From positions 682,001 through 746,000 of the forward strand of contig PNKZ01000002.1 in NCBI GenBank assembly GCA_013822735.1: a DNA stretch of 64,000 nt, written 5' to 3'. The notes below the pieces were generated by a model that had not been told where the DNA came from, made no database searches, and saw only the letters and a list, made by a program, of their open reading frames with translations. Source of the DNA: Pirellula sp. (GTDB taxonomy: Bacteria; Planctomycetota; Planctomycetia; Pirellulales; PNKZ01). How positions within the stretch are numbered: the stretch's first letter is position 1; the number at the start of each line of letters is the position of its first letter. This document shows positions 1 to 64,000 of the stretch, in pieces. Made by a program: the position numbers and the translations under genes.

Positions 1-504
1 TTTCTCGCCGCCGTCGTCGCTTTCGCCCACCATCCCGACGTCTTTTTCGGCGTTCTGATGCTCTTTCTCGGACTGACGACGGCCACGCGGGAGTATCAGG
101 ACAACTTAAAGTTACGCGAAGGGCTCCTTGTCGGCTTTTTCCTCGCCGGATTGGTTACGCTCGGCAGCCTTCAGGAATACTGGCTCCGGCCGCTCATTGG
201 GAGCCTTGGCGGCGCATCGTTATTCTTTGGCGCAATTTCGCTCACCGCCATTACGGATAATGCCGCGCTGACTTATCTCGGATCGCTTGTCGAGGGAATC
301 TCTCCCGATTTAAAGTATGCACTTGTCGCCGGCGCAGTCGCGGGAGGCGGTCTCACCGTCATCGCCAATGCTCCGAATCCTGCCGGGGTAGGCATTCTGC
401 AAACGGCCAAGGCGTTTGAAAACGGCGGAATCAGTCCGCTCCGGCTCTTTGTCGGAGCGCTCGCGCCTACATTGGTTGCCATCGTCTGCTTTTGGTTTAT
501 CTAG
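1..504 (+). CDS. Putative Na+/H+ antiporter, C-terminal part (5' end outside window)
   Basis: The frame is open from the first base of the window, so the start lies upstream. The 167 visible residues are almost wholly hydrophobic and form about four to five membrane segments. The stretch TAITDNAALTYLGSL, followed by a small-residue-rich segment ending in IANAPNPAGV, resembles the putative Na+/H+ antiporter family PF07399, whose acidic and Asn residues sit in broken helices. The product would be an inner-membrane cation/proton exchanger. It ends with TAG 21 bp before the next ATG, so the two genes may be co-transcribed. The family call rests on pattern recognition only; another ion-transporter family is possible. 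Confidence 0.7.
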   Translation, partial: FLAAVVAFAHHPDVFFGVLMLFLGLTTATREYQDNLKLREGLLVGFFLAGLVTLGSLQEYWLRPLIGSLGGASLFFGAISLTAITDNAALTYLGSLVEGISPDLKYALVAGAVAGGGLTVIANAPNPAGVGILQTAKAFENGGISPLRLFVGALAPTLVAIVCFWFI

Positions 505-525
505 TTCGAATTGAGAAATGGGAAC

Positions 526-1311
526 ATGAAGATCAACTTTGCCCTCGTCGTCGCCTTGTGCTTGGCTACATTTGCCGAGTTGCCTGCCGCGGAACCGGTT
601 AAGCCCAAGGCCGCCGTGGCTAAGCTGCCCGCGGTGCCCGCCGAGTCGATCGCCAAGAAGGCCGAGCTTCTCTTCTCCGACGACTTCCAAGCGGCGACGC
701 CTGCGAAGGAGTGGCATCGGGTCGTGCCGACGTTCGCCTTCGAAAACGGGGCGCTCAAAGGATCGCAAACGCGCGACGTGACCATCCCCGCCGCCGACGG
801 TAAGCCGGAAATCAGGGCCCATGCCGCCGTGCACGGCTTGGAGATTCCGACCAAAGACTGCGTCGTCGAATGTCGCATCAAGTTCGACGGCGCGACGATG
901 ATCGACGTCGAGTTTGACGATCGCAAATATACCGGCGCCCATTACGGACACCTTTGCCGCGCGCAGGTCCGTCTCAACGGCGTGACGATCATTGACGAAC
1001 GCGACGGCAACATGCGTAACGATATTCGCGAAATGCGCAACGACCCGACGAAGAAGGCCGAAGTCGCAAAGCTCCTCGTCGGTCGGCAGGTGACGTATCC
1101 GGCCAAGCTGGAGGCAGGTCGGTGGTATGTGTTGGTTGTCGAAACCGTCGGCGAAGAAATGCGCGTGACCATCGACGGCGCGCCCGCCGCCTATCTGAAA
1201 TCTTCCGGCATCGCCCACGCCACGAAGTCGAAGATCGAACTCGGCGTCGCCGGCAAAGACGGCTGGTTCGACGATGTGAAAGTGTGGAACGCGGCGCCGA
1301 TTAACCCGTAG
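526..1311 (+). CDS. Secreted LamG / 3-keto-disaccharide hydrolase-like protein
   Basis: 261 residues. ATG at 526 starts a clear signal peptide (MKINFALVVALCLATFAELPAAE); a TTG at 511 is possible but would add residues before it. After a Lys/Pro/Ala-rich linker, residues about 45-261 form a jelly-roll-type beta domain that opens with LFSDDF, a usual beginning of DUF1080/LamG-like domains in planctomycetes, and closes with GWFDDVKVWNA. An exported glycan-binding or glycan-acting protein is likely. I see no catalytic motif that fixes a reaction. Confidence 0.7.
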   Translation: MKINFALVVALCLATFAELPAAEPVKPKAAVAKLPAVPAESIAKKAELLFSDDFQAATPAKEWHRVVPTFAFENGALKGSQTRDVTIPAADGKPEIRAHAAVHGLEIPTKDCVVECRIKFDGATMIDVEFDDRKYTGAHYGHLCRAQVRLNGVTIIDERDGNMRNDIREMRNDPTKKAEVAKLLVGRQVTYPAKLEAGRWYVLVVETVGEEMRVTIDGAPAAYLKSSGIAHATKSKIELGVAGKDGWFDDVKVWNAAPINP

Positions 1312-1360
1312 TCGAGTGGCGTACCTAAACGCCGTGAATGCGGTCAGCCTGCCACGGAGT

Positions 1361-2203
1361 CTACCGAAACACGCCGGCGTCGTAAGCCGGCCAGAATTGC
1401 GCCGGCAGGCCTTTTTGTTCCATCGACGGGCCGATCTCTTGGCAGCGAGGCAAAGTTCGCGCCGCTTCGATGCCCGTGGTGATCTTGCCCGGCGTGAAGA
1501 CGAGTCGCGTCAGCGGCAGGCCGGCGATCGGCGTCAGATCGGTTACGTCGCAGCCCGCCATGTTCAACCGCTCCAGTTTCAAGAGCCGTCGCACGACGGC
1601 GATGCTCCGCACTTTCGTTCCTTCGATCGTCAGCGAGATGAGCGGCGAGCCGGCCAGCGATTCGATATCGTCGATCGGGGCGTTATTGAGCCAGAGTTCG
1701 TGCAGCGGAGCCCGTTGCAGCGGACCGATGTCGCGCACCTGCGTGTTCGACAGCCGCACTTCGCTGAGCGGCATCCCGTGCAACGGTCCGAGGTCGGCCA
1801 CCGGCGTGTCGTTGAGCGAAATCGCCGTGAGCTTCATCCCTCGGAGGGGTCGTAAGTCGGTGAGCGGGTTTTCTTCGGCGTAAAAAGCCCGCAGTGGTTG
1901 ACCGGTAAGAGGGCTGAGGTCGGTGACGCCCGTCGCTCTCAGATCGATCGCTAACAAAAGATCGTTTTCGAACTGCGCCTGCGCCTTGCCGTTGTAGTTC
2001 GGATTGGCGCTCTTCAGTGCCGCATGAAGCTCTTCGACATTGCGAATCGGCACGACCTTCGCTGCCGGTGTCGCCGCGGTCGCCGTTGCCTGCGCGGAAC
2101 CGGCGGGCGCTACGGGGGCCGATTTGTCACAGCCGCTCGTCAGCACAAAGCCCGGCAACGCAAGGCTCAGAACGATCCCCAGAGCAGGGCGGTACTCAAT
2201 CAC
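1361..2203 (-). CDS. Leucine-rich-repeat lipoprotein
   Basis: 280 residues. GTG at 2203 was chosen because GAGGAAG lies 7 bases upstream on the minus strand; an ATG at 2245 would put a long Arg-rich stretch ahead of the signal peptide. The N-terminus has a hydrophobic segment ending in the lipobox LTSGC, so a lipid-anchored protein is expected. From about residue 80 to 260 it carries irregular repeats of roughly 22 residues (LTDLRPLRGM, VADLGPLHGM, VRDIGPLQRA, IDDIESLAGS, VTDLTPIAGL), a leucine-rich solenoid common in planctomycete surface proteins and Ser/Thr kinases. It probably binds a protein or glycan; the partner is unknown. Confidence 0.75.
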   Translation of the reverse strand: MIEYRPALGIVLSLALPGFVLTSGCDKSAPVAPAGSAQATATAATPAAKVVPIRNVEELHAALKSANPNYNGKAQAQFENDLLLAIDLRATGVTDLSPLTGQPLRAFYAEENPLTDLRPLRGMKLTAISLNDTPVADLGPLHGMPLSEVRLSNTQVRDIGPLQRAPLHELWLNNAPIDDIESLAGSPLISLTIEGTKVRSIAVVRRLLKLERLNMAGCDVTDLTPIAGLPLTRLVFTPGKITTGIEAARTLPRCQEIGPSMEQKGLPAQFWPAYDAGVFR

Positions 2204-2693
2204 GCGATTGCTTCCTCGAAGGTTGGGACGAAATGTGCGGCGCACTCAATTCGAGGCCTACTGTAGTTGAGTTGACGACGGTTGTCAGCCTTCGGCGCGC
2301 CGAACATTGTGAAATCGTGTGCGCGTAAAGTGCACATGCATCCCGGCTTACGCTTCGGCCGACGACGGACCGCGACCTGCCGGCACGGTTGCTGCATTAA
2401 CCATCTGCGGCGAAACGATCGACGCGACGTCGGAACTTTCGCCGCACCAGACAATTTGGGACTGGGGGTCGAATTTTGGCCCGGACCCCTCTGCCATCGG
2501 TCCTCAGTCCCATTTTCCTAATCGGGCCTGCATCGTGCAAAGACGACGCAGGACTTACCGCGAGCTCGGCGACGGTCCAGAGTTGCCGAGCTCGAAAAGC
2601 TTCGCGCGCTGCAGGTCGGGTGGCTGGGGCAGCATGCCCCAGGGTTTGGAAGGCATAAACTCCGGGGCATCGCTAAGTCCTGCCCCAGCCACC
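2204..2693. other. Intergenic region with compound hairpins
   Basis: 490 bases between two minus-strand genes. I see no convincing coding frame. The right half (2561-2694) holds two nested or adjacent inverted repeats, listed separately. The left part should contain the promoter of the lipoprotein gene, but I see no clear -35/-10 pair. Confidence 0.5.
2561..2594. repeat. Inverted repeat, 10-bp arms
   Basis: CGAGCTCGGC (2561-2570) and GCCGAGCTCG (2585-2594) are exact reverse complements around a 14-base loop. No T-run follows, so it is not a standard terminator. Confidence 0.6.
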
Positions 2694-2694
2694 C
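2618..2694. repeat. Compound inverted repeat, 14-bp outer arms
   Basis: GGGTGGCTGGGGCA (2618-2631) pairs perfectly with TGCCCCAGCCACCC (2681-2694). Inside it ATGCCCC (2634-2640) pairs with GGGGCAT (2664-2670). The right outer arm ends on the first base of the stop codon of the Nif3-like gene. This may be a dispersed palindromic element or a 3' stem-loop of that transcript. Confidence 0.6.
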
Positions 2695-3503
2695 TACACC
2701 ACGCGTCGCAGCGGATCGGCCTCGTCGCAGGCGGCCCAAACCTTGGTTTTGGGAAACGCCTGCTGAAGGTCGTCCGCTAAGATCTCCAAAGCAAATCGCT
2801 CGCTTGCGTAGTGGCCGACAAGCACCAGCGCAATACCCGCCGCTTCGGCTTCCAGCGCCGTGTGGAAGTTGGCTTCGCCGGTGAGAAAGCAATCGGCTCC
2901 GACGGCGACGGCCTGCCGCAGCAAGTCGCCGCCGCTGCCGCAGCAAATTGCCACGCTGCGCACCTGCCGATCTGCCGGGCCGACGACGGCCACATCCGTC
3001 GCGCGCAGAACGGCCTTCGCGTGCTTGGCAAATGCGTCGAGCGTCAAGCCTGCGCGAAGCACTCCCCGCCGGCCGACGCCGATTTGCGGATCGTTTGCAG
3101 CTGCGATGGCCGTTAGCGGAGCGATGTCGCTCAGGTTCAGAAGCTCCGCCAATCGCTGATTGATTCCGCGCGCCGCGGAATCGAAGCCGGTGTGCGGGCT
3201 GTATACGGAAATGCCGGCCGACGCCAATCGCCAAACACGCCCCCCGTCGAACGAGCCCGTCGTAACGGCCTTCAGCGGACGAAACGGCAATGGATGATGG
3301 ACGACGACGAGATCGGCCCGCTCCGTGACGGCTTCTTCGACGACGTCGCGCGTGAGCGAGAGGCAGGTCATAATGCGCGCCGCGGGGCGTGCGCCGTCGC
3401 CGATGAGTAGGCCGACATTGTCCCAATCGGCGGCCAGCGATTTGGGGGCCAACGCTTCCATGAACGCGCCGACGTCGGCGACGGTCGTCATGGTTTCCGT
3501 CAT
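2694..3503 (-). CDS. Nif3-like dinuclear metal centre protein
   Basis: 269 residues, a normal length for short bacterial Nif3/YbgI proteins (DUF34, PF01784). Expected metal ligands are visible: the HH pair in VVVHHPLPF (H69, H70), HTGFD (H104, D108), and near the C-terminus GHYASERFALE, with the late His and Glu. The family forms hexameric toroids with two metals per subunit. It was once called GTP cyclohydrolase I type 2, but its cellular function is unsettled. ATG at 3501-3503 overlaps the TGA of the upstream gene (ATGA), which fixes the start and implies translational coupling to the 861-residue secreted protein. Confidence 0.9.
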   Translation of the reverse strand: MTETMTTVADVGAFMEALAPKSLAADWDNVGLLIGDGARPAARIMTCLSLTRDVVEEAVTERADLVVVHHPLPFRPLKAVTTGSFDGGRVWRLASAGISVYSPHTGFDSAARGINQRLAELLNLSDIAPLTAIAAANDPQIGVGRRGVLRAGLTLDAFAKHAKAVLRATDVAVVGPADRQVRSVAICCGSGGDLLRQAVAVGADCFLTGEANFHTALEAEAAGIALVLVGHYASERFALEILADDLQQAFPKTKVWAACDEADPLRRVV

Positions 3504-6085
3504 TGCTTTTCTCCCACCGTGAAGCGACGGCTCAGCACGCGCTCTCCTTCTTGTTCTTCGGCCCGGAGCCAAAGCGTCTTCCCGGCGAGGCTCGCGCCGT
3601 CGGGAATGCGATAGTTTCGCACATCGATTCCCGGCGGCAATTCCACGATTTGAGCGCGCATGCGGCGTTGGTTGGGGGCGTACAAATAGCAGCGGAAGCT
3701 CACATTGCGCTGCGAGTTGTTGATGAGCCGCTGTTCTACTTCGAGATCGTTGCCGATGATGCGCGTTTCGACTTCCAGGACAACTTCGTTATTGCCGATC
3801 TGCACTTGCCGGTAAAGTTGGAACTGCCGACGACGTTCGCCGTTTAAGTCGTTGTCGATGCGGAGCAGATGAAACCCGGTCTCCGCCGACAGCGGCAGGA
3901 CAATGTCGAACGTCAGGTTGTGCTTTTCCCCTTCAGCGAGCGAAATGTCGAAGCTGCGTGGGCGAATCTGCCAGCCGTCGGGCCCGCCGATAGTGATCTT
4001 ACCCTGGACCGGTTGCTTGAAGGTGTTGGTGATGGTGAGCGTGCACGGGAGCGGCTCGCCGAACACTTCGCGCAACTGCGGTCGCTCGATTTTGCAGCCG
4101 CGGTCCCAAATGAACGTGTCGCGATCGAGGCCGACGCCGATGATCGGCACCGGACCGACGTTTACCACCCGTTTGCCGTCGACGACGTGGGGGGCGATCG
4201 ATCGCCCCCACAGATCGAAGAATTTTACGCCGTCGAGTTCTGCGGTCTCGGTGTCGGGCGTCGGGTTGCTGATGATGAGTACGGCGTCGCGCTCGCGCAG
4301 AAAGAGCCGATTGTCGCTGTTGCCCGGCAACCGCAACGAACCGGCCGCTTGAGCCCCTTCGAGCACGGCGGTGATCGTTCGCCAAGGGAGGTAGAGCTCG
4401 CCCGGCTCGCCGTTGCGTCCGAGGAGTCCGGTATCGGTATGGAAGGGTTCGATGAAGAACAGCGATGTATTGGGAGCCGTTTTCGCCGCCATCACGCGTT
4501 GGATGAGGTCCGCCGTGCGGTCTTCCGACGAATAGTCGTTGCGCGGCAGCGCCGACATACTCAGCCAGCGCTGCACGCCGGGCGTTTGGGTCGTTTCCAG
4601 GCAGCGCTCCATTTCATCGGCGGTAAGTTCCGGCGACGCGGTCATCGCCAAGTAACGCCAGGCCGGACGTTCGGCCTGCGGCGGCTCCGTCGACCAAGAC
4701 CAAGCCACGCCGAGCACCGCGTCCTGTTCGATCCGATCGAATTCCTCTTTGACGACGCGAATGCGTTCGACCGCGCCCGGGAGCGATTCGAAACCGAGAT
4801 CGCGATCATCACCTAGTTGCCAGCCGCGGACCTTGAAGGCCAAGTCGAGCAAGATGGGCTCGATCCCGGGAAGCCATTGGTCGCGATCTTGGCGAAATAC
4901 TTGCGCCGCGGAGACGTCCTCGGCCGTCACGCCGGATTCGGAAGCGACGGTCTGCGGCGAAAGAGTTCCTATGACGCCGATGCCTTGCACGTTGAGGCGT
5001 TCGATAAACTTCTTCAGCTTCGTACCCGCGCCTGCATCTTTGGCGTTGAACCATACCGGATACTTCAGACGCCGCACGCCGGTATCGTGGAGTAGCTGAT
5101 GCAGGTGTTCGCCGTGCGGAACATACTCCGGGTGCAGAATGCTCCAGCCGAACTCGGAGCCGGCGTTGGCTTCGGGATCGCGCAGTGCGGCGAGCGGCGC
5201 CGTGATGACGAGCGACGTCGCGTCTTCTTGGATCAAGCCTTGCTTGCCGAAAACGCTGACGACCCCTTGATAGTAGCCCGGCTCGCGCAAGTTGGGCTTC
5301 CAGGTAAACGATCGGGGATCGTTCGGGCGGCGCGGATCGAAGAATGACGATTGCTCTTCGTCCGTGCACTGCTTGCCCTCGCGATCATACAATTGTAGTC
5401 GCGCGCGAACGGTCGGCTCGTTGAGGCCGGTGAGCGTGAGCGTCAACTCGACCGGTTCGCCGAGCGGGAAGACGTTAAACGGCCGCCCTCCTTGAACGTT
5501 CTTTCGCGGGAGCTTGCCGATCCAAACGTCGTCGAATCGCGCGGCGCCGCGCAGATCGGCCTCGGCGCCTGCCGCCGGACCGACGTGAATTTCGACGTCG
5601 ACGAACCGCACCGCCGGATCATCGCAAAATGCCGGGCCGATGCGCACCTTGGCCCAATCGCGATTGCCGCGGAAACGCGGGCCGATTTCCGTTTGGATCG
5701 GCTGCTTCTTGTCGTCGAGAAAGCGCAGCGCGACGTAGGCTTCGTCGTGCGTGAGATCGGTGGTTTTGACGAACGCTTCGGCGATGTATTCGCTGCCCGA
5801 CTCATACGGCTGAGGCGGACTGCTCGCCGCCGCGGCGCCGCCGTTGAGCGTGAAGCGAAAACAGAAGTCCCCTTGCGGCGAAGCGTCGCGGGCAATTTTC
5901 AAGTCGAGAAAGTGCGGATAGCCGGGCCCTCGACGCCGTTGCCAATTCTGAGGCCAGCCGTCGAAGTCGTCGTCGGAGCTTTCTTCGAAGTCGCACCGAT
6001 AGATCGGTACGGCTCCCGCGTAGCGGCTCTCAATAGGCGCATCGCCGGCGGCGGCTACAATCAGAAGACTTAGCAGTAACGACAT
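3500..6085 (-). CDS. Large secreted protein, CBM-like N-terminus and glycosidase-like middle region
   Basis: 861 residues. The ATG at 6085 is preceded by GAGGAAA about 9-10 bases upstream and begins a signal peptide ending near AAAGDAP. Residues about 25-200 look like a carbohydrate-binding jelly roll (YRCDFEESSDDDFDGWP; RFDDVWIG). Residues about 310-560 contain LLHDTGVRRLKYPVWFN and GIGVIGTLSPQT, with the rhythm of a TIM-barrel glycosidase. The C-terminal third is beta-rich (FTITNTFKQPVQG-type segments), as in Ig-like modules. I cannot identify catalytic acids. It overlaps the Nif3-like gene by 4 bp. Best described as an exported, probably glycan-related protein of unknown activity. Confidence 0.75.
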   Translation of the reverse strand: MSLLLSLLIVAAAGDAPIESRYAGAVPIYRCDFEESSDDDFDGWPQNWQRRRGPGYPHFLDLKIARDASPQGDFCFRFTLNGGAAAASSPPQPYESGSEYIAEAFVKTTDLTHDEAYVALRFLDDKKQPIQTEIGPRFRGNRDWAKVRIGPAFCDDPAVRFVDVEIHVGPAAGAEADLRGAARFDDVWIGKLPRKNVQGGRPFNVFPLGEPVELTLTLTGLNEPTVRARLQLYDREGKQCTDEEQSSFFDPRRPNDPRSFTWKPNLREPGYYQGVVSVFGKQGLIQEDATSLVITAPLAALRDPEANAGSEFGWSILHPEYVPHGEHLHQLLHDTGVRRLKYPVWFNAKDAGAGTKLKKFIERLNVQGIGVIGTLSPQTVASESGVTAEDVSAAQVFRQDRDQWLPGIEPILLDLAFKVRGWQLGDDRDLGFESLPGAVERIRVVKEEFDRIEQDAVLGVAWSWSTEPPQAERPAWRYLAMTASPELTADEMERCLETTQTPGVQRWLSMSALPRNDYSSEDRTADLIQRVMAAKTAPNTSLFFIEPFHTDTGLLGRNGEPGELYLPWRTITAVLEGAQAAGSLRLPGNSDNRLFLRERDAVLIISNPTPDTETAELDGVKFFDLWGRSIAPHVVDGKRVVNVGPVPIIGVGLDRDTFIWDRGCKIERPQLREVFGEPLPCTLTITNTFKQPVQGKITIGGPDGWQIRPRSFDISLAEGEKHNLTFDIVLPLSAETGFHLLRIDNDLNGERRRQFQLYRQVQIGNNEVVLEVETRIIGNDLEVEQRLINNSQRNVSFRCYLYAPNQRRMRAQIVELPPGIDVRNYRIPDGASLAGKTLWLRAEEQEGERVLSRRFTVGEKQ

Positions 6086-6263
6086 TGCGGCGATTTCCTC
6101 GGGGCGCTGTAGCTCGGTATCGACCTAAAGTCGACGTAATCCGGAAGGCAAATCGGATAGTCGCTACAATCGCTAGACTTTGCCGCGGTGAGTCCGCGGC
6201 TTCGTTGCCGGCATTGCCGTCGCGCCGAGTTGGTTTTGTTCTTGCATTTTTCGAGGAGTTGCC

Positions 6264-7046
6264 GTGCCTGCGTTGCGAGTAGCCGTGCAATTGAAATGTC
6301 TACCGCTCCCCCTGCCGAAGGCGATTGCCAAGGCGCGCGAAATGGGGGCGCAAGCGGTGGAGTTTGACGCACGCGGGCAGCTGCGTCCCGCCGATCTCAC
6401 GGCAACCGCGATTCGCGAAGTGCGCAAGTTGCTGGAAGATCACGAACTCACGGTCGCGGCCGTCGAGTTTCAAACGCGCCGCGGTTACGGCGTCGTCGAA
6501 GATCTTGATCGTCGCGTGGAAGCGACGAAGTCGGCCATGCGCATGGCGCGGCAGCTTGGTTCCGATTTGGTCGTTAACCAGGTCGGCCAAGTTCCCGCCG
6601 ATTTGAATTCGCCCGAAGGGCAAATGCTGATCGAGGTGCTGCGCGATCTCGGGCTCCACTCGCAACATGCCGGTGCTTGGCTGGCGGCGGAAACCTGCAG
6701 CGAAACCGGCGCCGATTTGCGACGCCTCATCGACGCCCTTCCCAAGGGGTCGCTCTTTGCGACGCTCGATCCGGGAAATCTGCTCATCAACGGCTTTTCG
6801 GCGATGGAAGCGGCCGAGGCTTTGAACGACAGCATCCGCCACGTGCATGCGCGCGATGCCGTGCGCGATATCGGCCGCAAGCGAGGGCTCGAAGTGCAGT
6901 TTGGCCGTGGCGCTATTGACTGGCCGGCGCTGCTCGGCCTGCTCGAAACCCAAGGCTTTCGCGGCTTTGTTTCGGTCGAACGAGAAGAGTCGGAGGACCG
7001 CCTGCTGGAAATCGCGCAGGCCGTGCGGTACCTTGCAGGCATCTGA
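6264..7046 (+). CDS. Xylose isomerase-like TIM-barrel (sugar phosphate isomerase/epimerase)
   Basis: 260 residues. The GTG at 6264 is chosen for GAGGAG at 6253-6258; the protein then begins MPALRVAVQL, the first strand of the barrel. The fold of AP endonuclease 2 / xylose isomerase-like proteins (PF01261) is suggested by HDP-like segments: ATLDPGNLLINGF (metal-binding Asp/Asn), IRHVHARDAV (His with HARD) and GFVSVERE (final Glu). The role would be isomerisation or epimerisation of a sugar or a related cytosolic substrate, which cannot be named from sequence. A small secreted protein gene follows 34 bp downstream on the same strand. Confidence 0.8.
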   Translation: MPALRVAVQLKCLPLPLPKAIAKAREMGAQAVEFDARGQLRPADLTATAIREVRKLLEDHELTVAAVEFQTRRGYGVVEDLDRRVEATKSAMRMARQLGSDLVVNQVGQVPADLNSPEGQMLIEVLRDLGLHSQHAGAWLAAETCSETGADLRRLIDALPKGSLFATLDPGNLLINGFSAMEAAEALNDSIRHVHARDAVRDIGRKRGLEVQFGRGAIDWPALLGLLETQGFRGFVSVEREESEDRLLEIAQAVRYLAGI

Positions 7047-7080
7047 ATTCCTCGGCAGTCGCGACATAGGACGCATACCC

Positions 7081-7593
7081 ATGACACGCTTTGTACAGTG
7101 TTGCTTCGCCGCCGCATTCGTCGCGGCATCGCTTTGCTCGACCGCCCGCGCCGCCGAACCGGCCAAGGGAGGCGCACTCTCGCAGGCCGAACTCGAGAAG
7201 GGCTTCGAAGAGACTCTCTCCGGCTGTGTCTTCCGCGGCTACTTCACCTTGCGAGGGCAGGAGCAAGCCAAGGGACTCAAAGAAGAAAAGTACACGATTA
7301 CAAGTGCCAAGAAGCTTCCCGGCGACGACGACCTATGGGTGCTCAACGTTCGCATTCAATACGGCGACCACGACCTCACGCTGCCGTTGACGCTGCAAGT
7401 GAAGTGGGCCGGCGATACGCCGATCATCACGCTTACCGATATGCTGATTCCGGGACTCGGGAAGTTTACTTCGCGCGTCATCGTCTATCGCGGGCAGTAC
7501 GCCGGCACCTGGGACGGTGGCGGAGATCACGGCGGTCATCTTTTCGGCAAAATCGAGAAGATTGACGATACGAAAGAAGACGACGCGAAGTAA
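7081..7593 (+). CDS. Small secreted protein of unknown function
   Basis: 170 residues. ATG at 7081 gives a signal peptide (MTRFVQCCFAAAFVAASLCSTARAAE). The mature part (GCVFRGYFTL, LWVLNVRIQY, VKWAGDTPIITLTDM, YAGTWDGGGDHGGHLFG) is beta-rich and ends in an acidic tail. Similar small exported proteins are frequent in planctomycetes, but I recognise no named domain or catalytic motif. The gene lies 34 bp after the isomerase-like gene and is convergent with the sigma factor gene. Confidence 0.65.
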   Translation: MTRFVQCCFAAAFVAASLCSTARAAEPAKGGALSQAELEKGFEETLSGCVFRGYFTLRGQEQAKGLKEEKYTITSAKKLPGDDDLWVLNVRIQYGDHDLTLPLTLQVKWAGDTPIITLTDMLIPGLGKFTSRVIVYRGQYAGTWDGGGDHGGHLFGKIEKIDDTKEDDAK

Positions 7594-7616
7594 TTGCGCG
7601 ATCTTGCACGTCGTAG

Positions 7617-7637
7617 CCCCCGTCGAGCCGCCGGGGG
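7617..7637. repeat. Small GC hairpin between convergent genes
   Basis: CCCCCG (7617-7622) pairs with CGGGGG (7632-7637) around a 9-base loop, between convergent genes. There is no T-run, so it is a weak or rho-assisted terminator at best. Confidence 0.3.
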
Positions 7638-7669
7638 GAATCGGCGCAGCGAACTCGCACGTTTGAACG

Positions 7670-8317
7670 CTACGCCAATTCCGGAAACACGGCCGGCGAA
7701 AGGCTTTGCTTGCGCAGGCCGTCGCGAAGCCGCGTGAGAAAATCGAACTTATAGTTCGCCACCGCCTGCTCGCTGATATCGAGTTGCCCGGCGACTTCTT
7801 TGTTTGATCGTCCGCGCACGAAGAGTAGTTCCAAGCACGCAATGCGCTGGTGCTCCCCCTTCTCGCGCCAGCGGGCCACGACGTCGGCCAAAATTACCGC
7901 GAGCGCTTCGGCTTCCAATCCGCGTCGCTCGCCGCTGCGCGCCAGGCTACCGACGCTCCGCGCCGAATCGATCGGCCCGGCGTCGGCGGGATGTGCGCTC
8001 GCGTTGGTGTCGGCGCCTGGCATCAGCGGCACCGTCGGCCGGCGTCCTTGCCTACGCAAGTGGTCTGTGAGCTTATGGGCACAGATCGAGAAGAGATACG
8101 TCTCCAGCCCGCGGGCGGAATCGTAGTTCGGCAAGCTGACCAGGAATCCGACGAACGTCTCTTGAACGACGTCGTCGACGGCCCCGCCGTCTCCCAGTCG
8201 CGAACGTACGAACGCCGCGAGACGCCCTTCATACGACGCAATGAAATCACGCCACGCGTCGGCGTCGCCGCCGCGAATCTGTTCGACGAACGTTTGCTCA
8301 GGTCCTGCGACGCTCAT
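7670..8317 (-). CDS. ECF-type RNA polymerase sigma factor
   Basis: 215 residues from ATG at 8317 (MSVAGPEQTF); the frame stays open to 8413 but the extra residues are unlike a sigma factor. Region 2 is seen in DADAWRDFIASYEGRLAAFV and DDVVQETFVGFLVSL, with the region 2.4 segment around LETYLFSICAHKLTDHLRRQGR. Region 4 is the helix-turn-helix LLFVRGRSNKEVAGQLDISEQAVANYKF. It should direct RNA polymerase to an alternative promoter set. No anti-sigma gene is adjacent; the divergent neighbour is a DUF1549/DUF1553 gene, so autoregulation or control of that locus is possible but unproven. Confidence 0.9.
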   Translation of the reverse strand: MSVAGPEQTFVEQIRGGDADAWRDFIASYEGRLAAFVRSRLGDGGAVDDVVQETFVGFLVSLPNYDSARGLETYLFSICAHKLTDHLRRQGRRPTVPLMPGADTNASAHPADAGPIDSARSVGSLARSGERRGLEAEALAVILADVVARWREKGEHQRIACLELLFVRGRSNKEVAGQLDISEQAVANYKFDFLTRLRDGLRKQSLSPAVFPELA

Positions 8318-8476
8318 TGACCGGTGGAATCCACACGGAAAGGAAAAGTCATATCGTGTGCGCTCGATGCGAACCGTGGTTCTCATTCTCCGTGGGCTGC
8401 TCGCTATGGACAAGCGCCCCCGAATCGAAAATCATGAGTGGTGAGAATGTTTTACCGTCCCAAGCCGAGATGCTCC

Positions 8477-11400
8477 ATGAAGTTGCGAATGCGAATGACG
8501 CCGTTTGTCGTTGCTGCCTGGATCTGCACGGCGGGATTGTCGGCAAACGCGCAAGCGGCGGGACCGGGGCCGCTTTCGTTCAATCGCGACATTCGCCCGA
8601 TCCTCTCCGAGAATTGTTTCGCCTGCCACGGCTTCGATGCAAAAAAACGGGAAGCGGAACTACGGCTCGACACCTCCGAAGGAGCGTTCGCCCCGCGCGA
8701 GAGCGGGCCTGCCATTGTGCCGGGCAAGCCCGAGGCAAGCGAAGTGTGGCAGCGGATCGTGTCGGACGATCCCGACGTGATGATGCCGCCGCCGGCTTCG
8801 CACAAGGTGCTCAAGCCGGAAGAGAAGGCGCTGCTGAAACGCTGGATCGCCGAAGGGGCCGCGTATCAAAAGCATTGGGCGTTTGAGAGGCCCGTAGCTG
8901 CGGCACCGCCCGCGGTGCGTGATGCCGCGTGGTGCCGGACGCCCGTCGATCGGTTTATCTTGGCCCGCTTGGAAGCCGAGGGTTTGCAGCCGAGGCCCGA
9001 GGCGGATCGCCCGACGCTCATTCGTCGCGTCGCGTTTGCGCTGACCGGCCTGCCGCCGACGGTTGCCGAGGTCGACGCATTCCTCGCGGATAAGTCGGCC
9101 GACGCGTACGAGCGGATGGTCGATCGCTATCTGGCTTCGCCGTGCTATGGCGAAGAGATGGCCCGGCATTGGCTCGATGTGGCCCGTTATGCAGACACGC
9201 ACGGCTTGCATCTCGACAACGAACGGGAGATGTACGCCTATCGCGATTGGGTCGTAAAGGCGATGAACGACAACTTGCCGTTCGATCAGTTTACGATTTG
9301 GCAACTGGCGGGCGATCAACTGCCTAATGCGACGCTGGAGCAACGGACGGCGACCGGCTTCAACCGGTGCAACGTGACGACGAGCGAGGGAGGTTCCATC
9401 GCGGCGGAGTTTCTCTACCGCTATGCCGTCGATCGGGCCGGCACGACGATGCAGACCTGGATGGGGCTGACCGGCGGGTGCGCGGTTTGCCACGATCACA
9501 AGTACGATCCGCTGACGACGAAGGAGTTCTACTCGTTCTACAGCTTCTTCTACGACGCGGCCGATCCGGCGATGGACGGCAACATCAACAACACCGCGCC
9601 GTTTCTAAAGCTGCCGACTTCGGCACAGCAGCAAGCGCTCGACGCCGCTGCGAAGCGAAAGGCCGAAACCGCAAAATGGTTGGAAGCGTCGGCCAAGGGA
9701 AGTAGCTACGTCGATCCGGCCGACGTGGAGCCGACCGCAGCGAAGGCGAGCGCTGTGGAGGCGAGTGTATTGGAAGTGCATGATATTGTCTTCGACGACG
9801 CGTTCGCGCCGGGCGCAACCGCGCGCAATACGTCGCGGAACGCGAGCCGCTGGCCGGCGGATCCCGCGTTCGGCGCGAAGTCGGGGCGTCGCGTGCTGGA
9901 GCAGGCCAATGCCCGGTTTCATCAAGACATTATCACTTGTCAGTTGCGGCCGCTCTTCGTGCCGAACGACGGGAGCTTCGAAGTTTGGGTTCGCACCGAT
10001 CCGCAGAACCCGCCGACCGCGCTTTCGATTCTGCTCGACTCGAAGCGCGCCTGGTGGGGCGAACCGGAAGACGTCGAAGGGGGCATTCCGGGCCTCACGC
10101 CGGAATCGCGTAGAGGGGGCCTGCCGAAGCCGGGAGAATGGACGAAACTCACGCTCTCTGCCGCCGATCTCGGCCTGAAGCCCGGCGCCCATGTGAAGAC
10201 GGTGACTCTCCAAGAGTCGGGCGGCGTCGCATGGTGGGACGAATTCGTAATGCGCGGCAAGGTCGACGCGAAACTCGCGGCGGCCGATCCGCTGGAGTCG
10301 TTCACGGCGTGGCGTCAGATCGTCGACAAGGGCGCGCCGGAATTGCCGGCCCGATTTCAGAAGTACTTTCAGCAGCCGCCGCCACGACGGCCGAAACCGA
10401 AAGCCGAAGACGCCAAAGAATCGAAGCCGTTGCCGGAACCTTCTGACGCCGAGCTGATCGAACTGCGCGACTTTTATATGGCCTACGCATATCGCCGGCC
10501 GACGAAAGCCGTGCAAGCTGCGCGCGGCGCATGGGAGACGGCTCGTGTGGAGCATGCTACGGCGGATGACGCGATCGTCGGTACGATGACGTTTGCCGAC
10601 GTTGAGCAGCCGCGCGAAGCGTTCGTGATGCTCCGCGGGCAATACGACCAGCCAGGCGAGAAGGTAGAACCCGCGGTACCGGCCGTGTTTCCGCCATTGG
10701 CGAGGAAGTCCCCAGCAGATCGCTTAAAGCGGCTGGACTTAGCTCGCTGGCTCGTGTCGCCGGAGCAACCTGTTACGGCGCGGATTCAAGTGAATCGACT
10801 CTGGCAACAGTTTTTCGGCGTCGGCTTGGTGAAGACGAGCGCCGACTTCGGTTCGCAAGGAGAGCCGCCGAGCCATCCGGAATTGCTGGATACGTTGGCC
10901 GTCGAGTTTCAGAAGAACGGTTGGGACACGAAGCGGTTGGTTCGCGAACTCGTTGCTTCGGCGACGTTTCGCCAGGAGGCGACCGTGACGCCGGATCTTT
11001 ACACTCGCGATCCGGAAAATCGCCTGTATGCTCGCGGCCCGCGATTTCGACTCGATGCGGAACAAATTCGCGACAACGTGCTCTACGTCGCCGGCCTGCT
11101 CGACTTGCAGATGGGAGGCGCCGGCGTGAAGACGTATCAGCCGCCAAATATCTGGGAGCCGGTCGGTTACTCCGACAGCAACACGCGTTATTACCTGCAA
11201 GATCACGGTGACGCGCTTTATCGACGGAGCATCTATGCATTTCTCAAACGCACGGCGCCGCCGCCGTTCATGTCGAACTTCGACGGGCCGAACCGCGAAC
11301 AGATGTGCGCTCGCCGTGAGCGGAGCAATACGCCGTTGCAGGCCTTGCAACTGATGAACGACGTGCAGCACTTCGAAGCGGCTCGGGCGCTAGCGGAACG

Positions 11401-11677
11401 AGCCTTGGCCGACGGCGGGACGAGCGACGAAACCCGCATTGCGTTCCTTTATCGCACGGTACTTGCTCGCGCCCCGGAGGCTGACGAAGTGAAACTCGTG
11501 CGTTCGGCGCTCGAAAAGCAACGGCAACTCTACGCCGACGAACCGAAAGCCGCGACCGCCGCAATTGCCTTTGGTGAATCGAAGCCGAAGCACATTGCCG
11601 CAGATGCCGAAACCGCCGCGTGGACGATGACGGCCAATTTGATTCTCAATCTCGATGAAACGGTCAATAGGAACTGA
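8477..11677 (+). CDS. PSCyt1-DUF1549-DUF1553 protein with heme-like CXXCH motif
   Basis: 1066 residues from ATG at 8477, chosen because it opens a signal peptide (MKLRMRMTPFVVAAWICTAG...AQAA); an in-frame ATG at 8447 is an alternative. Order: PSCyt1 domain with C47-F-A-C50-H51 in NRDIRPILSENCFACHG; DUF1549 at about 150-340 (RHWLDVARYADTHG; TGCAVCHDHKYDP adds a second CXXCH); a jelly-roll-like insertion about 430-590 (FEVWVRTDPQNP, GEWTKLTLSA); then DUF1553 from about 740 (RLDLARWLV, NRLWQQFFG, LYRRSIYAFLKRT, NFDGPNREQMCARRE). Exported; function unproven, suspected in polysaccharide metabolism. It is paired with a DUF1501 gene. Confidence 0.93.
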   Translation: MKLRMRMTPFVVAAWICTAGLSANAQAAGPGPLSFNRDIRPILSENCFACHGFDAKKREAELRLDTSEGAFAPRESGPAIVPGKPEASEVWQRIVSDDPDVMMPPPASHKVLKPEEKALLKRWIAEGAAYQKHWAFERPVAAAPPAVRDAAWCRTPVDRFILARLEAEGLQPRPEADRPTLIRRVAFALTGLPPTVAEVDAFLADKSADAYERMVDRYLASPCYGEEMARHWLDVARYADTHGLHLDNEREMYAYRDWVVKAMNDNLPFDQFTIWQLAGDQLPNATLEQRTATGFNRCNVTTSEGGSIAAEFLYRYAVDRAGTTMQTWMGLTGGCAVCHDHKYDPLTTKEFYSFYSFFYDAADPAMDGNINNTAPFLKLPTSAQQQALDAAAKRKAETAKWLEASAKGSSYVDPADVEPTAAKASAVEASVLEVHDIVFDDAFAPGATARNTSRNASRWPADPAFGAKSGRRVLEQANARFHQDIITCQLRPLFVPNDGSFEVWVRTDPQNPPTALSILLDSKRAWWGEPEDVEGGIPGLTPESRRGGLPKPGEWTKLTLSAADLGLKPGAHVKTVTLQESGGVAWWDEFVMRGKVDAKLAAADPLESFTAWRQIVDKGAPELPARFQKYFQQPPPRRPKPKAEDAKESKPLPEPSDAELIELRDFYMAYAYRRPTKAVQAARGAWETARVEHATADDAIVGTMTFADVEQPREAFVMLRGQYDQPGEKVEPAVPAVFPPLARKSPADRLKRLDLARWLVSPEQPVTARIQVNRLWQQFFGVGLVKTSADFGSQGEPPSHPELLDTLAVEFQKNGWDTKRLVRELVASATFRQEATVTPDLYTRDPENRLYARGPRFRLDAEQIRDNVLYVAGLLDLQMGGAGVKTYQPPNIWEPVGYSDSNTRYYLQDHGDALYRRSIYAFLKRTAPPPFMSNFDGPNREQMCARRERSNTPLQALQLMNDVQHFEAARALAERALADGGTSDETRIAFLYRTVLARAPEADEVKLVRSALEKQRQLYADEPKAATAAIAFGESKPKHIAADAETAAWTMTANLILNLDETVNRN

Positions 11678-11683
11678 GATGGG

Positions 11684-11777
11684 AGATCGGAGACTAGAGA
11701 CGCGAGCAAAAGGACGCATGCGCGCAGCCATGCAAATCGCCCTCGGTCACCGATCCCCAGTCTGTAGTCTCCGATCT
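11684..11777. repeat. 13-bp perfect inverted repeat flanking 68 bp
   Basis: AGATCGGAGACTA (11684-11696) and TAGTCTCCGATCT (11765-11777) are exact reverse complements. They begin 7 bases after the DUF1549 gene stop and end 13 bases before the DUF1501 start. Confidence 0.7.
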
Positions 11778-11790
11778 GAAAGCTGAAGTT

Positions 11791-13278
<1,488 letters not shown>

Positions 13279-13296
13279 TCGCCGGCAACTAAACGG

Positions 13297-14571
13297 ATGG
13301 CCCACGTCGTGGAAGATATTGCCTGCACGGTCTGCGGTTGCGTTTGCGACGATCTGCGCGCAACGGTCGACGCCGGACTTATCACCGCGATGGAGCCGCA
13401 TTGCCCGCTGCATGCGGCCTGGTTTGCGAAGCACAATATTGCGGCGCCCATGGTGCAGGCGACTATCTCCGGGAAGCCGGCGGCCGTGGATGTTGCGGCT
13501 GCGGCTGCGGCGAAAATTCTGCGCGAAGCACGGCAGCCCATGATCTACGGGCTTTCGCGCAGCAGCACGCCGGGGCAACGGGCCGCGGTACGCCTGGCGG
13601 ATAAAATCGGTGCGATCATCGACACGACGGCGTCGAGTTGTCACGGCAACTCGATCGTGGCGCTGCAAACGGTCGGTGAATCGACCTGCACACTCGGCGA
13701 AGTTCGGAATCGATGTGATCTCGTGATCTACTGGGGGGCGAATCCGGCCGTCAGCCATCCGCGGCACATGGAGCGATATTCGCTGGAGCCGCACGGACAA
13801 TTTGTGCCTGAAGGGCGAGCCGGACGGAAGTTGGTCGTTTTCGATATTCAAGAGAATGCCACGACGGAGGCTGCCGACGATTTTGTGCGCATTCGACCTT
13901 CGAGCGATTTCGAAGTGCTCTGGGCGTTGCGAGCGCTGGTACTGGGCGTGCCGCTTCGGGTGGCGGAAGTGGGGGGAGTGCCGGTGACGAAGCTCGCTGC
14001 CCTCGCGGAGCAGATGAAGTCGTGTCGCTCCGGCGTATTTTTCTTTGGTCGCGGCTTGTCGCTCGGTCGCAACGGCCACGCCGGCGTCGAGGCCTTGCTG
14101 CAACTGACGCGCGATCTCAACGCCCATACCCGATTTTATGCCCGACGAATGCGCATTTACGGCGACGTGGCCGGGGCCGACAGCGTGCTGGCTTGGCAAA
14201 CCGGCTACCCGTTTAGCGTGAACTTGGCCCGCGGTTATCCTCGCTACAACCCCGGCGAATACTCGGCCGAGCAATGTTTGATTCGGGGAGAAGTCGACGC
14301 CTGCCTGCTCGTCGGCAGCGACGGCCTCAACGTCCTTTCGCCGCAGGCACGCGAACGCCTCACGCACATTCCGACGATCGCCCTAGACTACCCCGGCGCG
14401 GACCATATTACCGCCGACGTGCAATTCACCACGGCCATCTACGGCATGCACCGCGCAGGTACCGCGTACCGCATGGATGAAGTGCCGATCCCCCTGCGCG
14501 CCGTCGTCGATTCGCCGCTCCCGAGCGATGCCGACGTGCTCGATCAGATTCTAACGGCGTTCGGCACGTAG
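13297..14571 (+). CDS. fhcB: Formylmethanofuran dehydrogenase subunit B
   Basis: 424 residues. This is the molybdopterin/tungstopterin-type subunit of the formyltransferase/hydrolase complex (FwdB/FmdB/FhcB). Visible features are the N-terminal [4Fe-4S] cysteines C10-x2-C13-x3-C17 (CTVCGCVCDD), a further Cys in EPHCPLH, and C115 in SSCHGNS, at the place of the metal-ligating Cys/Sec. In planctomycetes and methylotrophs the complex acts at the formate end of tetrahydromethanopterin-linked C1 transfer. Only subunit B is here; subunits A, C and D are not in the window. It sits 18 bp after DUF1501 on the same strand, an unusual neighbour. Confidence 0.88.
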   Translation: MAHVVEDIACTVCGCVCDDLRATVDAGLITAMEPHCPLHAAWFAKHNIAAPMVQATISGKPAAVDVAAAAAAKILREARQPMIYGLSRSSTPGQRAAVRLADKIGAIIDTTASSCHGNSIVALQTVGESTCTLGEVRNRCDLVIYWGANPAVSHPRHMERYSLEPHGQFVPEGRAGRKLVVFDIQENATTEAADDFVRIRPSSDFEVLWALRALVLGVPLRVAEVGGVPVTKLAALAEQMKSCRSGVFFFGRGLSLGRNGHAGVEALLQLTRDLNAHTRFYARRMRIYGDVAGADSVLAWQTGYPFSVNLARGYPRYNPGEYSAEQCLIRGEVDACLLVGSDGLNVLSPQARERLTHIPTIALDYPGADHITADVQFTTAIYGMHRAGTAYRMDEVPIPLRAVVDSPLPSDADVLDQILTAFGT

Positions 14572-14592
14572 GCGCCGCGTGCTCGAAAGCGC

Positions 14593-15564
14593 TTAGCGAA
14601 TGTTCTTCCGTTCCGCCGGCTTCGAGACGTTGCCGCGGGCATCGGTCGCCGTCGCTTGAATCACCAGCTTGGCCTTGTTCTTCACGACGGGGAAGTCGTC
14701 GAACACGAGCGTGAGTTCGTAATTAGACTGGCCGCGCTGGAAGCGCCCCGGCTCGGCGCTCACGTGATTGACCAGTTGTTGATCGAGAATCTTCGTGCCG
14801 TCTTTTGCCGGGGTGAAGGCTCGATTCCATTCGTTTAAATCGTACGAACGCTTGGCGACTTGTTTGCCGTCGTCGAGCATCACGACGTCGACGCGCAGCA
14901 AATCCATCTCATCGCCGGGCACGGTCGTCGTCACGGCGATAGTGGTGTGGTCGCGTACCACGGCGACGCTGTCGATCGTGATGTTCGGCGGACCGGAGTC
15001 GGCATAGGGAAGCATGCCGAGCGGATGTATGCAGAAACGCTGCGGACTGCCGCCGTCGCGAACTTCAAAGCGGAAGATCTCAAAGTCGCGCGGGCTGCGT
15101 CCCGATTTCCCGACGACGTCTCCCTTCGCCACCATCTGGCCGACCGTCAGGCTCGTCTCTCCCATGTTCATGTAGTTGGTGTAGTAATACTCCTTCGAGT
15201 CGGCCTTCTTATGGCGCAATTGCACGAGCGGCTTTTGGTACGCCTCGTGCTTCCCGGCGACGCGCACTTCACCGTCGGCCACGGCATGAATGGGCGTTCC
15301 TTCCTGGCAGGAGATTTCGATGCCGCGATTGAAGTCGTGACGAAACCCGTCGACGGAGAGTTGCCGCGGGCCGAATGTGCCGGTGTAGGGAGCGTCGGGC
15401 TTCGTGCTCCCGCTGATCGGCCAAATGATTCCTTCGGCGAAAGGCCCGATGGTCACGGGCTCGACCTTGGTCGATTGGTCCTGGGCGTGCGTGACGGAGC
15501 AAGCAAGCAGAACGACAAGACACGGCAAGTATGCGATTGTCGCCGTCAAGACAAAGCGGAGCAT
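14593..15564 (-). CDS. Secreted LytM/M23-fold protein with degenerate zinc site
   Basis: 323 residues from ATG at 15564, which opens a signal peptide ending in THAQD. Residues about 45-185 follow the M23 (LytM) pattern: DFNRGIEISCQEGTPIHAVADGEV, VGQMVAKGDVVGKSGRS, FRFEVRDGGSPQ. The usual ligands of FHxGiD and LHFEVR are replaced: Asn79 for His, Glu83 for Asp and Arg165 for the last His, while YYTNY has Asn where YxHL is expected. A peptidase activity is therefore unlikely. As with EnvC/NlpD, known catalytically dead LytM proteins, a role as an envelope activator is conceivable. The C-terminal half is Ig-like. It follows the vWFA gene by 80 bp. Confidence 0.8.
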   Translation of the reverse strand: MLRFVLTATIAYLPCLVVLLACSVTHAQDQSTKVEPVTIGPFAEGIIWPISGSTKPDAPYTGTFGPRQLSVDGFRHDFNRGIEISCQEGTPIHAVADGEVRVAGKHEAYQKPLVQLRHKKADSKEYYYTNYMNMGETSLTVGQMVAKGDVVGKSGRSPRDFEIFRFEVRDGGSPQRFCIHPLGMLPYADSGPPNITIDSVAVVRDHTTIAVTTTVPGDEMDLLRVDVVMLDDGKQVAKRSYDLNEWNRAFTPAKDGTKILDQQLVNHVSAEPGRFQRGQSNYELTLVFDDFPVVKNKAKLVIQATATDARGNVSKPAERKNIR

Positions 15565-15644
15565 GATGAAACTCACGGTGTGGTGCCGGATCAGTAAAAC
15601 GCGGGCGTGCGTTTCGCTGCTGGCTACGAAGGCGTCGTCGCGAT

Positions 15645-17294
15645 TCAGCTCTCGATCCACTTCCAACCGATCGGAGCCGATAATTCTTGCTGCGCGGCCG
15701 AGGCCCAGGGAGTACCGGGATGTTCTTTAATGACTCGATCGAGATACTCGCGAGACTTTTTCGCCATGTTGTCGAGGACGCTGTTTTTCTCGATGCCGTC
15801 GGCTTGTTCGAGCCGCCACAGGCGCGTATCGGGCTTCGTCGATTTGCGACCGGATTTAAACGCGGCCAGGAGCACAACGTAGCCTTCGGTGCGAACTTTA
15901 GCGGCCATGATGCGTCCCATGGCGAGATCGAAGGCGGCCTGATGACGCGGCTCGGTGAGCTTCGGGCGGTCCTTTTCGCCTTCCTTGAGCACATCGTAGA
16001 TCGCGTCGATACCCGGCTTGATCAACGCTTGCGGTCGCTGTGCCTTGTCGATGTCGATCGTTTTCGGACTGCCTGCTTCATCCACTTCAAACGACATTTC
16101 CGGGCCGGATATCTGTTTGGCTGCCGGCAGCTTCGAAGCGGCGACGAGCGCGGCGAGTGCTTTGTTGCTCGCGAGCAGCGCTTGGTAGTCTTTTTCCGAG
16201 AGATAGCGCGGCGCGTATTGCGGAGCCAACTGCATGCCGCCGCCGAGCGTCGTCACCGGATAGACCTCGCCTCCTGATTCGCGGCAGATCGCCGTGAGGC
16301 CGTAGGGTCCTAGATTGGTTTCTTGCGATCCCATCATCATCGGGCCGAACCCGCCGTCGAGCGAAATCCACTCGACGTCGTGCGATTCGGGACCTTGCGC
16401 GAATTGGCTTCCTTCGGTCCCGGCTGCCATGGTACCGGTGGTGCCGAACGGCGCGGCGGAGCAGATCACGTATACCGGAATCGTCGCTTTTTGCACGAGG
16501 TCGGTAACGCGATCGCGCTCGGCTTGGTCGTCGCCGATTTCGTCCGTGACGACGACGATCGCAACGTTGCGCAATTGCGGAGGCTCGGCGTAAGTGCCGT
16601 ACTTTTTCACGGCTGCGTCGATCGCTTGAAACGTGTTTTCAATGTTACCGTCGGTACCGCTTTTGACCTCGCTCACCGCGTTGAGAAACTTTTCGGTGTC
16701 GGCCGTCGGTTCGTCGGTGACGAATTGTGCTCGGGACGCAAATCCGCCGACGACGGAAAGCAAGCGCGCATTCGTCGGATCGGCGGCAGGCGCTTCGCCC
16801 GGGTTTTTAAGCAGCGGGTAGTAAGTCTTCAGATGTTGAAGCACTTCTTCGCGCCGGCCGTCGGCGCTAGGAGAGCGATCAAAGAGCCACACGACCAGCG
16901 TCTTGCGAAGCTCCATCGATTCCTTGAGCTTCTTGCAAACGCGGGCCGTGGCGATGTCGGCATTGACCATGCCTGCCATTTCCGCCATGGCGAAAGGATC
17001 GGCGTTGTTCGCGGCTGCGGGAATAGTCGTCGTGGTAGATTTCGCGCCCGTGGCCTGCGCCTGAGGGACCGAAGTCATCGTGCTTGCGGCAGGCGTGGGC
17101 GTGTTGGAATGACGCGGTGCAGAATACGCGGGAGGAAGTTCAACGACCTCCGGCGTCTCCTTGGGTTTCGTCAGCACAAATTTGTAGACCGCAAATCCCA
17201 GCGCCGGGAGCGCCAGAAGCGTGACGACCGCCAGCACGACGGGGGTGTAATCTTTCTTCTTGCGCATCGGGCGGCGCTGATGTCCGTAACTCAT
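15645..17294 (-). CDS. Membrane-anchored von Willebrand factor A domain protein
   Basis: 549 residues from ATG at 17294, with GGAG 11 bases upstream; ATG codons at 17363 and 17267 are alternatives. A Lys/Arg-rich N-terminus precedes one membrane helix (about 17-41), then a Pro/Thr/Ala-rich linker. The vWFA fold follows: the MIDAS motif D139-R-S-P-S in VVWLFDRSPS, a Thr in SGTDGNIENTF and an Asp in VVVTDEIGDD are all present, so a metal-dependent adhesion site looks intact. The C-terminal part (about 400-549) is helical. It faces the periplasm and probably works with the dead LytM protein encoded 80 bp downstream. Confidence 0.8.
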   Translation of the reverse strand: MSYGHQRRPMRKKKDYTPVVLAVVTLLALPALGFAVYKFVLTKPKETPEVVELPPAYSAPRHSNTPTPAASTMTSVPQAQATGAKSTTTTIPAAANNADPFAMAEMAGMVNADIATARVCKKLKESMELRKTLVVWLFDRSPSADGRREEVLQHLKTYYPLLKNPGEAPAADPTNARLLSVVGGFASRAQFVTDEPTADTEKFLNAVSEVKSGTDGNIENTFQAIDAAVKKYGTYAEPPQLRNVAIVVVTDEIGDDQAERDRVTDLVQKATIPVYVICSAAPFGTTGTMAAGTEGSQFAQGPESHDVEWISLDGGFGPMMMGSQETNLGPYGLTAICRESGGEVYPVTTLGGGMQLAPQYAPRYLSEKDYQALLASNKALAALVAASKLPAAKQISGPEMSFEVDEAGSPKTIDIDKAQRPQALIKPGIDAIYDVLKEGEKDRPKLTEPRHQAAFDLAMGRIMAAKVRTEGYVVLLAAFKSGRKSTKPDTRLWRLEQADGIEKNSVLDNMAKKSREYLDRVIKEHPGTPWASAAQQELSAPIGWKWIES

Positions 17295-17871
17295 CTCACA
17301 GGGCTCCGGCGATTTCCACGTATGCCTGTCTGTTCCGCAGCAGGCCGACGATGATTCTAACAATACGGCATTCTAGCAACCGGTGCCCGCAGCGCGAGGG
17401 GGCGACATTGGCGCGTAAGGAGGTGCAACTCACGTGACGTCGTGAAAGCGCGGCGCAAAAGAAAAGCCCGCCGCAGGCGGGGCAGGAACCTGCGGAGGGC
17501 GAAGTGGTCAGGGGTTTGAGCCCCCCTAACTTCTCATGATTTTGCTCCCGGCAAGCCTGCCGTCACAATCCCCCTGAAGAGTGGAGGGTGCATGGCGATA
17601 TGCAGCTGTTTTATGGCCGTTCCGAGCATTCAGACGAAGCTGGGCCGCCCCGTGCCAGTGACCGCTTGGAATAGGTTTGGTTGATCGGATACGACGAACC
17701 GAATAAGTTAGTACCGTTGCGCGTGACAATATAGCACGCGCTTCCCCGCCTTCTGCCGGTACTGCCCCCGCCCGATTTCCAAATTGCCCGCTTGTCCCCA
17801 ATGCAAGCGATGTGATTTCCCCGCCCGCCTCCTCGCCGCCCGACCATCCTGCCGTAGGTGTTTTGCCGCAT
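17295..17871. other. 577-bp divergent intergenic region
   Basis: Lies between the vWFA gene (minus) and the second DUF1549 gene (plus). There is no credible frame. It contains a minus-strand terminator-like hairpin at 17457-17481 although no gene can be seen just upstream of it on that strand, and a GC-rich stem at 17471-17495. It should also hold the two divergent promoters; I cannot point to either. Confidence 0.5.
17457..17481 (-). terminator. Terminator-like hairpin without an obvious gene
   Basis: On the minus strand a stem CCCGCC/GGCGGG (17467-17472 with 17476-17481, loop GCA) is followed by CTTTTCTTTT. A short strong stem plus T-run is typical of intrinsic termination. The transcript that would be terminated must start between 17482 and the coding region beyond 17872. 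Confidence 0.45.
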
Positions 17872-20214
17872 ATGGGTGAATCGCATTCTTTAGACATTCG
17901 TTCGCCTCGCTCCGGGCGGGCCTCAGCAAAGTCGATGTGTGGGGCTACCTTAGCCGCCCTGGCTTTGCTCTTCGGCGGCGGGTTGGCTTCCGCGGTCGAA
18001 AACATGACCGACGCGCCGTTGACCCCCTCGTCGCACGATCTCGATGTGGCGAAGCTGCCGTTGCTTCCGTCGCCGCCGAGAGCCGACGGCCATGAAGCGG
18101 TGAGCTTCTTGCGCGACGTGCAGCCTGCGCTTACCAAAGCCGGCTGCAATATGGGTTCTTGCCACGGCTCGCTGCAAGGGCGGGGCGGCTTGATGCTTTC
18201 CTTGCTCGGTTACGACGCCGCCAAGGATTACGACGCCCTCTTCAAGCATTCACGCGGCCGCCGCGTTGCGGCCACCGCCCCGGAACAAAGCTTGATCTTG
18301 CAAAAGGCCACTGGCGCGGTGCCGCACGGCGGCGGCATTCGTATTACGCGCGAGAGCGAATGCTACCGTGTGCTCGAACGTTTTATCGCCGAAGGATTCC
18401 TAGCGCCGGAAGCCGAGTTGGCGCGCTATGAGAAGCCTGCAACGGCGCTACCGGTGGTCACGAAGCTGAATGTAACGCCGGTCGAACTCGTGCTTGAGCC
18501 GGGCCAAGCCGCGAAGCTGCAAGTGCAGGCGGTCTGGAGCGACGGATCTATCCAAGAGATCACTCCTTGGGCGCTTTACGATGTGCGCGACAAACAACTT
18601 GCCGACGTCGGACGCTCGGGCACGGTATCCGCACTTCGCTCAGGTCGCGTACCGGTGACCGTGCGCTACATGGGCCAGGTCGCCGCTGTGGACGTAACGA
18701 TTCCCTACGGGCCGTCGCGCGAGTTGGCGGAGTTCGCACCACGTAACTACATCGACGAGATCGTCTTGCGCGAATGGCGCAAGCTGGGTTTGCAACCGGT
18801 CGAAACCTGCGACGATGCCGAGTTTATCCGCCGCACTTACTTTGACCTTATCGGCACGCTGCCGACCGTCGAAGAAGTGCGGGACTTCCTCGACGACGAC
18901 GCATCAGACAAGCGGTCGAAGCTTGTCGACGCGTTGTTAGAACGACCCGAGTACGTCGACTTTTGGTCGCTCAAGTGGAGCGATTTGCTGCGCGTGCATC
19001 GTCGCTATGTCGGCGAAAAAGGATTGGAAAGTTTCTCGGCTTGGATTCGTCGCGCGGTGCGCGAGAATCGGCCCGTCGACGTACTTGTCCGCGAGCTTCT
19101 GACGGCCCAGGGAAACCTCTACACGTCGGGCCCCGTCGCCTTCTACATGATCGATCAGAAGCCTGAGGAACTCGCCGAGACGACGTCGCAAGTATTTCTC
19201 GGCATTCGACTGCAGTGCACGAAGTGTCATCACCATCCGCTTGAAGTGTGGGGGCAAGAAGACTACTACGGTTTGGCCGCCTTCTTCACCAAGCTGGAGA
19301 TGAAAGACAACAAAGATGCCGGCCGCTACGGCGGGGCGCGGCTCGTGAAGGTGACGAGCACGCAGCCGAAGAATCGCAAGCTGGAGATGGACGCTCCGCC
19401 GCTGTTCTTCGATAAGCAGCTCGATCTGGAAGGGCAGGCCGACATTCGGCAATCGCTCGCCGACGCCGTGACCGCCCGCGATAATCCGTACTTTGCGCGG
19501 AACTTCGCCAACCGCTATTGGGCCTATCTCACGGGGCGCGGGTTGGTGGAACCGATCGACGACGTGCGGGCCACGAATCCGCCGTCGATTCCGCTGTTGC
19601 TCGATGCCCTGGCGCGCGATTTCACGGAGCACGGCTACGATGTGAAACACATGCTGCGGACGATCTGTAACTCGTCCGTCTATCAGCGGGCCTCGCGCGT
19701 TACGCCCGGCGAGCGTGAGAATTCGCAGTTTTACACGCACCGTGCGCCGCGGCGATTGCCGGCCGAGGCATTGCTCGATGCCGTGAATCGGGCCACGGGG
19801 GCCGCCGATATCTACGAAGGCATTCCCGAGGGAACGCGGGCCATCGCACTGCCCGACCCTAGCGTGAAGTCGTACTTCTTAGACTTGTTTGGCCGCCCGG
19901 CCCGCAACAGCGGATGCGAATGCGCCCGCGGCGGTATGCCCGACCTATCACAAGCACTGCACCTGGCGAACGGTACATTCTTACACGACAAGATCGTGCG
20001 CGAGCGTGGGCGCGTCGATCGATTGACTTCCGGCAAAACGACCCCGGATGCAATCATTGATGAACTGTACCTAGCGACCCTATCGCGTTTGCCTCGCGAC
20101 GACGAACGCGTCGCAGTGCGAGAGTTGGTGGCCACGGCGCCCAGTCCGAAGGAAGGCTATCAAGATCTGCTCTGGACGTTAATTAACTGCACCGAGTTCC
20201 AATTCAACCATTAG
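17872..20214 (+). CDS. DUF1549/DUF1553 protein with CX4CH motif and Ig-like domain
   Basis: 780 residues from ATG at 17872; the frame is open from 17812 and ATG 17935 is a third option. The chosen start gives Arg/Lys before the hydrophobic segment (ATLAALALLFGGGLASA). Order: a cytochrome-like domain with C92-NMGS-C97-H98, a CX4CH variant of the heme motif; a bacterial Ig-like (BIG2) domain at about 165-250 (LNVTPVELVLEPGQ, SDGSIQEITPWA); DUF1549 at about 260-440 (EFIRRTYFDLIGTLPT; LQCTKCHHHPLEVW adds CXXCH); DUF1553 at about 525-775 (NRYWAYLTGRGLVEPIDD). Exported. Forms a set with the next two genes. Confidence 0.92.
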   Translation: MGESHSLDIRSPRSGRASAKSMCGATLAALALLFGGGLASAVENMTDAPLTPSSHDLDVAKLPLLPSPPRADGHEAVSFLRDVQPALTKAGCNMGSCHGSLQGRGGLMLSLLGYDAAKDYDALFKHSRGRRVAATAPEQSLILQKATGAVPHGGGIRITRESECYRVLERFIAEGFLAPEAELARYEKPATALPVVTKLNVTPVELVLEPGQAAKLQVQAVWSDGSIQEITPWALYDVRDKQLADVGRSGTVSALRSGRVPVTVRYMGQVAAVDVTIPYGPSRELAEFAPRNYIDEIVLREWRKLGLQPVETCDDAEFIRRTYFDLIGTLPTVEEVRDFLDDDASDKRSKLVDALLERPEYVDFWSLKWSDLLRVHRRYVGEKGLESFSAWIRRAVRENRPVDVLVRELLTAQGNLYTSGPVAFYMIDQKPEELAETTSQVFLGIRLQCTKCHHHPLEVWGQEDYYGLAAFFTKLEMKDNKDAGRYGGARLVKVTSTQPKNRKLEMDAPPLFFDKQLDLEGQADIRQSLADAVTARDNPYFARNFANRYWAYLTGRGLVEPIDDVRATNPPSIPLLLDALARDFTEHGYDVKHMLRTICNSSVYQRASRVTPGERENSQFYTHRAPRRLPAEALLDAVNRATGAADIYEGIPEGTRAIALPDPSVKSYFLDLFGRPARNSGCECARGGMPDLSQALHLANGTFLHDKIVRERGRVDRLTSGKTTPDAIIDELYLATLSRLPRDDERVAVRELVATAPSPKEGYQDLLWTLINCTEFQFNH

Positions 20215-20236
20215 TACTGCCCCTTATCGCCGCTTC

Positions 20237-20274
20237 CCCTCGCCCCTTGCGGGAGAGGGGCCAGGGGTGAGGGG
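20237..20274. repeat. GC-rich inverted repeat
   Basis: CCCCTCGCCCCT (20237-20248) pairs with AGGGGTGAGGGG (20263-20274) with one mismatch; the loop is 14 bases. The sequence type (a run of CCCTCGCCCC then GGGAGAGGGG) is common as a dispersed palindrome in high-GC genomes. It lies between the DUF1549 and DUF1501 genes. Confidence 0.5.
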
Positions 20275-20320
20275 TGGATATCGTAAACTAAGTAGCCACG
20301 TCAACCGACGAGACCAGCAT

Positions 20321-21682
20321 ATGTTCAGCCTCTCTCACACGACGAGAAATTGCGAAGGTTTCCGCCGTCGCGACTTCCTCAAGGTCGGCGGTCTTTCGCT
20401 GTTTGGACTTACATTGCCGAAGCTCCTCGAAGCTCAAGCGATGGCCGCGGCCGCCGGAAAGCCCGGACGTACCAAGCCGAGCGAGATGAATTGCATCTTG
20501 CTCTGGACCGACGGCGGAATGAGCAATATCGACACGTTCGATATGAAGCCCGAGGCGCCGATCGAATACCGAGGCGACTTCCAATCGATCGATACGAACA
20601 TTCCGGGCGTCACGGTTTGTGAACATCTCCCGTTGATGTCGCAGCGGCTCGATAAGCTTTGCCAGGTGCGCACGATCACGCACGGCGGCGGCCAACATGC
20701 CGAAGCGTGTCATTTCATGCTCACCGGCTATCCGCAGGTTCCGGACGTCTCGGCACAGCCCGTCGGGTCGACGGTGTACCCGATGTTCGGCTCGATCGTC
20801 GGCCGCGAAAAGGGATGGCGCAACGGTCTCCCGCCGAACGTCCAGTTCGCCGCCGGCGGCATCAAGTACGGCGGCGCCGGCTACATGGGTTCGGCGTACA
20901 ACCCGCTCAGCGTCAAGGCCGATCCGAGCGCGAAAGGCTTCGCGGTGCAAGACGTTTCGATCCCGGAAGCAGTCGGAGCCGAGCGAACGATGCGTCGTCG
21001 CACGATGCTCAATCGGCTCGACGATTGGCAACGGCAAGCGGACGCCGATGCCAACGCCGGTGCGGCTTTCGATCGAAGCGTGTTCTATAAGCAAGCTTAC
21101 GATCTCATCACGTCCCCCGCGGCGAAGCGTGCCTTCCGCATCGAGGAAGAAAAGCCGGAATTGCGCGAGCGCTACGGCATGCATCGCGAAGGACAATCGA
21201 CGCTCTTAGCGCGGCGACTCGTCGAGTCCGGCTGTCGCTTCGTCACCGTAGAGTTCAACGGCTACGACACCCACGATAAAAACTTCATCGAACTGCGCGA
21301 TCCGCTGTTGCCGCGGCTCGATCGTGCGTGGTCGGCGCTGTTGGACGACTTGAGCGATCGCGGGATGTTGGACAACACGCTCGTGATTTGCGCCGGAGAA
21401 TTCGGCCGGACGCCGCGTGTGAACGGCGCCGCAGGGCGCGACCATTACCCGGGCGCGAACAACATTTGCTTGAGCGGCGCCGGAACCGCGATGGGGTCGA
21501 TCGTCGGACGTACCGACGCCAAGTGCGAACGACCGGTCGGACAGATCAACACGACGCTCGATTATGCGGCGACCATTTTCCGCATTCTTGGCATCGACGA
21601 CACGAAGGAATATCACGCGCTCGACGGCCGTCCGATTGCGATCAACAACGGCGGCAGCCCGATTGCGGGAGTGATCGCCTAA
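20321..21682 (+). CDS. DUF1501 family protein, Tat signal
   Basis: 453 residues from ATG at 20321; residues about 14-40 have a twin-arginine signal (FRRRDFLKVGG and a hydrophobic run). Sulfatase-like DUF1501 features: NCILLWTDGGMSNIDTFDMKP, RFVTVEFNGYDTHDKNF, VICAGEFGRTPRVNG and GRDHYPGANN. It lies 106 bp after the DUF1549 gene, and its TAA shares a base with the ATG of the PPC-domain gene, so the three are probably one operon. The substrate is unknown; a role in cell-surface or polysaccharide handling is inferred from context only. Confidence 0.93.
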   Translation: MFSLSHTTRNCEGFRRRDFLKVGGLSLFGLTLPKLLEAQAMAAAAGKPGRTKPSEMNCILLWTDGGMSNIDTFDMKPEAPIEYRGDFQSIDTNIPGVTVCEHLPLMSQRLDKLCQVRTITHGGGQHAEACHFMLTGYPQVPDVSAQPVGSTVYPMFGSIVGREKGWRNGLPPNVQFAAGGIKYGGAGYMGSAYNPLSVKADPSAKGFAVQDVSIPEAVGAERTMRRRTMLNRLDDWQRQADADANAGAAFDRSVFYKQAYDLITSPAAKRAFRIEEEKPELRERYGMHREGQSTLLARRLVESGCRFVTVEFNGYDTHDKNFIELRDPLLPRLDRAWSALLDDLSDRGMLDNTLVICAGEFGRTPRVNGAAGRDHYPGANNICLSGAGTAMGSIVGRTDAKCERPVGQINTTLDYAATIFRILGIDDTKEYHALDGRPIAINNGGSPIAGVIA

Positions 21683-23784
21683 TGCGCGCGGCGCGGAATC
21701 CCCATTCGGCAATTGCCTTATTCGCCGTACTAACGCTCGTGGCGTGCGCCTCGGACGCGGCCGCTCAGCCGACGCCGCCGGACTATGACGAGCGCTATCT
21801 CGCGAGCATCTATCCTGCAGGGGGACAACGGGGGCAGGTGGTCGATGTCGAGTTTCGCTCGCAAGACAAATCAGTGAAGGGGGTCGCGCTGCACGGCCTA
21901 AAAGACGCCCGAGGCATCGTCATCGACGGCGCTCCAGGCCTTACGGTGAGCGATGTGAAGAATGTCGATGACATCACGGTCACTGCGAAAATAGCGATCG
22001 CTCCCGACGCAGCGCCGGGGCGACGCATGCTCCGCGTGCGCAACGGCCGCACTGGGCTGACGAACTTCAGCTATTTCCTGGTCGGCACTTTGCCCGAGGT
22101 CGTGGAAAAGGAGAAGAATAACGAGCCCCGTCGCGCTCAAGAAGTCTCCCTCCCCGTGGTCGTCAACGGCCGCATTTCGCAACCGCTCGACGTCGATTGC
22201 TTTAAGTTTCCGGCGCGCAAAGGCCAGCGGCTTATCGCCGCCGTCGCCGCACATGATTTCGACAGTCGATCGCTGAATCCGCGCAGCTTTATTGACGCCG
22301 CGTTGGAAGTGCTCGATTCGGAAGGGTGTATCGTTGGGGACGCCGCCGACGTGCTCGGCTTGGACCCCTTGGTGGAAACGACGATTCCTGCCGACGGCAT
22401 CTACACGGCGGTCGTCAAACTCGTGAACTACCAAGGCTATTCCACGGCCGTGTATCGACTAACGCTTGGCGAAGTTCCCTACCCGACGGCCCTGTATCCC
22501 GTGGCGATCGAGCGCGGCAAGTCGGCGGAACTGTCGATCTCGGGGCCGAACGTCCCGGTCGATGCGAAAGAGAAAATTGCGATCGGCGCCGATTTCGCGA
22601 TACCCGCCACGTTCGTTTCCAGCGAGTCACTAGGCGCGCACGATTTGCCGGTCCTGGTTACCGATCTGCCCGAGCGGCAAGAGGCGGAGCCGAACAACGA
22701 TGTCAAGTCGGCCGGCCCGATGGAAGTGCAATCGGGCATGAGCGGCAGGTTCGACGCGGCCGGCGACGTCGATTGGTATCGCTTGCGGCTCACCAAAGGA
22801 GAGAAGTTGCGCGTTGAAGTGCAGGCTCAGCGTTATTTGCGTTCCGCGATCGATACCCAACTCGAGCTCTTCGACGCCCGAGGAACTTCGCTACAGGCGA
22901 ACGACGATCTGGCCCCGACCGACGTCGAGATGATTCACGACTTTGAAACGTTCGATTCGGCGATGAACGTCGATGTGCCCGCCGACGGAGATTACTTCCT
23001 ACGCGTGACGGAGCAGACCGGTACGTTCGGCCCGCGCGCCGTTTACCACGTCGAGGTGACGCGTCGACAAGTCGACGTATTGCTCCACGCGTGGCCCGAT
23101 GCCGTGCCGGTGTGGGGACCAGGTACGACGGCCGGATTCCTCGTGACGCTCGATCGACGTGGCGCTTTTTCCAACGTCGAACTTAAGGTCGAAGGCCTGC
23201 CGGACGGTTGGACGGGAAGCACGGTGATTGCGGAAGGCGGATCGTCGGCTCGCCCGCGAGTGCTGATGACCGTCACCGCGGCGAAAGATGCGAAGCCCGG
23301 CGACGTCGTCGACTTTCAAGTCGTCGGCCGTTTCGAATCCGGTGGCAAGACGATCGAGCGCACTGCGCAGCCGCTCACATCGCTCATGACCGGCGATCGG
23401 CAGTTTTGCCGCGTGAGCCCGAAGATGAGAGCCGCCGTGGCCGACGATCTTGCGACACGGGTTACTAGCGAAAAGTCCGATTTGAACGTGATTCAAGGTC
23501 AGAACGCGGAACTTGCGATCCATGTGGAGCCGTCATCGTTTGCCAAGTTCCCGGTAAGTGTGAATTTGGCGGGGGCTTCGTTTCGGTGCAATCTCGGTGT
23601 GCCGCAGACACTCCCCGTAAAAGAGGGCGTAGTGCGGGTGCCGATCACATGCGACAAGCTCACGCCGGGAATTTATCCGATCGTCGTGTCGCTGGCATGG
23701 CCGAGCGAAACGCGGAAGGGAATGCCGGGCCCCTGCACGGAGATCGTGCATTTGCGAATCGGCCAAGCGACGGCGGCAAAGTAG
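21682..23784 (+). CDS. Secreted protein with PPC-type domains
   Basis: 700 residues. ATG at 21682-21684 overlaps the preceding TAA by one base (TAATG), which decides the start. The signal peptide ends near DAAAQP. Residues about 30-130 resemble an IPT/TIG-like beta domain. Two bacterial pre-peptidase C-terminal (PPC, PF04151-like) domains follow, at about 135-250 (KNNEPRRAQEVSLP, DCFKFPARKGQRL) and about 340-455 (EAEPNNDVKSAGP, DVDWYRLRLTKGEKL, DGDYFLRVTEQTG). The rest is Ig-like. No catalytic domain is present. It is probably an exported partner of the DUF1549/DUF1501 pair. Confidence 0.85.
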   Translation: MRAARNPHSAIALFAVLTLVACASDAAAQPTPPDYDERYLASIYPAGGQRGQVVDVEFRSQDKSVKGVALHGLKDARGIVIDGAPGLTVSDVKNVDDITVTAKIAIAPDAAPGRRMLRVRNGRTGLTNFSYFLVGTLPEVVEKEKNNEPRRAQEVSLPVVVNGRISQPLDVDCFKFPARKGQRLIAAVAAHDFDSRSLNPRSFIDAALEVLDSEGCIVGDAADVLGLDPLVETTIPADGIYTAVVKLVNYQGYSTAVYRLTLGEVPYPTALYPVAIERGKSAELSISGPNVPVDAKEKIAIGADFAIPATFVSSESLGAHDLPVLVTDLPERQEAEPNNDVKSAGPMEVQSGMSGRFDAAGDVDWYRLRLTKGEKLRVEVQAQRYLRSAIDTQLELFDARGTSLQANDDLAPTDVEMIHDFETFDSAMNVDVPADGDYFLRVTEQTGTFGPRAVYHVEVTRRQVDVLLHAWPDAVPVWGPGTTAGFLVTLDRRGAFSNVELKVEGLPDGWTGSTVIAEGGSSARPRVLMTVTAAKDAKPGDVVDFQVVGRFESGGKTIERTAQPLTSLMTGDRQFCRVSPKMRAAVADDLATRVTSEKSDLNVIQGQNAELAIHVEPSSFAKFPVSVNLAGASFRCNLGVPQTLPVKEGVVRVPITCDKLTPGIYPIVVSLAWPSETRKGMPGPCTEIVHLRIGQATAAK

Positions 23785-23802
23785 GCGTCGTACAAAAGAC
23801 GT

Positions 23803-25107
23803 TTAGGCTCGAATCTCGTAGCCTGAGCGTTGCGGTCGGGCGAGCATCGTGTCGGCTTCCGGATCGTTCGTGAAGTGCTCCGCCGCCGCATCCCAGATGA
23901 GCGGGCGACCGAGCCGCATAGCGATATTCGTCACATGGCATATTGCGGCAGCTTGATGCTGACTCGCGACGTCGGAGATTGGTCGCTCGCCCGAGCGAAC
24001 GCAATGTAGGAACTCCGTCATGTGGACGTAGTTGGCCGTTCCCCAGGGACGAATGCAATTCCGCAACCGAATGGCGTTGGGAGAAAGCGGCGAGGTGTTC
24101 AACGCATCGTAGGCCGGGCCATCGATCTTGTGGCGACTGACAAAAAGTGAGCCGTTCTCCCCTTCGAAGCGAATGCCGTTCACCGTGGCGCTGGTTTCGA
24201 CATGGACTCGCACATTGTCGGGATAGGTCAACTCCACGGAAAACTGCCGCGGAGTGTTGTAACCGTTGGCGATGCGCGGAAGCTCCGCGTGCGGTTCAAT
24301 GCGGGTCGTGCCGATGCACTTTGGTCCGAGCGCCCAATGCACGATATCCAAGTGATGGGCGCCCCAGTCGGTCATGAAGCCGCCGCTGTACTCAAACCAC
24401 CAGCGAAACGGGTCAAAGCGTTGTTTCGTGAAAGGCGCTTCCGGCGCTTGGCCGAGCCAGAGGTCCCAATCGAGCGTCGCAGGAGGCGCCTCTGCGGGGA
24501 ACGGCCCGCCGAAGCTCGTGATCGGGAGCGAACCGATCGGAAGTGATACGTTCACACGTCGGATGCGGCCGAGACGTTCGTTACGCACCAGATCGCAAGC
24601 GGCTTGAAAGCGCCAATCGCTTCGTTGTTGTGTGCCTACCTGTACGACATGCGGTGACTTCGCGGCGGCCTGCGTTAGCATGCGTCCTTCGGCAACCGTG
24701 AGCGAGAGCGGCTTTTCACAATACACCGATTTCCCGCAGCGCAGCGCTTCGAGCATCATCGCCGTATGCCAATGATCGGGCGTCGCGATGATGACGGCGT
24801 CGAGGTCGTCGCGCTCGAGCAATTTGCGGAAGTCGCGATAGATGGTCGCGCTGCGGCAGTAGCCGGCCCGCAGTTCGTCGGCGCGTGCGGAGTCGGCATC
24901 GCACACGGCCGTGATTTCGCCGTAAAGCGGGCGAGCGCGTGTGTAGCCGATCACGCCGGCCAGCTGTCTTCCCCTCGCCCCGCAACCGATGAGGCCCAGT
25001 CGGAGTCGGTCTTGCTTGAGCGCATATCCGGTTCCGGCAGCGACGGCAGCGGCGCCAAGGGCCGTGCCTTGCAGAAAGCGTCGACGGGAAATGGCGGGAA
25101 GTTTCAT
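23803..25107 (-). CDS. Gfo/Idh/MocA-family oxidoreductase, Tat-exported
   Basis: 434 residues. A twin-arginine signal (SRRRFLQG, hydrophobic run to about residue 27) is followed by the Rossmann domain (LRLGLIGCGARGRQLAG, CDADSARADEL, DAVIIATPDHWHTAMMLEAL, GKSVYCEKPLS). The Glu-Lys-Pro motif in CEKP is the family signature. The C-terminal half is the usual alpha/beta substrate domain (WGAHHLDIVHWALGP). The reaction would be NAD(P)-dependent oxidation/reduction of a sugar or inositol-like compound; Tat export suggests a bound cofactor and a periplasmic location. Convergent with the PPC gene and divergent from a membrane protein gene. Confidence 0.92.
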   Translation of the reverse strand: MKLPAISRRRFLQGTALGAAAVAAGTGYALKQDRLRLGLIGCGARGRQLAGVIGYTRARPLYGEITAVCDADSARADELRAGYCRSATIYRDFRKLLERDDLDAVIIATPDHWHTAMMLEALRCGKSVYCEKPLSLTVAEGRMLTQAAAKSPHVVQVGTQQRSDWRFQAACDLVRNERLGRIRRVNVSLPIGSLPITSFGGPFPAEAPPATLDWDLWLGQAPEAPFTKQRFDPFRWWFEYSGGFMTDWGAHHLDIVHWALGPKCIGTTRIEPHAELPRIANGYNTPRQFSVELTYPDNVRVHVETSATVNGIRFEGENGSLFVSRHKIDGPAYDALNTSPLSPNAIRLRNCIRPWGTANYVHMTEFLHCVRSGERPISDVASQHQAAAICHVTNIAMRLGRPLIWDAAAEHFTNDPEADTMLARPQRSGYEIRA

Positions 25108-25271
25108 CGCAATTCGTCGTGTTTCACGGGCACCGCGAGAAGGTGGGCCGCGAATGCTATCAACGTCGGTCGAAACGGGTCAATCCGTCTTGGGCCGATC
25201 GACGGTCGACGCTATCATTCGCCGCCCGCCCTGCTTGCGACTTTCTCTAGCCTAACGTCACGGCCCTTTCT

Positions 25272-26033
25272 ATGAACGGACGTACGCAACTCGTCGACCT
25301 TCCGCCGCGTGGAAGCTTGTTTTACGCCGGGCTATTTCTCGGCGGAGTATTGATCGTGGCCCTGCTTGAAGCGTGCTACGCGATGATGCCGCTCCTGAAT
25401 CCGCACACGACGGACGGTCGCGTCGCGACGTTTGATCTCGACTCCGAAGGGAGTCTCGCCGTTTTCTTTTCGTCGTTCACACTGGTAGCAGCCGCCGGTG
25501 TTTGCGGATTCATCTACATCCTACGCTCCGGCACGAATCAAGTGCGCCGACTTTGGTTATGGGCGGCCTGTTGTTGGACGATGATGAGCATTGACGAGTG
25601 CTCCAGCCTGCACGAAGCGTTCAAGGAATTGATGTCGCACGCCACGGGCACCCGTATTTGGCACGACGGCACGCTCTGGTGGGTGCTCGCGTATTTTCTT
25701 GTGCTCTCGACGACCGGCTTGCGCCTGTTGTGGGAAATGCGCCGCTGCTGGTCGGCCTGCGGAATGTTTCTGCTCGTCGCAGGCTTCTATTCCATCGCGG
25801 TGCTGGCCGAGCTGAGCTGGCTGACCGCCAAAGACTCCGCCGGCGTGATGATTGAAGAAGGGTGCGAAATGCTGGGGAATTTCGCCTTGCTGACGGCGAT
25901 GGCCCTCTTTGCTCGGCACACGGCGGCGAAGACCGACGCCGAAGCGCCGATCGTCCTTGCGGTTCGATTTGGCGACGATCTCGCGACGGCGCGCCGCCCG
26001 ATCGTGAGTTCCGAAGAGCCGCTCGGCGTTTAA
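25272..26033 (+). CDS. Polytopic membrane protein of unknown function
   Basis: 253 residues with about six membrane segments (first near 13-41, last near 200-217). Charged residues inside or next to the membrane stand out: SIDECSSLHE before the fourth segment and MIEEGCEMLGN before the last, i.e. D-E-x4-H-E and E-E-x2-E-M. I know similar acidic/His patterns from uncharacterised bacterial membrane proteins, and they could bind a metal or ion, but no family name can be given with confidence. It stands alone between divergent and convergent neighbours. Confidence 0.7.
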   Translation: MNGRTQLVDLPPRGSLFYAGLFLGGVLIVALLEACYAMMPLLNPHTTDGRVATFDLDSEGSLAVFFSSFTLVAAAGVCGFIYILRSGTNQVRRLWLWAACCWTMMSIDECSSLHEAFKELMSHATGTRIWHDGTLWWVLAYFLVLSTTGLRLLWEMRRCWSACGMFLLVAGFYSIAVLAELSWLTAKDSAGVMIEEGCEMLGNFALLTAMALFARHTAAKTDAEAPIVLAVRFGDDLATARRPIVSSEEPLGV

Positions 26034-26039
26034 TCGCCG

Positions 26040-26414
26040 TTAGTCGAGTCCGTCGTCGGCGTAGTCTTGCAGCTCTTCGAGCGTGACGAACTCCAGCGTC
26101 GAGATGTGCGTGGCGCGAAGCAACACTTGCGGCGCCATGCCTGCTTCGAACGCCTCCTTCCAACGCTCGACGCACAAGCACCAACGGTCGCCAGGCTGCA
26201 ATCCGGGAAAATCGAACGCAGGCACCGGCGTGGAAAGGTCGTTGCCGGCCCGCGCCGAGAATTCTAAAAAGTCGGCGGTCGCCTTAATGCACACTAAGTG
26301 CAAGCCGACGTCTTCTCGACCCGTATCGCAGCAGCCGTTGCGGTAGAAACCGGTGAGCGGGTCATGCGAACAGGGCTCCAGCGGGGTCCCTAAGACGTTC
26401 TTGGCGGTCGACAC
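26040..26414 (-). CDS. DUF2237 family protein
   Basis: 124 residues from GTG at 26414, chosen because GGAG lies 7 bases upstream and the product then starts just before the conserved NVLGTPLEPCS. The DUF2237 signature is nearly complete: DPLTGFYRNGCCDTGREDVGLH, FLEFSARAGNDLSTP, FPGLQPGDRWCLCVERW, and EATH-like LLRATHISTLEFV. The family has several conserved Cys (C-C and CLC) and no assigned function; it is cytosolic here (no signal peptide). Convergent with the membrane protein gene, 6 bp away. Confidence 0.88.
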   Translation of the reverse strand: MSTAKNVLGTPLEPCSHDPLTGFYRNGCCDTGREDVGLHLVCIKATADFLEFSARAGNDLSTPVPAFDFPGLQPGDRWCLCVERWKEAFEAGMAPQVLLRATHISTLEFVTLEELQDYADDGLD

Positions 26415-26652
26415 GGGCGTGCTCCGAAAACTTCGAAAGGGGAACGTTATTCGAGCAAGGCGGCATATGAGCGTAACGCAAACCATCCTCTCACGAGCCG
26501 AAGTCATTGTCGAGATCGACTATCACTCGGCACCGCACAAAGAATGAGGAACTGGTCATTTGACCGGCGAAACGAGCGCATCCACAATAGGCGAGCGTTT
26601 GCCGCTTGCGCATCAACGCCGACACGGTCGGCTTCTATTGGGGAATCGCATC

Positions 26653-28173
26653 ATGCATGGCCGAAACTTTCTGACGAGGTGGAAACTCGGACACTGGGCC
26701 GTATGCCTGAGCGGCATCGCCTTTTGCTGTGCCGGCGAAGCTCACGTTGCCGAAGCGGCTGAAGCGGCGGGACGACCTAATATCGTTTTCATTTTGGCCG
26801 ACGACCTTGGGCCGACCGATCCGGCTTGCTACGGCTCGGGCTTCTACAAGACGCCGAATATCGATCGGCTCGCCGCCGAAGGGATGAAGTTCACCGACGG
26901 CTATACCTGCGGCCCGAATTGTCAACCGACGCGCGCCGCACTGATGAGCGGCCAGTATGGACCGCGGACCGGCGTCTATACCGTCGGCGGCAGCGACCGA
27001 TTCGATTCGAGCAAGCGCCCGTTGGTGCCGGTCGACAACGTCACGAGTCTGCCGACGAAGATCGTGACCGTCGCCGAAGCTCTCCATGCCGCGGGGTATA
27101 AGACCGGGATGTTCGGCAAATGGCATCTCGGCGACGATGAGGCCCATCATCCCTCGCAGCAGGGTTTCGACGAAGCAGTCGTCTCAATGGGGAAGCATTT
27201 TGGTTTCGGCACCAAGCCGAAAGTAGAGGTCCCGAAGGATACGTACCTTGCCGACTTTCTTACCGCTCGCGCCGTCGACTTCATCGACCGGCATCAGAAG
27301 GAGCCGTTCTTCTTGTACGTGCCGCATTTCGGCGTCCACTCGCCGTTTCAGGCCAAGCAGGAACTAATCGCAAAGTTTGCCGGGAAGCCGGCCGTCGGCG
27401 GACATCATGATCCGACCTACGCGGCGATGATCGCCAGCGTGGATGAAAGCGTCGGCCGCATCATCGCCAAGCTTGATGAACTGAAGCTCTCAGAAAATAC
27501 GCTCGTGATTTTCTCGTCCGACAACGGCGGGGTAGGCGGCTACGATCGGGAAGGGATCACCAAAGCGGGCGGCATCACCGACAACGCGCCGTATCGCGGC
27601 GGCAAGGGAATGCTTTACGAAGGGGGAGTGCGGTGCGCCTACTTATTCCGCAGACCGGGCAAAGTGGCCGCAGGCACGACATGTGACGAACCGATTTGCA
27701 GCGTCGATCTCTATCCGACATTATTGGAACTTGCCGGAGCCTCTCCTCCGTCCGCGACGCAACCGCTCGACGGCGTGAGCTATGTTTCGCTCCTGCACGG
27801 CGCCGGCGAAGGGAAGCTCCCGCGCGAAGCGATTTATTGGCACTTCCCGGGCTATCTAGGAGCGGGCGCCGATTCATGGCGGACCACGCCGGTCGGAGCG
27901 ATACGCGTCGGCGATTTCAAGTTATTGGAATTCTTTGAAGACGATCGATTGGAGCTTTACAACCTTCGCGACGACGTCGGGCAGAAGACCAACCTTGCGA
28001 CGAGCATGCCGGAGAAGACAAAAGAGTTGCACGACCGACTTGTCGCTTGGCGCACCGAAGTGAAAGCGCCGATGCCGAAGAAGCGAGACCTGTCGAAGGC
28101 CGGCGACGACGATAAGCCGGCCGGGGCAAAGAAGAAGAAAAAGCGCAACAAAGCCCAGGCGACGGACGAATAG
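26653..28173 (+). CDS. Type I sulfatase (arylsulfatase family), exported
   Basis: 506 residues from ATG at 26653, preceded by GGGGAA and starting a signal peptide (MHGRNFLTRWKLGHWAVCLSGIAFC). The catalytic core shows ILADDLGPTD (metal-binding Asp pair), the formylglycine motif C90-Q-P-T-R in NCQPTRAALMSGQYGPRTG, FGKWHLGDDEAHHP, and VIFSSDNGG (late Asp-Asn). Cys90 would be converted to formylglycine by a maturase not seen here. Substrates are probably sulfated polysaccharides. The C-terminal 20 residues are very Lys-rich (AKKKKKRNK), perhaps for binding anionic polymers. The M41-like gene follows 5 bp after the stop. Confidence 0.93.
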   Translation: MHGRNFLTRWKLGHWAVCLSGIAFCCAGEAHVAEAAEAAGRPNIVFILADDLGPTDPACYGSGFYKTPNIDRLAAEGMKFTDGYTCGPNCQPTRAALMSGQYGPRTGVYTVGGSDRFDSSKRPLVPVDNVTSLPTKIVTVAEALHAAGYKTGMFGKWHLGDDEAHHPSQQGFDEAVVSMGKHFGFGTKPKVEVPKDTYLADFLTARAVDFIDRHQKEPFFLYVPHFGVHSPFQAKQELIAKFAGKPAVGGHHDPTYAAMIASVDESVGRIIAKLDELKLSENTLVIFSSDNGGVGGYDREGITKAGGITDNAPYRGGKGMLYEGGVRCAYLFRRPGKVAAGTTCDEPICSVDLYPTLLELAGASPPSATQPLDGVSYVSLLHGAGEGKLPREAIYWHFPGYLGAGADSWRTTPVGAIRVGDFKLLEFFEDDRLELYNLRDDVGQKTNLATSMPEKTKELHDRLVAWRTEVKAPMPKKRDLSKAGDDDKPAGAKKKKKRNKAQATDE

Positions 28174-28178
28174 CGGTG

Positions 28179-28694
28179 ATGACCGAAGAAAATACCGTCG
28201 ATGAAGCACCGCGTCACGAACCGACGCCCGGCGACGTGACGACCGCCTATCACGAAGCGGGGCATGCCGTCGTAGCGTTGTCGCTGCAACGCCCGGTCGA
28301 GCGCGTGAGCATTGAACCGAATCAGATTCGGCTCGGTCACTGCAAGTTGAGCAAAGGAGTACACGGCCCGCTCAAGGATTCCGTGGAAACGGAGATTCTG
28401 ATTTTGCTCGGCGGGCCCGGCGCCGAAGCGCGCCATACCGGCGACTACGATTGGGACGCCGGCTCGGAGGATATGCGCACCGTGCGCAAGCTGCTTGGTA
28501 TGCGACCGGGGAGCGATCGGCAACTCAAACGGACCGAACGCCGGCTGCTGGACAAAGCGGAGTATTTGCTCGATCAGCCGGGCGTGTGGACCTCCGTGGA
28601 GCGAATCGTCGCCGAATTGCTACGTAGTCGCACCGTGAGCGGGCGCGCCGTTCGCCATATCTTCGAGCAGGCGGTACGCCATGCTCGGAAGTGA
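28179..28694 (+). CDS. Stand-alone M41 (FtsH-type) peptidase domain
   Basis: 171 residues from ATG at 28179, 5 bp after the sulfatase stop. It begins with TTAYHEAGHAVV, the zinc motif H25-E26-x-x-H29 of the FtsH peptidase family, followed by the family's layout (LLGGPGAEARHTG; DAGSEDMRTVRKLLG, where the third ligand Asp/Glu is expected). There is no AAA ATPase module, membrane segment or signal peptide. FtsH itself is about 600 residues, so this is only the protease domain. Soluble and cytosolic; substrate unknown. It probably shares a transcript with the sulfatase. Confidence 0.82.
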   Translation: MTEENTVDEAPRHEPTPGDVTTAYHEAGHAVVALSLQRPVERVSIEPNQIRLGHCKLSKGVHGPLKDSVETEILILLGGPGAEARHTGDYDWDAGSEDMRTVRKLLGMRPGSDRQLKRTERRLLDKAEYLLDQPGVWTSVERIVAELLRSRTVSGRAVRHIFEQAVRHARK

Positions 28695-28708
28695 CGGGGA
28701 CACGTCGC

Positions 28709-29803
28709 TTACTGGTGACGTGTCGCACGCCGTCGGCGCGCCCACGCTACCGGCACGACGATAACCGCGACAATCGCATAAGCTGTAATATCATGCGGAA
28801 CCAAGTCGGCGGCGGACGCAGTATAAACAATATACGGCGGTCGTTTGAGCGTGGTTTGATCTTGCGAAGGGGCAAAATACACATCGCTCGGTGCAACGCT
28901 GTAGGCCCAGTCATCCTCAAACTCCGTCAAGATCATAGGACTTGGGAAGGTTGCGTCCGCGATGTTAAGCGTCTCTAAAAGTTGCGTGCGATCGCCTGTC
29001 GCCAACGCATTCGACCACACCGTACGGCCGGTCCATGCGGATTCGGCGCCAAGTTTGCCGTCGTAGCGTTTGTCGGATGCGAAGAAAATACGTAACAGTC
29101 GCGAAGCATCTTGTTTTGCAGCGACATCGCCGTAGTCGGGCTCACGATACGGAAAGAGCGGTTGTTCCGTTGCAAAACTCATTCGCAGCGCGGCGGCACT
29201 CACTACCGATTGCGAATGCTTCTCATCAGACTTTGCGACCTTTAACGCCGTGATTTTCCATCCCTTATCGACGTAGGGACGGGCCCAGGCTTCTACTTGA
29301 GGTGAAAATGCATACTCATTTTCGCGAAGCCACGCGACGAGGGCATTGGTTGTCGAGGCGTCAAGCACGACCGCATGAAACCCCGCTACCTCTTTCTTAA
29401 GAAGGACGTTGACGCCTCCAGATCCTGAACCTGTCGCTGATTTCTTAACTTCGATGCAACCGCAACCCATGTCTTGCCGCGGCGCCTTCTTATATTCAAT
29501 TTCTGGCTTCGTCAGGTCGGCCAGAAACGGAAATGCCGCGTTTCCTGATTCCGCGAGTTCAGGCGTGCTTGGCGATGGAATGAGGAACCCGAAGTTTTCG
29601 GCTTCGCTATGAAACGACGCCTTGCGAATAAAATGTTGGGTTCTCTTTGCGGCATCCCAAACGATGACCACGGTTTGATCGGCGTTCAGTACAGGTAGTC
29701 CGCCCGGGCCGACGGCGCAACAGGCAGGGGCCGTTGCACGGTCGACAAGATTGAAAAGGCAGGCAAGCGCGCAACCAAAGCTCAAGCCAAATCGCATACC
29801 CAT
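28709..29803 (-). CDS. DUF2330 family protein, exported
   Basis: 364 residues. The signal peptide (MGMRFGLSFGCALACLFNLVDRATA) is followed by CCAVGPGG..VLNADQTVVIVWD, the typical start of DUF2330 (PF10092), then AAKRTQHFIRKASF and FGFLIPSPSTPEL. A CGC motif lies at QDMGCGCIEVKK. A C-terminal membrane segment (ITAYAIVAVIVVPVAWARRRR) with positive residues behind it would anchor it with the main domain outside. Function unknown. Local base composition is a little more AT-rich than that of the neighbours. Convergent with the M41 gene. Confidence 0.82.
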   Translation of the reverse strand: MGMRFGLSFGCALACLFNLVDRATAPACCAVGPGGLPVLNADQTVVIVWDAAKRTQHFIRKASFHSEAENFGFLIPSPSTPELAESGNAAFPFLADLTKPEIEYKKAPRQDMGCGCIEVKKSATGSGSGGVNVLLKKEVAGFHAVVLDASTTNALVAWLRENEYAFSPQVEAWARPYVDKGWKITALKVAKSDEKHSQSVVSAAALRMSFATEQPLFPYREPDYGDVAAKQDASRLLRIFFASDKRYDGKLGAESAWTGRTVWSNALATGDRTQLLETLNIADATFPSPMILTEFEDDWAYSVAPSDVYFAPSQDQTTLKRPPYIVYTASAADLVPHDITAYAIVAVIVVPVAWARRRRATRHQ

Positions 29804-29894
29804 CGCAGTCTCCTTGCAATTTGCGATTGCCCCTGCAAATTCAGCTTATCAGCAGCGAACCTCACGTCTGCGTTTCGTTGCGGATAATACTGCT

Positions 29895-30812
29895 CTAGAC
29901 CGATCCACGGGCGATCAGCACTGAGCAGACGGCTTGATTGAGCACTTTGGAACTGGTGCTGCCGACCAGCAAACGCTGGATCATTCCTTTGCCGTGGCTT
30001 CCCAAGAGCACAAGGTCGATGTTGCGTTCCGCCACGAGCTTGATAATTTGTTCGGCCGCATGCCCGGCGGCGCACACGACTTCGGCCGCGGCAAACGGCG
30101 GCGCTTGTTTTTGCATGAACTCGGTGAGTTGATCACAAGCTTGCCGTTTGTCGTCTTCGTGTTCGCGTTCCCATTGCGACGCCATGGCTTCGGAATCGGC
30201 GTCACGAGCCTTCTTCATGAGCCAGTCGGGAATCTCGCCGGCCGTCAGCGCTTCTACGACCGTCAGTGCGACGACCTCGGTACCGCCGGGCCACGAAAGC
30301 TGTGCGGCTGTCGCCAGGGCGGCGCTGCTGCCGGACGAACCGTCGAAAGCGTAGAGCACGCGAAACGGGTGCGCGCCGGCCGCCTGCGGCTTCGCGCGTA
30401 CGACGAGTACCGGAATCTTCGACGTTTGCGCCACAGCGCTGGAAACGCTGCCGAGGAACATGGATTCTAAAGCTGTAGCGGCGCCGCGGGCGCCGATGAC
30501 GATCAATTCCGCGCCCCACTTCTCGGCTTCGATCCGAATGCCTTCGGCGGCAGTGTGCTCGGCAAGAATTGTCGTCGCCTTCCCCGCCACATCCGGAGGC
30601 AAATGCGATTTGGCCTCGGCAAACACGACGTCGGCAATTGCTTGCCGTGCACGGACACGCATTTCTTCGCCCGACGCGGCGTGGCGCACGACGACGTCCG
30701 GCGGCGCGAAGTAGAACGCCGCTTCATCTCGCGCGGCATTGAGCAACTGCCCGGCCTGTTGAATGGCTGCAAGTGAACCTGGGGAACCGTCGACGGCGAA
30801 GAAAACTTTCAT
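29895..30812 (-). CDS. Universal stress protein with two UspA domains
   Basis: 305 residues from ATG at 30812, with GAGG six bases upstream. Domain 1 (about 1-145) begins MKVFFAVDGSPGS and ends VIGARG...MFLGSVSS...IPVLVVR; domain 2 (about 155-305) begins RVLYAFDGSSGS and ends LLGSHGKGMIQRLLVGSTSS...CSVLIA. The ATP-binding pattern G-2x-G-9x-G-S/T is exact in domain 2 and one residue longer in domain 1, so the two halves may differ in nucleotide binding. Cytosolic; such proteins respond to starvation and stress by mechanisms that vary. No operon partner is evident. Confidence 0.93.
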   Translation of the reverse strand: MKVFFAVDGSPGSLAAIQQAGQLLNAARDEAAFYFAPPDVVVRHAASGEEMRVRARQAIADVVFAEAKSHLPPDVAGKATTILAEHTAAEGIRIEAEKWGAELIVIGARGAATALESMFLGSVSSAVAQTSKIPVLVVRAKPQAAGAHPFRVLYAFDGSSGSSAALATAAQLSWPGGTEVVALTVVEALTAGEIPDWLMKKARDADSEAMASQWEREHEDDKRQACDQLTEFMQKQAPPFAAAEVVCAAGHAAEQIIKLVAERNIDLVLLGSHGKGMIQRLLVGSTSSKVLNQAVCSVLIARGSV

Positions 30813-30868
30813 GGTGAACCTCAATGCGGCGGCAAGCGGCGCTTCAGCAGGACGTGTTTGGGTATTTC

Positions 30869-31930
30869 CTAATCATACAACGGCGACTTTGATTTCTCGC
30901 CCGGAATTTCTCTTACGTATCGCGGGACGGCATAGCCCGGAAGCTGTTCGCGGAGCGCCGCGATCAGTCGCAAGCCTTCGTGTTCCGGTATTTCAAAGTG
31001 TGCCGCCCCCGCCACGCGGTCGAGTTGATGCAAATAATAGGGAATCACGCCGATCTCAACCAACCGGCGCGAGAGTTCGTCGAGCGCCTCGACCGTGTCG
31101 TTCACGCCGCGCAGTAAGACTGTTTGGTTGAGTAGCGTGACGCCCGCACGCCGAAGCCGGTTGCAAGCGTCGGCTACATCGTCGCCGAGTTCCGCGACGT
31201 GATTGGCATGTACGACACAGATCGGCGTCAGTCGGGTGCCGTCGGCGGAGAACCAGCGAAGCAGCGAATCGCACACGCGCTCCGGCACCATGATCGGCAG
31301 CCGTGTGTGGACCCGCAGCCTACGTAGATGGGGAATTTGTTCGAGTTGCCGCACCAGCGGTTCCAATATCTCGTCAACTATCGTCCAAGGGTCGCCGCCG
31401 CTGAGGATCACTTCGTCGATCGTGGCATCCGCCGCGATGGCGTCGATCGCCGGTTGCCATTGGTCCGGTGATTTCGGACCTTCGGAATAGGGAAAGTGGC
31501 GACGGAAGCAGTAGCGACAGTGCACCGCACAAGCACCAGTGGTCACAAGCAAGACGCGGGTGCAGTACTTCTGCAGGAGGCCCGGTTCGAGTTGTGCCGC
31601 GCCGTCGTCGACCGGATCTTCGGTAAAGCCCGGCACGTCGAGCAATTCGTCGGCGAGCGGCAGGATCTGCCTCAGTAGAGGGTCGTTTAGGTCGCCGATC
31701 CGCATTCGGGCGATGTAACCCCGTGGAGCGAAGAGCCCGAACTTTTCCGCGGCCCGCCGTGCCGCAGGGACGATTGTCGCCGGAAGTTCCAGTAGGCGAC
31801 AGAGTTCCGCCGGATCGCGAACTGCCGTACGGAGCGCCTGCCGCCAGGACGACGGGGGAAGTTCCGCGGCGTCGGGCAGAAGCGGCAAATTGGGGCTGAC
31901 AGCCGGGGTCGGTTTCGTAAATAATGCCAT
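30869..31930 (-). CDS. epmB: EF-P beta-lysylation protein EpmB (lysine 2,3-aminomutase-like)
   Basis: 353 residues; ATG at 31930 preceded by GGGGGAA. A radical-SAM cluster motif C134-x3-C138-x2-C141 lies in CAVHCRYCFRRHFPY, typical of lysine 2,3-aminomutases; DEVILSGGDPW and LRRLRVHTRLP match the same group. The short length (about 350, without the C-terminal extension of clostridial KamA) and the divergent efp gene 154 bp away point to EpmB, which makes (R)-beta-lysine for attachment to Lys34 of elongation factor P. EpmA, which attaches it, is not in the window. Confidence 0.92.
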   Translation of the reverse strand: MALFTKPTPAVSPNLPLLPDAAELPPSSWRQALRTAVRDPAELCRLLELPATIVPAARRAAEKFGLFAPRGYIARMRIGDLNDPLLRQILPLADELLDVPGFTEDPVDDGAAQLEPGLLQKYCTRVLLVTTGACAVHCRYCFRRHFPYSEGPKSPDQWQPAIDAIAADATIDEVILSGGDPWTIVDEILEPLVRQLEQIPHLRRLRVHTRLPIMVPERVCDSLLRWFSADGTRLTPICVVHANHVAELGDDVADACNRLRRAGVTLLNQTVLLRGVNDTVEALDELSRRLVEIGVIPYYLHQLDRVAGAAHFEIPEHEGLRLIAALREQLPGYAVPRYVREIPGEKSKSPLYD

Positions 31931-32084
31931 ATTCCCCCAGTCTAAAGCATCGCAATCGGGGGCGACAGGGTCGGCCTTGCGTCCAGCGGACCTCGGTCGG
32001 TTTTCGGTCGTCGTCCGTTAATCGCACTTCGGCAAACGGCCGGAGCGCACCCATTATGTCCATCAGAGTAGAGGATTGATTTCC

Positions 32085-32654
32085 GTGGCATCCTACAACA
32101 CCAGCGATTTTAAGAAGGGCCTCAAGATTCAGATCGACGGCGAGCCGTATCTGATTACCGAGTTTAACTTTCGCAAGCCCGGCAAAGGCAATGCCCTGTA
32201 CGAGTGCAAGATGAAGAACCTGGTGCGCGGCACGACGTTGACGCGCACATACAAGGGAGGCGACTCCTTGGAGAGCGCCGACGTCAACGAAATCCAAGCG
32301 CAGTATTTGTACCGCCAGGGCGACAAGTTCGTCTTCATGGACAACGACAACTACGAGCAATACGAACTTTCGCCCGACCAAGTCGACGACGCTTGGAAGT
32401 ACATCAAAGAAGGAACGGTTTGCTCGGTCGTGTTGTTCAACGAAAATCCGATCACCGTGACGCCGCCGAACCATGTGATTCTCAAGGTCGAATACGCCGA
32501 GCCGGCCGTGCGCGGCAATACGGCGACGAACCTGACCAAGCCTGCGAAAATGGAAACCGGCGCGGAGTTCATCGTGCCTGCGTTCGTCGAAATGGGCGAA
32601 ATGATCAAGATCGACACCCGCACCGGCGAGTACATCGAACGTATTCGCGAGTAG
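32085..32654 (+). CDS. efp: Elongation factor P
   Basis: 189 residues from GTG at 32085, 10 bases after GAGG; this gives MASYNTSDFKKGLKI, aligned with the E. coli start and length (188). A TTG at 32076 is too close to the GAGG. The tip of domain I reads FRKPGKGNAL with Lys34 at the site that EpmA/EpmB modify. The C-terminal OB domain ends TRTGEYIERIRE, the family signature. It binds the ribosome between P and E sites and relieves stalling at polyproline. Divergent from epmB, enzyme and substrate side by side; an intrinsic terminator follows. Confidence 0.97.
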   Translation: MASYNTSDFKKGLKIQIDGEPYLITEFNFRKPGKGNALYECKMKNLVRGTTLTRTYKGGDSLESADVNEIQAQYLYRQGDKFVFMDNDNYEQYELSPDQVDDAWKYIKEGTVCSVVLFNENPITVTPPNHVILKVEYAEPAVRGNTATNLTKPAKMETGAEFIVPAFVEMGEMIKIDTRTGEYIERIRE

Positions 32655-32683
32655 ACGCGGCGAGCGAGTCGTAAGACAATTCG

Positions 32684-32720
32684 AAGGGGCGGCTGCTCAA
32701 CGAAGCGGCCGCCCCTTTTT
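32684..32720 (+). terminator. Intrinsic terminator after efp
   Basis: AAGGGGCGGC (32684-32693) pairs perfectly with GCCGCCCCTT (32708-32717); loop 14 bases; the stem runs into TTTTT (32716-32720). It is 29 bp after the efp stop, between convergent genes. Confidence 0.85.
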
Positions 32721-32746
32721 CGTTGCCGTGGTCTTATTGGTCGGGC

Positions 32747-33295
32747 TTAGTCGCGAGCGATGTCCACGGTCGACCAATTTCCCGGCTTAGCGCAATAGGT
32801 ATAGATGCGCGAATCTTGTCGAAACCATAGCACGTCTTCCGCGAGTTGCATCTCGACGGGGAGTGCGACTTCGATCGTCGTCGACGACCAGCCGCCGGTG
32901 TAGGCGCTGAAGGCGTAGATTTGTTTGCCGGCCTGGAAGCAAACAATGTTGGGGGACAACATCGGCACGATGGGTCCGAGCGCGCCGTTGGGAAGCACCT
33001 GACGTTGCCAGGCCCCGTGCTTGGTGCTGTTGGCCCAAATCCGATCGCGCTTCACGCCGAGGGCGACGAACAAGTTTTCGCTGGTGAGAAAATCTCCGTA
33101 CGACACCACGCCTTGCGCGAGCGGGTCGCCGCCGCCGGAGTTTCCAAAGTTGGGACCGGTCGGCGTCGTGAAACCTTGTGGTATGGGGGTGGGTACGGTT
33201 GAGGGCGGCGGCAGAGCCGTCGGCACCTGCGCAAGTCCGACGCCCGCCGCGACCAATAGTAGAATTCCGGCGATGGGAAATCGTTTGGCGACCAT
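32747..33295 (-). CDS. Secreted protein with three short internal repeats
   Basis: 182 residues; ATG at 33295 with GAGGAC upstream. The signal peptide ends near GVGLAQVP, followed by a Pro/Thr/Gly-rich linker to about residue 60. The rest contains three copies of a pattern with I-W/Y-A/T-x-S/C, then G-x-W or GNW: RIWANSTKHGAWQRQ, QIYAFSAYTGGWSST, RIYTYCAKPGNWSTV. Such units recall blades of a small beta-propeller or beta-hairpin stack, but three is too few for a closed propeller unless it oligomerises. No enzyme motif. Convergent with efp. Confidence 0.65.
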   Translation of the reverse strand: MVAKRFPIAGILLLVAAGVGLAQVPTALPPPSTVPTPIPQGFTTPTGPNFGNSGGGDPLAQGVVSYGDFLTSENLFVALGVKRDRIWANSTKHGAWQRQVLPNGALGPIVPMLSPNIVCFQAGKQIYAFSAYTGGWSSTTIEVALPVEMQLAEDVLWFRQDSRIYTYCAKPGNWSTVDIARD

Positions 33296-33417
33296 GAAAA
33301 CCGTCCTCGGAAAGGCCTTCGAAAGGAATCACTCGCGTATCGTAGCGGCCTAGGTGGGATCGCGTCGAGGTTTTGGGTTATATTGCCCGTTATCGCTCAC
33401 GTATTGTTATTCGGAGT

Positions 33418-34665
33418 ATGTCGATGTCACGCCGCGATTCCCGATATTCGTTGCCGGTCAAGATCGTATTTGCAGCCGTCGCCTCGCTAGTGCTCGTGGG
33501 CTCTACAACTCCCTGCCTCGCGCAAGCGGCGAAGTCGACTACGCCCGCGCCTGCGGCCGGCGCGCCACAAGACTTTCGCTCGCAACATTTCTTGCTGCAC
33601 ACGGATCTCTCCGCCGCGGAATCGAAAGCGTTGCTGGAAAAGCTCGAGTACATGCTCGGGATCATTGCCACTTATTGGCAGAAGCCGCCGAAGGGGATTA
33701 TCGAATGCTACGTGGCGAAGGACTTGAACAATTGGCCTTCCGGTTCGATTCCCGATGACTACGGCCGGCAGAAGATCGCGCGCGGCGAAGGGGTAACGAT
33801 GTCGCTGGTACTCGGCAGCGAAGGAAAGTCGACCGTCTACGCGACATCCGAAGGGGGCGTGGCGCAGCACGAAGCGGTGCACGCTTACTGCGCGCAGAAC
33901 TTCGGCACGACCGGTCCGACGTGGTATAGCGAAGGCATGGCCGAGATGGGTCAGTATTGGAAGAAGGGGGAGTTGGCCGTGCAAGTTCACGAATATGTCG
34001 TGAAACACATCCGCTCCAGCGAACCGAAGTCGCTCAATGCGATCGTCAACTCCGTGGAAACAACCGGAGACTCTTGGGAGAACTACGCCTGGCGATGGGC
34101 TCTCTGCCATTTGCTCGCCACGAACCCGAACTATGCGCCGCATTTCCGGCCGCTGGGGCTCGGCATTCTCAATAAGCAGCCGGTGAGCTTTGAGCAAACC
34201 TACGGTGCAATGGCGGATCAGATCTCGTTCGAGTATCTCTTCTTCCTCACGCACCTGTGCAACGGCTACCGAACCGACCTCTGTGCGTGGGACTGGAAGC
34301 GAAAGTTCACGGCGATGGCGGCCGGCAGCAGCCGCACCGTGCCGGTGCAGGCGGCACGCGGATATCAGCCGACCGGACTCCTGGTAAAGGCCGGTCAGGA
34401 GTACGAAGTCGCTTGTACCGGAACTTGGAAACTCGATAAGGCATCGACCAAGCCGCTCACGGCGGCCGGCGATGATGCCGGGGAAGGAAAGCTGGTCGGC
34501 GTGATCTTTCAAGACTTTCAACTCTCCGACGAATTCGACGTCGGCGCGTCAGGCACGTTGAAGATTCCGAGCGACGGGCAACTTCATGTGCGCTGCAAGA
34601 GCGATTGGGCGAGCATCGGCGACAACACCGGCGCCGTGACGCTGAAGCTCACCGCTCCCAAGTAG
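33418..34665 (+). CDS. Secreted gluzincin-type metallopeptidase with LecA-like C-terminal domain
   Basis: 415 residues from ATG at 33418; signal peptide to about residue 37 (TTPCLAQA). The peptidase part carries H151-E152-x-x-H155 (QHEAVHAY) and, 17 residues later, E172 in TWYSEGMAEM, the HExxH...E zinc site of gluzincins; the layout resembles the DUF1570-type proteins of planctomycetes. From about residue 305 to 415 there is a beta-sandwich (RGYQPTGLLVKAGQEYEVACTGTW; LHVRCKSDWASIGDNTGAVTLKL) that resembles the PA-IL/LecA galactophilic lectin fold. Peptidase targeting to a glycan-bearing substrate is a reasonable inference. The VOC gene follows 11 bp downstream. Confidence 0.78.
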   Translation: MSMSRRDSRYSLPVKIVFAAVASLVLVGSTTPCLAQAAKSTTPAPAAGAPQDFRSQHFLLHTDLSAAESKALLEKLEYMLGIIATYWQKPPKGIIECYVAKDLNNWPSGSIPDDYGRQKIARGEGVTMSLVLGSEGKSTVYATSEGGVAQHEAVHAYCAQNFGTTGPTWYSEGMAEMGQYWKKGELAVQVHEYVVKHIRSSEPKSLNAIVNSVETTGDSWENYAWRWALCHLLATNPNYAPHFRPLGLGILNKQPVSFEQTYGAMADQISFEYLFFLTHLCNGYRTDLCAWDWKRKFTAMAAGSSRTVPVQAARGYQPTGLLVKAGQEYEVACTGTWKLDKASTKPLTAAGDDAGEGKLVGVIFQDFQLSDEFDVGASGTLKIPSDGQLHVRCKSDWASIGDNTGAVTLKLTAPK

Positions 34666-34676
34666 ACTTGTCGACA

Positions 34677-35072
34677 ATGTCTGTGAAAGCGCTCGACCAT
34701 CTCGTGCTGACGGTTCGCAACCTCGAAGCAACATGCGCGTTCTATTGCGATGTGCTCGGTATGCGCCGCGTGACGTTTGGCGCCGGACGATGGGCGCTCG
34801 AGTTCGGCGTCCAAAAAATCAACCTGCACGAGGCGGGGCGCGAGTTCGAACCGAAGGCGGCCGTCGCGACGCCGGGTTCCGCCGACCTTTGCTTTCTTAC
34901 TGACGAGCCGATCGCGGACGTCGCAGAACATTGGCAGAGATGCGGCGTAGCTGTCGTGCAAGGACCGGTCGAGCGAACGGGCGCCGTCGGCCGATTGCTT
35001 TCGCTCTATTGCCGCGATCCCGACGGCAATTTGATCGAAGTGGCCAATCAGCTGGCGACCGATGGTTCCTAG
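34677..35072 (+). CDS. VOC-superfamily protein (glyoxalase/bleomycin resistance-like)
   Basis: 131 residues from ATG at 34677. Two paired beta-alpha-beta-beta-beta modules: LDHLVLTVRNLEATCAFYCDVLGM and ADLCFLTDEPIADVAEHW...LLSLYCRDPDGNLIEVAN. The metal-site His in LDHLV and the Glu in LIEVAN are kept, so a metal-dependent lyase, isomerase or dioxygenase is possible. The substrate cannot be assigned. Its TAG (35070-35072) overlaps the convergent gene's TAG inside one CTAG palindrome. Confidence 0.88.
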   Translation: MSVKALDHLVLTVRNLEATCAFYCDVLGMRRVTFGAGRWALEFGVQKINLHEAGREFEPKAAVATPGSADLCFLTDEPIADVAEHWQRCGVAVVQGPVERTGAVGRLLSLYCRDPDGNLIEVANQLATDGS

Positions 35073-36286
35073 TCGCCGGCTTCCGCAACCATCAGTTGCG
35101 TGAATTCGCCCTTGGAGACGTTGTAGTAAATCCGTTTGCCGTCGGCGCTGAACGCCGGGTGTGGATGGTTGCGACGCCAACTCGCGGCGCCGCGGCCGTT
35201 TTGGAAGCGATCGACCAGCGCATACTTCTCGCCGCGCAAGTCGGCGATCAGGATGCCCCATTCGCCGGAAGCGCCGTCGAGCTTCGTGATCAGGCCGTCG
35301 GTGACCATGAGCGTCGATGCCGGGTTCGTCGAGGGATGCATGCCGTCGAGCACGGGAACGTTCGGCATGCGAGCTGTTTTGCCGTCGCGAGAGTCGATCA
35401 CAATGTTTCCCATCTCAACGATGCGTTGCGAATCGGCGAGCCATGCCGGATGTCCCCACTTGGTTCGCATGTACGTGAATTGGGCCTGATCGAAATCGTA
35501 GACCAGCAATCCTTGACGGTGGCTCGCGTTTTTCGACATGAAGTTATCACCGCCGTTGCCGGCTGCGATCTTGAGAAATGCCCGTTTCTGATCGGGACTG
35601 ATGACCGGAAAGAAAATCGAGATGGGCTTACCGCCAAATTCCTTCTTCACCCAATCGCCATACTTGGCGGTAACTTGCGAAGCCCTCGCCGTGATGCGCG
35701 ATTTACCCGTGGCGACGTTGAGAAGTTCCAGGTCGGGCATGTCTCCCGGATTCCAGTGGCAACCGTAAAGCGGCAACTCATCGCCAAGCGGATTGCCGAA
35801 GGCCAGCTGCCGATTCTCGGCGACGACCGTTTTTGCGCCGGTGGCCACGTCGACCGTGACGACCCGCCATCGGCCGTCGACGACGTCGTGAAACGCAACG
35901 CGCTTGCCGCCGGAGATCCATTGTTGGCATGCCGCGCGATGGGCGTCTTCGGTATACACGCCCGACGCCAAGACGGTTTCTTTGCCCGTCGCACGTTCCA
36001 CGATGCAAATATCGCCCGAGTGCCCGTTGGCCGCCGACGATGCATAGAACAACACATGCTTGCCGTCCGGGCTTTCCGGGTTGCAAACATAGTAGCTGTG
36101 GATTGTGTGCCGGCCGGGCGTCGTGGAAATCGGACTGATCTTCACGTTCTTACGCCATGGCGCGACAGGATCTTCGGCAACCGGCGCGACGGGCTTCGCT
36201 TCCGGAGCGGCGGATCGTGCTGCATCTGCGCCAAGCATGAAGGTTGCGAGCCATACGAGCGCTGCGAAAGTCGTACGAGATAGCAT
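35069..36286 (-). CDS. Secreted TolB-like beta-propeller protein
   Basis: 405 residues from ATG at 36286, which opens a signal peptide (MLSRTTFAALVWLATFMLGADAARSAA); the frame extends to 36403 without a better start. Repeated strands with SPDGKHVLFYAS, SGGKRVAFHDVV, SPDQKRAFLKIA and SADGKRIYYNVS are WD40/PD40-type blades as in TolB or oligogalacturonate lyase-like propellers. Several His residues (HSYYVC, HPAWLAD, RRNHPHPAFS) might bind a metal as in oligogalacturonate lyase, an inference only. The stop shares the CTAG with the VOC gene. Confidence 0.78.
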   Translation of the reverse strand: MLSRTTFAALVWLATFMLGADAARSAAPEAKPVAPVAEDPVAPWRKNVKISPISTTPGRHTIHSYYVCNPESPDGKHVLFYASSAANGHSGDICIVERATGKETVLASGVYTEDAHRAACQQWISGGKRVAFHDVVDGRWRVVTVDVATGAKTVVAENRQLAFGNPLGDELPLYGCHWNPGDMPDLELLNVATGKSRITARASQVTAKYGDWVKKEFGGKPISIFFPVISPDQKRAFLKIAAGNGGDNFMSKNASHRQGLLVYDFDQAQFTYMRTKWGHPAWLADSQRIVEMGNIVIDSRDGKTARMPNVPVLDGMHPSTNPASTLMVTDGLITKLDGASGEWGILIADLRGEKYALVDRFQNGRGAASWRRNHPHPAFSADGKRIYYNVSKGEFTQLMVAEAGD

Positions 36287-36433
36287 GATCGAGCTCTGGT
36301 GGCGTGGCGGCGGGAAAGTCGGGGGCAAGGCGACTTGCATTATGCTCCCGCTCCGGGCGATGATCAACGCAATCACTGCGGCCTTGCGTGCCGGGTATTT
36401 CACAGTCGCTCGTTCTACGTTCGAGGCCCTGCC

Positions 36434-37885
36434 ATGATTCGACGCTTCTCCGCAATCACAGTCCTAGCGTGCGTCTTCCTAGCTGCCGCCGATCTTCGCG
36501 CCGCAGGCACGATTTACGAAGTGTCTTACCCGCCGTCGACGAAGGAAGGGGAACTGCAGTTCGGAGTGGTCTACCGACTTTGGGTGCCGGGGCAAGACAA
36601 GCGACTTCGGGGCGTGATCGTGCATCAACACGGTTGTGGAACCGGCGCTTGTAAGGGAGGGGAAACCGCGGCCGACGATTTGCATTGGCAAGCTTTGGCC
36701 GACAAATGGGACTGCGCTTTGTTGGGCCCCAGCTACCAACAACCGGAAGGGGCCAACTGTCGGCTTTGGTGCGACCCTCGCAACGGTTCCGGACAAGCGT
36801 TCCTCAAGGCGCTCGACGACTTGGCAAAGAAGTCGGAGCATCCTGAGCTGCGCGAGGCGCCGTGGTGTTTGTGGGGACACTCGGGCGGCGCATTCTGGGC
36901 CAGCATCATGGAGTGTTTGCATACCGATCGCGTTGTTGCCGTCTGGCTACGCAGCGGCACCGCCTACGGCTACTGGGAGAAAGGAGAGATTCCCGAGCCG
37001 AAGCGATCCAATCGCATCGAACTGACGCCGATCATGCTCAACCCCGGCGCGAAAGAGAAGGATCACGAACGCTTTAAGAACGCATGGGACGGTTCAATGG
37101 CTATGTTCAAAGCGTATCGCAAGGAAGGTGCGCTGATCGGTTTCGCGCCCGACCCGAACACGGCGCACGAGTGCGGTGATTCGCGTTATCTGGCGATCCC
37201 GTTTTTCGACGCTTGCCTGAAAAGTCGGCTGCCGGCATTTCCCGGTGATCGACTCCTCGAGATGCCCTCGCCATGGCTCGCTTCGCTAGGTGGGACCAAG
37301 GTTGCGCCGGCGAAGGAGTTTGAGGGGGACAGCGGTCAGATGGTTTGGCTTCCCGGGGAACGGGTTGCCAAGATTTGGGAACAATACGTAGCGAACGGAA
37401 AAGTCGACGACACGACGCCGCCAAGCGCACCTCGCGACGTCGCCGTCGTGAAGAACGCGCAGGAGCAAATGGAGCTCACGTGGTCGGCTGAAGTCGACTT
37501 CGAAAGCGGGTTGCAGGCGTTTGAGATTCACCGCGACGGCCTGCCGATCGGCCGAGTGCCGAAGGAATCGAAGGGGAAGTTCGGCCGTCCGTTGTTCCAG
37601 GGGCTTTCGTATCACGACACGCCCGAGGCGCCGCTGGCCGAGATGAAGTTTATCGACGCGGACATCGCGCCGGATAAGAAGTACGAGTATCGCGTCGTGG
37701 CGATCAACGGTACGGGCTTGAAATCGGGACCATCGGAAGTTGCCAAAGAGGCCGCGGCGCGGGCGGAGGTCGTCCAACCCCAACTAGCCCCGACGCGCGA
37801 GCGAGCGGACTACGCACGGAACGCCACAGAGGGCGTTCCCTACAACTCGTCTATAGAAGAACGCTATCCGAAGAAGCTGCCGTAG
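36434..37885 (+). CDS. Secreted alpha/beta hydrolase with C-terminal Fn3-like domain
   Basis: 483 residues from ATG at 36434; signal peptide MIRRFSAITVLACVFLAAADLRAAG. The fold resembles PHB depolymerase/feruloyl esterase-type proteins: VIVHQHGCGTGACKG (oxyanion region) and the nucleophile S150 in WGHSGGAFWAS, followed by GFAPDPNTAHECGDS, in which the catalytic His may lie. Residues about 330-460 are an Fn3-like module (PPSAPRDVAVVKNAQEQMELTWSA; YEYRVVAINGTGLKSGPSEV). An exported esterase is the best guess. The 3' end overlaps the convergent aldolase gene by 22 bp. Confidence 0.82.
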   Translation: MIRRFSAITVLACVFLAAADLRAAGTIYEVSYPPSTKEGELQFGVVYRLWVPGQDKRLRGVIVHQHGCGTGACKGGETAADDLHWQALADKWDCALLGPSYQQPEGANCRLWCDPRNGSGQAFLKALDDLAKKSEHPELREAPWCLWGHSGGAFWASIMECLHTDRVVAVWLRSGTAYGYWEKGEIPEPKRSNRIELTPIMLNPGAKEKDHERFKNAWDGSMAMFKAYRKEGALIGFAPDPNTAHECGDSRYLAIPFFDACLKSRLPAFPGDRLLEMPSPWLASLGGTKVAPAKEFEGDSGQMVWLPGERVAKIWEQYVANGKVDDTTPPSAPRDVAVVKNAQEQMELTWSAEVDFESGLQAFEIHRDGLPIGRVPKESKGKFGRPLFQGLSYHDTPEAPLAEMKFIDADIAPDKKYEYRVVAINGTGLKSGPSEVAKEAAARAEVVQPQLAPTRERADYARNATEGVPYNSSIEERYPKKLP

Positions 37886-38640
37886 TTTTGCTTGATCGTG
37901 GCGATGCCGGTTTTGAGAGCCACGATGTCGTTGCCGAACGTGATCATGCGGCAGCCGAGGTCGTAGCAGCGCTGGGCGAAGGCCGGATCGACCGGCACGA
38001 TGCCCCAATGCTTGCCGTACTTCTTACTGGCTGCGGAAACGGCTTCGAGGGCGTCCCAGATTTTTTGGTGGTTGCGCTGGCCTTGGATGCCGAGCGCTTG
38101 CGAAAGATCGGCGGGGCCGACGAACACGAGGTCGACGGCGTCGTTCCCGGTGATGGCATCAATGTCGTTCAGCGCGCCGAGCGTTTCGATTTGGATGGCG
38201 ACGAAATGTTCGCGGTTGGCCTTCTCGGCAAACTCGATTTGCGAAAGGTGCGTGAAGTTGGCGTCCCAGCCCGAGGTGTTCATGCCGCGGCTGCCGCGCG
38301 GGGCGAACTTGACCCACTGCACGAACTCTTCGGCATGCGCGGCGCTTTCAATGCGGGCGGCCATCAAGCCGCCAAAGCCTGCTTCGAGGTTTTGCGTCGC
38401 CAATGAGTAACCGGTCGGCGGCATGCGAACGATGCAGTCGAGGCCGGTGGCGCGGGCCGCGAGCGCTGCGACTTCTACTTCCTTGTACGTGAGACCGCAG
38501 TGTTCTTGGTCGAACCAGAAACCGTCGAAGCCGCCGGCCAGCGCGTAGAGATCGATTACCGGCGGCGTACCGAGCCGTCCGCATTGGAACACGCGGCAAA
38601 GGTCGTTCTTGGCGAGAATTTCTTTGAAGCGGCGGACCAT
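37864..38640 (-). CDS. HpcH/HpaI-family aldolase
   Basis: 258 residues from ATG at 38640, preceded by GGAG (TCCTGGAGCACCGCCG). The frame opens to 38766 but the added residues are not family-like. Metal-site residues are visible: GFWFDQEHCGLT (base His), AIQIETLGAL (Glu ligand), FVGPADLSQALG (Asp ligand). The family cleaves 4-hydroxy-2-keto acids such as 2-keto-3-deoxysugar acids to pyruvate or glyoxylate plus an aldehyde, in the cytosol with a divalent metal. The substrate is not fixed by the sequence. Confidence 0.9.
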   Translation of the reverse strand: MVRRFKEILAKNDLCRVFQCGRLGTPPVIDLYALAGGFDGFWFDQEHCGLTYKEVEVAALAARATGLDCIVRMPPTGYSLATQNLEAGFGGLMAARIESAAHAEEFVQWVKFAPRGSRGMNTSGWDANFTHLSQIEFAEKANREHFVAIQIETLGALNDIDAITGNDAVDLVFVGPADLSQALGIQGQRNHQKIWDALEAVSAASKKYGKHWGIVPVDPAFAQRCYDLGCRMITFGNDIVALKTGIATIKQNYGSFFG

Positions 38641-38795
38641 CGGCGGTGCTCCAGGATTGGCGTTATCGAGTCCCCTCGCCGGCGCGTCGGGGCTTGTAAT
38701 TGGATTCGGAGCCGAAATTTGGCTCGGGAAACGTCGCAGTCTGACGGACGCCGGCAGCGGCGTCAAGCAATCGAAGCGTGGGTGGTTCGCGGCGC

Positions 38796-38818
38796 AAGTC
38801 TATATAATAATACGACTT
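38796..38818. promoter_or_regulatory. AT-rich island with TATAAT-like cores
   Basis: AAGTC and GACTT flank TATATAATAATAC in an otherwise GC-rich stretch. TATAAT at 38803-38808 is a perfect -10 on the plus strand, but no -35 with normal spacing is seen. It could serve either direction or be a protein-binding site. Confidence 0.3.
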
Positions 38819-39068
38819 ACGCTGTATTTGCGGGTAACGACTTTGGCGTAGAACAACGGGGTTCGACCCGGCCGAAAAGTTTTTCTCGTTTTTCGCGAAC
38901 CATTTACCCGATGTGGCGTCAATAACCAGCGACGGGCCTGGGTTGGCGGTTCGCAGCCGTTGACCTCGGCCGGAATGGATGTCAGAGTTGAAAGATCGCG
39001 GCCAAGGTCGGCCGTGCAAAATGTTTTAGGTCTCTCTCAATCGGCGCTTCGGCGCATTGGAGCTTCCC

Positions 39069-39368
39069 ATGCGGAACATTACCAACGTTAGCAACACGAT
39101 CGACACCGTCCTCGGCAATTGCCGCGGGATCGTCGCCGTCGTTTCGCGCAACGTCGGAATGTGGCTGGACTCCATGCGTCATCTGCATCTCGCATTGCGC
39201 CGCGCACCAGGTGCGCTTGCCGGCAGTTGGGGTTTTAAGAAACCCACACTGCAACCGGCCTACGCCCTAGCCTACGCAGGCCCGAGCCTGCGAGCTACGG
39301 CAGGCTCGGTACGGTACGACGAACGGGTAGTACGCCCGGACTCGTACCCGTCCTTCAGAATCAGCTAA
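39069..39368 (+). CDS. Possible small protein, 99 residues, uncertain
   Basis: ATG at 39069 has GGAG six bases upstream, an unusually good signal for a non-conserved frame. The first 48 residues (MRNITNVSNTIDTVLGNC...) are plausible protein and include an Arg/His-rich stretch. From about residue 70 the frame runs through the palindromic repeats, so that part is probably not selected protein sequence. No family is recognised. It could be a real short protein extended by the repeat, or chance. Confidence 0.3.
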   Translation: MRNITNVSNTIDTVLGNCRGIVAVVSRNVGMWLDSMRHLHLALRRAPGALAGSWGFKKPTLQPAYALAYAGPSLRATAGSVRYDERVVRPDSYPSFRIS

Positions 39369-39471
39369 GCATCGTCCCAGCGATCGCTCACTGAAGAACC
39401 TGAAGGACGCCGGCCGACGGCCGGGGCCGCTCTCGCGAGCGCACGCCACAACGTGCGTCGTCATGAGAGCG
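39282..39471. repeat. Chain of five hairpins
   Basis: Perfect inverted repeats in order: CCGAGCCTGC/GCAGGCTCGG (39282-39309), ACGGGTA/TACCCGT (39323-39351), GTCCTTCAG/CTGAAGGAC (39350-39408, with the palindrome AGCGATCGCT inside), CCGGCC/GGCCGG (39410-39424), and CGCTCTC/GAGAGCG (39428-39471) enclosing CGCAC/GTGCG. The array ends about 105 bp before the sigma factor ATG. It may be a structured leader or RNA, or a cluster of REP-like palindromes. Confidence 0.55.
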
Positions 39472-39576
39472 ATCCCGCAAAGTCGGTGTCACGGCGGCAC
39501 GTCGTTTTGCGTCTACCTGTCAGCACCTTGCGTTCGGCGATTTTTCTCGCCGGACTTTTTGAGAGATACCCCGATT

Positions 39577-40170
39577 ATGGCTACTTGCATCTTTGAAAAT
39601 GAAACGGAATTTACTCCCGGCGAGGAGTTGACGGTCGCCGAACTCGTGCTGTCGGCACAAGACGGCGACCGCGACGCTTTCGGTACGCTCGTCGAGCGCT
39701 ACCAGCAGTCGGTCTACCACAACGCTTTGAAGCGGGTACGCGACCACGCGGAAGCGCAAGAGCTTGTACAAGAAGTGTTCGTGCAAGCATTGCGGAAGAT
39801 CCATCAGCTCCGGACGCCGGAATGCTTCGGCGGCTGGTTGCGGTCGATCTTGCACCGGTTGGCGATCAATCGGTCGGTTCGCCGGCCGAAGGAGCAATCG
39901 CTCGAGAACGAGGCGTTGGAAGCCAACTTCGTCGAGCAGATGACTCCCAGCGCGGTCGCCATGGCAAACGAACGGGCGAAGCGGGTGCGTGCCGGCTTGA
40001 AGCGGTTGAAGACGTTGGATCGGACGACGCTCACGGCGTTTTACGTCGACGGGCAGTCGTTGGCCGAAATGAGCGAGCGGTTTGCTTCGCCCATCGGCAC
40101 GATCAAGCGTCGGTTGCACACGGCGCGAAAGCGGCTCGCCGAGGAACTCGAAGAGTTGGCTCCGGCGTAA
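39577..40170 (+). CDS. ECF-type RNA polymerase sigma factor
   Basis: 197 residues from ATG at 39577. Region 2: DRDAFGTLVERYQQSVYHNALKRV, then AQELVQEVFVQALRKIHQL and FGGWLRSILHRLAINRSVRR. Region 4: LDRTTLTAFYVDGQSLAEMSERFASPIGTIKRRLHTARKRLAEEL. Both core regions are complete, so it should work as an ECF sigma factor. An acidic N-terminal extension of about 25 residues (ATCIFENETEFTPGEE) precedes region 2. No anti-sigma factor is adjacent. The long, hairpin-rich upstream region suggests post-transcriptional or autoregulatory control. Confidence 0.92.
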   Translation: MATCIFENETEFTPGEELTVAELVLSAQDGDRDAFGTLVERYQQSVYHNALKRVRDHAEAQELVQEVFVQALRKIHQLRTPECFGGWLRSILHRLAINRSVRRPKEQSLENEALEANFVEQMTPSAVAMANERAKRVRAGLKRLKTLDRTTLTAFYVDGQSLAEMSERFASPIGTIKRRLHTARKRLAEELEELAPA

Positions 40171-40240
40171 GCCGAGCCGCCGTCGACAAGCGAAGAAAGC
40201 CGGGTGACGCAATCCGGGCGAACGCGTGAAGCGGGCAAAT

Positions 40241-40286
40241 GTGGGAGGCGCGGCCGAGAGCAATGGCTCGTGGTTTCGCCTCCCAC
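40241..40286. repeat. 10-bp inverted repeat with inner stem
   Basis: GTGGGAGGCG (40241-40250) and CGCCTCCCAC (40277-40286) pair perfectly; CGAG (40255-40258) and a following CTCG form an inner stem. It lies between convergent genes (sigma factor and DUF423). No T-run, so it is not a typical intrinsic terminator. Confidence 0.5.
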
Positions 40287-40315
40287 GCTCGTTTCATCGC
40301 CAGGCCGTAGCGAAG

Positions 40316-40789
40316 TTAGGCGGCCGGAGTTTCGACGGGAGTTTCCGCAGCCGGGCGATCGAATCCGCCGAGGCAGCCGCAGCCCATGGCGACCCAGCCG
40401 ATAATGGAAAATACGCCGCCGATCGGAACTACCGCGCCAAGCATCGTGCGGTTGGTCAGCACCAGCGCGTAGAGCACGGCCGAGAAGAGGATTATGCCGA
40501 GGAACATGCCGAAACCGGCGATATTCCACCAGCGCGACGGCTTTCGCGTGGCGACGAGGCCGAGCAGCATTAGGCCGATGGCGTGATACATGTGGTAGCG
40601 CACGCCGGTGTCGTATTGGTCGTAGCGATCTTCCAATAACGATCCCAAATCCACATCAGGGTCGTCGAAAGAAAGGCTCATATAGCGCGCGGGCAGATGG
40701 TCGCGTAAGCCATGCGCCGCAAAGGCGCCGTTGACGACTCCTAGCGCCGCCAACCAGGCGCCCAGTACGAACCAAAGGTGAGGCTTCAC
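40316..40789 (-). CDS. DUF423 family membrane protein
   Basis: 157 residues from GTG at 40789; the start is uncertain, but a candidate promoter at 40837-40865 would exclude the ATG at 40891. DUF423 (YgdD/TMEM256-like) features: WFVLGAWLAALGVVNGAFAAHGLRDHL, then YHMYHAIGLMLLGLVA, with four membrane segments. Function unknown in all organisms. An acidic insert of about 25 residues (DDPDVDLGSLLEDRYDQY) between the first and second segments is longer than I expect for the family. The C-terminal tail is Pro/Thr/Glu-rich. Confidence 0.85.
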   Translation of the reverse strand: MKPHLWFVLGAWLAALGVVNGAFAAHGLRDHLPARYMSLSFDDPDVDLGSLLEDRYDQYDTGVRYHMYHAIGLMLLGLVATRKPSRWWNIAGFGMFLGIILFSAVLYALVLTNRTMLGAVVPIGGVFSIIGWVAMGCGCLGGFDRPAAETPVETPAA

Positions 40790-40836
40790 GAGATTGTCCG
40801 AGAAGAATGCCGCGAGAGTCGAAAGTGCGATGCGGC

Positions 40837-40865
40837 ATTGTAGCCCGACAAAGCGCAAAAAACAA
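40837..40865 (-). promoter_or_regulatory. Candidate sigma70 promoter for the DUF423 gene
   Basis: On the minus strand TTGTTT (40860-40865), a 17-bp spacer and TACAAT (40837-40842; five of six consensus bases). It lies inside the T-run of the secretin terminator. Confidence 0.4.
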
Positions 40866-40902
40866 AAAGGCCGCCGCGGCTTCAAGAGCAACCGCGACGG
40901 CC
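40859..40902 (-). terminator. Intrinsic terminator after the secretin gene
   Basis: On the minus strand GGCCGTCGCGG (40892-40902) pairs with CCGCGGCGGCC (40869-40879) with one mismatch, followed by TTTTTGTTTTTT. About 70 bp after the secretin stop. Confidence 0.75.
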
Positions 40903-40972
40903 CAGGGGAGGGACTTCATTCAGGCCGCCGCGGCCATGGTGGTGGTCGCGACGACGAGTTTTTCAACCAACC

Positions 40973-43900
40973 TTACGGCGTCGGCGAGATACCGATCGCT
41001 TCTTCTTCTTCCGACTGGATGATGATACGCGGCGTCACCATCATCATCAGGCTTTCCGACGATTTGCCGATCGCCACGTTTTCAAACAGACGGTTGACGT
41101 ACGGCAACTTGCTGAGCAGCGGCACGCCGTTTTCCCGGCGAACTTCGGTCATACGCTTGATGCCGCCCAAAAGCACGGTGCCGCCGTCGGGTACGCTGAC
41201 CGTCGTCGTTACCGTTTGGAAGGCGAACGTCGGCAGCTGCACCGTGGTGCCGCTCCGTGTGACTTGCTGCTCCGTGTCGTCCGACGTTTGGCCGGGGCCG
41301 GTCACGGTGCTGCTGGAGTTGTTGGTCGTGCTCTCCGAACCTTCGAAGGTGAACGTGTTCACTTCGCCGATCTGGCTGAAGAACGGTACCAGCGTCAGTC
41401 GCACGAAGCGACGATCGTTTGATACGACGGCTTGCACGCTGAGCGAGGTGCCTTCATTGAGCACCACGATCACCGGCTGTTGGGCCGCTGCGAAATCGCC
41501 GACGACGGGGATCACGCTGATGACGAACGGACGTTGTTCCGTATCGGATACGAACGCCTGTTGGCCGTTGAACATCGTAACCTTCGGAGCTTGCAACACG
41601 TTGCTGCGGTTGTCGTCTTGCACGGCCGTGATGAAGAAGTAGGCTTCCAAGTCGCTGAGGATCGCGAAGCCGACGTTCGCACCGCCGGGAGAAGTGGCGG
41701 AGAACGACGGGATCGCCGACAACGCACCGGCGGCCACGGCATAACTGTCTTGAGTGAAGGGAATATCCAGATCGGAACTGAAGACGCCCGGTGCGCTCAT
41801 ACCGACGGTCAACGAATCGCCGGACTTGAGGTTGCGATCTTGATAATCGCGGCCCGGGTTTATTTGCGTGCCGGTGGTCGAGTAGGTCGGCGTGAACGCC
41901 GGGTCCGGCTGACCGAAGATCTGGAACGGCTGATCGGCGTTGCTGTTGATGTCCATGTCGAAGTCGACGCCGATTCGTTCGTAGAAGTTGTCGCTCAAGC
42001 GAATGAAGCGCACTTCGATCGTCACTTGCAAGTCTTGCAGCTGACGGAGCTGGTTGAGCAGATCTTCGATCTGTTCGTGCACGGCTTGCGTTTGCGTGAT
42101 GACGAGCGAGAGGGTCGAGCGGTGCGATTTTACTTCGCCTTGCGTACCGCCGGCTTCACGCCAGGTTTCCGGTTCGATGGTGCTGGTCATCAGTTCGATG
42201 AGGCTGTCGAAGTCGGGCTGGACGCCGCCTCCCATGCCGCCGCCGGGACCGAACGGAATGCTTTGTTGCTGCCCGCTCGCCGGCGGACCGCCGCCGCCCG
42301 AGGCAAACGGCACCATTTGGCCGAGGACCGAAGGATCGGTGCTGGCATTGGTGTTCTGAGCGATGACGGAAATCGGCGAGTGCGAGGCCAAGGTGGCGCC
42401 GCCGTACGATAGGCTTGCTTGTGCATCGGCCAAAGCTCCGGCCAAGCCCATGCGGCCGGTCGGCACGAAGTTCGGAATCGGGATGATCAAGTCGCCGACC
42501 TGGTACGTTACCGGGTACACCTCTTCCGACCGCATCCGGTCGCTGGTGATCTTGAGCACTTCGTTCTTGATGACGTAGGTCAGGTGGTGTTCGGCCAAGA
42601 TGAGATTGAGCGCACTACGGAGAGAGATCTCCGTGGAGACGTCGATCGAGACGGGGGTACTGCTATCGATTCCTTCGGCCGCGAGGCCGCGATTGTCGAC
42701 GTAGATCGGCACGCCGGTCATGGCGGAGAGCTTTTCGAACACTTGCGAGATCGGTGCGTTGGCGAACTTCAGCGAAACGGGAGTCTTCAGCCGTTGTTCG
42801 ATTTCGAGTTCCTTCGGTGATCGGCGACGGGAGTCTCCGTTCACGGGACCTCGGCGTCCGCGGAGGTCGGCCCAGTTGTTCGGGAACGTGATTGATTCGT
42901 CCGTCGTGGTCGACGACTTGTTGATCGCTTGATCCATGCGGACGAACGCATCTTCCCTACCGCTCGCAATGTCCGCGGCGTTGTACATGCGGCGGAGGGC
43001 CTTGCTCTGCACGGCGAGTTGGGCCGTAATCGCTTCGTTCGGAGCGATGTCCTGGGCCCGCTTGGCGAGCACTTCGGCTTCCGCGAAGCGTTGTTGGTCG
43101 ATCAACGTGTTGTACTCTTCGACCAGTTGAGCCAGCTTATCTTGACCGTCGAGCTTGGCGGCCTGTTCGCGATCGAGCGTGGCCTGCACTTCCTTATTGC
43201 GTTGCGAGAGTTCGATCTTCGGGCGATTCACATCGACGAACTGTTGGAGTTCGCCGAGGTCGCGATCGAGCCGACGGAGCATGAGTTCCTTGGTGCCGGC
43301 GTCGAGCGACGACTTCTCGACTACGACGCGGGCTTGTTGCAGCACGGCCTGGGCCTGCGCCGGATCGTTTTCTCGGATTTGCCGCGACTGTTGTTCGAGC
43401 CGTGCGACTTCGGACGAAACTTGGCGAGCTTGCAGCGCTTGGGCTTGGGCCGCTTCGTCGAGCAGGCCGCCGTCGGCGCGGCCGGGAGCGATCGGTTCGC
43501 CGGTGCCGACGAGCGACAAGCGATCTTGTAGACGTTGTTGGGCGACAGGGTCCAGTTCGCTGATTCGCGCTTGGGCCTGGCGGAAGAAGTTTTGGGCCGC
43601 GTTCATATCGCGACGACGCAAGGCGGCTTCCCCGGCATCGAGCGCCTTAAGGGCGTCTCCTTCCGGTGCTCCGATCGGGAGCGCGGCCGGAGCGCCGTTG
43701 GACGGGGCCACGGTCGGCACGTTCTGCGCGGCGACCGTCATGTTGCGCGTGGCGTCTTGCGCCGGATCGTACACGGCCTGCGAAGCAGGGAAGGAGGAAC
43801 CGGCAACCGGAGCTTGAGCCGCGGCAGGCATCACGCCGCCGCGACGTTGCGACTTCTCAATTTCCATCAGCACCAACCAGGCACGATCGTCTTGCGGGCC

Positions 43901-44614
43901 GAATTCCTTGTCGGGAACGCCCATGGCATCGGCTTGACGAGCCAGGGCGTCGGCGCGAGCGACGTCGCCGGCGGCCAGTGCGGCGCGGGCTTGGCGCACG
44001 AACTCCAGCGTTTGTTGCTTGCGGGCCGGATCGTTGTTGGCGACGGCGGGACCGGCCGGCAATGCGGCAGGTTCGGTACCGATGAGCCGCACGTCCGACG
44101 GAGCCGTCGAGGGCAGCGGAATGATGGTCGGCGTGGCGGCCGAAGGCGGGAACGCGTTGAAGTTGGGAGCGGCGTTGGTAGGAGCGGCCGCGGCCGGAGC
44201 CGCGTTCGCCGGCATGGCGCCCTGGGCGGGTGCCGTGGCGGCGGCCAACGTCGTCGGCGTACGGCCGGCGAACGGATCGGTCGACGCAGGCTTGCCGCCG
44301 CGCGCCTCGCGAGCCTTCTCCAGATCGCGACGAGCCTTCTTCGGCGTGTCGCCGGTGTGGAAGAGCCCGTAAGCGACGTTCAATCCTTCGGCCCGACCGA
44401 TGAGCGAATCGGCGGTTTCGAGATTGCCTTCGTTCATGGATTGCCGGGCACGGCCGAGCAAGTCGTCGACCTGCTTGCGAGCCGCGTCGGTTTCGACCTG
44501 ACCCAGCATCGCCGGCAGCGCTGCATAGGCATACGAGTCGAGTGCTCCGGCGACGGCGGGCGCCGACGGCAAGAACAGAGTAAGTGCGAAGGCGGCGAGG
44601 ATATAACGCGACAT
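40973..44614 (-). CDS. Secretin (PilQ/GspD-like) with long repeat-containing N-terminus
   Basis: 1213 residues from ATG at 44614; signal peptide to about 22. The N-terminal 600 residues hold helical TPR-like units (about 45-100, 195-255 and 330-375: ARQSMNEGNLETADSLI, ARAALAAGDVARADALA, GEAALRRRDMNAAQNFF) separated by Ala/Pro-rich linkers. Near 605-690 is an STN/N0-type domain (LKFANAPISQVFEKLSAMTGVPIYVD). The secretin core lies about 880-1200: VTIEVRFIRLSDNF, DDNRSNVLQAPKVTMFNGQ, VPDGGTVLLGGIKR, LLSKLPYVNRLF. It would form the outer-membrane channel of a type IV pilus or type II-like system. It has its own candidate promoter and terminator. Most PilQ/GspD proteins are 600-750 residues. Confidence 0.9.
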   Translation of the reverse strand: MSRYILAAFALTLFLPSAPAVAGALDSYAYAALPAMLGQVETDAARKQVDDLLGRARQSMNEGNLETADSLIGRAEGLNVAYGLFHTGDTPKKARRDLEKAREARGGKPASTDPFAGRTPTTLAAATAPAQGAMPANAAPAAAAPTNAAPNFNAFPPSAATPTIIPLPSTAPSDVRLIGTEPAALPAGPAVANNDPARKQQTLEFVRQARAALAAGDVARADALARQADAMGVPDKEFGPQDDRAWLVLMEIEKSQRRGGVMPAAAQAPVAGSSFPASQAVYDPAQDATRNMTVAAQNVPTVAPSNGAPAALPIGAPEGDALKALDAGEAALRRRDMNAAQNFFRQAQARISELDPVAQQRLQDRLSLVGTGEPIAPGRADGGLLDEAAQAQALQARQVSSEVARLEQQSRQIRENDPAQAQAVLQQARVVVEKSSLDAGTKELMLRRLDRDLGELQQFVDVNRPKIELSQRNKEVQATLDREQAAKLDGQDKLAQLVEEYNTLIDQQRFAEAEVLAKRAQDIAPNEAITAQLAVQSKALRRMYNAADIASGREDAFVRMDQAINKSSTTTDESITFPNNWADLRGRRGPVNGDSRRRSPKELEIEQRLKTPVSLKFANAPISQVFEKLSAMTGVPIYVDNRGLAAEGIDSSTPVSIDVSTEISLRSALNLILAEHHLTYVIKNEVLKITSDRMRSEEVYPVTYQVGDLIIPIPNFVPTGRMGLAGALADAQASLSYGGATLASHSPISVIAQNTNASTDPSVLGQMVPFASGGGGPPASGQQQSIPFGPGGGMGGGVQPDFDSLIELMTSTIEPETWREAGGTQGEVKSHRSTLSLVITQTQAVHEQIEDLLNQLRQLQDLQVTIEVRFIRLSDNFYERIGVDFDMDINSNADQPFQIFGQPDPAFTPTYSTTGTQINPGRDYQDRNLKSGDSLTVGMSAPGVFSSDLDIPFTQDSYAVAAGALSAIPSFSATSPGGANVGFAILSDLEAYFFITAVQDDNRSNVLQAPKVTMFNGQQAFVSDTEQRPFVISVIPVVGDFAAAQQPVIVVLNEGTSLSVQAVVSNDRRFVRLTLVPFFSQIGEVNTFTFEGSESTTNNSSSTVTGPGQTSDDTEQQVTRSGTTVQLPTFAFQTVTTTVSVPDGGTVLLGGIKRMTEVRRENGVPLLSKLPYVNRLFENVAIGKSSESLMMMVTPRIIIQSEEEEAIGISPTP

Positions 44615-44815
44615 CGTAGTCACGATCTCCCAATTAAGATACGAAACGGAACCGCGGCATCCTTGCCGCGCGATGATTCGGAGCAAACTGTCGGAAGCGA
44701 TGCCCTAACGATCGCGTACTCGGCGAGCGTCGGCATTGCCGGCGCGAGCCAGGGACGTGAGGGAAGGAGCGGAGGAAGTGCGTTGAGATGTGCTGCGGAC
44801 TGAAGTGAGGCGGGT

Positions 44816-44844
44816 TAAATATCTGACCGAAAAGAACCGGTCAA
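44816..44844 (-). promoter_or_regulatory. Candidate promoter of the secretin gene with internal inverted repeat
   Basis: On the minus strand TTGACC (44839-44844), 17 bp, then TATTTA (44816-44821). GACCG (44825-44829) and CGGTC (44838-44842) form an inverted repeat across the -35/spacer, a possible operator. The -10 match is modest (three of six). Confidence 0.4.
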
Positions 44845-44870
44845 GGGCACTTCAGAGAGAATTTTGCACG

Positions 44871-44906
44871 AAAAAAGCCGACGCGGTCGAAGATGACCGC
44901 GTCGGC
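44871..44906 (-). terminator. Intrinsic terminator between PilO/P-like genes and secretin
   Basis: GCCGACGCGGTC (44877-44888) and GACCGCGTCGGC (44895-44906) form a perfect 12-bp stem with loop GAAGAT; on the minus strand the stem is followed by TTTTTTCG. CTTTTGGTTTT on the other side could give weak termination on the plus strand. Confidence 0.85.
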
Positions 44907-44952
44907 CTTTTGGTTTTGCCGACCGTTGCACTTGGCGGAACGATATCGCAGT

Positions 44953-46665
44953 TTAGTTCAGGCGCAGCGTACGACGCGTTCCTTCGCCCGAATCCGGTGT
45001 TGCCGGAGTACCCGCTGCGGGAGCGCCTGGATTTCCACCGGCGTCTTTCGCGCCGACGACTTGTTTCATCTCCTCGCGCAGCGGCCAATCACCGAGCTGC
45101 GTTTGGATGAAAAGCTCGCCGCGCGGCGTACGAACCAAAATTTCCGACGGACGATTCACCGTGCGTGCTTCGAGCGCCGAACCGGGGCCTTTCAAGCGCG
45201 CGTCGGTGCGTTCCCACGAAAAGTCGGCAAGCAGGACGTTTGTCTTCAGCGCGGTGTCCGTGGTCGTCGAGCCTTTGGCGCCCGGGATCATGTGCGCCAC
45301 CGTGGCCGTCGGCTCGTTCAACATGGCGCCTCGCAACTTGTTCTTAAATTCGTAGTAGACGTCCGCGGCCAGCCGGGGCGTCCACTGCTTTACGCCGAAC
45401 GTGGTTTCGGGTTCTTGATCGCCGCCGACCGACTTTCCTTCGCCCGCGAAGTAGCTCTCGAGCACCGGTACGCCGGTCGGATCCGACGGCTTGCTCCATT
45501 CGGTCTCGCGCGTCTCGCCTTGTGCAAGCTCCGGCGTTTCCAAGTGCGATTGGTCGAGCTTGTAGTTGGGATTCGCGATAATGAGCTTCACGCGATAGCG
45601 ATAGAATTTCGTCGGCTCGACGTTGAAGTCGAGGAAGCGGAACAATAGGTATTTCGGCTTTGTGACGACGGCTTCGGGCTTCGCGCCCTGCTGAGGGGCC
45701 GCGGCCGGAGCCGGTTCCGGAGTCGGTGCCGGGTCAAACGGACTGCCGGGGTTGACCGGCGCTGCAACCGGCGGGCCCAAGGCGACCGGAGGAGGTGCCG
45801 CGGCGCCCGCAGCCGCAGCAGGTGCGGCCGCTGCGGCGGGGATTTCCGGCAGGTGCGTGCACCAGTCGCCGTAGTCGCCGTTCGACAGCGGCGGCAGCGG
45901 CTGCGTGAGCGGCGGGAAACTGCAATACGCGCGGTCCGCGTATTCACGGCCTACGCCGGCCCACTTCTTGAGCTCGTCCGCGACATATACCTTCAGGTCC
46001 AAATCGGGAACGTTCTTCCAATCCACCGGCACGTCGGGGTTGGCGTTTACCACCTCCGCGCGTTGGATCTGGTAGAGGGTGTATCTCGGCACGGCGTTGG
46101 TGCGTGAATCGAGCGCGTTGGCAAATGCCTTGGCGTATTCCGCTTCTTGCGCTTCAAACGGCACCAGTCCGGTGACGGTCAGCCACTCCTCGCCTCCGGG
46201 GCGTCGTTGCACGTTGCCGCCCCCCGCGGCCGCGGCTCCGGCGACGGAATAGTCGATGGCGCCGTAATGGAATACGGCGCGCAATTCCGTGAGCTCGAAA
46301 TATTTCGGCTCCGTGCGCCGTTGTTTGGTGTCGAAGAGCGGGACGTTCCATTCCATGCCGCCGTAAGCCGAGGGATTCACCGGCTGGAGCAGCAAATTCT
46401 TGATTTTAACGAGGAGGCTTTCGCCGCTCGGAGGTTGAATGCCTTGCGAAGCCAGGTTGAGTCGCGAATCGGCCTGCTCGAAGACGGCCGCCGCGGCGCC
46501 GACTTCCTTCTTCAGGTCGTCGGGCGTCTTATCGTATTTCGCCACGCCGAACGCGCTGTAGACAAGCAAACCCGTCAGCACGACGGCAAAAAAGAGCCCG
46601 ACGTATTCTCCACGCTGTATGAAGAATTGCTTCATCTGCGCCGAATCGAATTTCTTGCCTGCCAT
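44953..46665 (-). CDS. Single-span membrane protein of the pil-like cluster (PilO/PilP position)
   Basis: 570 residues; ATG at 46665 with GAGGAG nine bases upstream. A short cytosolic N-terminus precedes one membrane helix (about 20-43, YVGLFFAVVLTGLLVYSAFGV); the remainder is periplasmic. It has mixed alpha/beta segments (AVFHYGAIDYSV, FRFLDFNVEPTKFYRYRVKL), an Ala/Pro-rich linker near 270-320, and a Gly/Pro-rich end. No named domain is recognised. From its place between a PilO-like membrane protein and the secretin, it is likely an inner-membrane-to-secretin connector comparable to PilP. Terminator directly downstream. Confidence 0.7.
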   Translation of the reverse strand: MAGKKFDSAQMKQFFIQRGEYVGLFFAVVLTGLLVYSAFGVAKYDKTPDDLKKEVGAAAAVFEQADSRLNLASQGIQPPSGESLLVKIKNLLLQPVNPSAYGGMEWNVPLFDTKQRRTEPKYFELTELRAVFHYGAIDYSVAGAAAAGGGNVQRRPGGEEWLTVTGLVPFEAQEAEYAKAFANALDSRTNAVPRYTLYQIQRAEVVNANPDVPVDWKNVPDLDLKVYVADELKKWAGVGREYADRAYCSFPPLTQPLPPLSNGDYGDWCTHLPEIPAAAAAPAAAAGAAAPPPVALGPPVAAPVNPGSPFDPAPTPEPAPAAAPQQGAKPEAVVTKPKYLLFRFLDFNVEPTKFYRYRVKLIIANPNYKLDQSHLETPELAQGETRETEWSKPSDPTGVPVLESYFAGEGKSVGGDQEPETTFGVKQWTPRLAADVYYEFKNKLRGAMLNEPTATVAHMIPGAKGSTTTDTALKTNVLLADFSWERTDARLKGPGSALEARTVNRPSEILVRTPRGELFIQTQLGDWPLREEMKQVVGAKDAGGNPGAPAAGTPATPDSGEGTRRTLRLN

Positions 46666-46780
46666 GGTCGCGGCTCCTCTTCCGTCGCACGTGCGCCTCC
46701 CCGGCGATCGCGCGACACATTCTTTCGAAACGTATCTTAATAACTACTTTTCAATTCCGATCGCGAACCCTCGATCGCGA

Positions 46781-48256
46781 TCACTGCCCGGCGGTCGGCG
46801 AACCCGCGCCTCGTTTCGGCACGCCGAAGTCACGCTCGCCGGGGTTCGGATCGGCTCCGCGCCCCAGCTTGCGTTTCGCGGCGGCTTCGACGGTTTCTTC
46901 CGAATTCATCTTCGGGTCGCTCTTGGTATAGATGAATACGATTCCGCGTAGCGTCACCGTGGCGTCGTGCGGCGATTGCTCGACCTTGTCCACTTGCGCC
47001 GCAGCGTCTTCCGCGTTGACGCGACGGATCTGATCGACTTCCTTGAGCGATATACGCACTTGTCGCATTTCGATCGGAATCGGCGCATTGGCACATTGCG
47101 CAATGAGCACCGGCACCAAACGTTGGTCCATCAATACCGTGAGCTGCACGAACATCTGACGGAATTCCGTGTACGGCGGATTCGAAGGATCGGTCACCGG
47201 CGTGTTCCGGCCGTCAACGTAGCGATCGGTGAGCAGCCGCGTATCTTCCGCCGGCGTTCCTTCCGTTCCGGCGTTGAACACCGCTCCCGAGTCACTGCCG
47301 CCGGTGGTCCCCGCATCGGCGGCTCCTTGAATCGACACGTTCCCCGCATCCGCGACGGCGGCGGCCATCGCGTATTGTGCGAGATCGCAGTAGTCGATCC
47401 GCTTGATCGGCACGTTTGCCTGATCGACCGGCGCCGGGCCGGGCGTTTTGCCCTCCATCACTTCCAGCCAAGAACCGATCGGCTTTTCATTGATCTTGCT
47501 GATGACGCCGAACAGCGAACGAAACGTCCAAATGTCTTCGTACGTCACCGCAATTCGATCGAGAGTCGGAGCCGTTCGCGTATCGTAGCGCTGCATCAGC
47601 GCCGTCGGATCGTAAGGCGCTCGCCACACGACGATGCCGTCGGCTGCGGCCGCGCCGCCGGGTGCGGCCGCGACGCCGGCGACCGGTTTGCCGAACGCGT
47701 TTTGCCCGCGGGGGCGGCGAATGTTCAGCGGTTCGAAGAGCTTTTCGAAATCCTCTTCCAGCACTTGGTTGTTGTGATACGTCTGGATGGCGCCGGTAAT
47801 GTTCGACTGCAGATTCTTGCTGGCGTCGATCATCGCCTTGCGATCGTCGGGCTCCATCAAAACGAAGTCGCGGAAGATTTCCACCTTGGGGTTAACCGTG
47901 AAAATGCCGGTCTGACGGTTGTATAACTCTTCCCAGGCCTTGATCACTTCGTCGGTGAGGGCGCGGCGCACGACATCGACTTTGCCTGCGTAGCGCGCGT
48001 TCGGAGGGGAATTCGGACCTGCCATGCCGCGCAGACGTTTCGCCATGGTGAAGGCGTTCTCCGCCGTCTTCTGGTCCTTGGCATAAGCGACGTCCAACGC
48101 GCCGGTGCCCATGTACCAAACCACCGCAGCAACGATGATCACGAGGACGGCCAGAATCCAAAAGTGATTCTTGGCAAGCTTCTCCATGCCCGGACTCTTC
48201 TTCTTCGGCGGCTTCGGGGCATCCGGCTTTTCGGCGGCGGCAGGTTTATCGGCCAT
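46781..48256 (-). CDS. Single-span membrane protein of the pil-like cluster (PilO position)
   Basis: 491 residues. A Lys/Pro/Ala-rich cytosolic N-terminus (about 1-28) is followed by one membrane helix (about 32-52, FWILAVLVIIVAAVVWYMG) and a helical segment, the layout of PilN/PilO alignment-complex proteins. The periplasmic part is long; near 300-400 it has an alpha/beta region (TEFRQMFVQLTVLMDQRLVPVLIAQCANAPIPIEMRQVRI) that resembles the ferredoxin-like fold of PilO-type domains by layout only. It lies 74 bp after the PilM-PilN fusion gene and 115 bp before the next membrane protein gene. Confidence 0.7.
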   Translation of the reverse strand: MADKPAAAEKPDAPKPPKKKSPGMEKLAKNHFWILAVLVIIVAAVVWYMGTGALDVAYAKDQKTAENAFTMAKRLRGMAGPNSPPNARYAGKVDVVRRALTDEVIKAWEELYNRQTGIFTVNPKVEIFRDFVLMEPDDRKAMIDASKNLQSNITGAIQTYHNNQVLEEDFEKLFEPLNIRRPRGQNAFGKPVAGVAAAPGGAAAADGIVVWRAPYDPTALMQRYDTRTAPTLDRIAVTYEDIWTFRSLFGVISKINEKPIGSWLEVMEGKTPGPAPVDQANVPIKRIDYCDLAQYAMAAAVADAGNVSIQGAADAGTTGGSDSGAVFNAGTEGTPAEDTRLLTDRYVDGRNTPVTDPSNPPYTEFRQMFVQLTVLMDQRLVPVLIAQCANAPIPIEMRQVRISLKEVDQIRRVNAEDAAAQVDKVEQSPHDATVTLRGIVFIYTKSDPKMNSEETVEAAAKRKLGRGADPNPGERDFGVPKRGAGSPTAGQ

Positions 48257-48330
48257 GGCGGCTATCCGTTACGTTGCGAAATGGTGACGAACCGAATCAG
48301 AAGACAAAGCGGAACTCGACCCGAGCGAAC

Positions 48331-50496
48331 CTAGTTGCCGTTGGCCGGGGCCGCGTTGCCGCCGGCAAGAGCTTTGCGCTTAATCGGCGGGATTTCTTGC
48401 CAGCAGAACTGCACGACCACGTCATATCGCGGCACGGTAATCTTTCGCGGCTCGCCCGCGTTGGCCGGGTCGTCGACGTCGACTTGATTGTTCCACAAGA
48501 TTTCCCCTTGTCCGATCAGCACCGGATATCGAATGCCCAGCTTGCGCACCGGCAGCTTCGATGGGAGCGTTTTCGCAAGTTCCGGCGGTGTGGTCGGTCG
48601 GTCGACCTCGTCTTGCAGCAATTTCACGAGGAACTCGCGCCGCAGATAGTTCAACCCTTGATACTTTTCCAAATCATCCGCGTTTTCACGGTGGTTGAAG
48701 AAGTGGTGCGCCTTAAGTTCGAAAACCCAGCCCGGCCCCTTCGGCCCGTCGTCGCCGGCGGCCGGCGGAGCCGGTTCGGCGGTAGGATCAAAATTCGGGT
48801 CCGCGGCCGGATCAACGGCAGGCGCGGCGGCGATATCGCGCACGTGAGCCGGCTTCAACTCGTCGGGAATTCCGCGCACGCCTTCTTCATAACGCGCCTT
48901 CACCCCCGCGTACCACACGGCGAGATCGTCGACTCGTTTGCAATCGAACTCCGTGATCTTCAAATCCGGACGAAGCGTCATGAGCATTTCTTGCGGTCGC
49001 GGCTCGGCCGGCGGATGCTTGGCGTCAAATGTTTTGAGAAATGCCGTCGGCACTTCGCGCGGCAAGCAGGCATTGATCGAACGCAATACTTCCAACCACA
49101 GAATGCGCCCTTCCACGTTCTGCTCAAACGTCTCACCGATTTGGCGCGTTTTCGTAAACTGCGCCTTGGCGTCTTCGAAATCCTTCGCCCAGATCGTGGC
49201 GTTCGAATTGAGCCCGTTGACGCTCGTCACCGCCGGCTTGAAATAGTCCTCCGTTTGGCGGGTCGAATACGTCGCTTCGTAGTGGCGGTAGAAGTTTACG
49301 GCAAACCCGATCAACAGCAGCGCGGCCGCCATGATCGCCCACGGCTTCTTGGCGCGGATCAGCCGATATTGCGTGATCTCTTGCGGCAGCAGGTTCGTCG
49401 ACACCTTGGCTTGCTTCAAGCCTTGTAGCGCCAGGCCGTAGCAGACGCCGTAGCTCAGCATATTCTCTTTGAACGCCGGCGCATCCACGATGCCCGGGCC
49501 CGCGAGTCCGCGATACGAGTCGGGCTTCGTAACTTCGAAGCCGAGGTTCTGCGTGAGAAACTTTTGCAGGCCCGGCAGCTTGACGGCGTTCCCGAGCGCG
49601 ATCACTTTGCCGATCTTGGCGGAGCGATCCATATTCGAGAAGAACTTCATCGATCGCTCGACTTCGGAGAGCAAGTCGCTGAAGACCGGTCGCATCGCTT
49701 GGAAGAGCGCCTTCGGGTCCTCGGCTTTCGAAGCGTTGCGCTTCAAATGCTCCGCCGTGGCATAGTTCATCTTCATGTCCTTCACCAAAGCCTTGGTGAA
49801 GTGATTGCCGCCGACCGGCAAACTACGCTGCCACATCTTGAAGCCGTTCGTCACGACGAAATCGGTCGTTTCCGTACCGATCGACAACACGACGGTCGAT
49901 TCCGGCGGATTTTCCGGATCGTATTGTTCCGGCGGCGGCAGATCGCGAATCTGATCGAACACGACCCAGTTGAAAAGCGCCAACGGCGTCAATTGCACGA
50001 CGTCGACTTCCACCTTGGCTTCGTTAAACGGCTTCAGCGCGCGTTCTACCTGATCGCGCTTCATCGCGAAGATGCCGACTTCGCAGTCGAGCGCGAACCC
50101 TTCCTCAATCGCGCCGGCCCCCATCTGCTGGTAGTCCCAAACGACTTCATCCAATGGAAACGGAATCTGTTGCTTCGCTTCGTAGCGCACGATGTCGGGA
50201 ATCTTCTTCGACTCGACCGGCGGCAACTTGATGAAGCGCGCGAGCCCGTCTTTGCCGGGCACGGAAATGACGACCTTGTCTCCCTTCACGCGATTGCGCG
50301 TAAGAAACAATTTCAGCGCATCGGCGATGAGCGCCGCGGGATCCGCGTCGGGCGAACTGAGCGGCTTGGGATATTCGACGAAGTCGAACACTTCGGCGAT
50401 GATCCGCTGCGTCCCGTCGTCCGACTCGCGGCAACGCAGCGCCTTCAGCGCGTACTGACCAATATCGATTCCCCAGGCGGCGACCTTTTTGGCCAT
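48331..50496 (-). CDS. PilM-PilN fusion protein
   Basis: 721 residues from ATG at 50496, with GGGAG upstream (ATG 50526 is less likely). Residues about 1-355 are PilM, an actin-like ATPase fold: WGIDIGQYALKALRC, VVISVPGKDGLARFIKLPP, YEAKQQIPFPLDEVVWDY, VVLSIGTETTDFVVTNG, VIALGNAVKLPGLQKFL. Residues about 370-405 read STNLLPQEI then a membrane helix (PWAIMAAALLLIGFAVNFY): in PilM/PilN systems PilN starts with such an NLLP motif, bound by PilM. The periplasmic remainder is PilN-like at first and then unique. It would be the cytosolic-to-periplasmic base of the secretin complex. First gene of the cluster, behind a strong promoter. Confidence 0.88.
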   Translation of the reverse strand: MAKKVAAWGIDIGQYALKALRCRESDDGTQRIIAEVFDFVEYPKPLSSPDADPAALIADALKLFLTRNRVKGDKVVISVPGKDGLARFIKLPPVESKKIPDIVRYEAKQQIPFPLDEVVWDYQQMGAGAIEEGFALDCEVGIFAMKRDQVERALKPFNEAKVEVDVVQLTPLALFNWVVFDQIRDLPPPEQYDPENPPESTVVLSIGTETTDFVVTNGFKMWQRSLPVGGNHFTKALVKDMKMNYATAEHLKRNASKAEDPKALFQAMRPVFSDLLSEVERSMKFFSNMDRSAKIGKVIALGNAVKLPGLQKFLTQNLGFEVTKPDSYRGLAGPGIVDAPAFKENMLSYGVCYGLALQGLKQAKVSTNLLPQEITQYRLIRAKKPWAIMAAALLLIGFAVNFYRHYEATYSTRQTEDYFKPAVTSVNGLNSNATIWAKDFEDAKAQFTKTRQIGETFEQNVEGRILWLEVLRSINACLPREVPTAFLKTFDAKHPPAEPRPQEMLMTLRPDLKITEFDCKRVDDLAVWYAGVKARYEEGVRGIPDELKPAHVRDIAAAPAVDPAADPNFDPTAEPAPPAAGDDGPKGPGWVFELKAHHFFNHRENADDLEKYQGLNYLRREFLVKLLQDEVDRPTTPPELAKTLPSKLPVRKLGIRYPVLIGQGEILWNNQVDVDDPANAGEPRKITVPRYDVVVQFCWQEIPPIKRKALAGGNAAPANGN

Positions 50497-50742
50497 CGCT
50501 TCGGCTCCCGGTGATAGGCAAGGCAATGAGATGAGCGGTGATGGAAGCCCGCGCGCACTTCACGCTTTCGTGAAGCCTCGCGCCGGTTGTCTGAAGTTGC
50601 GTTTCGCATCCGTGGAGAATCGTCGAATCGACGACGGATGTCGTTCGGCTCATGCGAGCGCGATCGTCACGCAAACTTCAACCATCCGAAATGGCCTTTG
50701 GAATCCTCGCCGCGGCACCTTTCGATACCGCCGGCACGAACA

Positions 50743-50757
50743 CCTAAGCCGTTTAGG
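50743..50757. promoter_or_regulatory. Palindrome at the predicted start of pil-cluster transcription
   Basis: CCTAA (50743-50747) and TTAGG (50753-50757) flank GCCGT and fall at the +1 region predicted from the promoter just upstream. It could be an operator. Confidence 0.35.
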
Positions 50758-50759
50758 CC

Positions 50760-50789
50760 ATTGTATTTGGCGTGGCGCGCCAGTGTCAA
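50760..50789 (-). promoter_or_regulatory. Sigma70-like promoter of the PilM-PilN gene
   Basis: On the minus strand TTGACA (50784-50789, perfect -35), an 18-bp spacer, and TACAAT (50760-50765, five of six). Predicted transcription start near 50753, giving a leader of about 255 bases. Confidence 0.6.
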
Positions 50790-51074
50790 ACAAAAAGGGC
50801 CGTTTCATGCGCTTTCGGCGAACGTCGATGACGGTTTCAATCACCGCGCCGGGCGGCCGATTCCGGCGCCTAAAGTGGATTCGCTGAACGTCGCCATGAG
50901 CATCCGTTTCATCGAAGCGTGTCGATCCCGCGCGGCCGCGCTACCTCGACGCCTTCGCGCGGCCCGACTAATCTAGCAACTCCGCAAAAAACATCGTCTT
51001 CCGCGCCCGCCCCCTCGCCCGGCGGTTCGCCAGGTTGGCTCCGCACTTTTCGCCCCTATTTGCCCGCTGCCGCC

Positions 51075-53942
51075 ATGGTCATTGAGGAACTCGTCGTCCT
51101 GCTTCCGTGCCACAGCCTGGAAGACTTTCCAGTCCACCACGAAGGGGAGGAGGCCGAAGGTCTGTTGGCCGCTTGGTCGGGCCTTTGGCATCCCGCACTA
51201 ATCGCCGCCTGCGACAATATTCCGCTCTGGTTTCGCGCCGATGCGCCGCCGGAAAACCCGCGGCCGCGGATTATCGTCATTCCCCAAGTGAGCGACACGC
51301 TGCTGCTTCCCGGTTGGCCGACACGAGCGAAATCGGAGGGGGCGAAGCTCATTCGCAAGACGGCAAAACGGACCGACGTCGTCGCCGCTTGCCTTGCCGT
51401 GCTCGATAAGCCGTCGACGGTGCCGGACCACATCGTGGCGGATTTCTACGCCCTGGGAACCGGCTATTTGTTGGTCGAGTTGCTCACGCGGCAAATGCGA
51501 TACATGAGCAACCTCGACGAAGTGCGTTTTCAGAACGAAGCCCGCGAAGCGGCCCGAGCTGCGGTCGAAAATCGAATCGACGAAGCGCAGCAGCACCTGA
51601 AGAACGCATTCGAAACGCTTTATGAAGCCCGCGAACGTTTTTATCCGGTCGACAACTATTTGATCGATCTCACCCTCACCGCCGACACGACGCTCGGTCC
51701 GGCCTTGCGCCAGGAACTTTCCGGCGACGTCCCCCTGAACGTGCTGATCTCCGGCGCTTTGGTCGATCGCCTCGCGGAGCGCGAACCGGAATCCCTGGCG
51801 GCCCTGCGCCATGCGATTGATCGGCGTATCGCGTGCGTCGTCGGCGGCGAGTACGACGAACGAGAAACTCCCCTGTTACCGATCGAGACGATTCTCGACG
51901 AGTTTCGCCGCGGGCGAGCGGCGTACCAGCGACACCTCGACCTCGCACCCAAGGTTTACGGCCGGCGCAAGCAAGGGCTCTCGCCGCTGGTGCCGCAAAT
52001 CGTGGCCCGTAGCGGCTTCGAAGGGGCCCTTTCGTTTACGCTCGACGACGGCGTCTTCCCGACGCCCGACCAATGCAAGACTCGCTGGGAAGGCTTTAGC
52101 AACGACGCGATCGACGCGCTCGGTCGCACGCCGCTCGATGCGGCCCAAGCGGAAAGCTTCCTCGACCTGCCGCGCAAAGTGGGCGACGCGATGGACCGCG
52201 ACTACGTCGCGACGACGGTGTTCGCGCATTGGCCCGGTGCGACGAGCGACTACTACGACGACCTCCGCCGTATGGCGACCTACGTCCCGTTGCTTGGCAA
52301 GTTCGTCACGCTGACCGACTACTTCGATCACACGGAACGCCCCGGACAGATCTCGAAATTCACCGCCGATCGCTATCGCACGACCTTTTTGCGTCAGGCT
52401 GTGGTGCGCAACACGCAGAACCCCGTAACTTGGGCCGCAGACGCGCTCCATCGTCGCCTGCAGGTTGCAACGGCTGCGACGCTCCAAACGATGGCGGAAG
52501 CCGTCACATTGCGCCAGGAAACGGAATCGGCGGCGTCGCTGATGGCGGAAGTCGATCAATCGACGGGAGCTACTCTCGATATCGAAGCGGCGAAGTTGCT
52601 CGATCAACGCGTGGCGACGGCCGTGACTAATGCGGCTTCGTCCGCGGCGTCGGCCGTTTGTGGTCGGGCGACAAACGAAGCCGCCGAAAGTCTGCTACTG
52701 CTCAATTCGCAACTTGGATCCCGTCGCGAGCTTGTCGACGTCTCGTCGCTCGCGCGCCTGCCCGAAGTCGGCGGCCCAGTCGCCGCCGTGCAAGAATCCG
52801 GTTCGCAAAAGTTCGCCGTCGTCGATGTGCCCAGCATGGGCTTTGCTTGGCTCGCGGCAGGGCCGACCGTCGACACGCCTCCTCCCAGAAAATCGAGCGG
52901 ACTCTTCGGATTGCGCAAGGGTCCGAAGCCGCTTGTGGAAGCGAACATTCTCCGCAATGAGCTCGTCGAGGTGCATCTCAGCGAGTTGACCGGCGGCATT
53001 AAAGGTCTGTTTGTCACGGGCCGACGTGAGAAGCGCGTCTCGCAGCAGTTGGCCTTCCGATTGCCGCAGCCCCGTCCGAGGCCGGGCGACCCGTGGCGCG
53101 ATCCCGACCTCGAACCGATCTACTCGACCATGGTTTGCGAACGTTGGGAGCCGACCATCGTCGGTCCGACCGTCGGCGAACTGACGTCGTACGGAAAGCT
53201 CGTGGATGCCGAAGGGAAGCGACTTGCCGGCTTCACGCAACGCTTGCAGATCGCGCAAGGTTCGCCGCTCGTCACGCTGGAGATTGATCTCGATATCGAA
53301 GAGCAACCGCGCGCCGAAGCTTGGGGCTCGTACTACGCCGCGCGTTTCGCTTGGGGCGATCCGACGACGGAACTCAGCCGCGGCGTGTTCGGCATGCAGC
53401 AGCCGACAAGCACAAAACGCCCGGAATCGCCGCATTTTATTGAGTTGAAGACGGAAACGACGAGTACGCTCCTGCTCCCGGACGGTCTGCCGCATCACTT
53501 GCTCACGGGCGAGCGGATGCTGGATACGTTGCTCATCGGCAAAGGCGAGACGCGTCGCAAATTTCGCTTCGGAATCATCGTCGAGTCGGCTCATCCCGCG
53601 GCGGACGCTCAAGCGTTCATGTCGCCGCTTGTGCCCGTATTAGGCGCTCCACGACCCGCCTCCGGCGCGACCGGCTGGCTCTTCTTCGTCGACGCCAAGA
53701 ATTTCCAAGCGACTCATTGGGAAAGCATCGTCGAAGCCGACAAGGTGGTCGGCTTCCGCGTGAGGCTGTTGGAAACGGAGGGGCTTTCCGGCCAAGTCGA
53801 GCTACGCACGATCCGCGCGGTGCGCGAAGCCAAGGTCGTCAATCTGTGCGGCGAGACGCTCCTCACGCTCGCGCCGACGTCGACCGGCATTCCGATCGAC
53901 GTCGGGCCTTACGAATGGCTCGAGCTCGAAGCCCGGTACTAG
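51075..53942 (+). CDS. GH38/GH57-like fold protein, probably inactive
   Basis: 955 residues from ATG at 51075 (MVIEELVVLLPCHSLEDFP); the GTG at 50919 is an alternative. The N-terminal 500 residues follow the course of GH38/GH57-type alpha-mannosidases: LLPCHSLEDF where the first metal-site His-x-Asp is expected, IACVVGGEYDERETPLLPIETILDEFRRGRAAYQRHL, then QIVARSGFEGALSFTLDDG. The usual nucleophile segment (WLPDxFG-like) is replaced by KVYGRRKQGLS, without an Asp. No signal peptide. The C-terminal half is beta-rich, as in the mannosidase C-terminus. Divergent from the pil-like cluster. Function unknown. Confidence 0.65.
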   Translation: MVIEELVVLLPCHSLEDFPVHHEGEEAEGLLAAWSGLWHPALIAACDNIPLWFRADAPPENPRPRIIVIPQVSDTLLLPGWPTRAKSEGAKLIRKTAKRTDVVAACLAVLDKPSTVPDHIVADFYALGTGYLLVELLTRQMRYMSNLDEVRFQNEAREAARAAVENRIDEAQQHLKNAFETLYEARERFYPVDNYLIDLTLTADTTLGPALRQELSGDVPLNVLISGALVDRLAEREPESLAALRHAIDRRIACVVGGEYDERETPLLPIETILDEFRRGRAAYQRHLDLAPKVYGRRKQGLSPLVPQIVARSGFEGALSFTLDDGVFPTPDQCKTRWEGFSNDAIDALGRTPLDAAQAESFLDLPRKVGDAMDRDYVATTVFAHWPGATSDYYDDLRRMATYVPLLGKFVTLTDYFDHTERPGQISKFTADRYRTTFLRQAVVRNTQNPVTWAADALHRRLQVATAATLQTMAEAVTLRQETESAASLMAEVDQSTGATLDIEAAKLLDQRVATAVTNAASSAASAVCGRATNEAAESLLLLNSQLGSRRELVDVSSLARLPEVGGPVAAVQESGSQKFAVVDVPSMGFAWLAAGPTVDTPPPRKSSGLFGLRKGPKPLVEANILRNELVEVHLSELTGGIKGLFVTGRREKRVSQQLAFRLPQPRPRPGDPWRDPDLEPIYSTMVCERWEPTIVGPTVGELTSYGKLVDAEGKRLAGFTQRLQIAQGSPLVTLEIDLDIEEQPRAEAWGSYYAARFAWGDPTTELSRGVFGMQQPTSTKRPESPHFIELKTETTSTLLLPDGLPHHLLTGERMLDTLLIGKGETRRKFRFGIIVESAHPAADAQAFMSPLVPVLGAPRPASGATGWLFFVDAKNFQATHWESIVEADKVVGFRVRLLETEGLSGQVELRTIRAVREAKVVNLCGETLLTLAPTSTGIPIDVGPYEWLELEARY

Positions 53943-54003
53943 AAACGCCGTTTTGCCCTGCTTAGCCCGCTCGTCCACGGGCGGGAAACTCGCATCGCGC
54001 CGC

Positions 54004-55194
54004 CTACTTCCAACGAATCCGCGCGGCAATCACGTTGTTGTGCGCGTCTTCGACGCGCTCGTTGTTCGGCATTTCCGCAGCTACGACCCAAGTCTCCTTC
54101 GGTCCCGCGGGAATCACGTCGAAGTTGCCGATGTCGGCATTGTTGTGTGGCATAAGTACCTGCTCCGTTTTTCGGAGCACGCAGAGTCGATCGGTGTCGA
54201 CTTCCGCAATGAAAAGCGGCGCGCGATGGCGGAAGATGTGATCGTTGTTTGCCCCGCGACGCGTGTAAATGAGATATAGCTTGTCGCCATGCGTGGCCCA
54301 ATGTTGTTGCGTGTTGTAGCTGCCGAGCACGCTGCCGTCGTCGTATTTCCATTCCGTCGGCGGCGTATAGTCGTTGCCCTGGGGATCGGCATTCGTCGAG
54401 ACGAACGCCGTGTCGTCGGCGCGCATTGTGAGGAACAATTTGCCTTGGTGCAAAATGAGCGACGGCTCGTACAGCCCGCGATTGAGCGGCCGCGAAAGTT
54501 CGGTGCCGTGTTCGACGTAGCTCAGCGTCGTGCCGTCGAAGCGACAGCGGGCGACTATCGTCGTGTAACAACGCTTCTTCGGATCTTTGCAGTAGCGAAT
54601 CGGCAGCAAGACTTCACCGTTCGGCAGATCCACGCGATCGTTGCAGCCCGCGTTCGGTTGTAGAACGGCTTTTCCTTCGTGATCGCTCTTCGGCAACTCG
54701 ACGATCTTCATCGGCGACCAAGCGTCGGCTTTCGGGTCGTAGACGGCGTAAGAGACCTCTTCGGCGCCGCGATCCTCTTTCGTTCCGTCGCGAAAGGTGA
54801 AAGTCTTGCCCGTGCCGAGCACCAGTCCGGTCTTCGCGTGATAGCGTGGGCAGAGATCGCCGATGGCCCGTTCGTCCGGAGAGTCGTTGGAGATTTTGCC
54901 GCGACGAAGCGGTTCGATGAGCTTCGGCTTGGACCACGACATGCCAGCGTCGTCGCTCGTAACTTGAAACACATCGTGGTAGCCGTGACTGCCGGCCCGT
55001 TCGATCTCTTGCGCCGTGATCAGAATCTTGCCGTCGGCGAGCATCGTGCCGCGAGCTTGTGAGAACCAATACTTGGCCGGGCCGGGAAAGAGCGTGACCT
55101 GTTCGATCGTGTAGGCCGGCTCTTCTGCGCCGGCGATGAGACTTGCGGACGTTGCGGCAATGGCCATAACGAAAACGAGGCAAGCCGAACGCAT
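54004..55194 (-). CDS. Secreted sialidase-fold (BNR-like) protein
   Basis: 396 residues from ATG at 55194; signal peptide MRSACLVFVMAIAATSASLIAGAEEP. Repeats of the six-bladed sialidase type: FQVTSDDAGMSWSKPKLI (an Asp box, S-x-D-x-G-x-x-W), SYAVYDPKADAWSPMKIV, and late YEPSLILHQGKLFLTMRADD. Arg residues suited to the sialidase Arg triad are present in several loops, but I cannot confirm the catalytic set. An exported exo-glycosidase or a glycan-binding propeller is likely. Convergent with the GH-like gene. Confidence 0.8.
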   Translation of the reverse strand: MRSACLVFVMAIAATSASLIAGAEEPAYTIEQVTLFPGPAKYWFSQARGTMLADGKILITAQEIERAGSHGYHDVFQVTSDDAGMSWSKPKLIEPLRRGKISNDSPDERAIGDLCPRYHAKTGLVLGTGKTFTFRDGTKEDRGAEEVSYAVYDPKADAWSPMKIVELPKSDHEGKAVLQPNAGCNDRVDLPNGEVLLPIRYCKDPKKRCYTTIVARCRFDGTTLSYVEHGTELSRPLNRGLYEPSLILHQGKLFLTMRADDTAFVSTNADPQGNDYTPPTEWKYDDGSVLGSYNTQQHWATHGDKLYLIYTRRGANNDHIFRHRAPLFIAEVDTDRLCVLRKTEQVLMPHNNADIGNFDVIPAGPKETWVVAAEMPNNERVEDAHNNVIAARIRWK

Positions 55195-55318
55195 GGCGGG
55201 AATCTCGCGAGGAAGCAAACCAAGGGAAGGACGCTCATGGTAACAAACTCACGGGCCGCTCCAAGGATTTGATTTTTGCACCTTCATGACGTCGTGGAAA
55301 TTCGGCATACTTGCAGGC

Positions 55319-55990
55319 ATGATCATCACGATTGACGGACCCGCCGGAGCCGGAAAAAGCACGGTCGCGCGCAGCTTAGCGCGACGACTGGGCTTCATGT
55401 TTCTTGACACCGGCGCGATGTACCGGGCCGTAACGCTGGCCGCCTTGCGCCGAAAGCTGCCGTGGGACGACGGCGCGGCGCTGGTCGATCTGGCGGGACG
55501 CGTGAGGATCTATCTCGACGACGACAGCGTCTGGCTCGACGGTGACGACGTCAGCGACGCCGTGCGGACGACGCAGATCACCACCTTGGTGAAGCACGCC
55601 GCAAACAATCCGGGCGTTCGTGAGCAGTTGGTCGCGCAGCAGCGCGCGGTCGTCGGTGATAAGAACGTCGTCACGGAAGGTCGCGATCAAGGCACCGTCG
55701 TCTTTCCGCACGCCGACCTCAAGATCTTTCTCACCGCAGGACCCGAAGAACGGGCACGCCGGCGCTTGCGCGACTTTCAAGCCCGCGGCGAGCGGATCAC
55801 TCTGGAAGAGGTGCTCGCCAAGCAAAATGCCCGCGATGCGAGCGACGCCGAGCGTGACGTAGGCCCGCTCGTGGCGGCGGCTGATGCAGTGCAGATTGTT
55901 TCCGACGGCCGGACACTGGAACAAGTGATCGACCAGATCGAAGGGCTGGCCCGCGCTTGCGGCGAGCGAACCGGAGTGAGAATGTCGTGA
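55319..55990 (+). CDS. cmk: Cytidylate kinase
   Basis: 223 residues from ATG at 55319, which puts the P-loop IDGPAGAGKST right after the first strand; an ATG at 55286 adds residues not typical of the family. Other signatures: FLDTGAMYRAVT, NVVTEGRDQGTVVFP (EGRD), KIFLTAGPEERARRR and DASDAERDVGPL. It phosphorylates CMP/dCMP with ATP for nucleotide supply. Its TGA overlaps the GTG of plsC by 4 bases (GTGA), a coupling often seen for this pair. Confidence 0.96.
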   Translation: MIITIDGPAGAGKSTVARSLARRLGFMFLDTGAMYRAVTLAALRRKLPWDDGAALVDLAGRVRIYLDDDSVWLDGDDVSDAVRTTQITTLVKHAANNPGVREQLVAQQRAVVGDKNVVTEGRDQGTVVFPHADLKIFLTAGPEERARRRLRDFQARGERITLEEVLAKQNARDASDAERDVGPLVAAADAVQIVSDGRTLEQVIDQIEGLARACGERTGVRMS

Positions 55991-56673
55991 CCACGGAAAC
56001 CGTCGCGCCCGCGAAGCCTGGGAAAAATTTAACGGAGCGCTCGTTTGCGAGCCGCGCGTGGTATGAGACGGTTCGGGTCGTCGTCGGCGCCGTTGCATTG
56101 GGACTTTTCCGCTTGCGGTGCGCCCATCGCGAGCGCTTCCCGGCCGCCGGTGGATTTTTGCTGCTTTCGAATCATCAAAGCCATCTCGATCCGCCGTTTG
56201 TCGGACTGGTCGTGCCGCGTCGCGTGAACTTCGTCGCTCGCGACACGTTGTTCAAGAACCGCTTCTTCGCTTGGCTGATCAACTCGCTGGATGCGATACC
56301 CATCGATCGCGAAGGCCTCGGGCTCGCAGGGCTTAAGGAAACGATGCGTCGCTTGAAGCGCGGCGAGATCGTGCTGCTTTTTCCCGAAGGAACGCGCACG
56401 CCCGACGGCGAGATGCAGCCGCTCCGGCCGGGCTTTAGCGCATTGGTGCAACGTACCGGAGTGCCGATCGTACCCGTTGCCCTCGACGGCGCGTATCAGG
56501 CGTGGCCGCGCAATGCGAAGCTTCCGCGACCGGGACGCATTCAGATCGTGGTCGGCGAGCCGATTTCGACGGAAACGGCCAAGAGCCTCGACGATCGCGC
56601 ATTGGTGGCGCTTGTCGACGAGCGGATTCGCGCTTGCCTCGCGGAGGCTCGCACGTTGCGTGCGGCTCCTTAA
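55987..56673 (+). CDS. plsC: 1-acyl-sn-glycerol-3-phosphate acyltransferase
   Basis: 228 residues from GTG at 55987, inside the GTGA overlap with cmk. The acyltransferase motifs are intact: SNHQSHLD (H63-x4-D68) in block I, IPIDREG in block II, LLFPEGTRTPDG in block III, and GVPIVPVALDG in block IV. It makes phosphatidic acid from lysophosphatidic acid at the inner membrane. One hydrophobic segment (about 28-42) can anchor it. No regulation visible beyond the shared transcript. Confidence 0.95.
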   Translation: MTTETVAPAKPGKNLTERSFASRAWYETVRVVVGAVALGLFRLRCAHRERFPAAGGFLLLSNHQSHLDPPFVGLVVPRRVNFVARDTLFKNRFFAWLINSLDAIPIDREGLGLAGLKETMRRLKRGEIVLLFPEGTRTPDGEMQPLRPGFSALVQRTGVPIVPVALDGAYQAWPRNAKLPRPGRIQIVVGEPISTETAKSLDDRALVALVDERIRACLAEARTLRAAP

Positions 56674-56676
56674 TTC

Positions 56677-57387
56677 CTAGGCGGGCTGCTTCTGCTCGCT
56701 AGGAATGAAGACGTAGTTCAGGTATCGGGCCTTGAGCGAAGCGCGGATGCCGGGCAGTTCGGCAAGCGGCGTCAGTCGTCCCTTGAGGAAGAAGTAGCCG
56801 GAATAATGGAGCGACGCCAGAAACTCCGCGACCTGCGGCAGTTCGTCATCGAGCGACTCGCAAAGGATCTCCGGCCGATCTTGCTTGAGCGTGTTGGTCC
56901 CGCCGACAAAGCAATCGTATTCGTGACCTTGAATATCGGCCTTTAAAAATCGGAGCGGCCGGAGCGGACTATTGCAAAAGTAGTCGTCGAGCGTTGTTGT
57001 TTGAATTTGGAACACGTCGACGCCGGCCTTCGGCTCGAGATGCAGGCTCGCTCCGCCCCAATGATGGCTGGGGCGCACCATGCGTCGTTCGCCGTTTGCC
57101 GAAGAGAGGGCGCGCGGAACGATGGTCAATCGCGATAACCGAAACGTGCGCTTCAGATCGGCCAAGTAGGTTTGCAGCTCAGGCTGCGGTTCGAATGCCA
57201 CGACGTTGCCCGTCGGCCCGACCGCCTTGTGCATCCAATACGAGTAGATGCCGCGGTTTGCGCCGATATCGGCAACCGTCGCACCGTCAAGATCGCGGCT
57301 TCGCATGTAGGCTATCTCTTGACGCTCGGAACGAAGTCGATAGCGCCAGACGCGGTGCAGGGCGTGAGCGCGTTCGAGAAGTTGCAT
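56677..57387 (-). CDS. FkbM-family methyltransferase
   Basis: 236 residues. The SAM-binding part reads VADIGANRGIYSYWMHKAVGPTGNVVAFEPQPE, and the FkbM signature follows: TTLDDYF, RFLKADIQGHEYDCFVGG and ILCESLDDEL. The family transfers methyl groups to hydroxyls of sugars, polyketides or lipids; here a polysaccharide substrate would suit the export-like genes nearby, an inference only. No signal peptide. The gene is convergent with plsC, 3 bp between stops. Confidence 0.9.
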   Translation of the reverse strand: MQLLERAHALHRVWRYRLRSERQEIAYMRSRDLDGATVADIGANRGIYSYWMHKAVGPTGNVVAFEPQPELQTYLADLKRTFRLSRLTIVPRALSSANGERRMVRPSHHWGGASLHLEPKAGVDVFQIQTTTLDDYFCNSPLRPLRFLKADIQGHEYDCFVGGTNTLKQDRPEILCESLDDELPQVAEFLASLHYSGYFFLKGRLTPLAELPGIRASLKARYLNYVFIPSEQKQPA

Positions 57388-57525
57388 GACGGAATACCAT
57401 TAGAAAAGCGAGTGTTACGACGGCCCAATTCGGCGGGATTGATAGCCGATTTTTCGATCGCGACGGTATAGCAATCGTGCGTCGCGCCCGACTCGACATG
57501 TGCCGGCACTGCTCGCAACGCTCGA

Positions 57526-58800
57526 TTAGCCGAACCAATGTGGTTGGTTGCGCAACAGCAGATCGGCCCAATGGCAGGCTTCGCCGAGCGTGAGGCCTTC
57601 CACGTGGCACAGGTCGCGACGCGTGGCATCGAGGAAGGCGAGCGTGAACGTGGGACATCCTTTGGGAGACCAGAGCGAGCCGAGCGGAAGCCGCTTGGGA
57701 AACTTAACTTCCGTGTACGGCACGCGTCGCACTTCCAAGCGGTCGGGCATCTCGAGCGGATAACGCCACCGCGGGCCGAGCCCGAACCAGGAAAGTTTGC
57801 ATGTCGCCTCATCGCGCGTGAATCGCCAGCGATAACAACGGACCGGCTCGAGCATGGTGAACAGAAGCCCAAGCAACATGGCGAGGCCGACGAGTTCGAA
57901 CGGAATGAGAAAAAGAAATTGCCAGAGCCAATCGAGGCCGTGCGGCCGTTCTTTGGGATCGCCCCAAAAGAGCTGATAGACGAAGAAGCCGGTAATGCCG
58001 CACCAGAAGGCGTTGAGCATCAATAGCCCGATCACGCCGCCGGTCGTCCAGCGACCGCGATGCGTGAACGTCACTGCGTCGAAATCAGACGATGACCGCC
58101 AGCGCGTATCGGCGGGCGGCGGTATCGCCGCTTCGTCGGCCGTCCGCAGCGCGTCTTTGTCGGCGAGCAACTCGCCGCCTAAGCGTCGGCCGAACACCAA
58201 CGATTTCACGTCCTGCGAAAGCCGCGGCGGTTTGTCGTTGAGGTTTTGGAGTTCGCTCAATCGGGATCGCAAGAGCCACATCAGCGAAGAGCGCTCCTCG
58301 TCGGTGCACGCGGAGCCGAAGCGAATCGGTTTGCCGAGGGTGCGCAGTTCGAGAACGCGCGAACCCGAATAGTCTTTCGTGTCGTCCGATTGCTGGGCCG
58401 TCCCGAAAGTGACCAATTCGTCGAGCGGCATGGCCGTGCGACCGTAGCGAAAGATCAATCGATTCCAAAATTGAGCTCCATCCGAATCGAGCACGAATCG
58501 TTCACGCCCCAGCCAGCTTTGCATCAGTACCAGAAACGCGAACAACCAGCCGACCAAGAACGGCACGGCGAAGAGAAGGTGTTCGCGTTGCGGATCTTCG
58601 GAAACGCGCCAGAGCAGGAATCCGCATCCGACGGACCAGCCTGCAAGAAAGAACGCCATGAAGCAGCCGACGCCGTACTGGCCGGTGCGAAACGTCAGGT
58701 CGACCCGACTCTGTTCGTCGCGGAGTCGATAGCTCGGAGTCTTATTTGGCGGCGGACCTGCGGGGGGACGCTTCGATTGACGCCGCGAAGACTTGGACAC
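57526..58800 (-). CDS. Membrane protein of unknown function, four transmembrane segments
   Basis: 424 residues from GTG at 58800, chosen because AGGAG lies nine bases upstream. The basic, Pro-rich N-terminus (about 1-28) is cytosolic. Two membrane helices lie at about 45-95, a soluble part of about 150 residues follows, then two more near 240-320, and a soluble C-terminal domain. Such paired TM-pair/PH-like layouts (RVLELRTLGKPIRFGSA; LSWFGLGPRWRYPLE) recall bacterial PH-domain membrane proteins, but no certain family is seen. It may share a transcript with the polysaccharide-export-like genes upstream (77 bp gap). Confidence 0.65.
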   Translation of the reverse strand: MSKSSRRQSKRPPAGPPPNKTPSYRLRDEQSRVDLTFRTGQYGVGCFMAFFLAGWSVGCGFLLWRVSEDPQREHLLFAVPFLVGWLFAFLVLMQSWLGRERFVLDSDGAQFWNRLIFRYGRTAMPLDELVTFGTAQQSDDTKDYSGSRVLELRTLGKPIRFGSACTDEERSSLMWLLRSRLSELQNLNDKPPRLSQDVKSLVFGRRLGGELLADKDALRTADEAAIPPPADTRWRSSSDFDAVTFTHRGRWTTGGVIGLLMLNAFWCGITGFFVYQLFWGDPKERPHGLDWLWQFLFLIPFELVGLAMLLGLLFTMLEPVRCYRWRFTRDEATCKLSWFGLGPRWRYPLEMPDRLEVRRVPYTEVKFPKRLPLGSLWSPKGCPTFTLAFLDATRRDLCHVEGLTLGEACHWADLLLRNQPHWFG

Positions 58801-58877
58801 TTTGGACGACTCCTGAGGATGGAGTCGATAGAATAGCGGACCCGTGGCCGTCTGAGCAGTTGTGTGAATCGAACCGC

Positions 58878-59507
58878 TTATTCGACGAGCATAACGCCGC
58901 GAACCGCCACGCCCTGCAAGCGCAACGCCGTGGCGACCACGTCGGCGGCCCGAGCGTCGCATTTCCCGGCTTCAACAAGCAGTATCACACCGCCGGTTTG
59001 GCCGAGTTCCGCACTACGCGAAGTCGCTTTCTCGGCGGAGAGATACGCCAACGCGAGTGCGCCACGGCGAAAAACGGAACCTCGGGCCGCTGCGAATTGC
59101 GCGGCGTCGTCCCACCGCGACGGTTCGAGAACCTCCACGGTCTGCGAAACCACATTCCCGACGGCCCCGGCCAGATTGCGAACGAGGCCATGGCCATCAA
59201 CGGTGAGCCCGCAGCCGACGAAGGCCACAAGGCCCGGCGCAGGAATCATCGTCGCCAAGCGCTGTGCCGATTCGTTCAGCTCGGGGTCGCCTGCGGGAGG
59301 CACGCCCATCGTGCCGACGCGCGGTTCCAACACGGGCACTGGAGCGGCGGGCGGTTCGCAGACTTGTGCGACCAAGGGCGCCGCTTCTCTTACTACGCCG
59401 CGATCAACGAAGGTCGTCCTGGCGTAAGTCGCCGCTTGCGAACGGGTCACGGCCGCGCGCGCTTGCTCGACCTGAAGTCGCTCCAAAGCTCCCCGTAGCG
59501 CGCTCAT
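58878..59507 (-). CDS. Degenerate tyrosine-kinase (CpsD/Wzc-C)-like protein
   Basis: 209 residues; ATG at 59507, 30 bp after the ATPase stop. After a disordered N-terminal half, the C-terminal 120 residues follow the layout of CpsD/BY-kinase P-loop proteins: VAFVGCGLTVDGHGLVRNLAGAVG in place of the Walker A region and VILLVEAGKCDARAADVV-like final strand, as in VILVVxAGxT. The Walker A Gly-Lys-Ser/Thr is lost, so ATP hydrolysis is doubtful. It probably works as a partner of the Wzz-like and ExeA-like proteins encoded upstream. This is a structural-pattern call; an unrelated Rossmann-like protein is possible. Confidence 0.5.
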   Translation of the reverse strand: MSALRGALERLQVEQARAAVTRSQAATYARTTFVDRGVVREAAPLVAQVCEPPAAPVPVLEPRVGTMGVPPAGDPELNESAQRLATMIPAPGLVAFVGCGLTVDGHGLVRNLAGAVGNVVSQTVEVLEPSRWDDAAQFAAARGSVFRRGALALAYLSAEKATSRSAELGQTGGVILLVEAGKCDARAADVVATALRLQGVAVRGVMLVE

Positions 59508-59537
59508 CGTGGCGTCTCGCGAGTTCGAACAAGTTGG

Positions 59538-61106
59538 CTATTTGCCGGTGCGAAGTCGCGAGAATAGTTGGCGGAACTCTTGCTTGCGCACGAGTACCGC
59601 TTCCGGAGTCTGCACCGTCGACGGCTCGTCCTCGAGGATGATCATGTCGGCGTCACTTGTGCTACGGCGCGGAGCGATCACGAAATCTTCCGGTTCGACG
59701 ACGTCGACAATCGGAAACTCCAGGTGCGGCGACTGCGGAGCGATCTGCGCAGGCTGCGGACGCAAGACGGGACGCTGCGTCGCGCCGGCGTCGGCCCGTT
59801 CGATCGGCTTCGACATCGAGCGCGGCGTCGGTTCGCGCACGCCGAGCAGCTCGGCGATGGCTCGTCCTTCTTCGCTGCGCACTTGCGAGCGGGCGACCAC
59901 ATGCAACCGTTCGGCGGCCAGATAGCGATCGACGATCGGCAACTCTTCGACGAAGTCCTCTCCGAATGGGTTGCGACGGGTTTCACTCAACATGATCTCG
60001 ACCTCGGGTTGTTTCGCGATTACGGGTTCGTAATCGGCTTCCCAGTCCGCCAAGTGGGATTCCAATTCGCAAAGTTTCTCTTCGGTTTCTTGTTCCATAT
60101 CTACCGGCAAAACGGGAGAAAACATTTCCGCTTCCGACGGCACATGCATACGGGGAGCCTGCGAAACGGTTTCGACCGTCGGCAATTCGTGCGGCGCGCT
60201 CACGTCGGTCCCGTCGTCTAATAGGCCGAACTCGACGACCGTGTCTTCCGCCACCGCGCGCGGGTCGCTGTAACCGGGCGCTTCGCTCCAAGGGGTCGGA
60301 AGCTGTTGCAAATCCGACCATGCCTCTTCGATGCCGCGGGCGTCGACAGGCTTTACTTCGCCCGCGCAGGCCATGACCAGTGCGTGGTCGCAGATCTGAT
60401 TGACCAACCGTGGAATACCGTCTCCTGCGCGGAAGGCCGCTTCCAATCCGGCATCGGTAAACACCGTGGCCGGATCGGCGCCGGAGGCGGCGATCTGGTG
60501 GCGGATGAAATTCAGCGTTTCGCTGCGGTCGAGCGCTTCGAGGTAGCAGCGGGCCGTGATGCGCTGTTGCAGCGAGTTGAGGCGCGGCGCCGTCAGGCGT
60601 TCTTCCAGCGCGGCCGAGCCGGCCAGCACGAGACGAACGCGCGGTTTACCGCCGCGCATAAAGTCGGTGATCAGTCGAACTTCTTCCATCAGTCGCAGCG
60701 GCAACAAGTGCGCTTCATCGACGATCAGCAGCAATCCTTCGGAGCCGCTCGCGTTCGGCTGCAAACGGTCGAGCAGCGCGAGGCGAAGTTCCCCTTCGTC
60801 GAGCTTGCGATACGGCATGCCGAGTTCGAAGAGGATCGCTTGTAGCAAGGCGCGGCGCGAAGGGAGACGCCCGTTGCTGAGGAATGCAACGTCGAAGCGG
60901 CTGCGGAATTTCTCGGCCATCAAGCGACAGAGCATCGTCTTGCCGGTGCCTGCCGGACCGACGACCAGAGCGCTCCCTTCGGCGCGCTCGATGGTGCGTT
61001 CGATCGTTTGGCGTGCCGGTTCGATGACGCGGCTCGGGAAGTAAAGCTCGCTACGCGGCGCGGCACAGAAGGGCCGCTGCTTCATTCCGAAAAACTCTTC
61101 GTACAT
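59538..61106 (-). CDS. ExeA/GspA-like AAA ATPase
   Basis: 522 residues from ATG at 61106, the usual start of the family (MYEEFFGMKQRPF); the frame stays open 237 bases further without family resemblance. Walker A is G50-P-A-G-T-G-K56-T57 and Walker B is LLLIVDEAHLL (D130, E131); ITARCYLEALDRSETLNFI and GIPRLVNQICDHAL complete the AAA module. The C-terminal 230 residues are acidic and low in structure, and could be a linker. Similar ATPases act in type II secretion (ExeA) and in exosortase-linked polysaccharide loci (XrtA-associated). The neighbours make the second reading more attractive. Confidence 0.85.
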   Translation of the reverse strand: MYEEFFGMKQRPFCAAPRSELYFPSRVIEPARQTIERTIERAEGSALVVGPAGTGKTMLCRLMAEKFRSRFDVAFLSNGRLPSRRALLQAILFELGMPYRKLDEGELRLALLDRLQPNASGSEGLLLIVDEAHLLPLRLMEEVRLITDFMRGGKPRVRLVLAGSAALEERLTAPRLNSLQQRITARCYLEALDRSETLNFIRHQIAASGADPATVFTDAGLEAAFRAGDGIPRLVNQICDHALVMACAGEVKPVDARGIEEAWSDLQQLPTPWSEAPGYSDPRAVAEDTVVEFGLLDDGTDVSAPHELPTVETVSQAPRMHVPSEAEMFSPVLPVDMEQETEEKLCELESHLADWEADYEPVIAKQPEVEIMLSETRRNPFGEDFVEELPIVDRYLAAERLHVVARSQVRSEEGRAIAELLGVREPTPRSMSKPIERADAGATQRPVLRPQPAQIAPQSPHLEFPIVDVVEPEDFVIAPRRSTSDADMIILEDEPSTVQTPEAVLVRKQEFRQLFSRLRTGK

Positions 61107-61345
61107 GCCCGGTTCGCCCTTTGCGACAACTCGGAGGGGGAAAACTGCGCCGCCGGATTTTTCAGCGGAAGCACAAGCTATGAGAAGTTCGCTCGGACGC
61201 CGCCCGACCGAAAGAACTTCGCTTCGCCGTGGGTTTTCATCGGCTGGAAAGCTAGGCCGGCTGAAGCCTCGCGGCGAGCTTTGCCGCTTATAACGACATG
61301 GCAAGGGTTCGCTTGCACTGCAGCAAGCACGCGCCGCCGGCATTG

Positions 61346-61366
61346 CCGCGCGAGCACGCCGCGCGG
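61346..61366. repeat. Small GC hairpin in the Wzz-ATPase gap
   Basis: CCGCGCG (61346-61352) and CGCGCGG (61360-61366) pair around a 7-base loop, just 3' of the Wzz-like gene on the minus strand. No T-run. Confidence 0.35.
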
Positions 61367-61380
61367 AATGAGATCGACGA

Positions 61381-62559
61381 CTAACCGACGCGACGACGCA
61401 CGACGCCGATCAATGGCGCACGCACGGCCCGAGCTGCGTCTTCCGGCGAATGGATGACGGCGGGTGCGGCGGGCAACTCCACCGTCGAATTACCGACCGG
61501 CGGCGGCACATGACGCGAAAGAGAGCTCAGTGGATTCGCGTTGAGGGGCAATCCGTACCCGCCGGCCTTTTTTGACAGGAGGAATTCGGCGAGCGCCGCA
61601 ATCAATAAGCCGCTTAGCGCAGCGACGACATACCAGAAGCCCGGCGTGTGCCCGAAGTGCAGGCCGACAATTTCCGTCGCGACAACGGGAAACTCCGCGC
61701 TTTGCGGCGCAAGCAGCTCGGCGAGCTCGCGTTCCATCGCACCCCCGGCGGTGAGAAACCGACGCTCGACTTGCGTAAGGCGAGCCGTTTCCGCGCCGGC
61801 CGCTTGCGCTCGCTCGACGATCGATTGCGCGACCAGCGGAATTTGTCGGAGCGGCGTAGGGACGATCGCCTTCGGCGCCGTATCGATTTCGAGAGCGGCT
61901 TCATTGCTGGGGCCGATGAGTCGTGGTGCGCCCAATTCATTGCCTGCCGCAGCCACTTGTCGAACCGTGTTGGAGTCGACGCTCGGCATCGTCAAGGCTG
62001 CCGACTTATTGGTAGCGGCCGCTTGGCGGACGATCGCCAGCAGTTCGTCGCCGGACGTTTTGTATTGTTGCTGCGTGACGCGCAGGCGATCGACGGCGTC
62101 GTACCAGCGGGCGGCTGATAGTTCCCCGGCATAGCGCGTGGCCAGGAACTGCACCAATTCTCCGGCCGAAGCGACATCGTCGCCCGCTGCACAGGTGATC
62201 CGAATCTGTCGCTGATTATCCACGAAATGGGGCTCGATGGTCGCGTCGAGCCGAGCGCGCCAATGTTCCAACTGTGCTTGCCGAGCGCTCGCGGCTTCCG
62301 GCGTTTCCGCGTCGGTGGGCTCGGCGACCGTCGTGCCGGTGTTATGAAAGCGATGCCAAGCGGAGTTGAGGTACGTCTCCGAAAGGATCGCTTGCCGGAC
62401 CGTTGCCGCCGTCGGCGCGAATCGGGGCACGACCCGCACTTCGACAACGGCCGCCGCCGTGGGAGGCGTGAACCAGGCGTTCGGTTGCGCGAAGTGGAAG
62501 GCCGCCGCAAGCAGTCCGCCGCAGGCCGCCCAAGTCAGCAGAAATCGCGATACCTTCAT
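61381..62559 (-). CDS. Wzz-like two-span membrane protein (polysaccharide co-polymerase type)
   Basis: 392 residues from ATG at 62559. The first membrane helix lies at about 8-26, the second at about 295-315 (FWYVVAALSGLLIAALAEFLLSK), with about 270 periplasmic residues between and a Pro-rich cytosolic tail. That is the layout of Wzz/Wzc-N chain-length proteins, although no PCP signature motif can be confirmed. It is the first of three co-directional genes with the ExeA-like ATPase (274 bp gap) and the CpsD-like protein. Together they may set or drive polymer export; no glycosyltransferase is in view. Confidence 0.65.
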   Translation of the reverse strand: MKVSRFLLTWAACGGLLAAAFHFAQPNAWFTPPTAAAVVEVRVVPRFAPTAATVRQAILSETYLNSAWHRFHNTGTTVAEPTDAETPEAASARQAQLEHWRARLDATIEPHFVDNQRQIRITCAAGDDVASAGELVQFLATRYAGELSAARWYDAVDRLRVTQQQYKTSGDELLAIVRQAAATNKSAALTMPSVDSNTVRQVAAAGNELGAPRLIGPSNEAALEIDTAPKAIVPTPLRQIPLVAQSIVERAQAAGAETARLTQVERRFLTAGGAMERELAELLAPQSAEFPVVATEIVGLHFGHTPGFWYVVAALSGLLIAALAEFLLSKKAGGYGLPLNANPLSSLSRHVPPPVGNSTVELPAAPAVIHSPEDAARAVRAPLIGVVRRRVG

Positions 62560-62797
62560 GACTAACGCTCTGGTCATCGGAAATTATGCGACGTGGGGGC
62601 TGGGAGTTGGCATCGTCGTGAACCTGCAGCGAACTTGATGGAATGCTTGGTGTCGGTTGATAGCAGTTCTGCGCTGCGCCTTGTTACAATGAACGCTATC
62701 GACACAAGTGGATGCATTTGGGCCAAGCGCCGGATTTTCGGCGCGGTGGCAGTGCCGGCACTTGCTTTGGGAATTACGGCGCGAGAAAAGCGATCCG

Positions 62798-63472
62798 ATG
62801 TTTCAAATAAAAATCTGCGGCGTGAAAACGGTGGACGACGCACTCACCGCGGCAGATGCAGGCGCCGACGCCATCGGGCTCAATTTCTTTCCACGCAGCG
62901 CGCGGTTTGTCGAGCGACGCGCGGCGCAAGAGATCGTCGCCGCGCTCGGGACGCGCGTTTGCAAGGTGGGAGTGTTCGTCAACGCGCCGGTTGCAGAACT
63001 TCTCGAAACGGCCGACGCACTGAAACTCGACCTGATTCAACTCCACGGCGACGAGCCTCCGGCAGCGATGCGCGGCCTTGCTCCGCGGCCGATCCTGAAG
63101 GCGTTTCGCGTCGGAGCGGACGGGCTCGCGCCGCTCCGGCACTGGTTCGAAGAAGCGATGCGGGCCGGACTTCGTCCCAGTCGGGTATTGCTCGACGCTT
63201 ACCAACCGGGCGAGTACGGCGGGACGGGACGCACGGCAGATTGGTCGGCCGCCGCCGACTACGTGCGGACGGCCGGCTTGCCGCCGCTAGTACTTGCAGG
63301 GGGGCTGAAGACGGAGAACGTCGCGGCGGCGATCGAGCAAGTCCGACCGGCGGCGGTCGATACGGCCGGCGGCGTCGAGAGTGCTCCGGGCGTGAAAGAT
63401 CCCGAGCGCGTCCGAGAATTCATCGCGGCGGCAAAGATGGCGTTTTCCCGCATTTCAGCGGCAAAAAGATAA
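62798..63472 (+). CDS. trpF: Phosphoribosylanthranilate isomerase
   Basis: 224 residues from ATG at 62798, which begins MFQIKICGVKT with the catalytic C7. Other signatures: GADAIGLNFFPRSARFV, VGVFVNAP, DLIQLHGDE, RVLLDAY (the catalytic Asp), LVLAGGLKTENV and VDTAGGVESAPGVKD. It converts N-(5-phosphoribosyl)anthranilate to the carboxyphenylamino-deoxyribulose phosphate in tryptophan synthesis. It stands apart from other trp genes here. The phosphate-binding loop reads VDTAGGVE, where VDVSSGVE is usual. Confidence 0.95.
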   Translation: MFQIKICGVKTVDDALTAADAGADAIGLNFFPRSARFVERRAAQEIVAALGTRVCKVGVFVNAPVAELLETADALKLDLIQLHGDEPPAAMRGLAPRPILKAFRVGADGLAPLRHWFEEAMRAGLRPSRVLLDAYQPGEYGGTGRTADWSAAADYVRTAGLPPLVLAGGLKTENVAAAIEQVRPAAVDTAGGVESAPGVKDPERVREFIAAAKMAFSRISAAKR

Positions 63473-63594
63473 TAACGGGAATGGGTTGCGCCTTGCCGAT
63501 CGGCTGAGCGCTACCTATCATCAACGCGTTGCGAGAGGGACTGCCGCAACCAGTGTCGCTGCAAGAAGTTCCAACCTTTTTGAGGATCATCGTC

Positions 63595-64000
63595 GTGTCT
63601 CAAGTTGCCGCTGCTCGTCTGCCGTACAAAGTCGCCGACATTTCGCAGGCCGAAGCCGGCCGTAAGCGGATCATGTTGGCGGAAAACGAAATGCCCGGCC
63701 TGATGTCGCTCCGCAAGAAATACGGCGCGTCGAAGCCGCTCAAGGGAGCTCGTATCGCGGGTTGCCTGCACATGACGGTCGAGACCGCCGTGCTCATCGA
63801 GACGCTCACGGCGCTCGGTGCTGAAGTCACTTGGAGCAGCTGCAACATCTTCTCGACTCAAGATGAAGCCGCCGCCGCGATCGCCGTGACGGGCGTGCCG
63901 GTTTATGCCTGGCGCGGTGAGACGAATGAAGAGTTCGATTGGTGCATCGAGCAGACGCTGTTCTTCCCCGACGGCCAACCGCTCAACATGATTCTCGACG
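63595..64000 (+). CDS. ahcY: Adenosylhomocysteinase, N-terminal part (3' end outside window)
   Basis: The first 135 residues are in the window. GTG at 63595 has GAGG nine bases upstream, and the product begins [25 protein letters not shown]. Family signatures: [60 protein letters not shown] and [20 protein letters not shown]. It hydrolyses S-adenosylhomocysteine to adenosine and homocysteine in the methyl cycle. The 122-bp gap after trpF does not match the SAH riboswitch in my reading. Confidence 0.95.

Follow-up and report, generated by a model that had tools for sequence, protein, structure and literature searches.

A formylmethanofuran dehydrogenase-family B subunit of Pirellula sp. that is probably a cluster-bearing scaffold without Mo/W

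The gene investigated here is related to the B subunits of formylmethanofuran dehydrogenases and of the methylotroph Fhc complex. In M. wolfei FwdB, His290 lies near the metal (PMC11656701). The Fhc B of Methylorubrum has been described as a scaffold without Mo/W (PMC10100899). In Actinobacteria, a fwdDBA-ftr-fwdC operon encodes a B subunit with an Fe-S domain and a catalytic Cys (PMC7325909). For planctomycetes, a selenocysteine (Sec) fmdB was published in 2016, with Sec and Cys forms in one genome, as well as a D-B-A-C operon and Gly-containing homologues in three planctomycetes (PMC4807772). The Sec fmdB, the Sec and Cys copies within one genome, and the Gly homologues are thus already known and are not new here.

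The window is a 64-kb stretch of DNA (C2:682001-746000) from a genome of 38 contigs that is 99.06 % complete (G000); with G001, G002, and G003 it represents one genus. Its B gene, at 13297-14571 on the forward strand, starts with ATG and encodes 424 aa. The protein scores 440.7 bits over residues 8-420 against TIGR03129, the NCBIfam equivalog model of the FwdB/FhcB family, which has a cut-off of 327.8, and archaeal FwdB chains align along its full length (8rja_B, E 3.4e-94; 5t5i_B, E 2.7e-88). By these scores, chance is excluded as the source of the family match. A Pfam search with the protein at E 0.001 gave no match. The features of the locus, where B2 denotes the lineage to which the window gene belongs and B1 the other planctomycete lineage, are as follows.

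8438..11677, forward strand: PSCyt1-DUF1549-DUF1553 gene, upstream of the DUF1501 gene
11791..13278, forward strand: DUF1501 gene (PF07394; neighbour survey), directly upstream of B, gap 18 bp
13297..14571, forward strand: B2-type FwdB/FhcB-family subunit, 424 aa (TIGR03129, 8rja_B, B2 clade 100/100, predicted fold)
13324..13347, forward strand: codons 10-17, with Fe-S cysteines C10, C13, and C17
13402..13404, forward strand: fourth Fe-S cysteine, C36
13639..13641, forward strand: codon 115, TGT (Cys), at the metal-ligand position (alignment, codon read)
14146..14166, forward strand: codons 284-290, RMRIYGD, the metal-site loop (alignment)
14593..15666, reverse strand: M23 peptidase gene, downstream of B and convergent with it

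The sequence-only reading had reported a fhcB-type gene 18 bp behind a DUF1549-DUF1501 pair, with its Fe-S cysteines and C115 intact. The open reading frame, the family score, and the junction bear this out, and C10, C13, C17, C36, and C115 are all present. C115 stands in the context ASSCHGNS, with the adjacent H116 kept; by alignment, its position corresponds to C118 in M. wolfei and, in B1 relatives of the selenocysteine type, to the TGA codon. Against the G001 orthologue, dN/dS is approximately 0.12 (dN 0.139, dS 1.172, with dS near saturation); within the genus the ratio is about 0.12-0.20, again with dS near saturation.

A structure of the window protein predicted from 72 sequences of the family, which include a few B1 or degenerate ones, has a pLDDT of 93.1 and replaced an earlier eight-sequence model that was too poor (pLDDT 63.0); the model is cofactor-free and comparisons with it rest on scores. 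It matches FwdB (5t61_H) with Z 52.0 and rmsd 1.7 over 420 aligned residues, and Methylorubrum FhcB (6s6y_B) with Z 35.4 over 343 residues, aligned only from model residue 54. The FwdB fold that the model appears to share does not show activity.

With archaeal FwdB/FmdB (5t61_H, 8rja_B), the window protein has 37-38 % identity and Z of about 52 over some 420 residues, as well as the N-terminal Fe-S cysteines and a Cys at the metal-ligand position. Unlike archaeal FwdB, which works with FwdD, it comes from a genome without a FwdD match and has its H290/N292 loop replaced. Like FhcB of Methylorubrum extorquens, it is likely to be the B of an A-B-C-D system with four subunits, in a bacterium that uses H4MPT chemistry, although here the A-B-C-D assembly is deduced from the genes, and by analogy it would also be without Mo/W. 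The Methylorubrum protein (6s6y_B, 361 aa) is without the Fe-S segment, whereas the window protein keeps this N-terminal part. The planctomycete Sec, Cys, and Gly fmdB genes are of the same family and the same phylum; unlike the Sec fmdB, the window gene has Cys, has no FwdD match in its genome, and falls in a separate clade. In the part of PMC4807772 available, copies are not sorted by FwdD or by the H290 loop.

Planctomycetes carry two B lineages, the FwdD-associated B1 and the window's clade, B2. In B1 the metal ligand is Cys or selenocysteine and the loop reads RGHGN, and FwdD is present in the same genome. A B over the cut-off was present in 20 of 30 genomes, the window's own among them. 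The sequence-only reading had suggested a phylogeny against other planctomycete copies; a tree of 45 B sequences, from which three fragments were omitted and in which long-branched degenerate B genes are placed unsurely, puts the window protein in a 16-member clade (support 100/100), which is B2. A Sec clade of eight (100/100) and the FwdD-bearing Cys-type genes lie apart from it. A draw across the phylum of 147 genomes, each at least 85 % complete, gave B in 15 (threshold E 1e-22), of which two, G098 and G145, stand outside the B typing. Among the 30 genomes, G025 was also left untyped, and G004 and G016 were typed from fragments. Genes for B without the ligand cysteine, in genomes with no strong FwdD match, were seen in G005, G006, G011-G013, G015, G018, G020, G021, G024, and G029, some of them on very long branches, as further erosion of the same subunit.

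The best B of six relatives is a full-length gene with one in-frame TGA, aligned with C115 of the window protein (SHTSLUHGPTE). B1 genes with an in-frame TGA were also found as a fragment in G004 and as two genes in the phylum draw. The six relatives and G004 all belong to the 11 genomes, of the 30, that have a tRNA-Sec match of at least 62 bits, and ARAGORN confirmed tRNA-Sec in both genomes checked, G026 and G008. Selenocysteine in the window protein was considered and rejected, as codon 115 is TGT and the best tRNA-Sec match of G000 (48.2 bits, gathering score 47) is tRNA-Ser by ARAGORN.

Several B1 genes are preceded by small genes (111-124 aa) whose products match PF01568 and archaeal FwdD structures. 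FwdD, a domain of about 112 aa, is the separate part (domain IV) that completes the Mo/W-bisPGD pocket. In the MopB family, domain IV is needed to hold bisPGD. With a profile built from five of these small genes, FwdD was found at E 1e-10 or better in 12 of the 30 genomes (G004, G007, G008, G009, G010, G014, G016, G017, G019, G026, G027, and G028), the match lying within a fusion in G007 (2.8e-18) and being a piece at a contig edge in G008 (4.5e-11). Eleven weaker matches, inside frames of 341-1044 aa, were discounted as domain IV of other enzymes. The profile search gave no match at E <= 0.001 in the four genomes of the window's genus (G000-G003), a result that a highly diverged FwdD could escape. 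Five of the 147 genomes of the phylum draw have FwdD at E 1e-10 (G066, G106, G114, G132, and G159), and they own the five highest-scoring B genes of that draw. The same 12 and five genomes were scored as B1 holders, G004 and G016 by fragments and G007 by its fusion; in G106, FwdD and B1 are on different contigs. Planctomycetes have been stated in print, in the available part of PMC5020050, to lack fwdD; the planctomycete genomes searched here contradict this.

A B with the B1 N-terminus stands alongside FwdD in 38 of 42 FwdD loci and a B2-type gene in none of the 42. Among the 38, the ligand was read as Cys or Sec in 36 and the loop as RGHGNV in 33, the rest being cut off or unread. The search pattern found no B in the remaining four loci, one of which is that of G007, with FwdD fused to B. 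Six of the 36 FwdD matches from the search of 50 B2 genomes described below gave no locus and are outside this count. Seen from the other side, FwdD lies within 8 kb of B2 in two of 79 B2 loci, L205 and L207, each with a second B gene. The G007 fusion (L306, G007:C2:401500-404600, positions 708-2477, reverse strand) is one 589-aa frame in which RGYSN replaces RGHGN. A gene that we take, from the look of its sequence, to be like tungsten aldehyde oxidoreductase lies near FwdD/B1 in L155 (10870-12663, reverse strand; G017) and in the flank of L264.

The metal site itself has been rewritten in B2. Named genomes were scanned and, of 398 confirmed relatives, the best 80 loci were taken, so the counts describe the nearest ones; the 80 comprise 79 B2 loci and one B1 locus (L264), giving 80 B2 rows with the window. 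All four Fe-S cysteines are present in 79 of the 80 B2 rows, the remaining row (L250) being cut at the N-terminus, and with L264 included they are present in the 80 N-terminally complete rows of the 81 examined. The ligand position is Cys in 52 B2 rows, Gly in 27, and Arg in one. The equivalent of M. wolfei His290 is His in none of the 80; the single His at this position in the scan belongs to L264, the B1 gene with FwdD beside it. In the window, the loop RMRIYGD stands where archaeal FwdB has PMRGHxN (M. wolfei 286-292), with G289, H290, and N292 changed to I287, Y288, and D290, so that these catalytic loop residues are absent. Of 85 columns that are invariant in 14 B1 and two archaeal sequences, scored over 87 B2 sequences, 47 are kept in at least 95 %, 20 in 50-95 %, and 18 in fewer than half. 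Nine are kept in fewer than 5 %, including P286, G289, H290, and N292. Five residues are fixed in B2 and unseen in those 14 B1 and two archaeal rows.

In a tree of the 87 B2 and three B1 sequences, the ligand position needs nine changes between Cys and non-Cys by parsimony, at least five of them forced by supported branches; the alternatives are Gly, Ser, or Arg. Of 50 B2 genomes, comprising all 28 non-Cys genomes of the scan and 22 of those with Cys, 36 gave a FwdD match: 18 of 22 with Cys and 18 of 28 without (Fisher p 0.215; completeness of these genomes not given). The idea that Cys retention tracks FwdD is therefore unsupported. Since non-Cys B2 genes occur alongside FwdD and the window gene has Cys without a detected FwdD, the cysteine is a weaker sign of catalysis. 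The intact residues had led the sequence-only reading to call the protein functional in appearance; as regards catalysis this goes too far, given that FwdD is unmatched in G000-G003, the loop is rewritten, and the C115 position has changed at least five times.

No A, C, or D gene over the cut-offs lies inside the 64-kb window, and to this extent the earlier description of the B gene as an orphan stands. It does not extend to the genome, which has one A (C22:53288-54913), one C (C14:51493-52290), and two D-family genes (C9:181627-182484 and C10:185072-185953) over the cut-offs, as well as mch (C10:68548-69477). The search for fhcA, fhcC, fhcD, and methanopterin genes that had been suggested thus found all three, and mch, and of the two explanations offered, that the complex genes are scattered is the one that agrees with these positions. 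A genome-wide search found no second B over the TIGR03129 cut-off in G000. The window gene is the only one, so that the alternative of a divergent second copy beside a complete set with its own B does not apply. The Fhc gene set A, B, C, and D is accordingly all in one genome, on C22, C2, C14, and C9.

The A of G000 aligns full-length with FwdA (8rja_A, E 1.4e-152; also 5t5i_A), the intactness of its metal-ligand positions being judged by eye from the 8rja_A/5t5i_A alignment. The C9 copy of D matches solved formyltransferases (1m5s_A, E 9.6e-82). The C10 gene is a second, lower-scoring FhcD/Ftr paralogue (approximately 292-316 bits), of a kind seen in 12 of the 29 other genomes. In G002 the only strong fhcA match (C8:23132-24594) is split into two segments that lie in different reading frames, and nothing aligns with model positions 247-307, which looks like a frameshift or a misassembly.

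The flanks of the 79 B2 loci, many of them shortened and about 1.0 Mb in total with L264, were surveyed for the partner genes, L264 as a B1 locus being dropped from the counts. They contain C in eight, A in six, a MobA-like gene in five, and D in one, against a chance expectation, by our estimate, of approximately 0.16 for a gene present once per genome at a genome size of about 6.5 Mb. L205 also carries a second B beside FwdD, and its A and C may belong to that B. In the complete chromosome of Adhaeretor mobilis (L244), a Cys-type B2 is grouped with A, C, and D inside 7 kb, and the search for FwdD gave no match. MobA is a kind of gene that makes MGD; genes presumed, from the look of their sequence, to be MobA-like lie near A and C in the C1 gene islands of L205, L209, L242, L244, L256, and L155 (6283-6972). 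Three genomes (G009, G017, and G027) combine a single A and a single C over the cut-off with FwdD and with both B1 and B2. With one A and one C for both B types, both may use the same core.

The DUF1501 gene is a partly conserved neighbour. The PSD1-DUF1501-B order recurs in the congeners G001 and G003, and the M23 gene is also 3' of B in G001; in G002, of the same genus, no DUF1501 was found in the vicinity of B. Besides the window, DUF1501 lies directly upstream of B2, on the same strand and within about 250 bp, in seven of 79 B2 loci by manual count (a narrower scripted filter gave six). In a DUF1501 tree of 27 rows, a biased sample of the window and fetched loci nearly all from around B genes, the copies upstream of B in L208, L210, L212, and L221 group together in a clade close to the window's copy, and that of L226 is placed elsewhere. 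A functional partnership of DUF1501 with B was considered and is weak on these figures; the shared order argues against a mis-join and is no proof of a functional link. A second PSD1/DUF1501 pair lies at 17812-21682 of the window, its DUF1501 distant from the copy beside B.

The explanation that fits these data best, and the one we consider probable, is that the window protein is a cluster-bearing scaffold, probably free of Mo/W, in a complex of the formyltransferase/hydrolase type. It is supported by the unmatched FwdD in the genus and the FwdD loci whose neighbours are B1 and never B2, by the loss of His290 and other invariant columns with a labile ligand position, by a full-length A, a D that matches formyltransferases, and the presence of mch, by the B2 genes near C (8/79) and A (6/79) and the Adhaeretor mobilis island without FwdD, and by the precedent of the Methylorubrum B subunit without Mo/W (PMC10100899, in the part available). 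Cys in 52 of 80 B2 rows counts against it, as C115 is not freely lost, and so do the kept Fe-S cysteines, a fold closer to FwdB (Z 52.0) than to FhcB (Z 35.4), the passing of the TIGR03129 equivalog cut-off, the MobA-like gene near A, C, and B2 in five of 79 loci, the slightly commoner FwdD in Cys-type B2 genomes, and the two B2 loci with FwdD within 8 kb, where there is also a second B. A competing explanation is a Mo/W formylmethanofuran dehydrogenase B that works with its active site altered and has a diverged protein, an unrelated one, or none in the place of FwdD; C115, H116, and the Fe-S cysteines are kept, the fold is predicted to be that of FwdB, the gene is under purifying selection, the equivalog cut-off is passed, and a MobA-like gene is a neighbour in five of 79 B2 loci. 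We regard this as unlikely, since FwdD is unmatched in four genomes of the genus, the equivalents of P286, G289, H290, and N292 are replaced, and the ligand position has changed repeatedly in a clade whose non-Cys members occur in FwdD-bearing genomes.

It is also rather improbable that B2 has left the formyl pathway to serve another partner, such as an electron-transfer or assembly protein. The scattered gene, the genomes that already have B1 beside A and C, and the seven other B2 loci with DUF1501 directly upstream could be read in this way; however, the genome has A, C, and D and no B over the cut-off other than the window's, and no DUF1501 was found near B in G002. The service to another partner proposed in the sequence-only reading is unsupported, as there are one A and one C to serve and the B2 genes of some relatives are near A and C. 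A decaying copy without function is very unlikely: although the active site is eroded and the B genes of other lineages in the order are much more degenerate, the frame is full-length, dN/dS is about 0.12-0.20 (with dS near saturation), the Fe-S cysteines are kept, and B2 has its five fixed residues of its own. An isolated gene of a complex might, finally, be an assembly artefact, a mis-join behind DUF1501, and the sequence-only reading had named a mis-join, to be shown by a contig break upstream, as a possible undoing of its own case; the same gene order in G001 and G003 makes this extremely improbable.

Under the scaffold explanation, the window protein would fold like FwdB and hold a [4Fe-4S] cluster, and would carry no working Mo/W-bisPGD site. 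It would be the structural subunit linking A to C. Transfer of the formyl group from formyl-H4MPT to methanofuran would be the task of D, and A would hydrolyse formyl-methanofuran to formate, which the window protein would not oxidise. A further idea, which is possible but doubtful, is that B2 is an alternative B module on one shared A/C core; it draws on G009, G017, and G027, with their single A and C and both B types. If true, B1 with FwdD on this core would be a formyl dehydrogenase that oxidises formate to CO2, and B2 on the same core a formyl hydrolase that releases formate, its [4Fe-4S] cluster being structural or redox-sensing. The window's genus would then retain the hydrolase module alone.

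We found no planctomycete B lineage described as cluster-bearing and lacking FwdD in the open-licence literature, as far as its texts were available and with subscription papers outside its scope. The family model alone would name the window gene formylmethanofuran dehydrogenase and so imply that the cell makes or fixes CO2 at this step. There are at least two planctomycete lineages of this subunit, and FwdD together with the RGHGN loop separates them better than the cysteines do. B2 resembles an intermediate between FwdB, which is catalytic, and the reduced FhcB found in methylotrophs: its cofactor partner has been lost or is unused, and its Fe-S cysteines are kept.

Follow-up and report, generated by a model that had tools for sequence, protein, structure and literature searches.

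In a 64,000-nucleotide stretch of a contig from a Pirellula sp. (hereafter the window), a gene on the minus strand raises the question of whether PilM and PilN can be permanently joined in one chain, and of which envelope machine such a chain would form a part. The original prediction proposed a single frame of 721 amino acid residues with a complete PilM domain, the NLLP motif and a membrane helix, uninterrupted over the junction and not two adjacent genes. The Pfam, NCBIfam and AlphaFold results agree with the proposed frame, whose strand had not been stated, and the same uninterrupted architecture is present in homologues throughout the class and the phylum. The gene, of 721 codons before its stop, occupies 48331-50496 with its ATG at 50496 and its stop codon at 48331-48333, and the longest open reading frame opens at a TTG 10 codons upstream of the ATG.

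The N-terminal part of the protein is an actin-like PilM domain (residues 1-360, 49417-50496, minus strand). PilM_2 (PF11104) matched residues 9-358 (E 3e-34; 118.8 bits, cut-off 27), and the NCBIfam pilM model (TIGR01175) was passed with 142.6 bits against a cut-off of 133, with the matches spanning residues 6-359. An AlphaFold2 model made with 56 homologues (pLDDT 87.3, pTM 0.59) shows PilM and, after it, the strap, the membrane helix and the coiled coil. Its actin-like domain reaches residue 360; then come a short strap, a helix at 372-415, a long helix at 420-477 and an alpha/beta part at 484-699. The model resembles Thermus PilM (2ych; Z 33.9, 2.8 A over 331 residues), which has the actin-like PilM fold, and the other top matches among solved structures were Myxococcus PilM (3jc8) and a chimera of Pseudomonas aeruginosa PilM and PilN residues 1-12 (5eou; Z 33.1). 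The matches listed in this fold search with the full model cover the PilM domain only. On the minus strand, the membrane helix (about residues 385-405) corresponds to 49282-49344, the predicted periplasmic coiled-coil helix to 49066-49239, and the predicted periplasmic alpha/beta domain, which is interrupted by a Pro/Ala linker, disordered in the model, at about residues 545-588, to 48400-49047.

The junction carries the hallmark of the PilN N-terminus, that is, an [I/V]NLLP-type motif and one membrane helix: residues 366-373 read STNLLPQE, after which come RAKKPW and a hydrophobic helix, with the hydropathy peaking at residue 385. The NLLP strap itself (residues 368-371, 49384-49395, minus strand) is conserved and is the equivalent of the PilM-binding peptide at the PilN N-terminus. 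In the comparison with PilM-PilN peptide complexes that the original prediction had proposed, this segment aligned with the PilN part of 5eou both by sequence and by structure. The structural alignment covers model residues 5-372 with the NLLP included, while peptide-free P. aeruginosa PilM structures stop at 360-361, and the profile alignment paired the NLLP with that of PilN in the chimera. Both alignments agree with a strap that would lie in the groove of a PilM domain, either its own or that of a neighbouring subunit.

Downstream of the fused gene, and on the same strand, are genes for a bitopic protein of 491 residues (46781-48256), a third bitopic protein of 570 residues (44953-46665) and a secretin (40973-44686; PF00263, E 7e-24), whose longest open reading frame has 1237 residues from a TTG, with the true start uncertain. 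The secretin open reading frame has an N-terminal extension of about 630 residues, rich in Ala and Gln, ahead of the recognised secretin domains. Homologues of the 491-residue protein, the 570-residue protein and the secretin were found in 59, 47 and 16, respectively, of 79 related contigs, where they keep this sequence of genes on one strand; the counts are limited by the contig ends. The 491-residue protein had no match among PDB sequences and was resolved only through its predicted fold, which matched Amuc_1100 (6lad/6laf/6kny) with a Foldseek probability of about 1.0 and Z of 8.9-8.3, values near 8 being modest. The first ten Foldseek rows were all Amuc_1100 entries, followed by GspL periplasmic domains (PulL and XcpY; Z 5.8) and then PilO, and the Amuc_1100 family matched 6 of 33 homologues of the protein. 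The order of the genes is also in keeping with this, and we regard the protein as Amuc_1100-like and of the PilO/GspM type. The 570-residue protein, which has the position of Amuc_1099 by synteny and for which a PilP/GspC-like role may be suggested, was not matched by anything in Pfam, in NCBIfam or among PDB sequences. The secretin is matched by the models of the Amuc_1098 family, GspD and PilQ, with GspD marginally above PilQ. No ATPase or pilin was recognised beside the operon. Nearby, a protein of 1007 residues (50919-53942, plus strand) is divergent from the operon and had no Pfam match at E 0.1, and a protein of 404 residues (54004-55218, minus strand) has a weak BNR-repeat (sialidase-like) match below the cut-off.

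The same genome also has unfused PilM (352 residues), PilN (258 residues, beginning MKPIDFLP) and PilO (182 residues) at another locus (G000:C8), whose vicinity also has a secretin and prepilins, together with an ATPase of the GspE type and a GspF-like protein. The original prediction held that a conserved separate pilN in close relatives would speak against the fusion. Such a gene is indeed present, even in the genome itself, but it belongs to another system with a PilM of another clade, and therefore the fusion stands and the separate pilN was rejected as an argument against it. The unfused PilM scores 114 bits with the pilM model and 58 with the Amuc_1101 model, while the fused protein shows the reverse (143 and 207), and the same contrast was seen in eight further planctomycete proteins, four of them fused and four unfused. 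A further locus (G000:C2:11-23 kb, L140) encodes three PilB/PilT-type ATPases in the order PilB-PilT-PilB, a PilC-like protein and then four prepilin-like genes, with PilMNO and secretin absent in the stretch read; it is a candidate for the motor of the fused operon. In the whole genome, the secretin domain was matched eight times and the T2SSE ATPase fourteen times, suggesting that several filament or secretion systems probably coexist.

A survey of planctomycete genomes, as the original prediction had proposed, found the fusion throughout the class and the phylum. Of the 198 genomes searched in the class, 192 have a relative, and all frames among the matches listed are long. When 294 genomes of the phylum were searched with the Amuc_1101 profile, 293 gave a match, and most of the best-scoring frames had 530-900 residues; since the profile also matches unfused PilMs more weakly, at most 293 genomes can be counted for the fusion. 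A PilM_2 search gave two main size classes (about 340-460 and 600-850 residues), often within one genome, and a search of plasmids gave distant PilMs only. The junction pattern [NSD]L[LVIM]P was found at the same place in 108 of 109 sequences, some of which possibly come from the same genome via two collections, and the remaining one reads NSLVPRE. A tree built from PilM domains placed the 18 fused rows, without exception, in one clade (support 100/99) that needs a single change, the rows of L002, Thermus and Pseudomonas being long branches. The fusion is old, conserved across Planctomycetota and, in the sampled tree, of single origin. That an artefact of assembly or frame had fused two neighbouring genes is an explanation with practically no remaining probability: nothing was found in its favour, and two adjacent genes joined through a frameshift were ruled out by the recurrence of the same single open frame in many independent genomes, which makes the architecture more than chance. 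Two other genomes have PilM-like proteins of about 560-570 residues (L152, 805-2511, and L166, 817-2496, both minus strand), in which the C-terminal part has several predicted membrane helices and no PilN-like strap was seen. These are a second, different PilM fusion in Planctomycetota, and an ordinary-sized PilM is located about 3 kb away in both genomes.

How much of the C-terminal half is PilN is a separate matter. In an hhalign comparison, the profile of the C-terminal half (34 homologues) matched that of 23 separate planctomycete PilNs with 94.6% probability (E 6.7e-8) in an alignment of 120 columns starting at PilN residue 2, against 1.2% for a neighbouring bitopic protein used as the control. 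When the profile was trimmed, the strap and membrane helix gave 94.2%, while the periplasmic part was not significant (4.4%, P 0.009), indicating that the PilN signal is carried by the strap and the membrane helix and that the periplasmic assignment comes from the predicted element order only (alpha-beta-alpha-beta-alpha-beta-beta). The region from the strap through the membrane helix matches separate PilNs of the same phylum, and the alpha/beta order predicted for the periplasmic domain would make it a putative counterpart of the ferredoxin-like domain of PilN. The PilN family PF05137 had no match in the fused protein, the C-terminal half of the 34 homologues or the genome, a result that counts for little since the family model is insensitive here (the genome's own separate PilN scores 18.7 against a cut-off of 22.8). 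The C-terminal half might instead be an unrelated periplasmic domain that had borrowed a PilN-like strap and membrane helix, as the periplasmic-only comparison and the lack of a convincing Pfam match among the 34 homologues would allow. However, helices and strands succeed one another as in the GspL/PilO-like domain of the neighbouring protein, and the PilN alignment extends beyond the membrane helix, through a conserved R-x-LW helix. We consider such borrowing improbable.

The fused gene encodes, in one chain, an ATPase-fold PilM domain and, resembling PilN, a strap with NLLP, a membrane helix and a coiled coil. In its operon, which is conserved, the genes for the Amuc_1100-like protein, the third bitopic protein and the secretin come after it. 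Most likely, the product is the subunit that forms the platform from cytoplasm to periplasm in a PVC-type type IV filament machine, of the kind encoded by Akkermansia Amuc_1098-1101. This reading draws on the PilM and secretin families, the preference for Amuc_1101, the structure matches, the PilN profile comparison, the Amuc_1100-like neighbour, the operon order, the fused clade and its distribution, and the candidate motor locus. Alternatively, the protein could be a GspL orthologue and the operon the inner-membrane and secretin part of a type II secretion system rather than of a pilus. GspL has the same architecture (PMC10191384, PMC6325625), its cytoplasmic domain is among the structure matches of the fused model, the model of the 491-residue neighbour also matches the periplasmic domains of PulL and XcpY, and the secretin has its slightly higher score with GspD; a weak T2SSL match (E 3.6e-5) that does not reach the cut-off was also seen in a single, distant homologue with the fusion. 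On the other hand, T2SSL (PF05134) had no match in the fused protein or anywhere in the genome, the protein has a PilM domain of full length that scores above the cut-off of the pilM model, while the entire chain of Escherichia coli GspL has only 387 residues, and the best-fitting family model and the best matches of the neighbour are Amuc_1101 and Amuc_1100, respectively. A type II secretion platform is accordingly the less favoured reading, unlikely but with a real share of the probability.

As the platform subunit of a filament machine, the fused protein would have its NLLP strap seated in the PilM groove, just as PilN is in the PilM:PilN crystals, which would fix PilM and PilN at 1:1. The periplasmic domain may pair with the Amuc_1100-like protein, the third bitopic protein may connect to the secretin, and the motor ATPases and prepilins would be supplied by another locus, possibly the candidate described above. 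With about even chances, Planctomycetota and Verrucomicrobiota have in common a filament machine that spans the envelope, was inherited from an ancestor and is separate from both T4aP and T2SS. It would consist of fused PilMN, an Amuc_1100-like PilO, the third bitopic protein and the secretin, and its PilM would never be released from the tether to PilN. If so, Amuc_1100, known for its host effects, would be a PilO-type inner-membrane part of that machine. The present results tie a planctomycete locus of which little has been described to the Akkermansia Amuc_1098-1101 cluster, which has been studied intensively, and suggest roles for fused PilMN as the platform and for Amuc_1100 as a PilO-type protein. 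Genomes in which tethered and untethered PilM-PilN pairs occur side by side also form a large natural collection, one that could help to show if the release of PilM from PilN matters for filament assembly.

The interpretation in the original prediction is for the most part right: profile comparison, structure prediction and phylum-wide conservation support the fusion and the idea of a built-in PilM-PilN link, but the principle is not new. We found no description of a PilM-PilN fusion in planctomycetes in the open-access literature; what is added here is how widely the fusion occurs in Planctomycetota, together with its connection to the Amuc_1098-1101 locus, the kind of architecture being known already. 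GspL of type II secretion is described as a natural fusion of PilM and PilN (PMC10191384, PMC6325625), and the planctomycete protein resembles GspL/EpsL/PulL in having an actin-like cytoplasmic domain, a membrane helix and a periplasmic domain, although its full-length PilM domain is recognised by the pilM model and T2SSL has no match, and GspL of E. coli K-12 has DMLHG instead of NLLP ahead of the membrane helix. PilM and PilN are also fused in one protein in the type IV pilus of Clostridioides difficile (PMC6916266), which, likened here by description, is a monoderm system without a secretin, unlike the planctomycete operon. The artificial P. aeruginosa chimera 5eou likewise has PilM and then the PilN peptide in one chain. 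By the match to its family profile, Akkermansia Amuc_1101 is a further case. This comparison was made through the profile NF045709 only, of which positions 52-462 (of 608) matched residues 55-479 of the fused protein, spanning the junction, with 206.5 bits, far below the equivalog cut-off of 650, which none of the 294 genomes of the phylum passed. The Akkermansia locus encodes a secretion channel protein (Amuc_1098), Amuc_1099, Amuc_1100, a PilM protein (Amuc_1101) and a pilin-like protein (Amuc_1102) (PMC5332112, PMC13174399). The planctomycete locus differs from it in the longer fused protein (721 residues), in that no Amuc_1102-like pilin was recognised beside it, and in that Akkermansia belongs to Verrucomicrobiota. 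As in the Amuc_1101 family, the PilM domain runs on across the junction and is followed by a long C-terminal region, and, as in the pilus-like Amuc_1098-1102 (MUL2) locus, an Amuc_1100-type gene comes next and the cluster includes a secretin.
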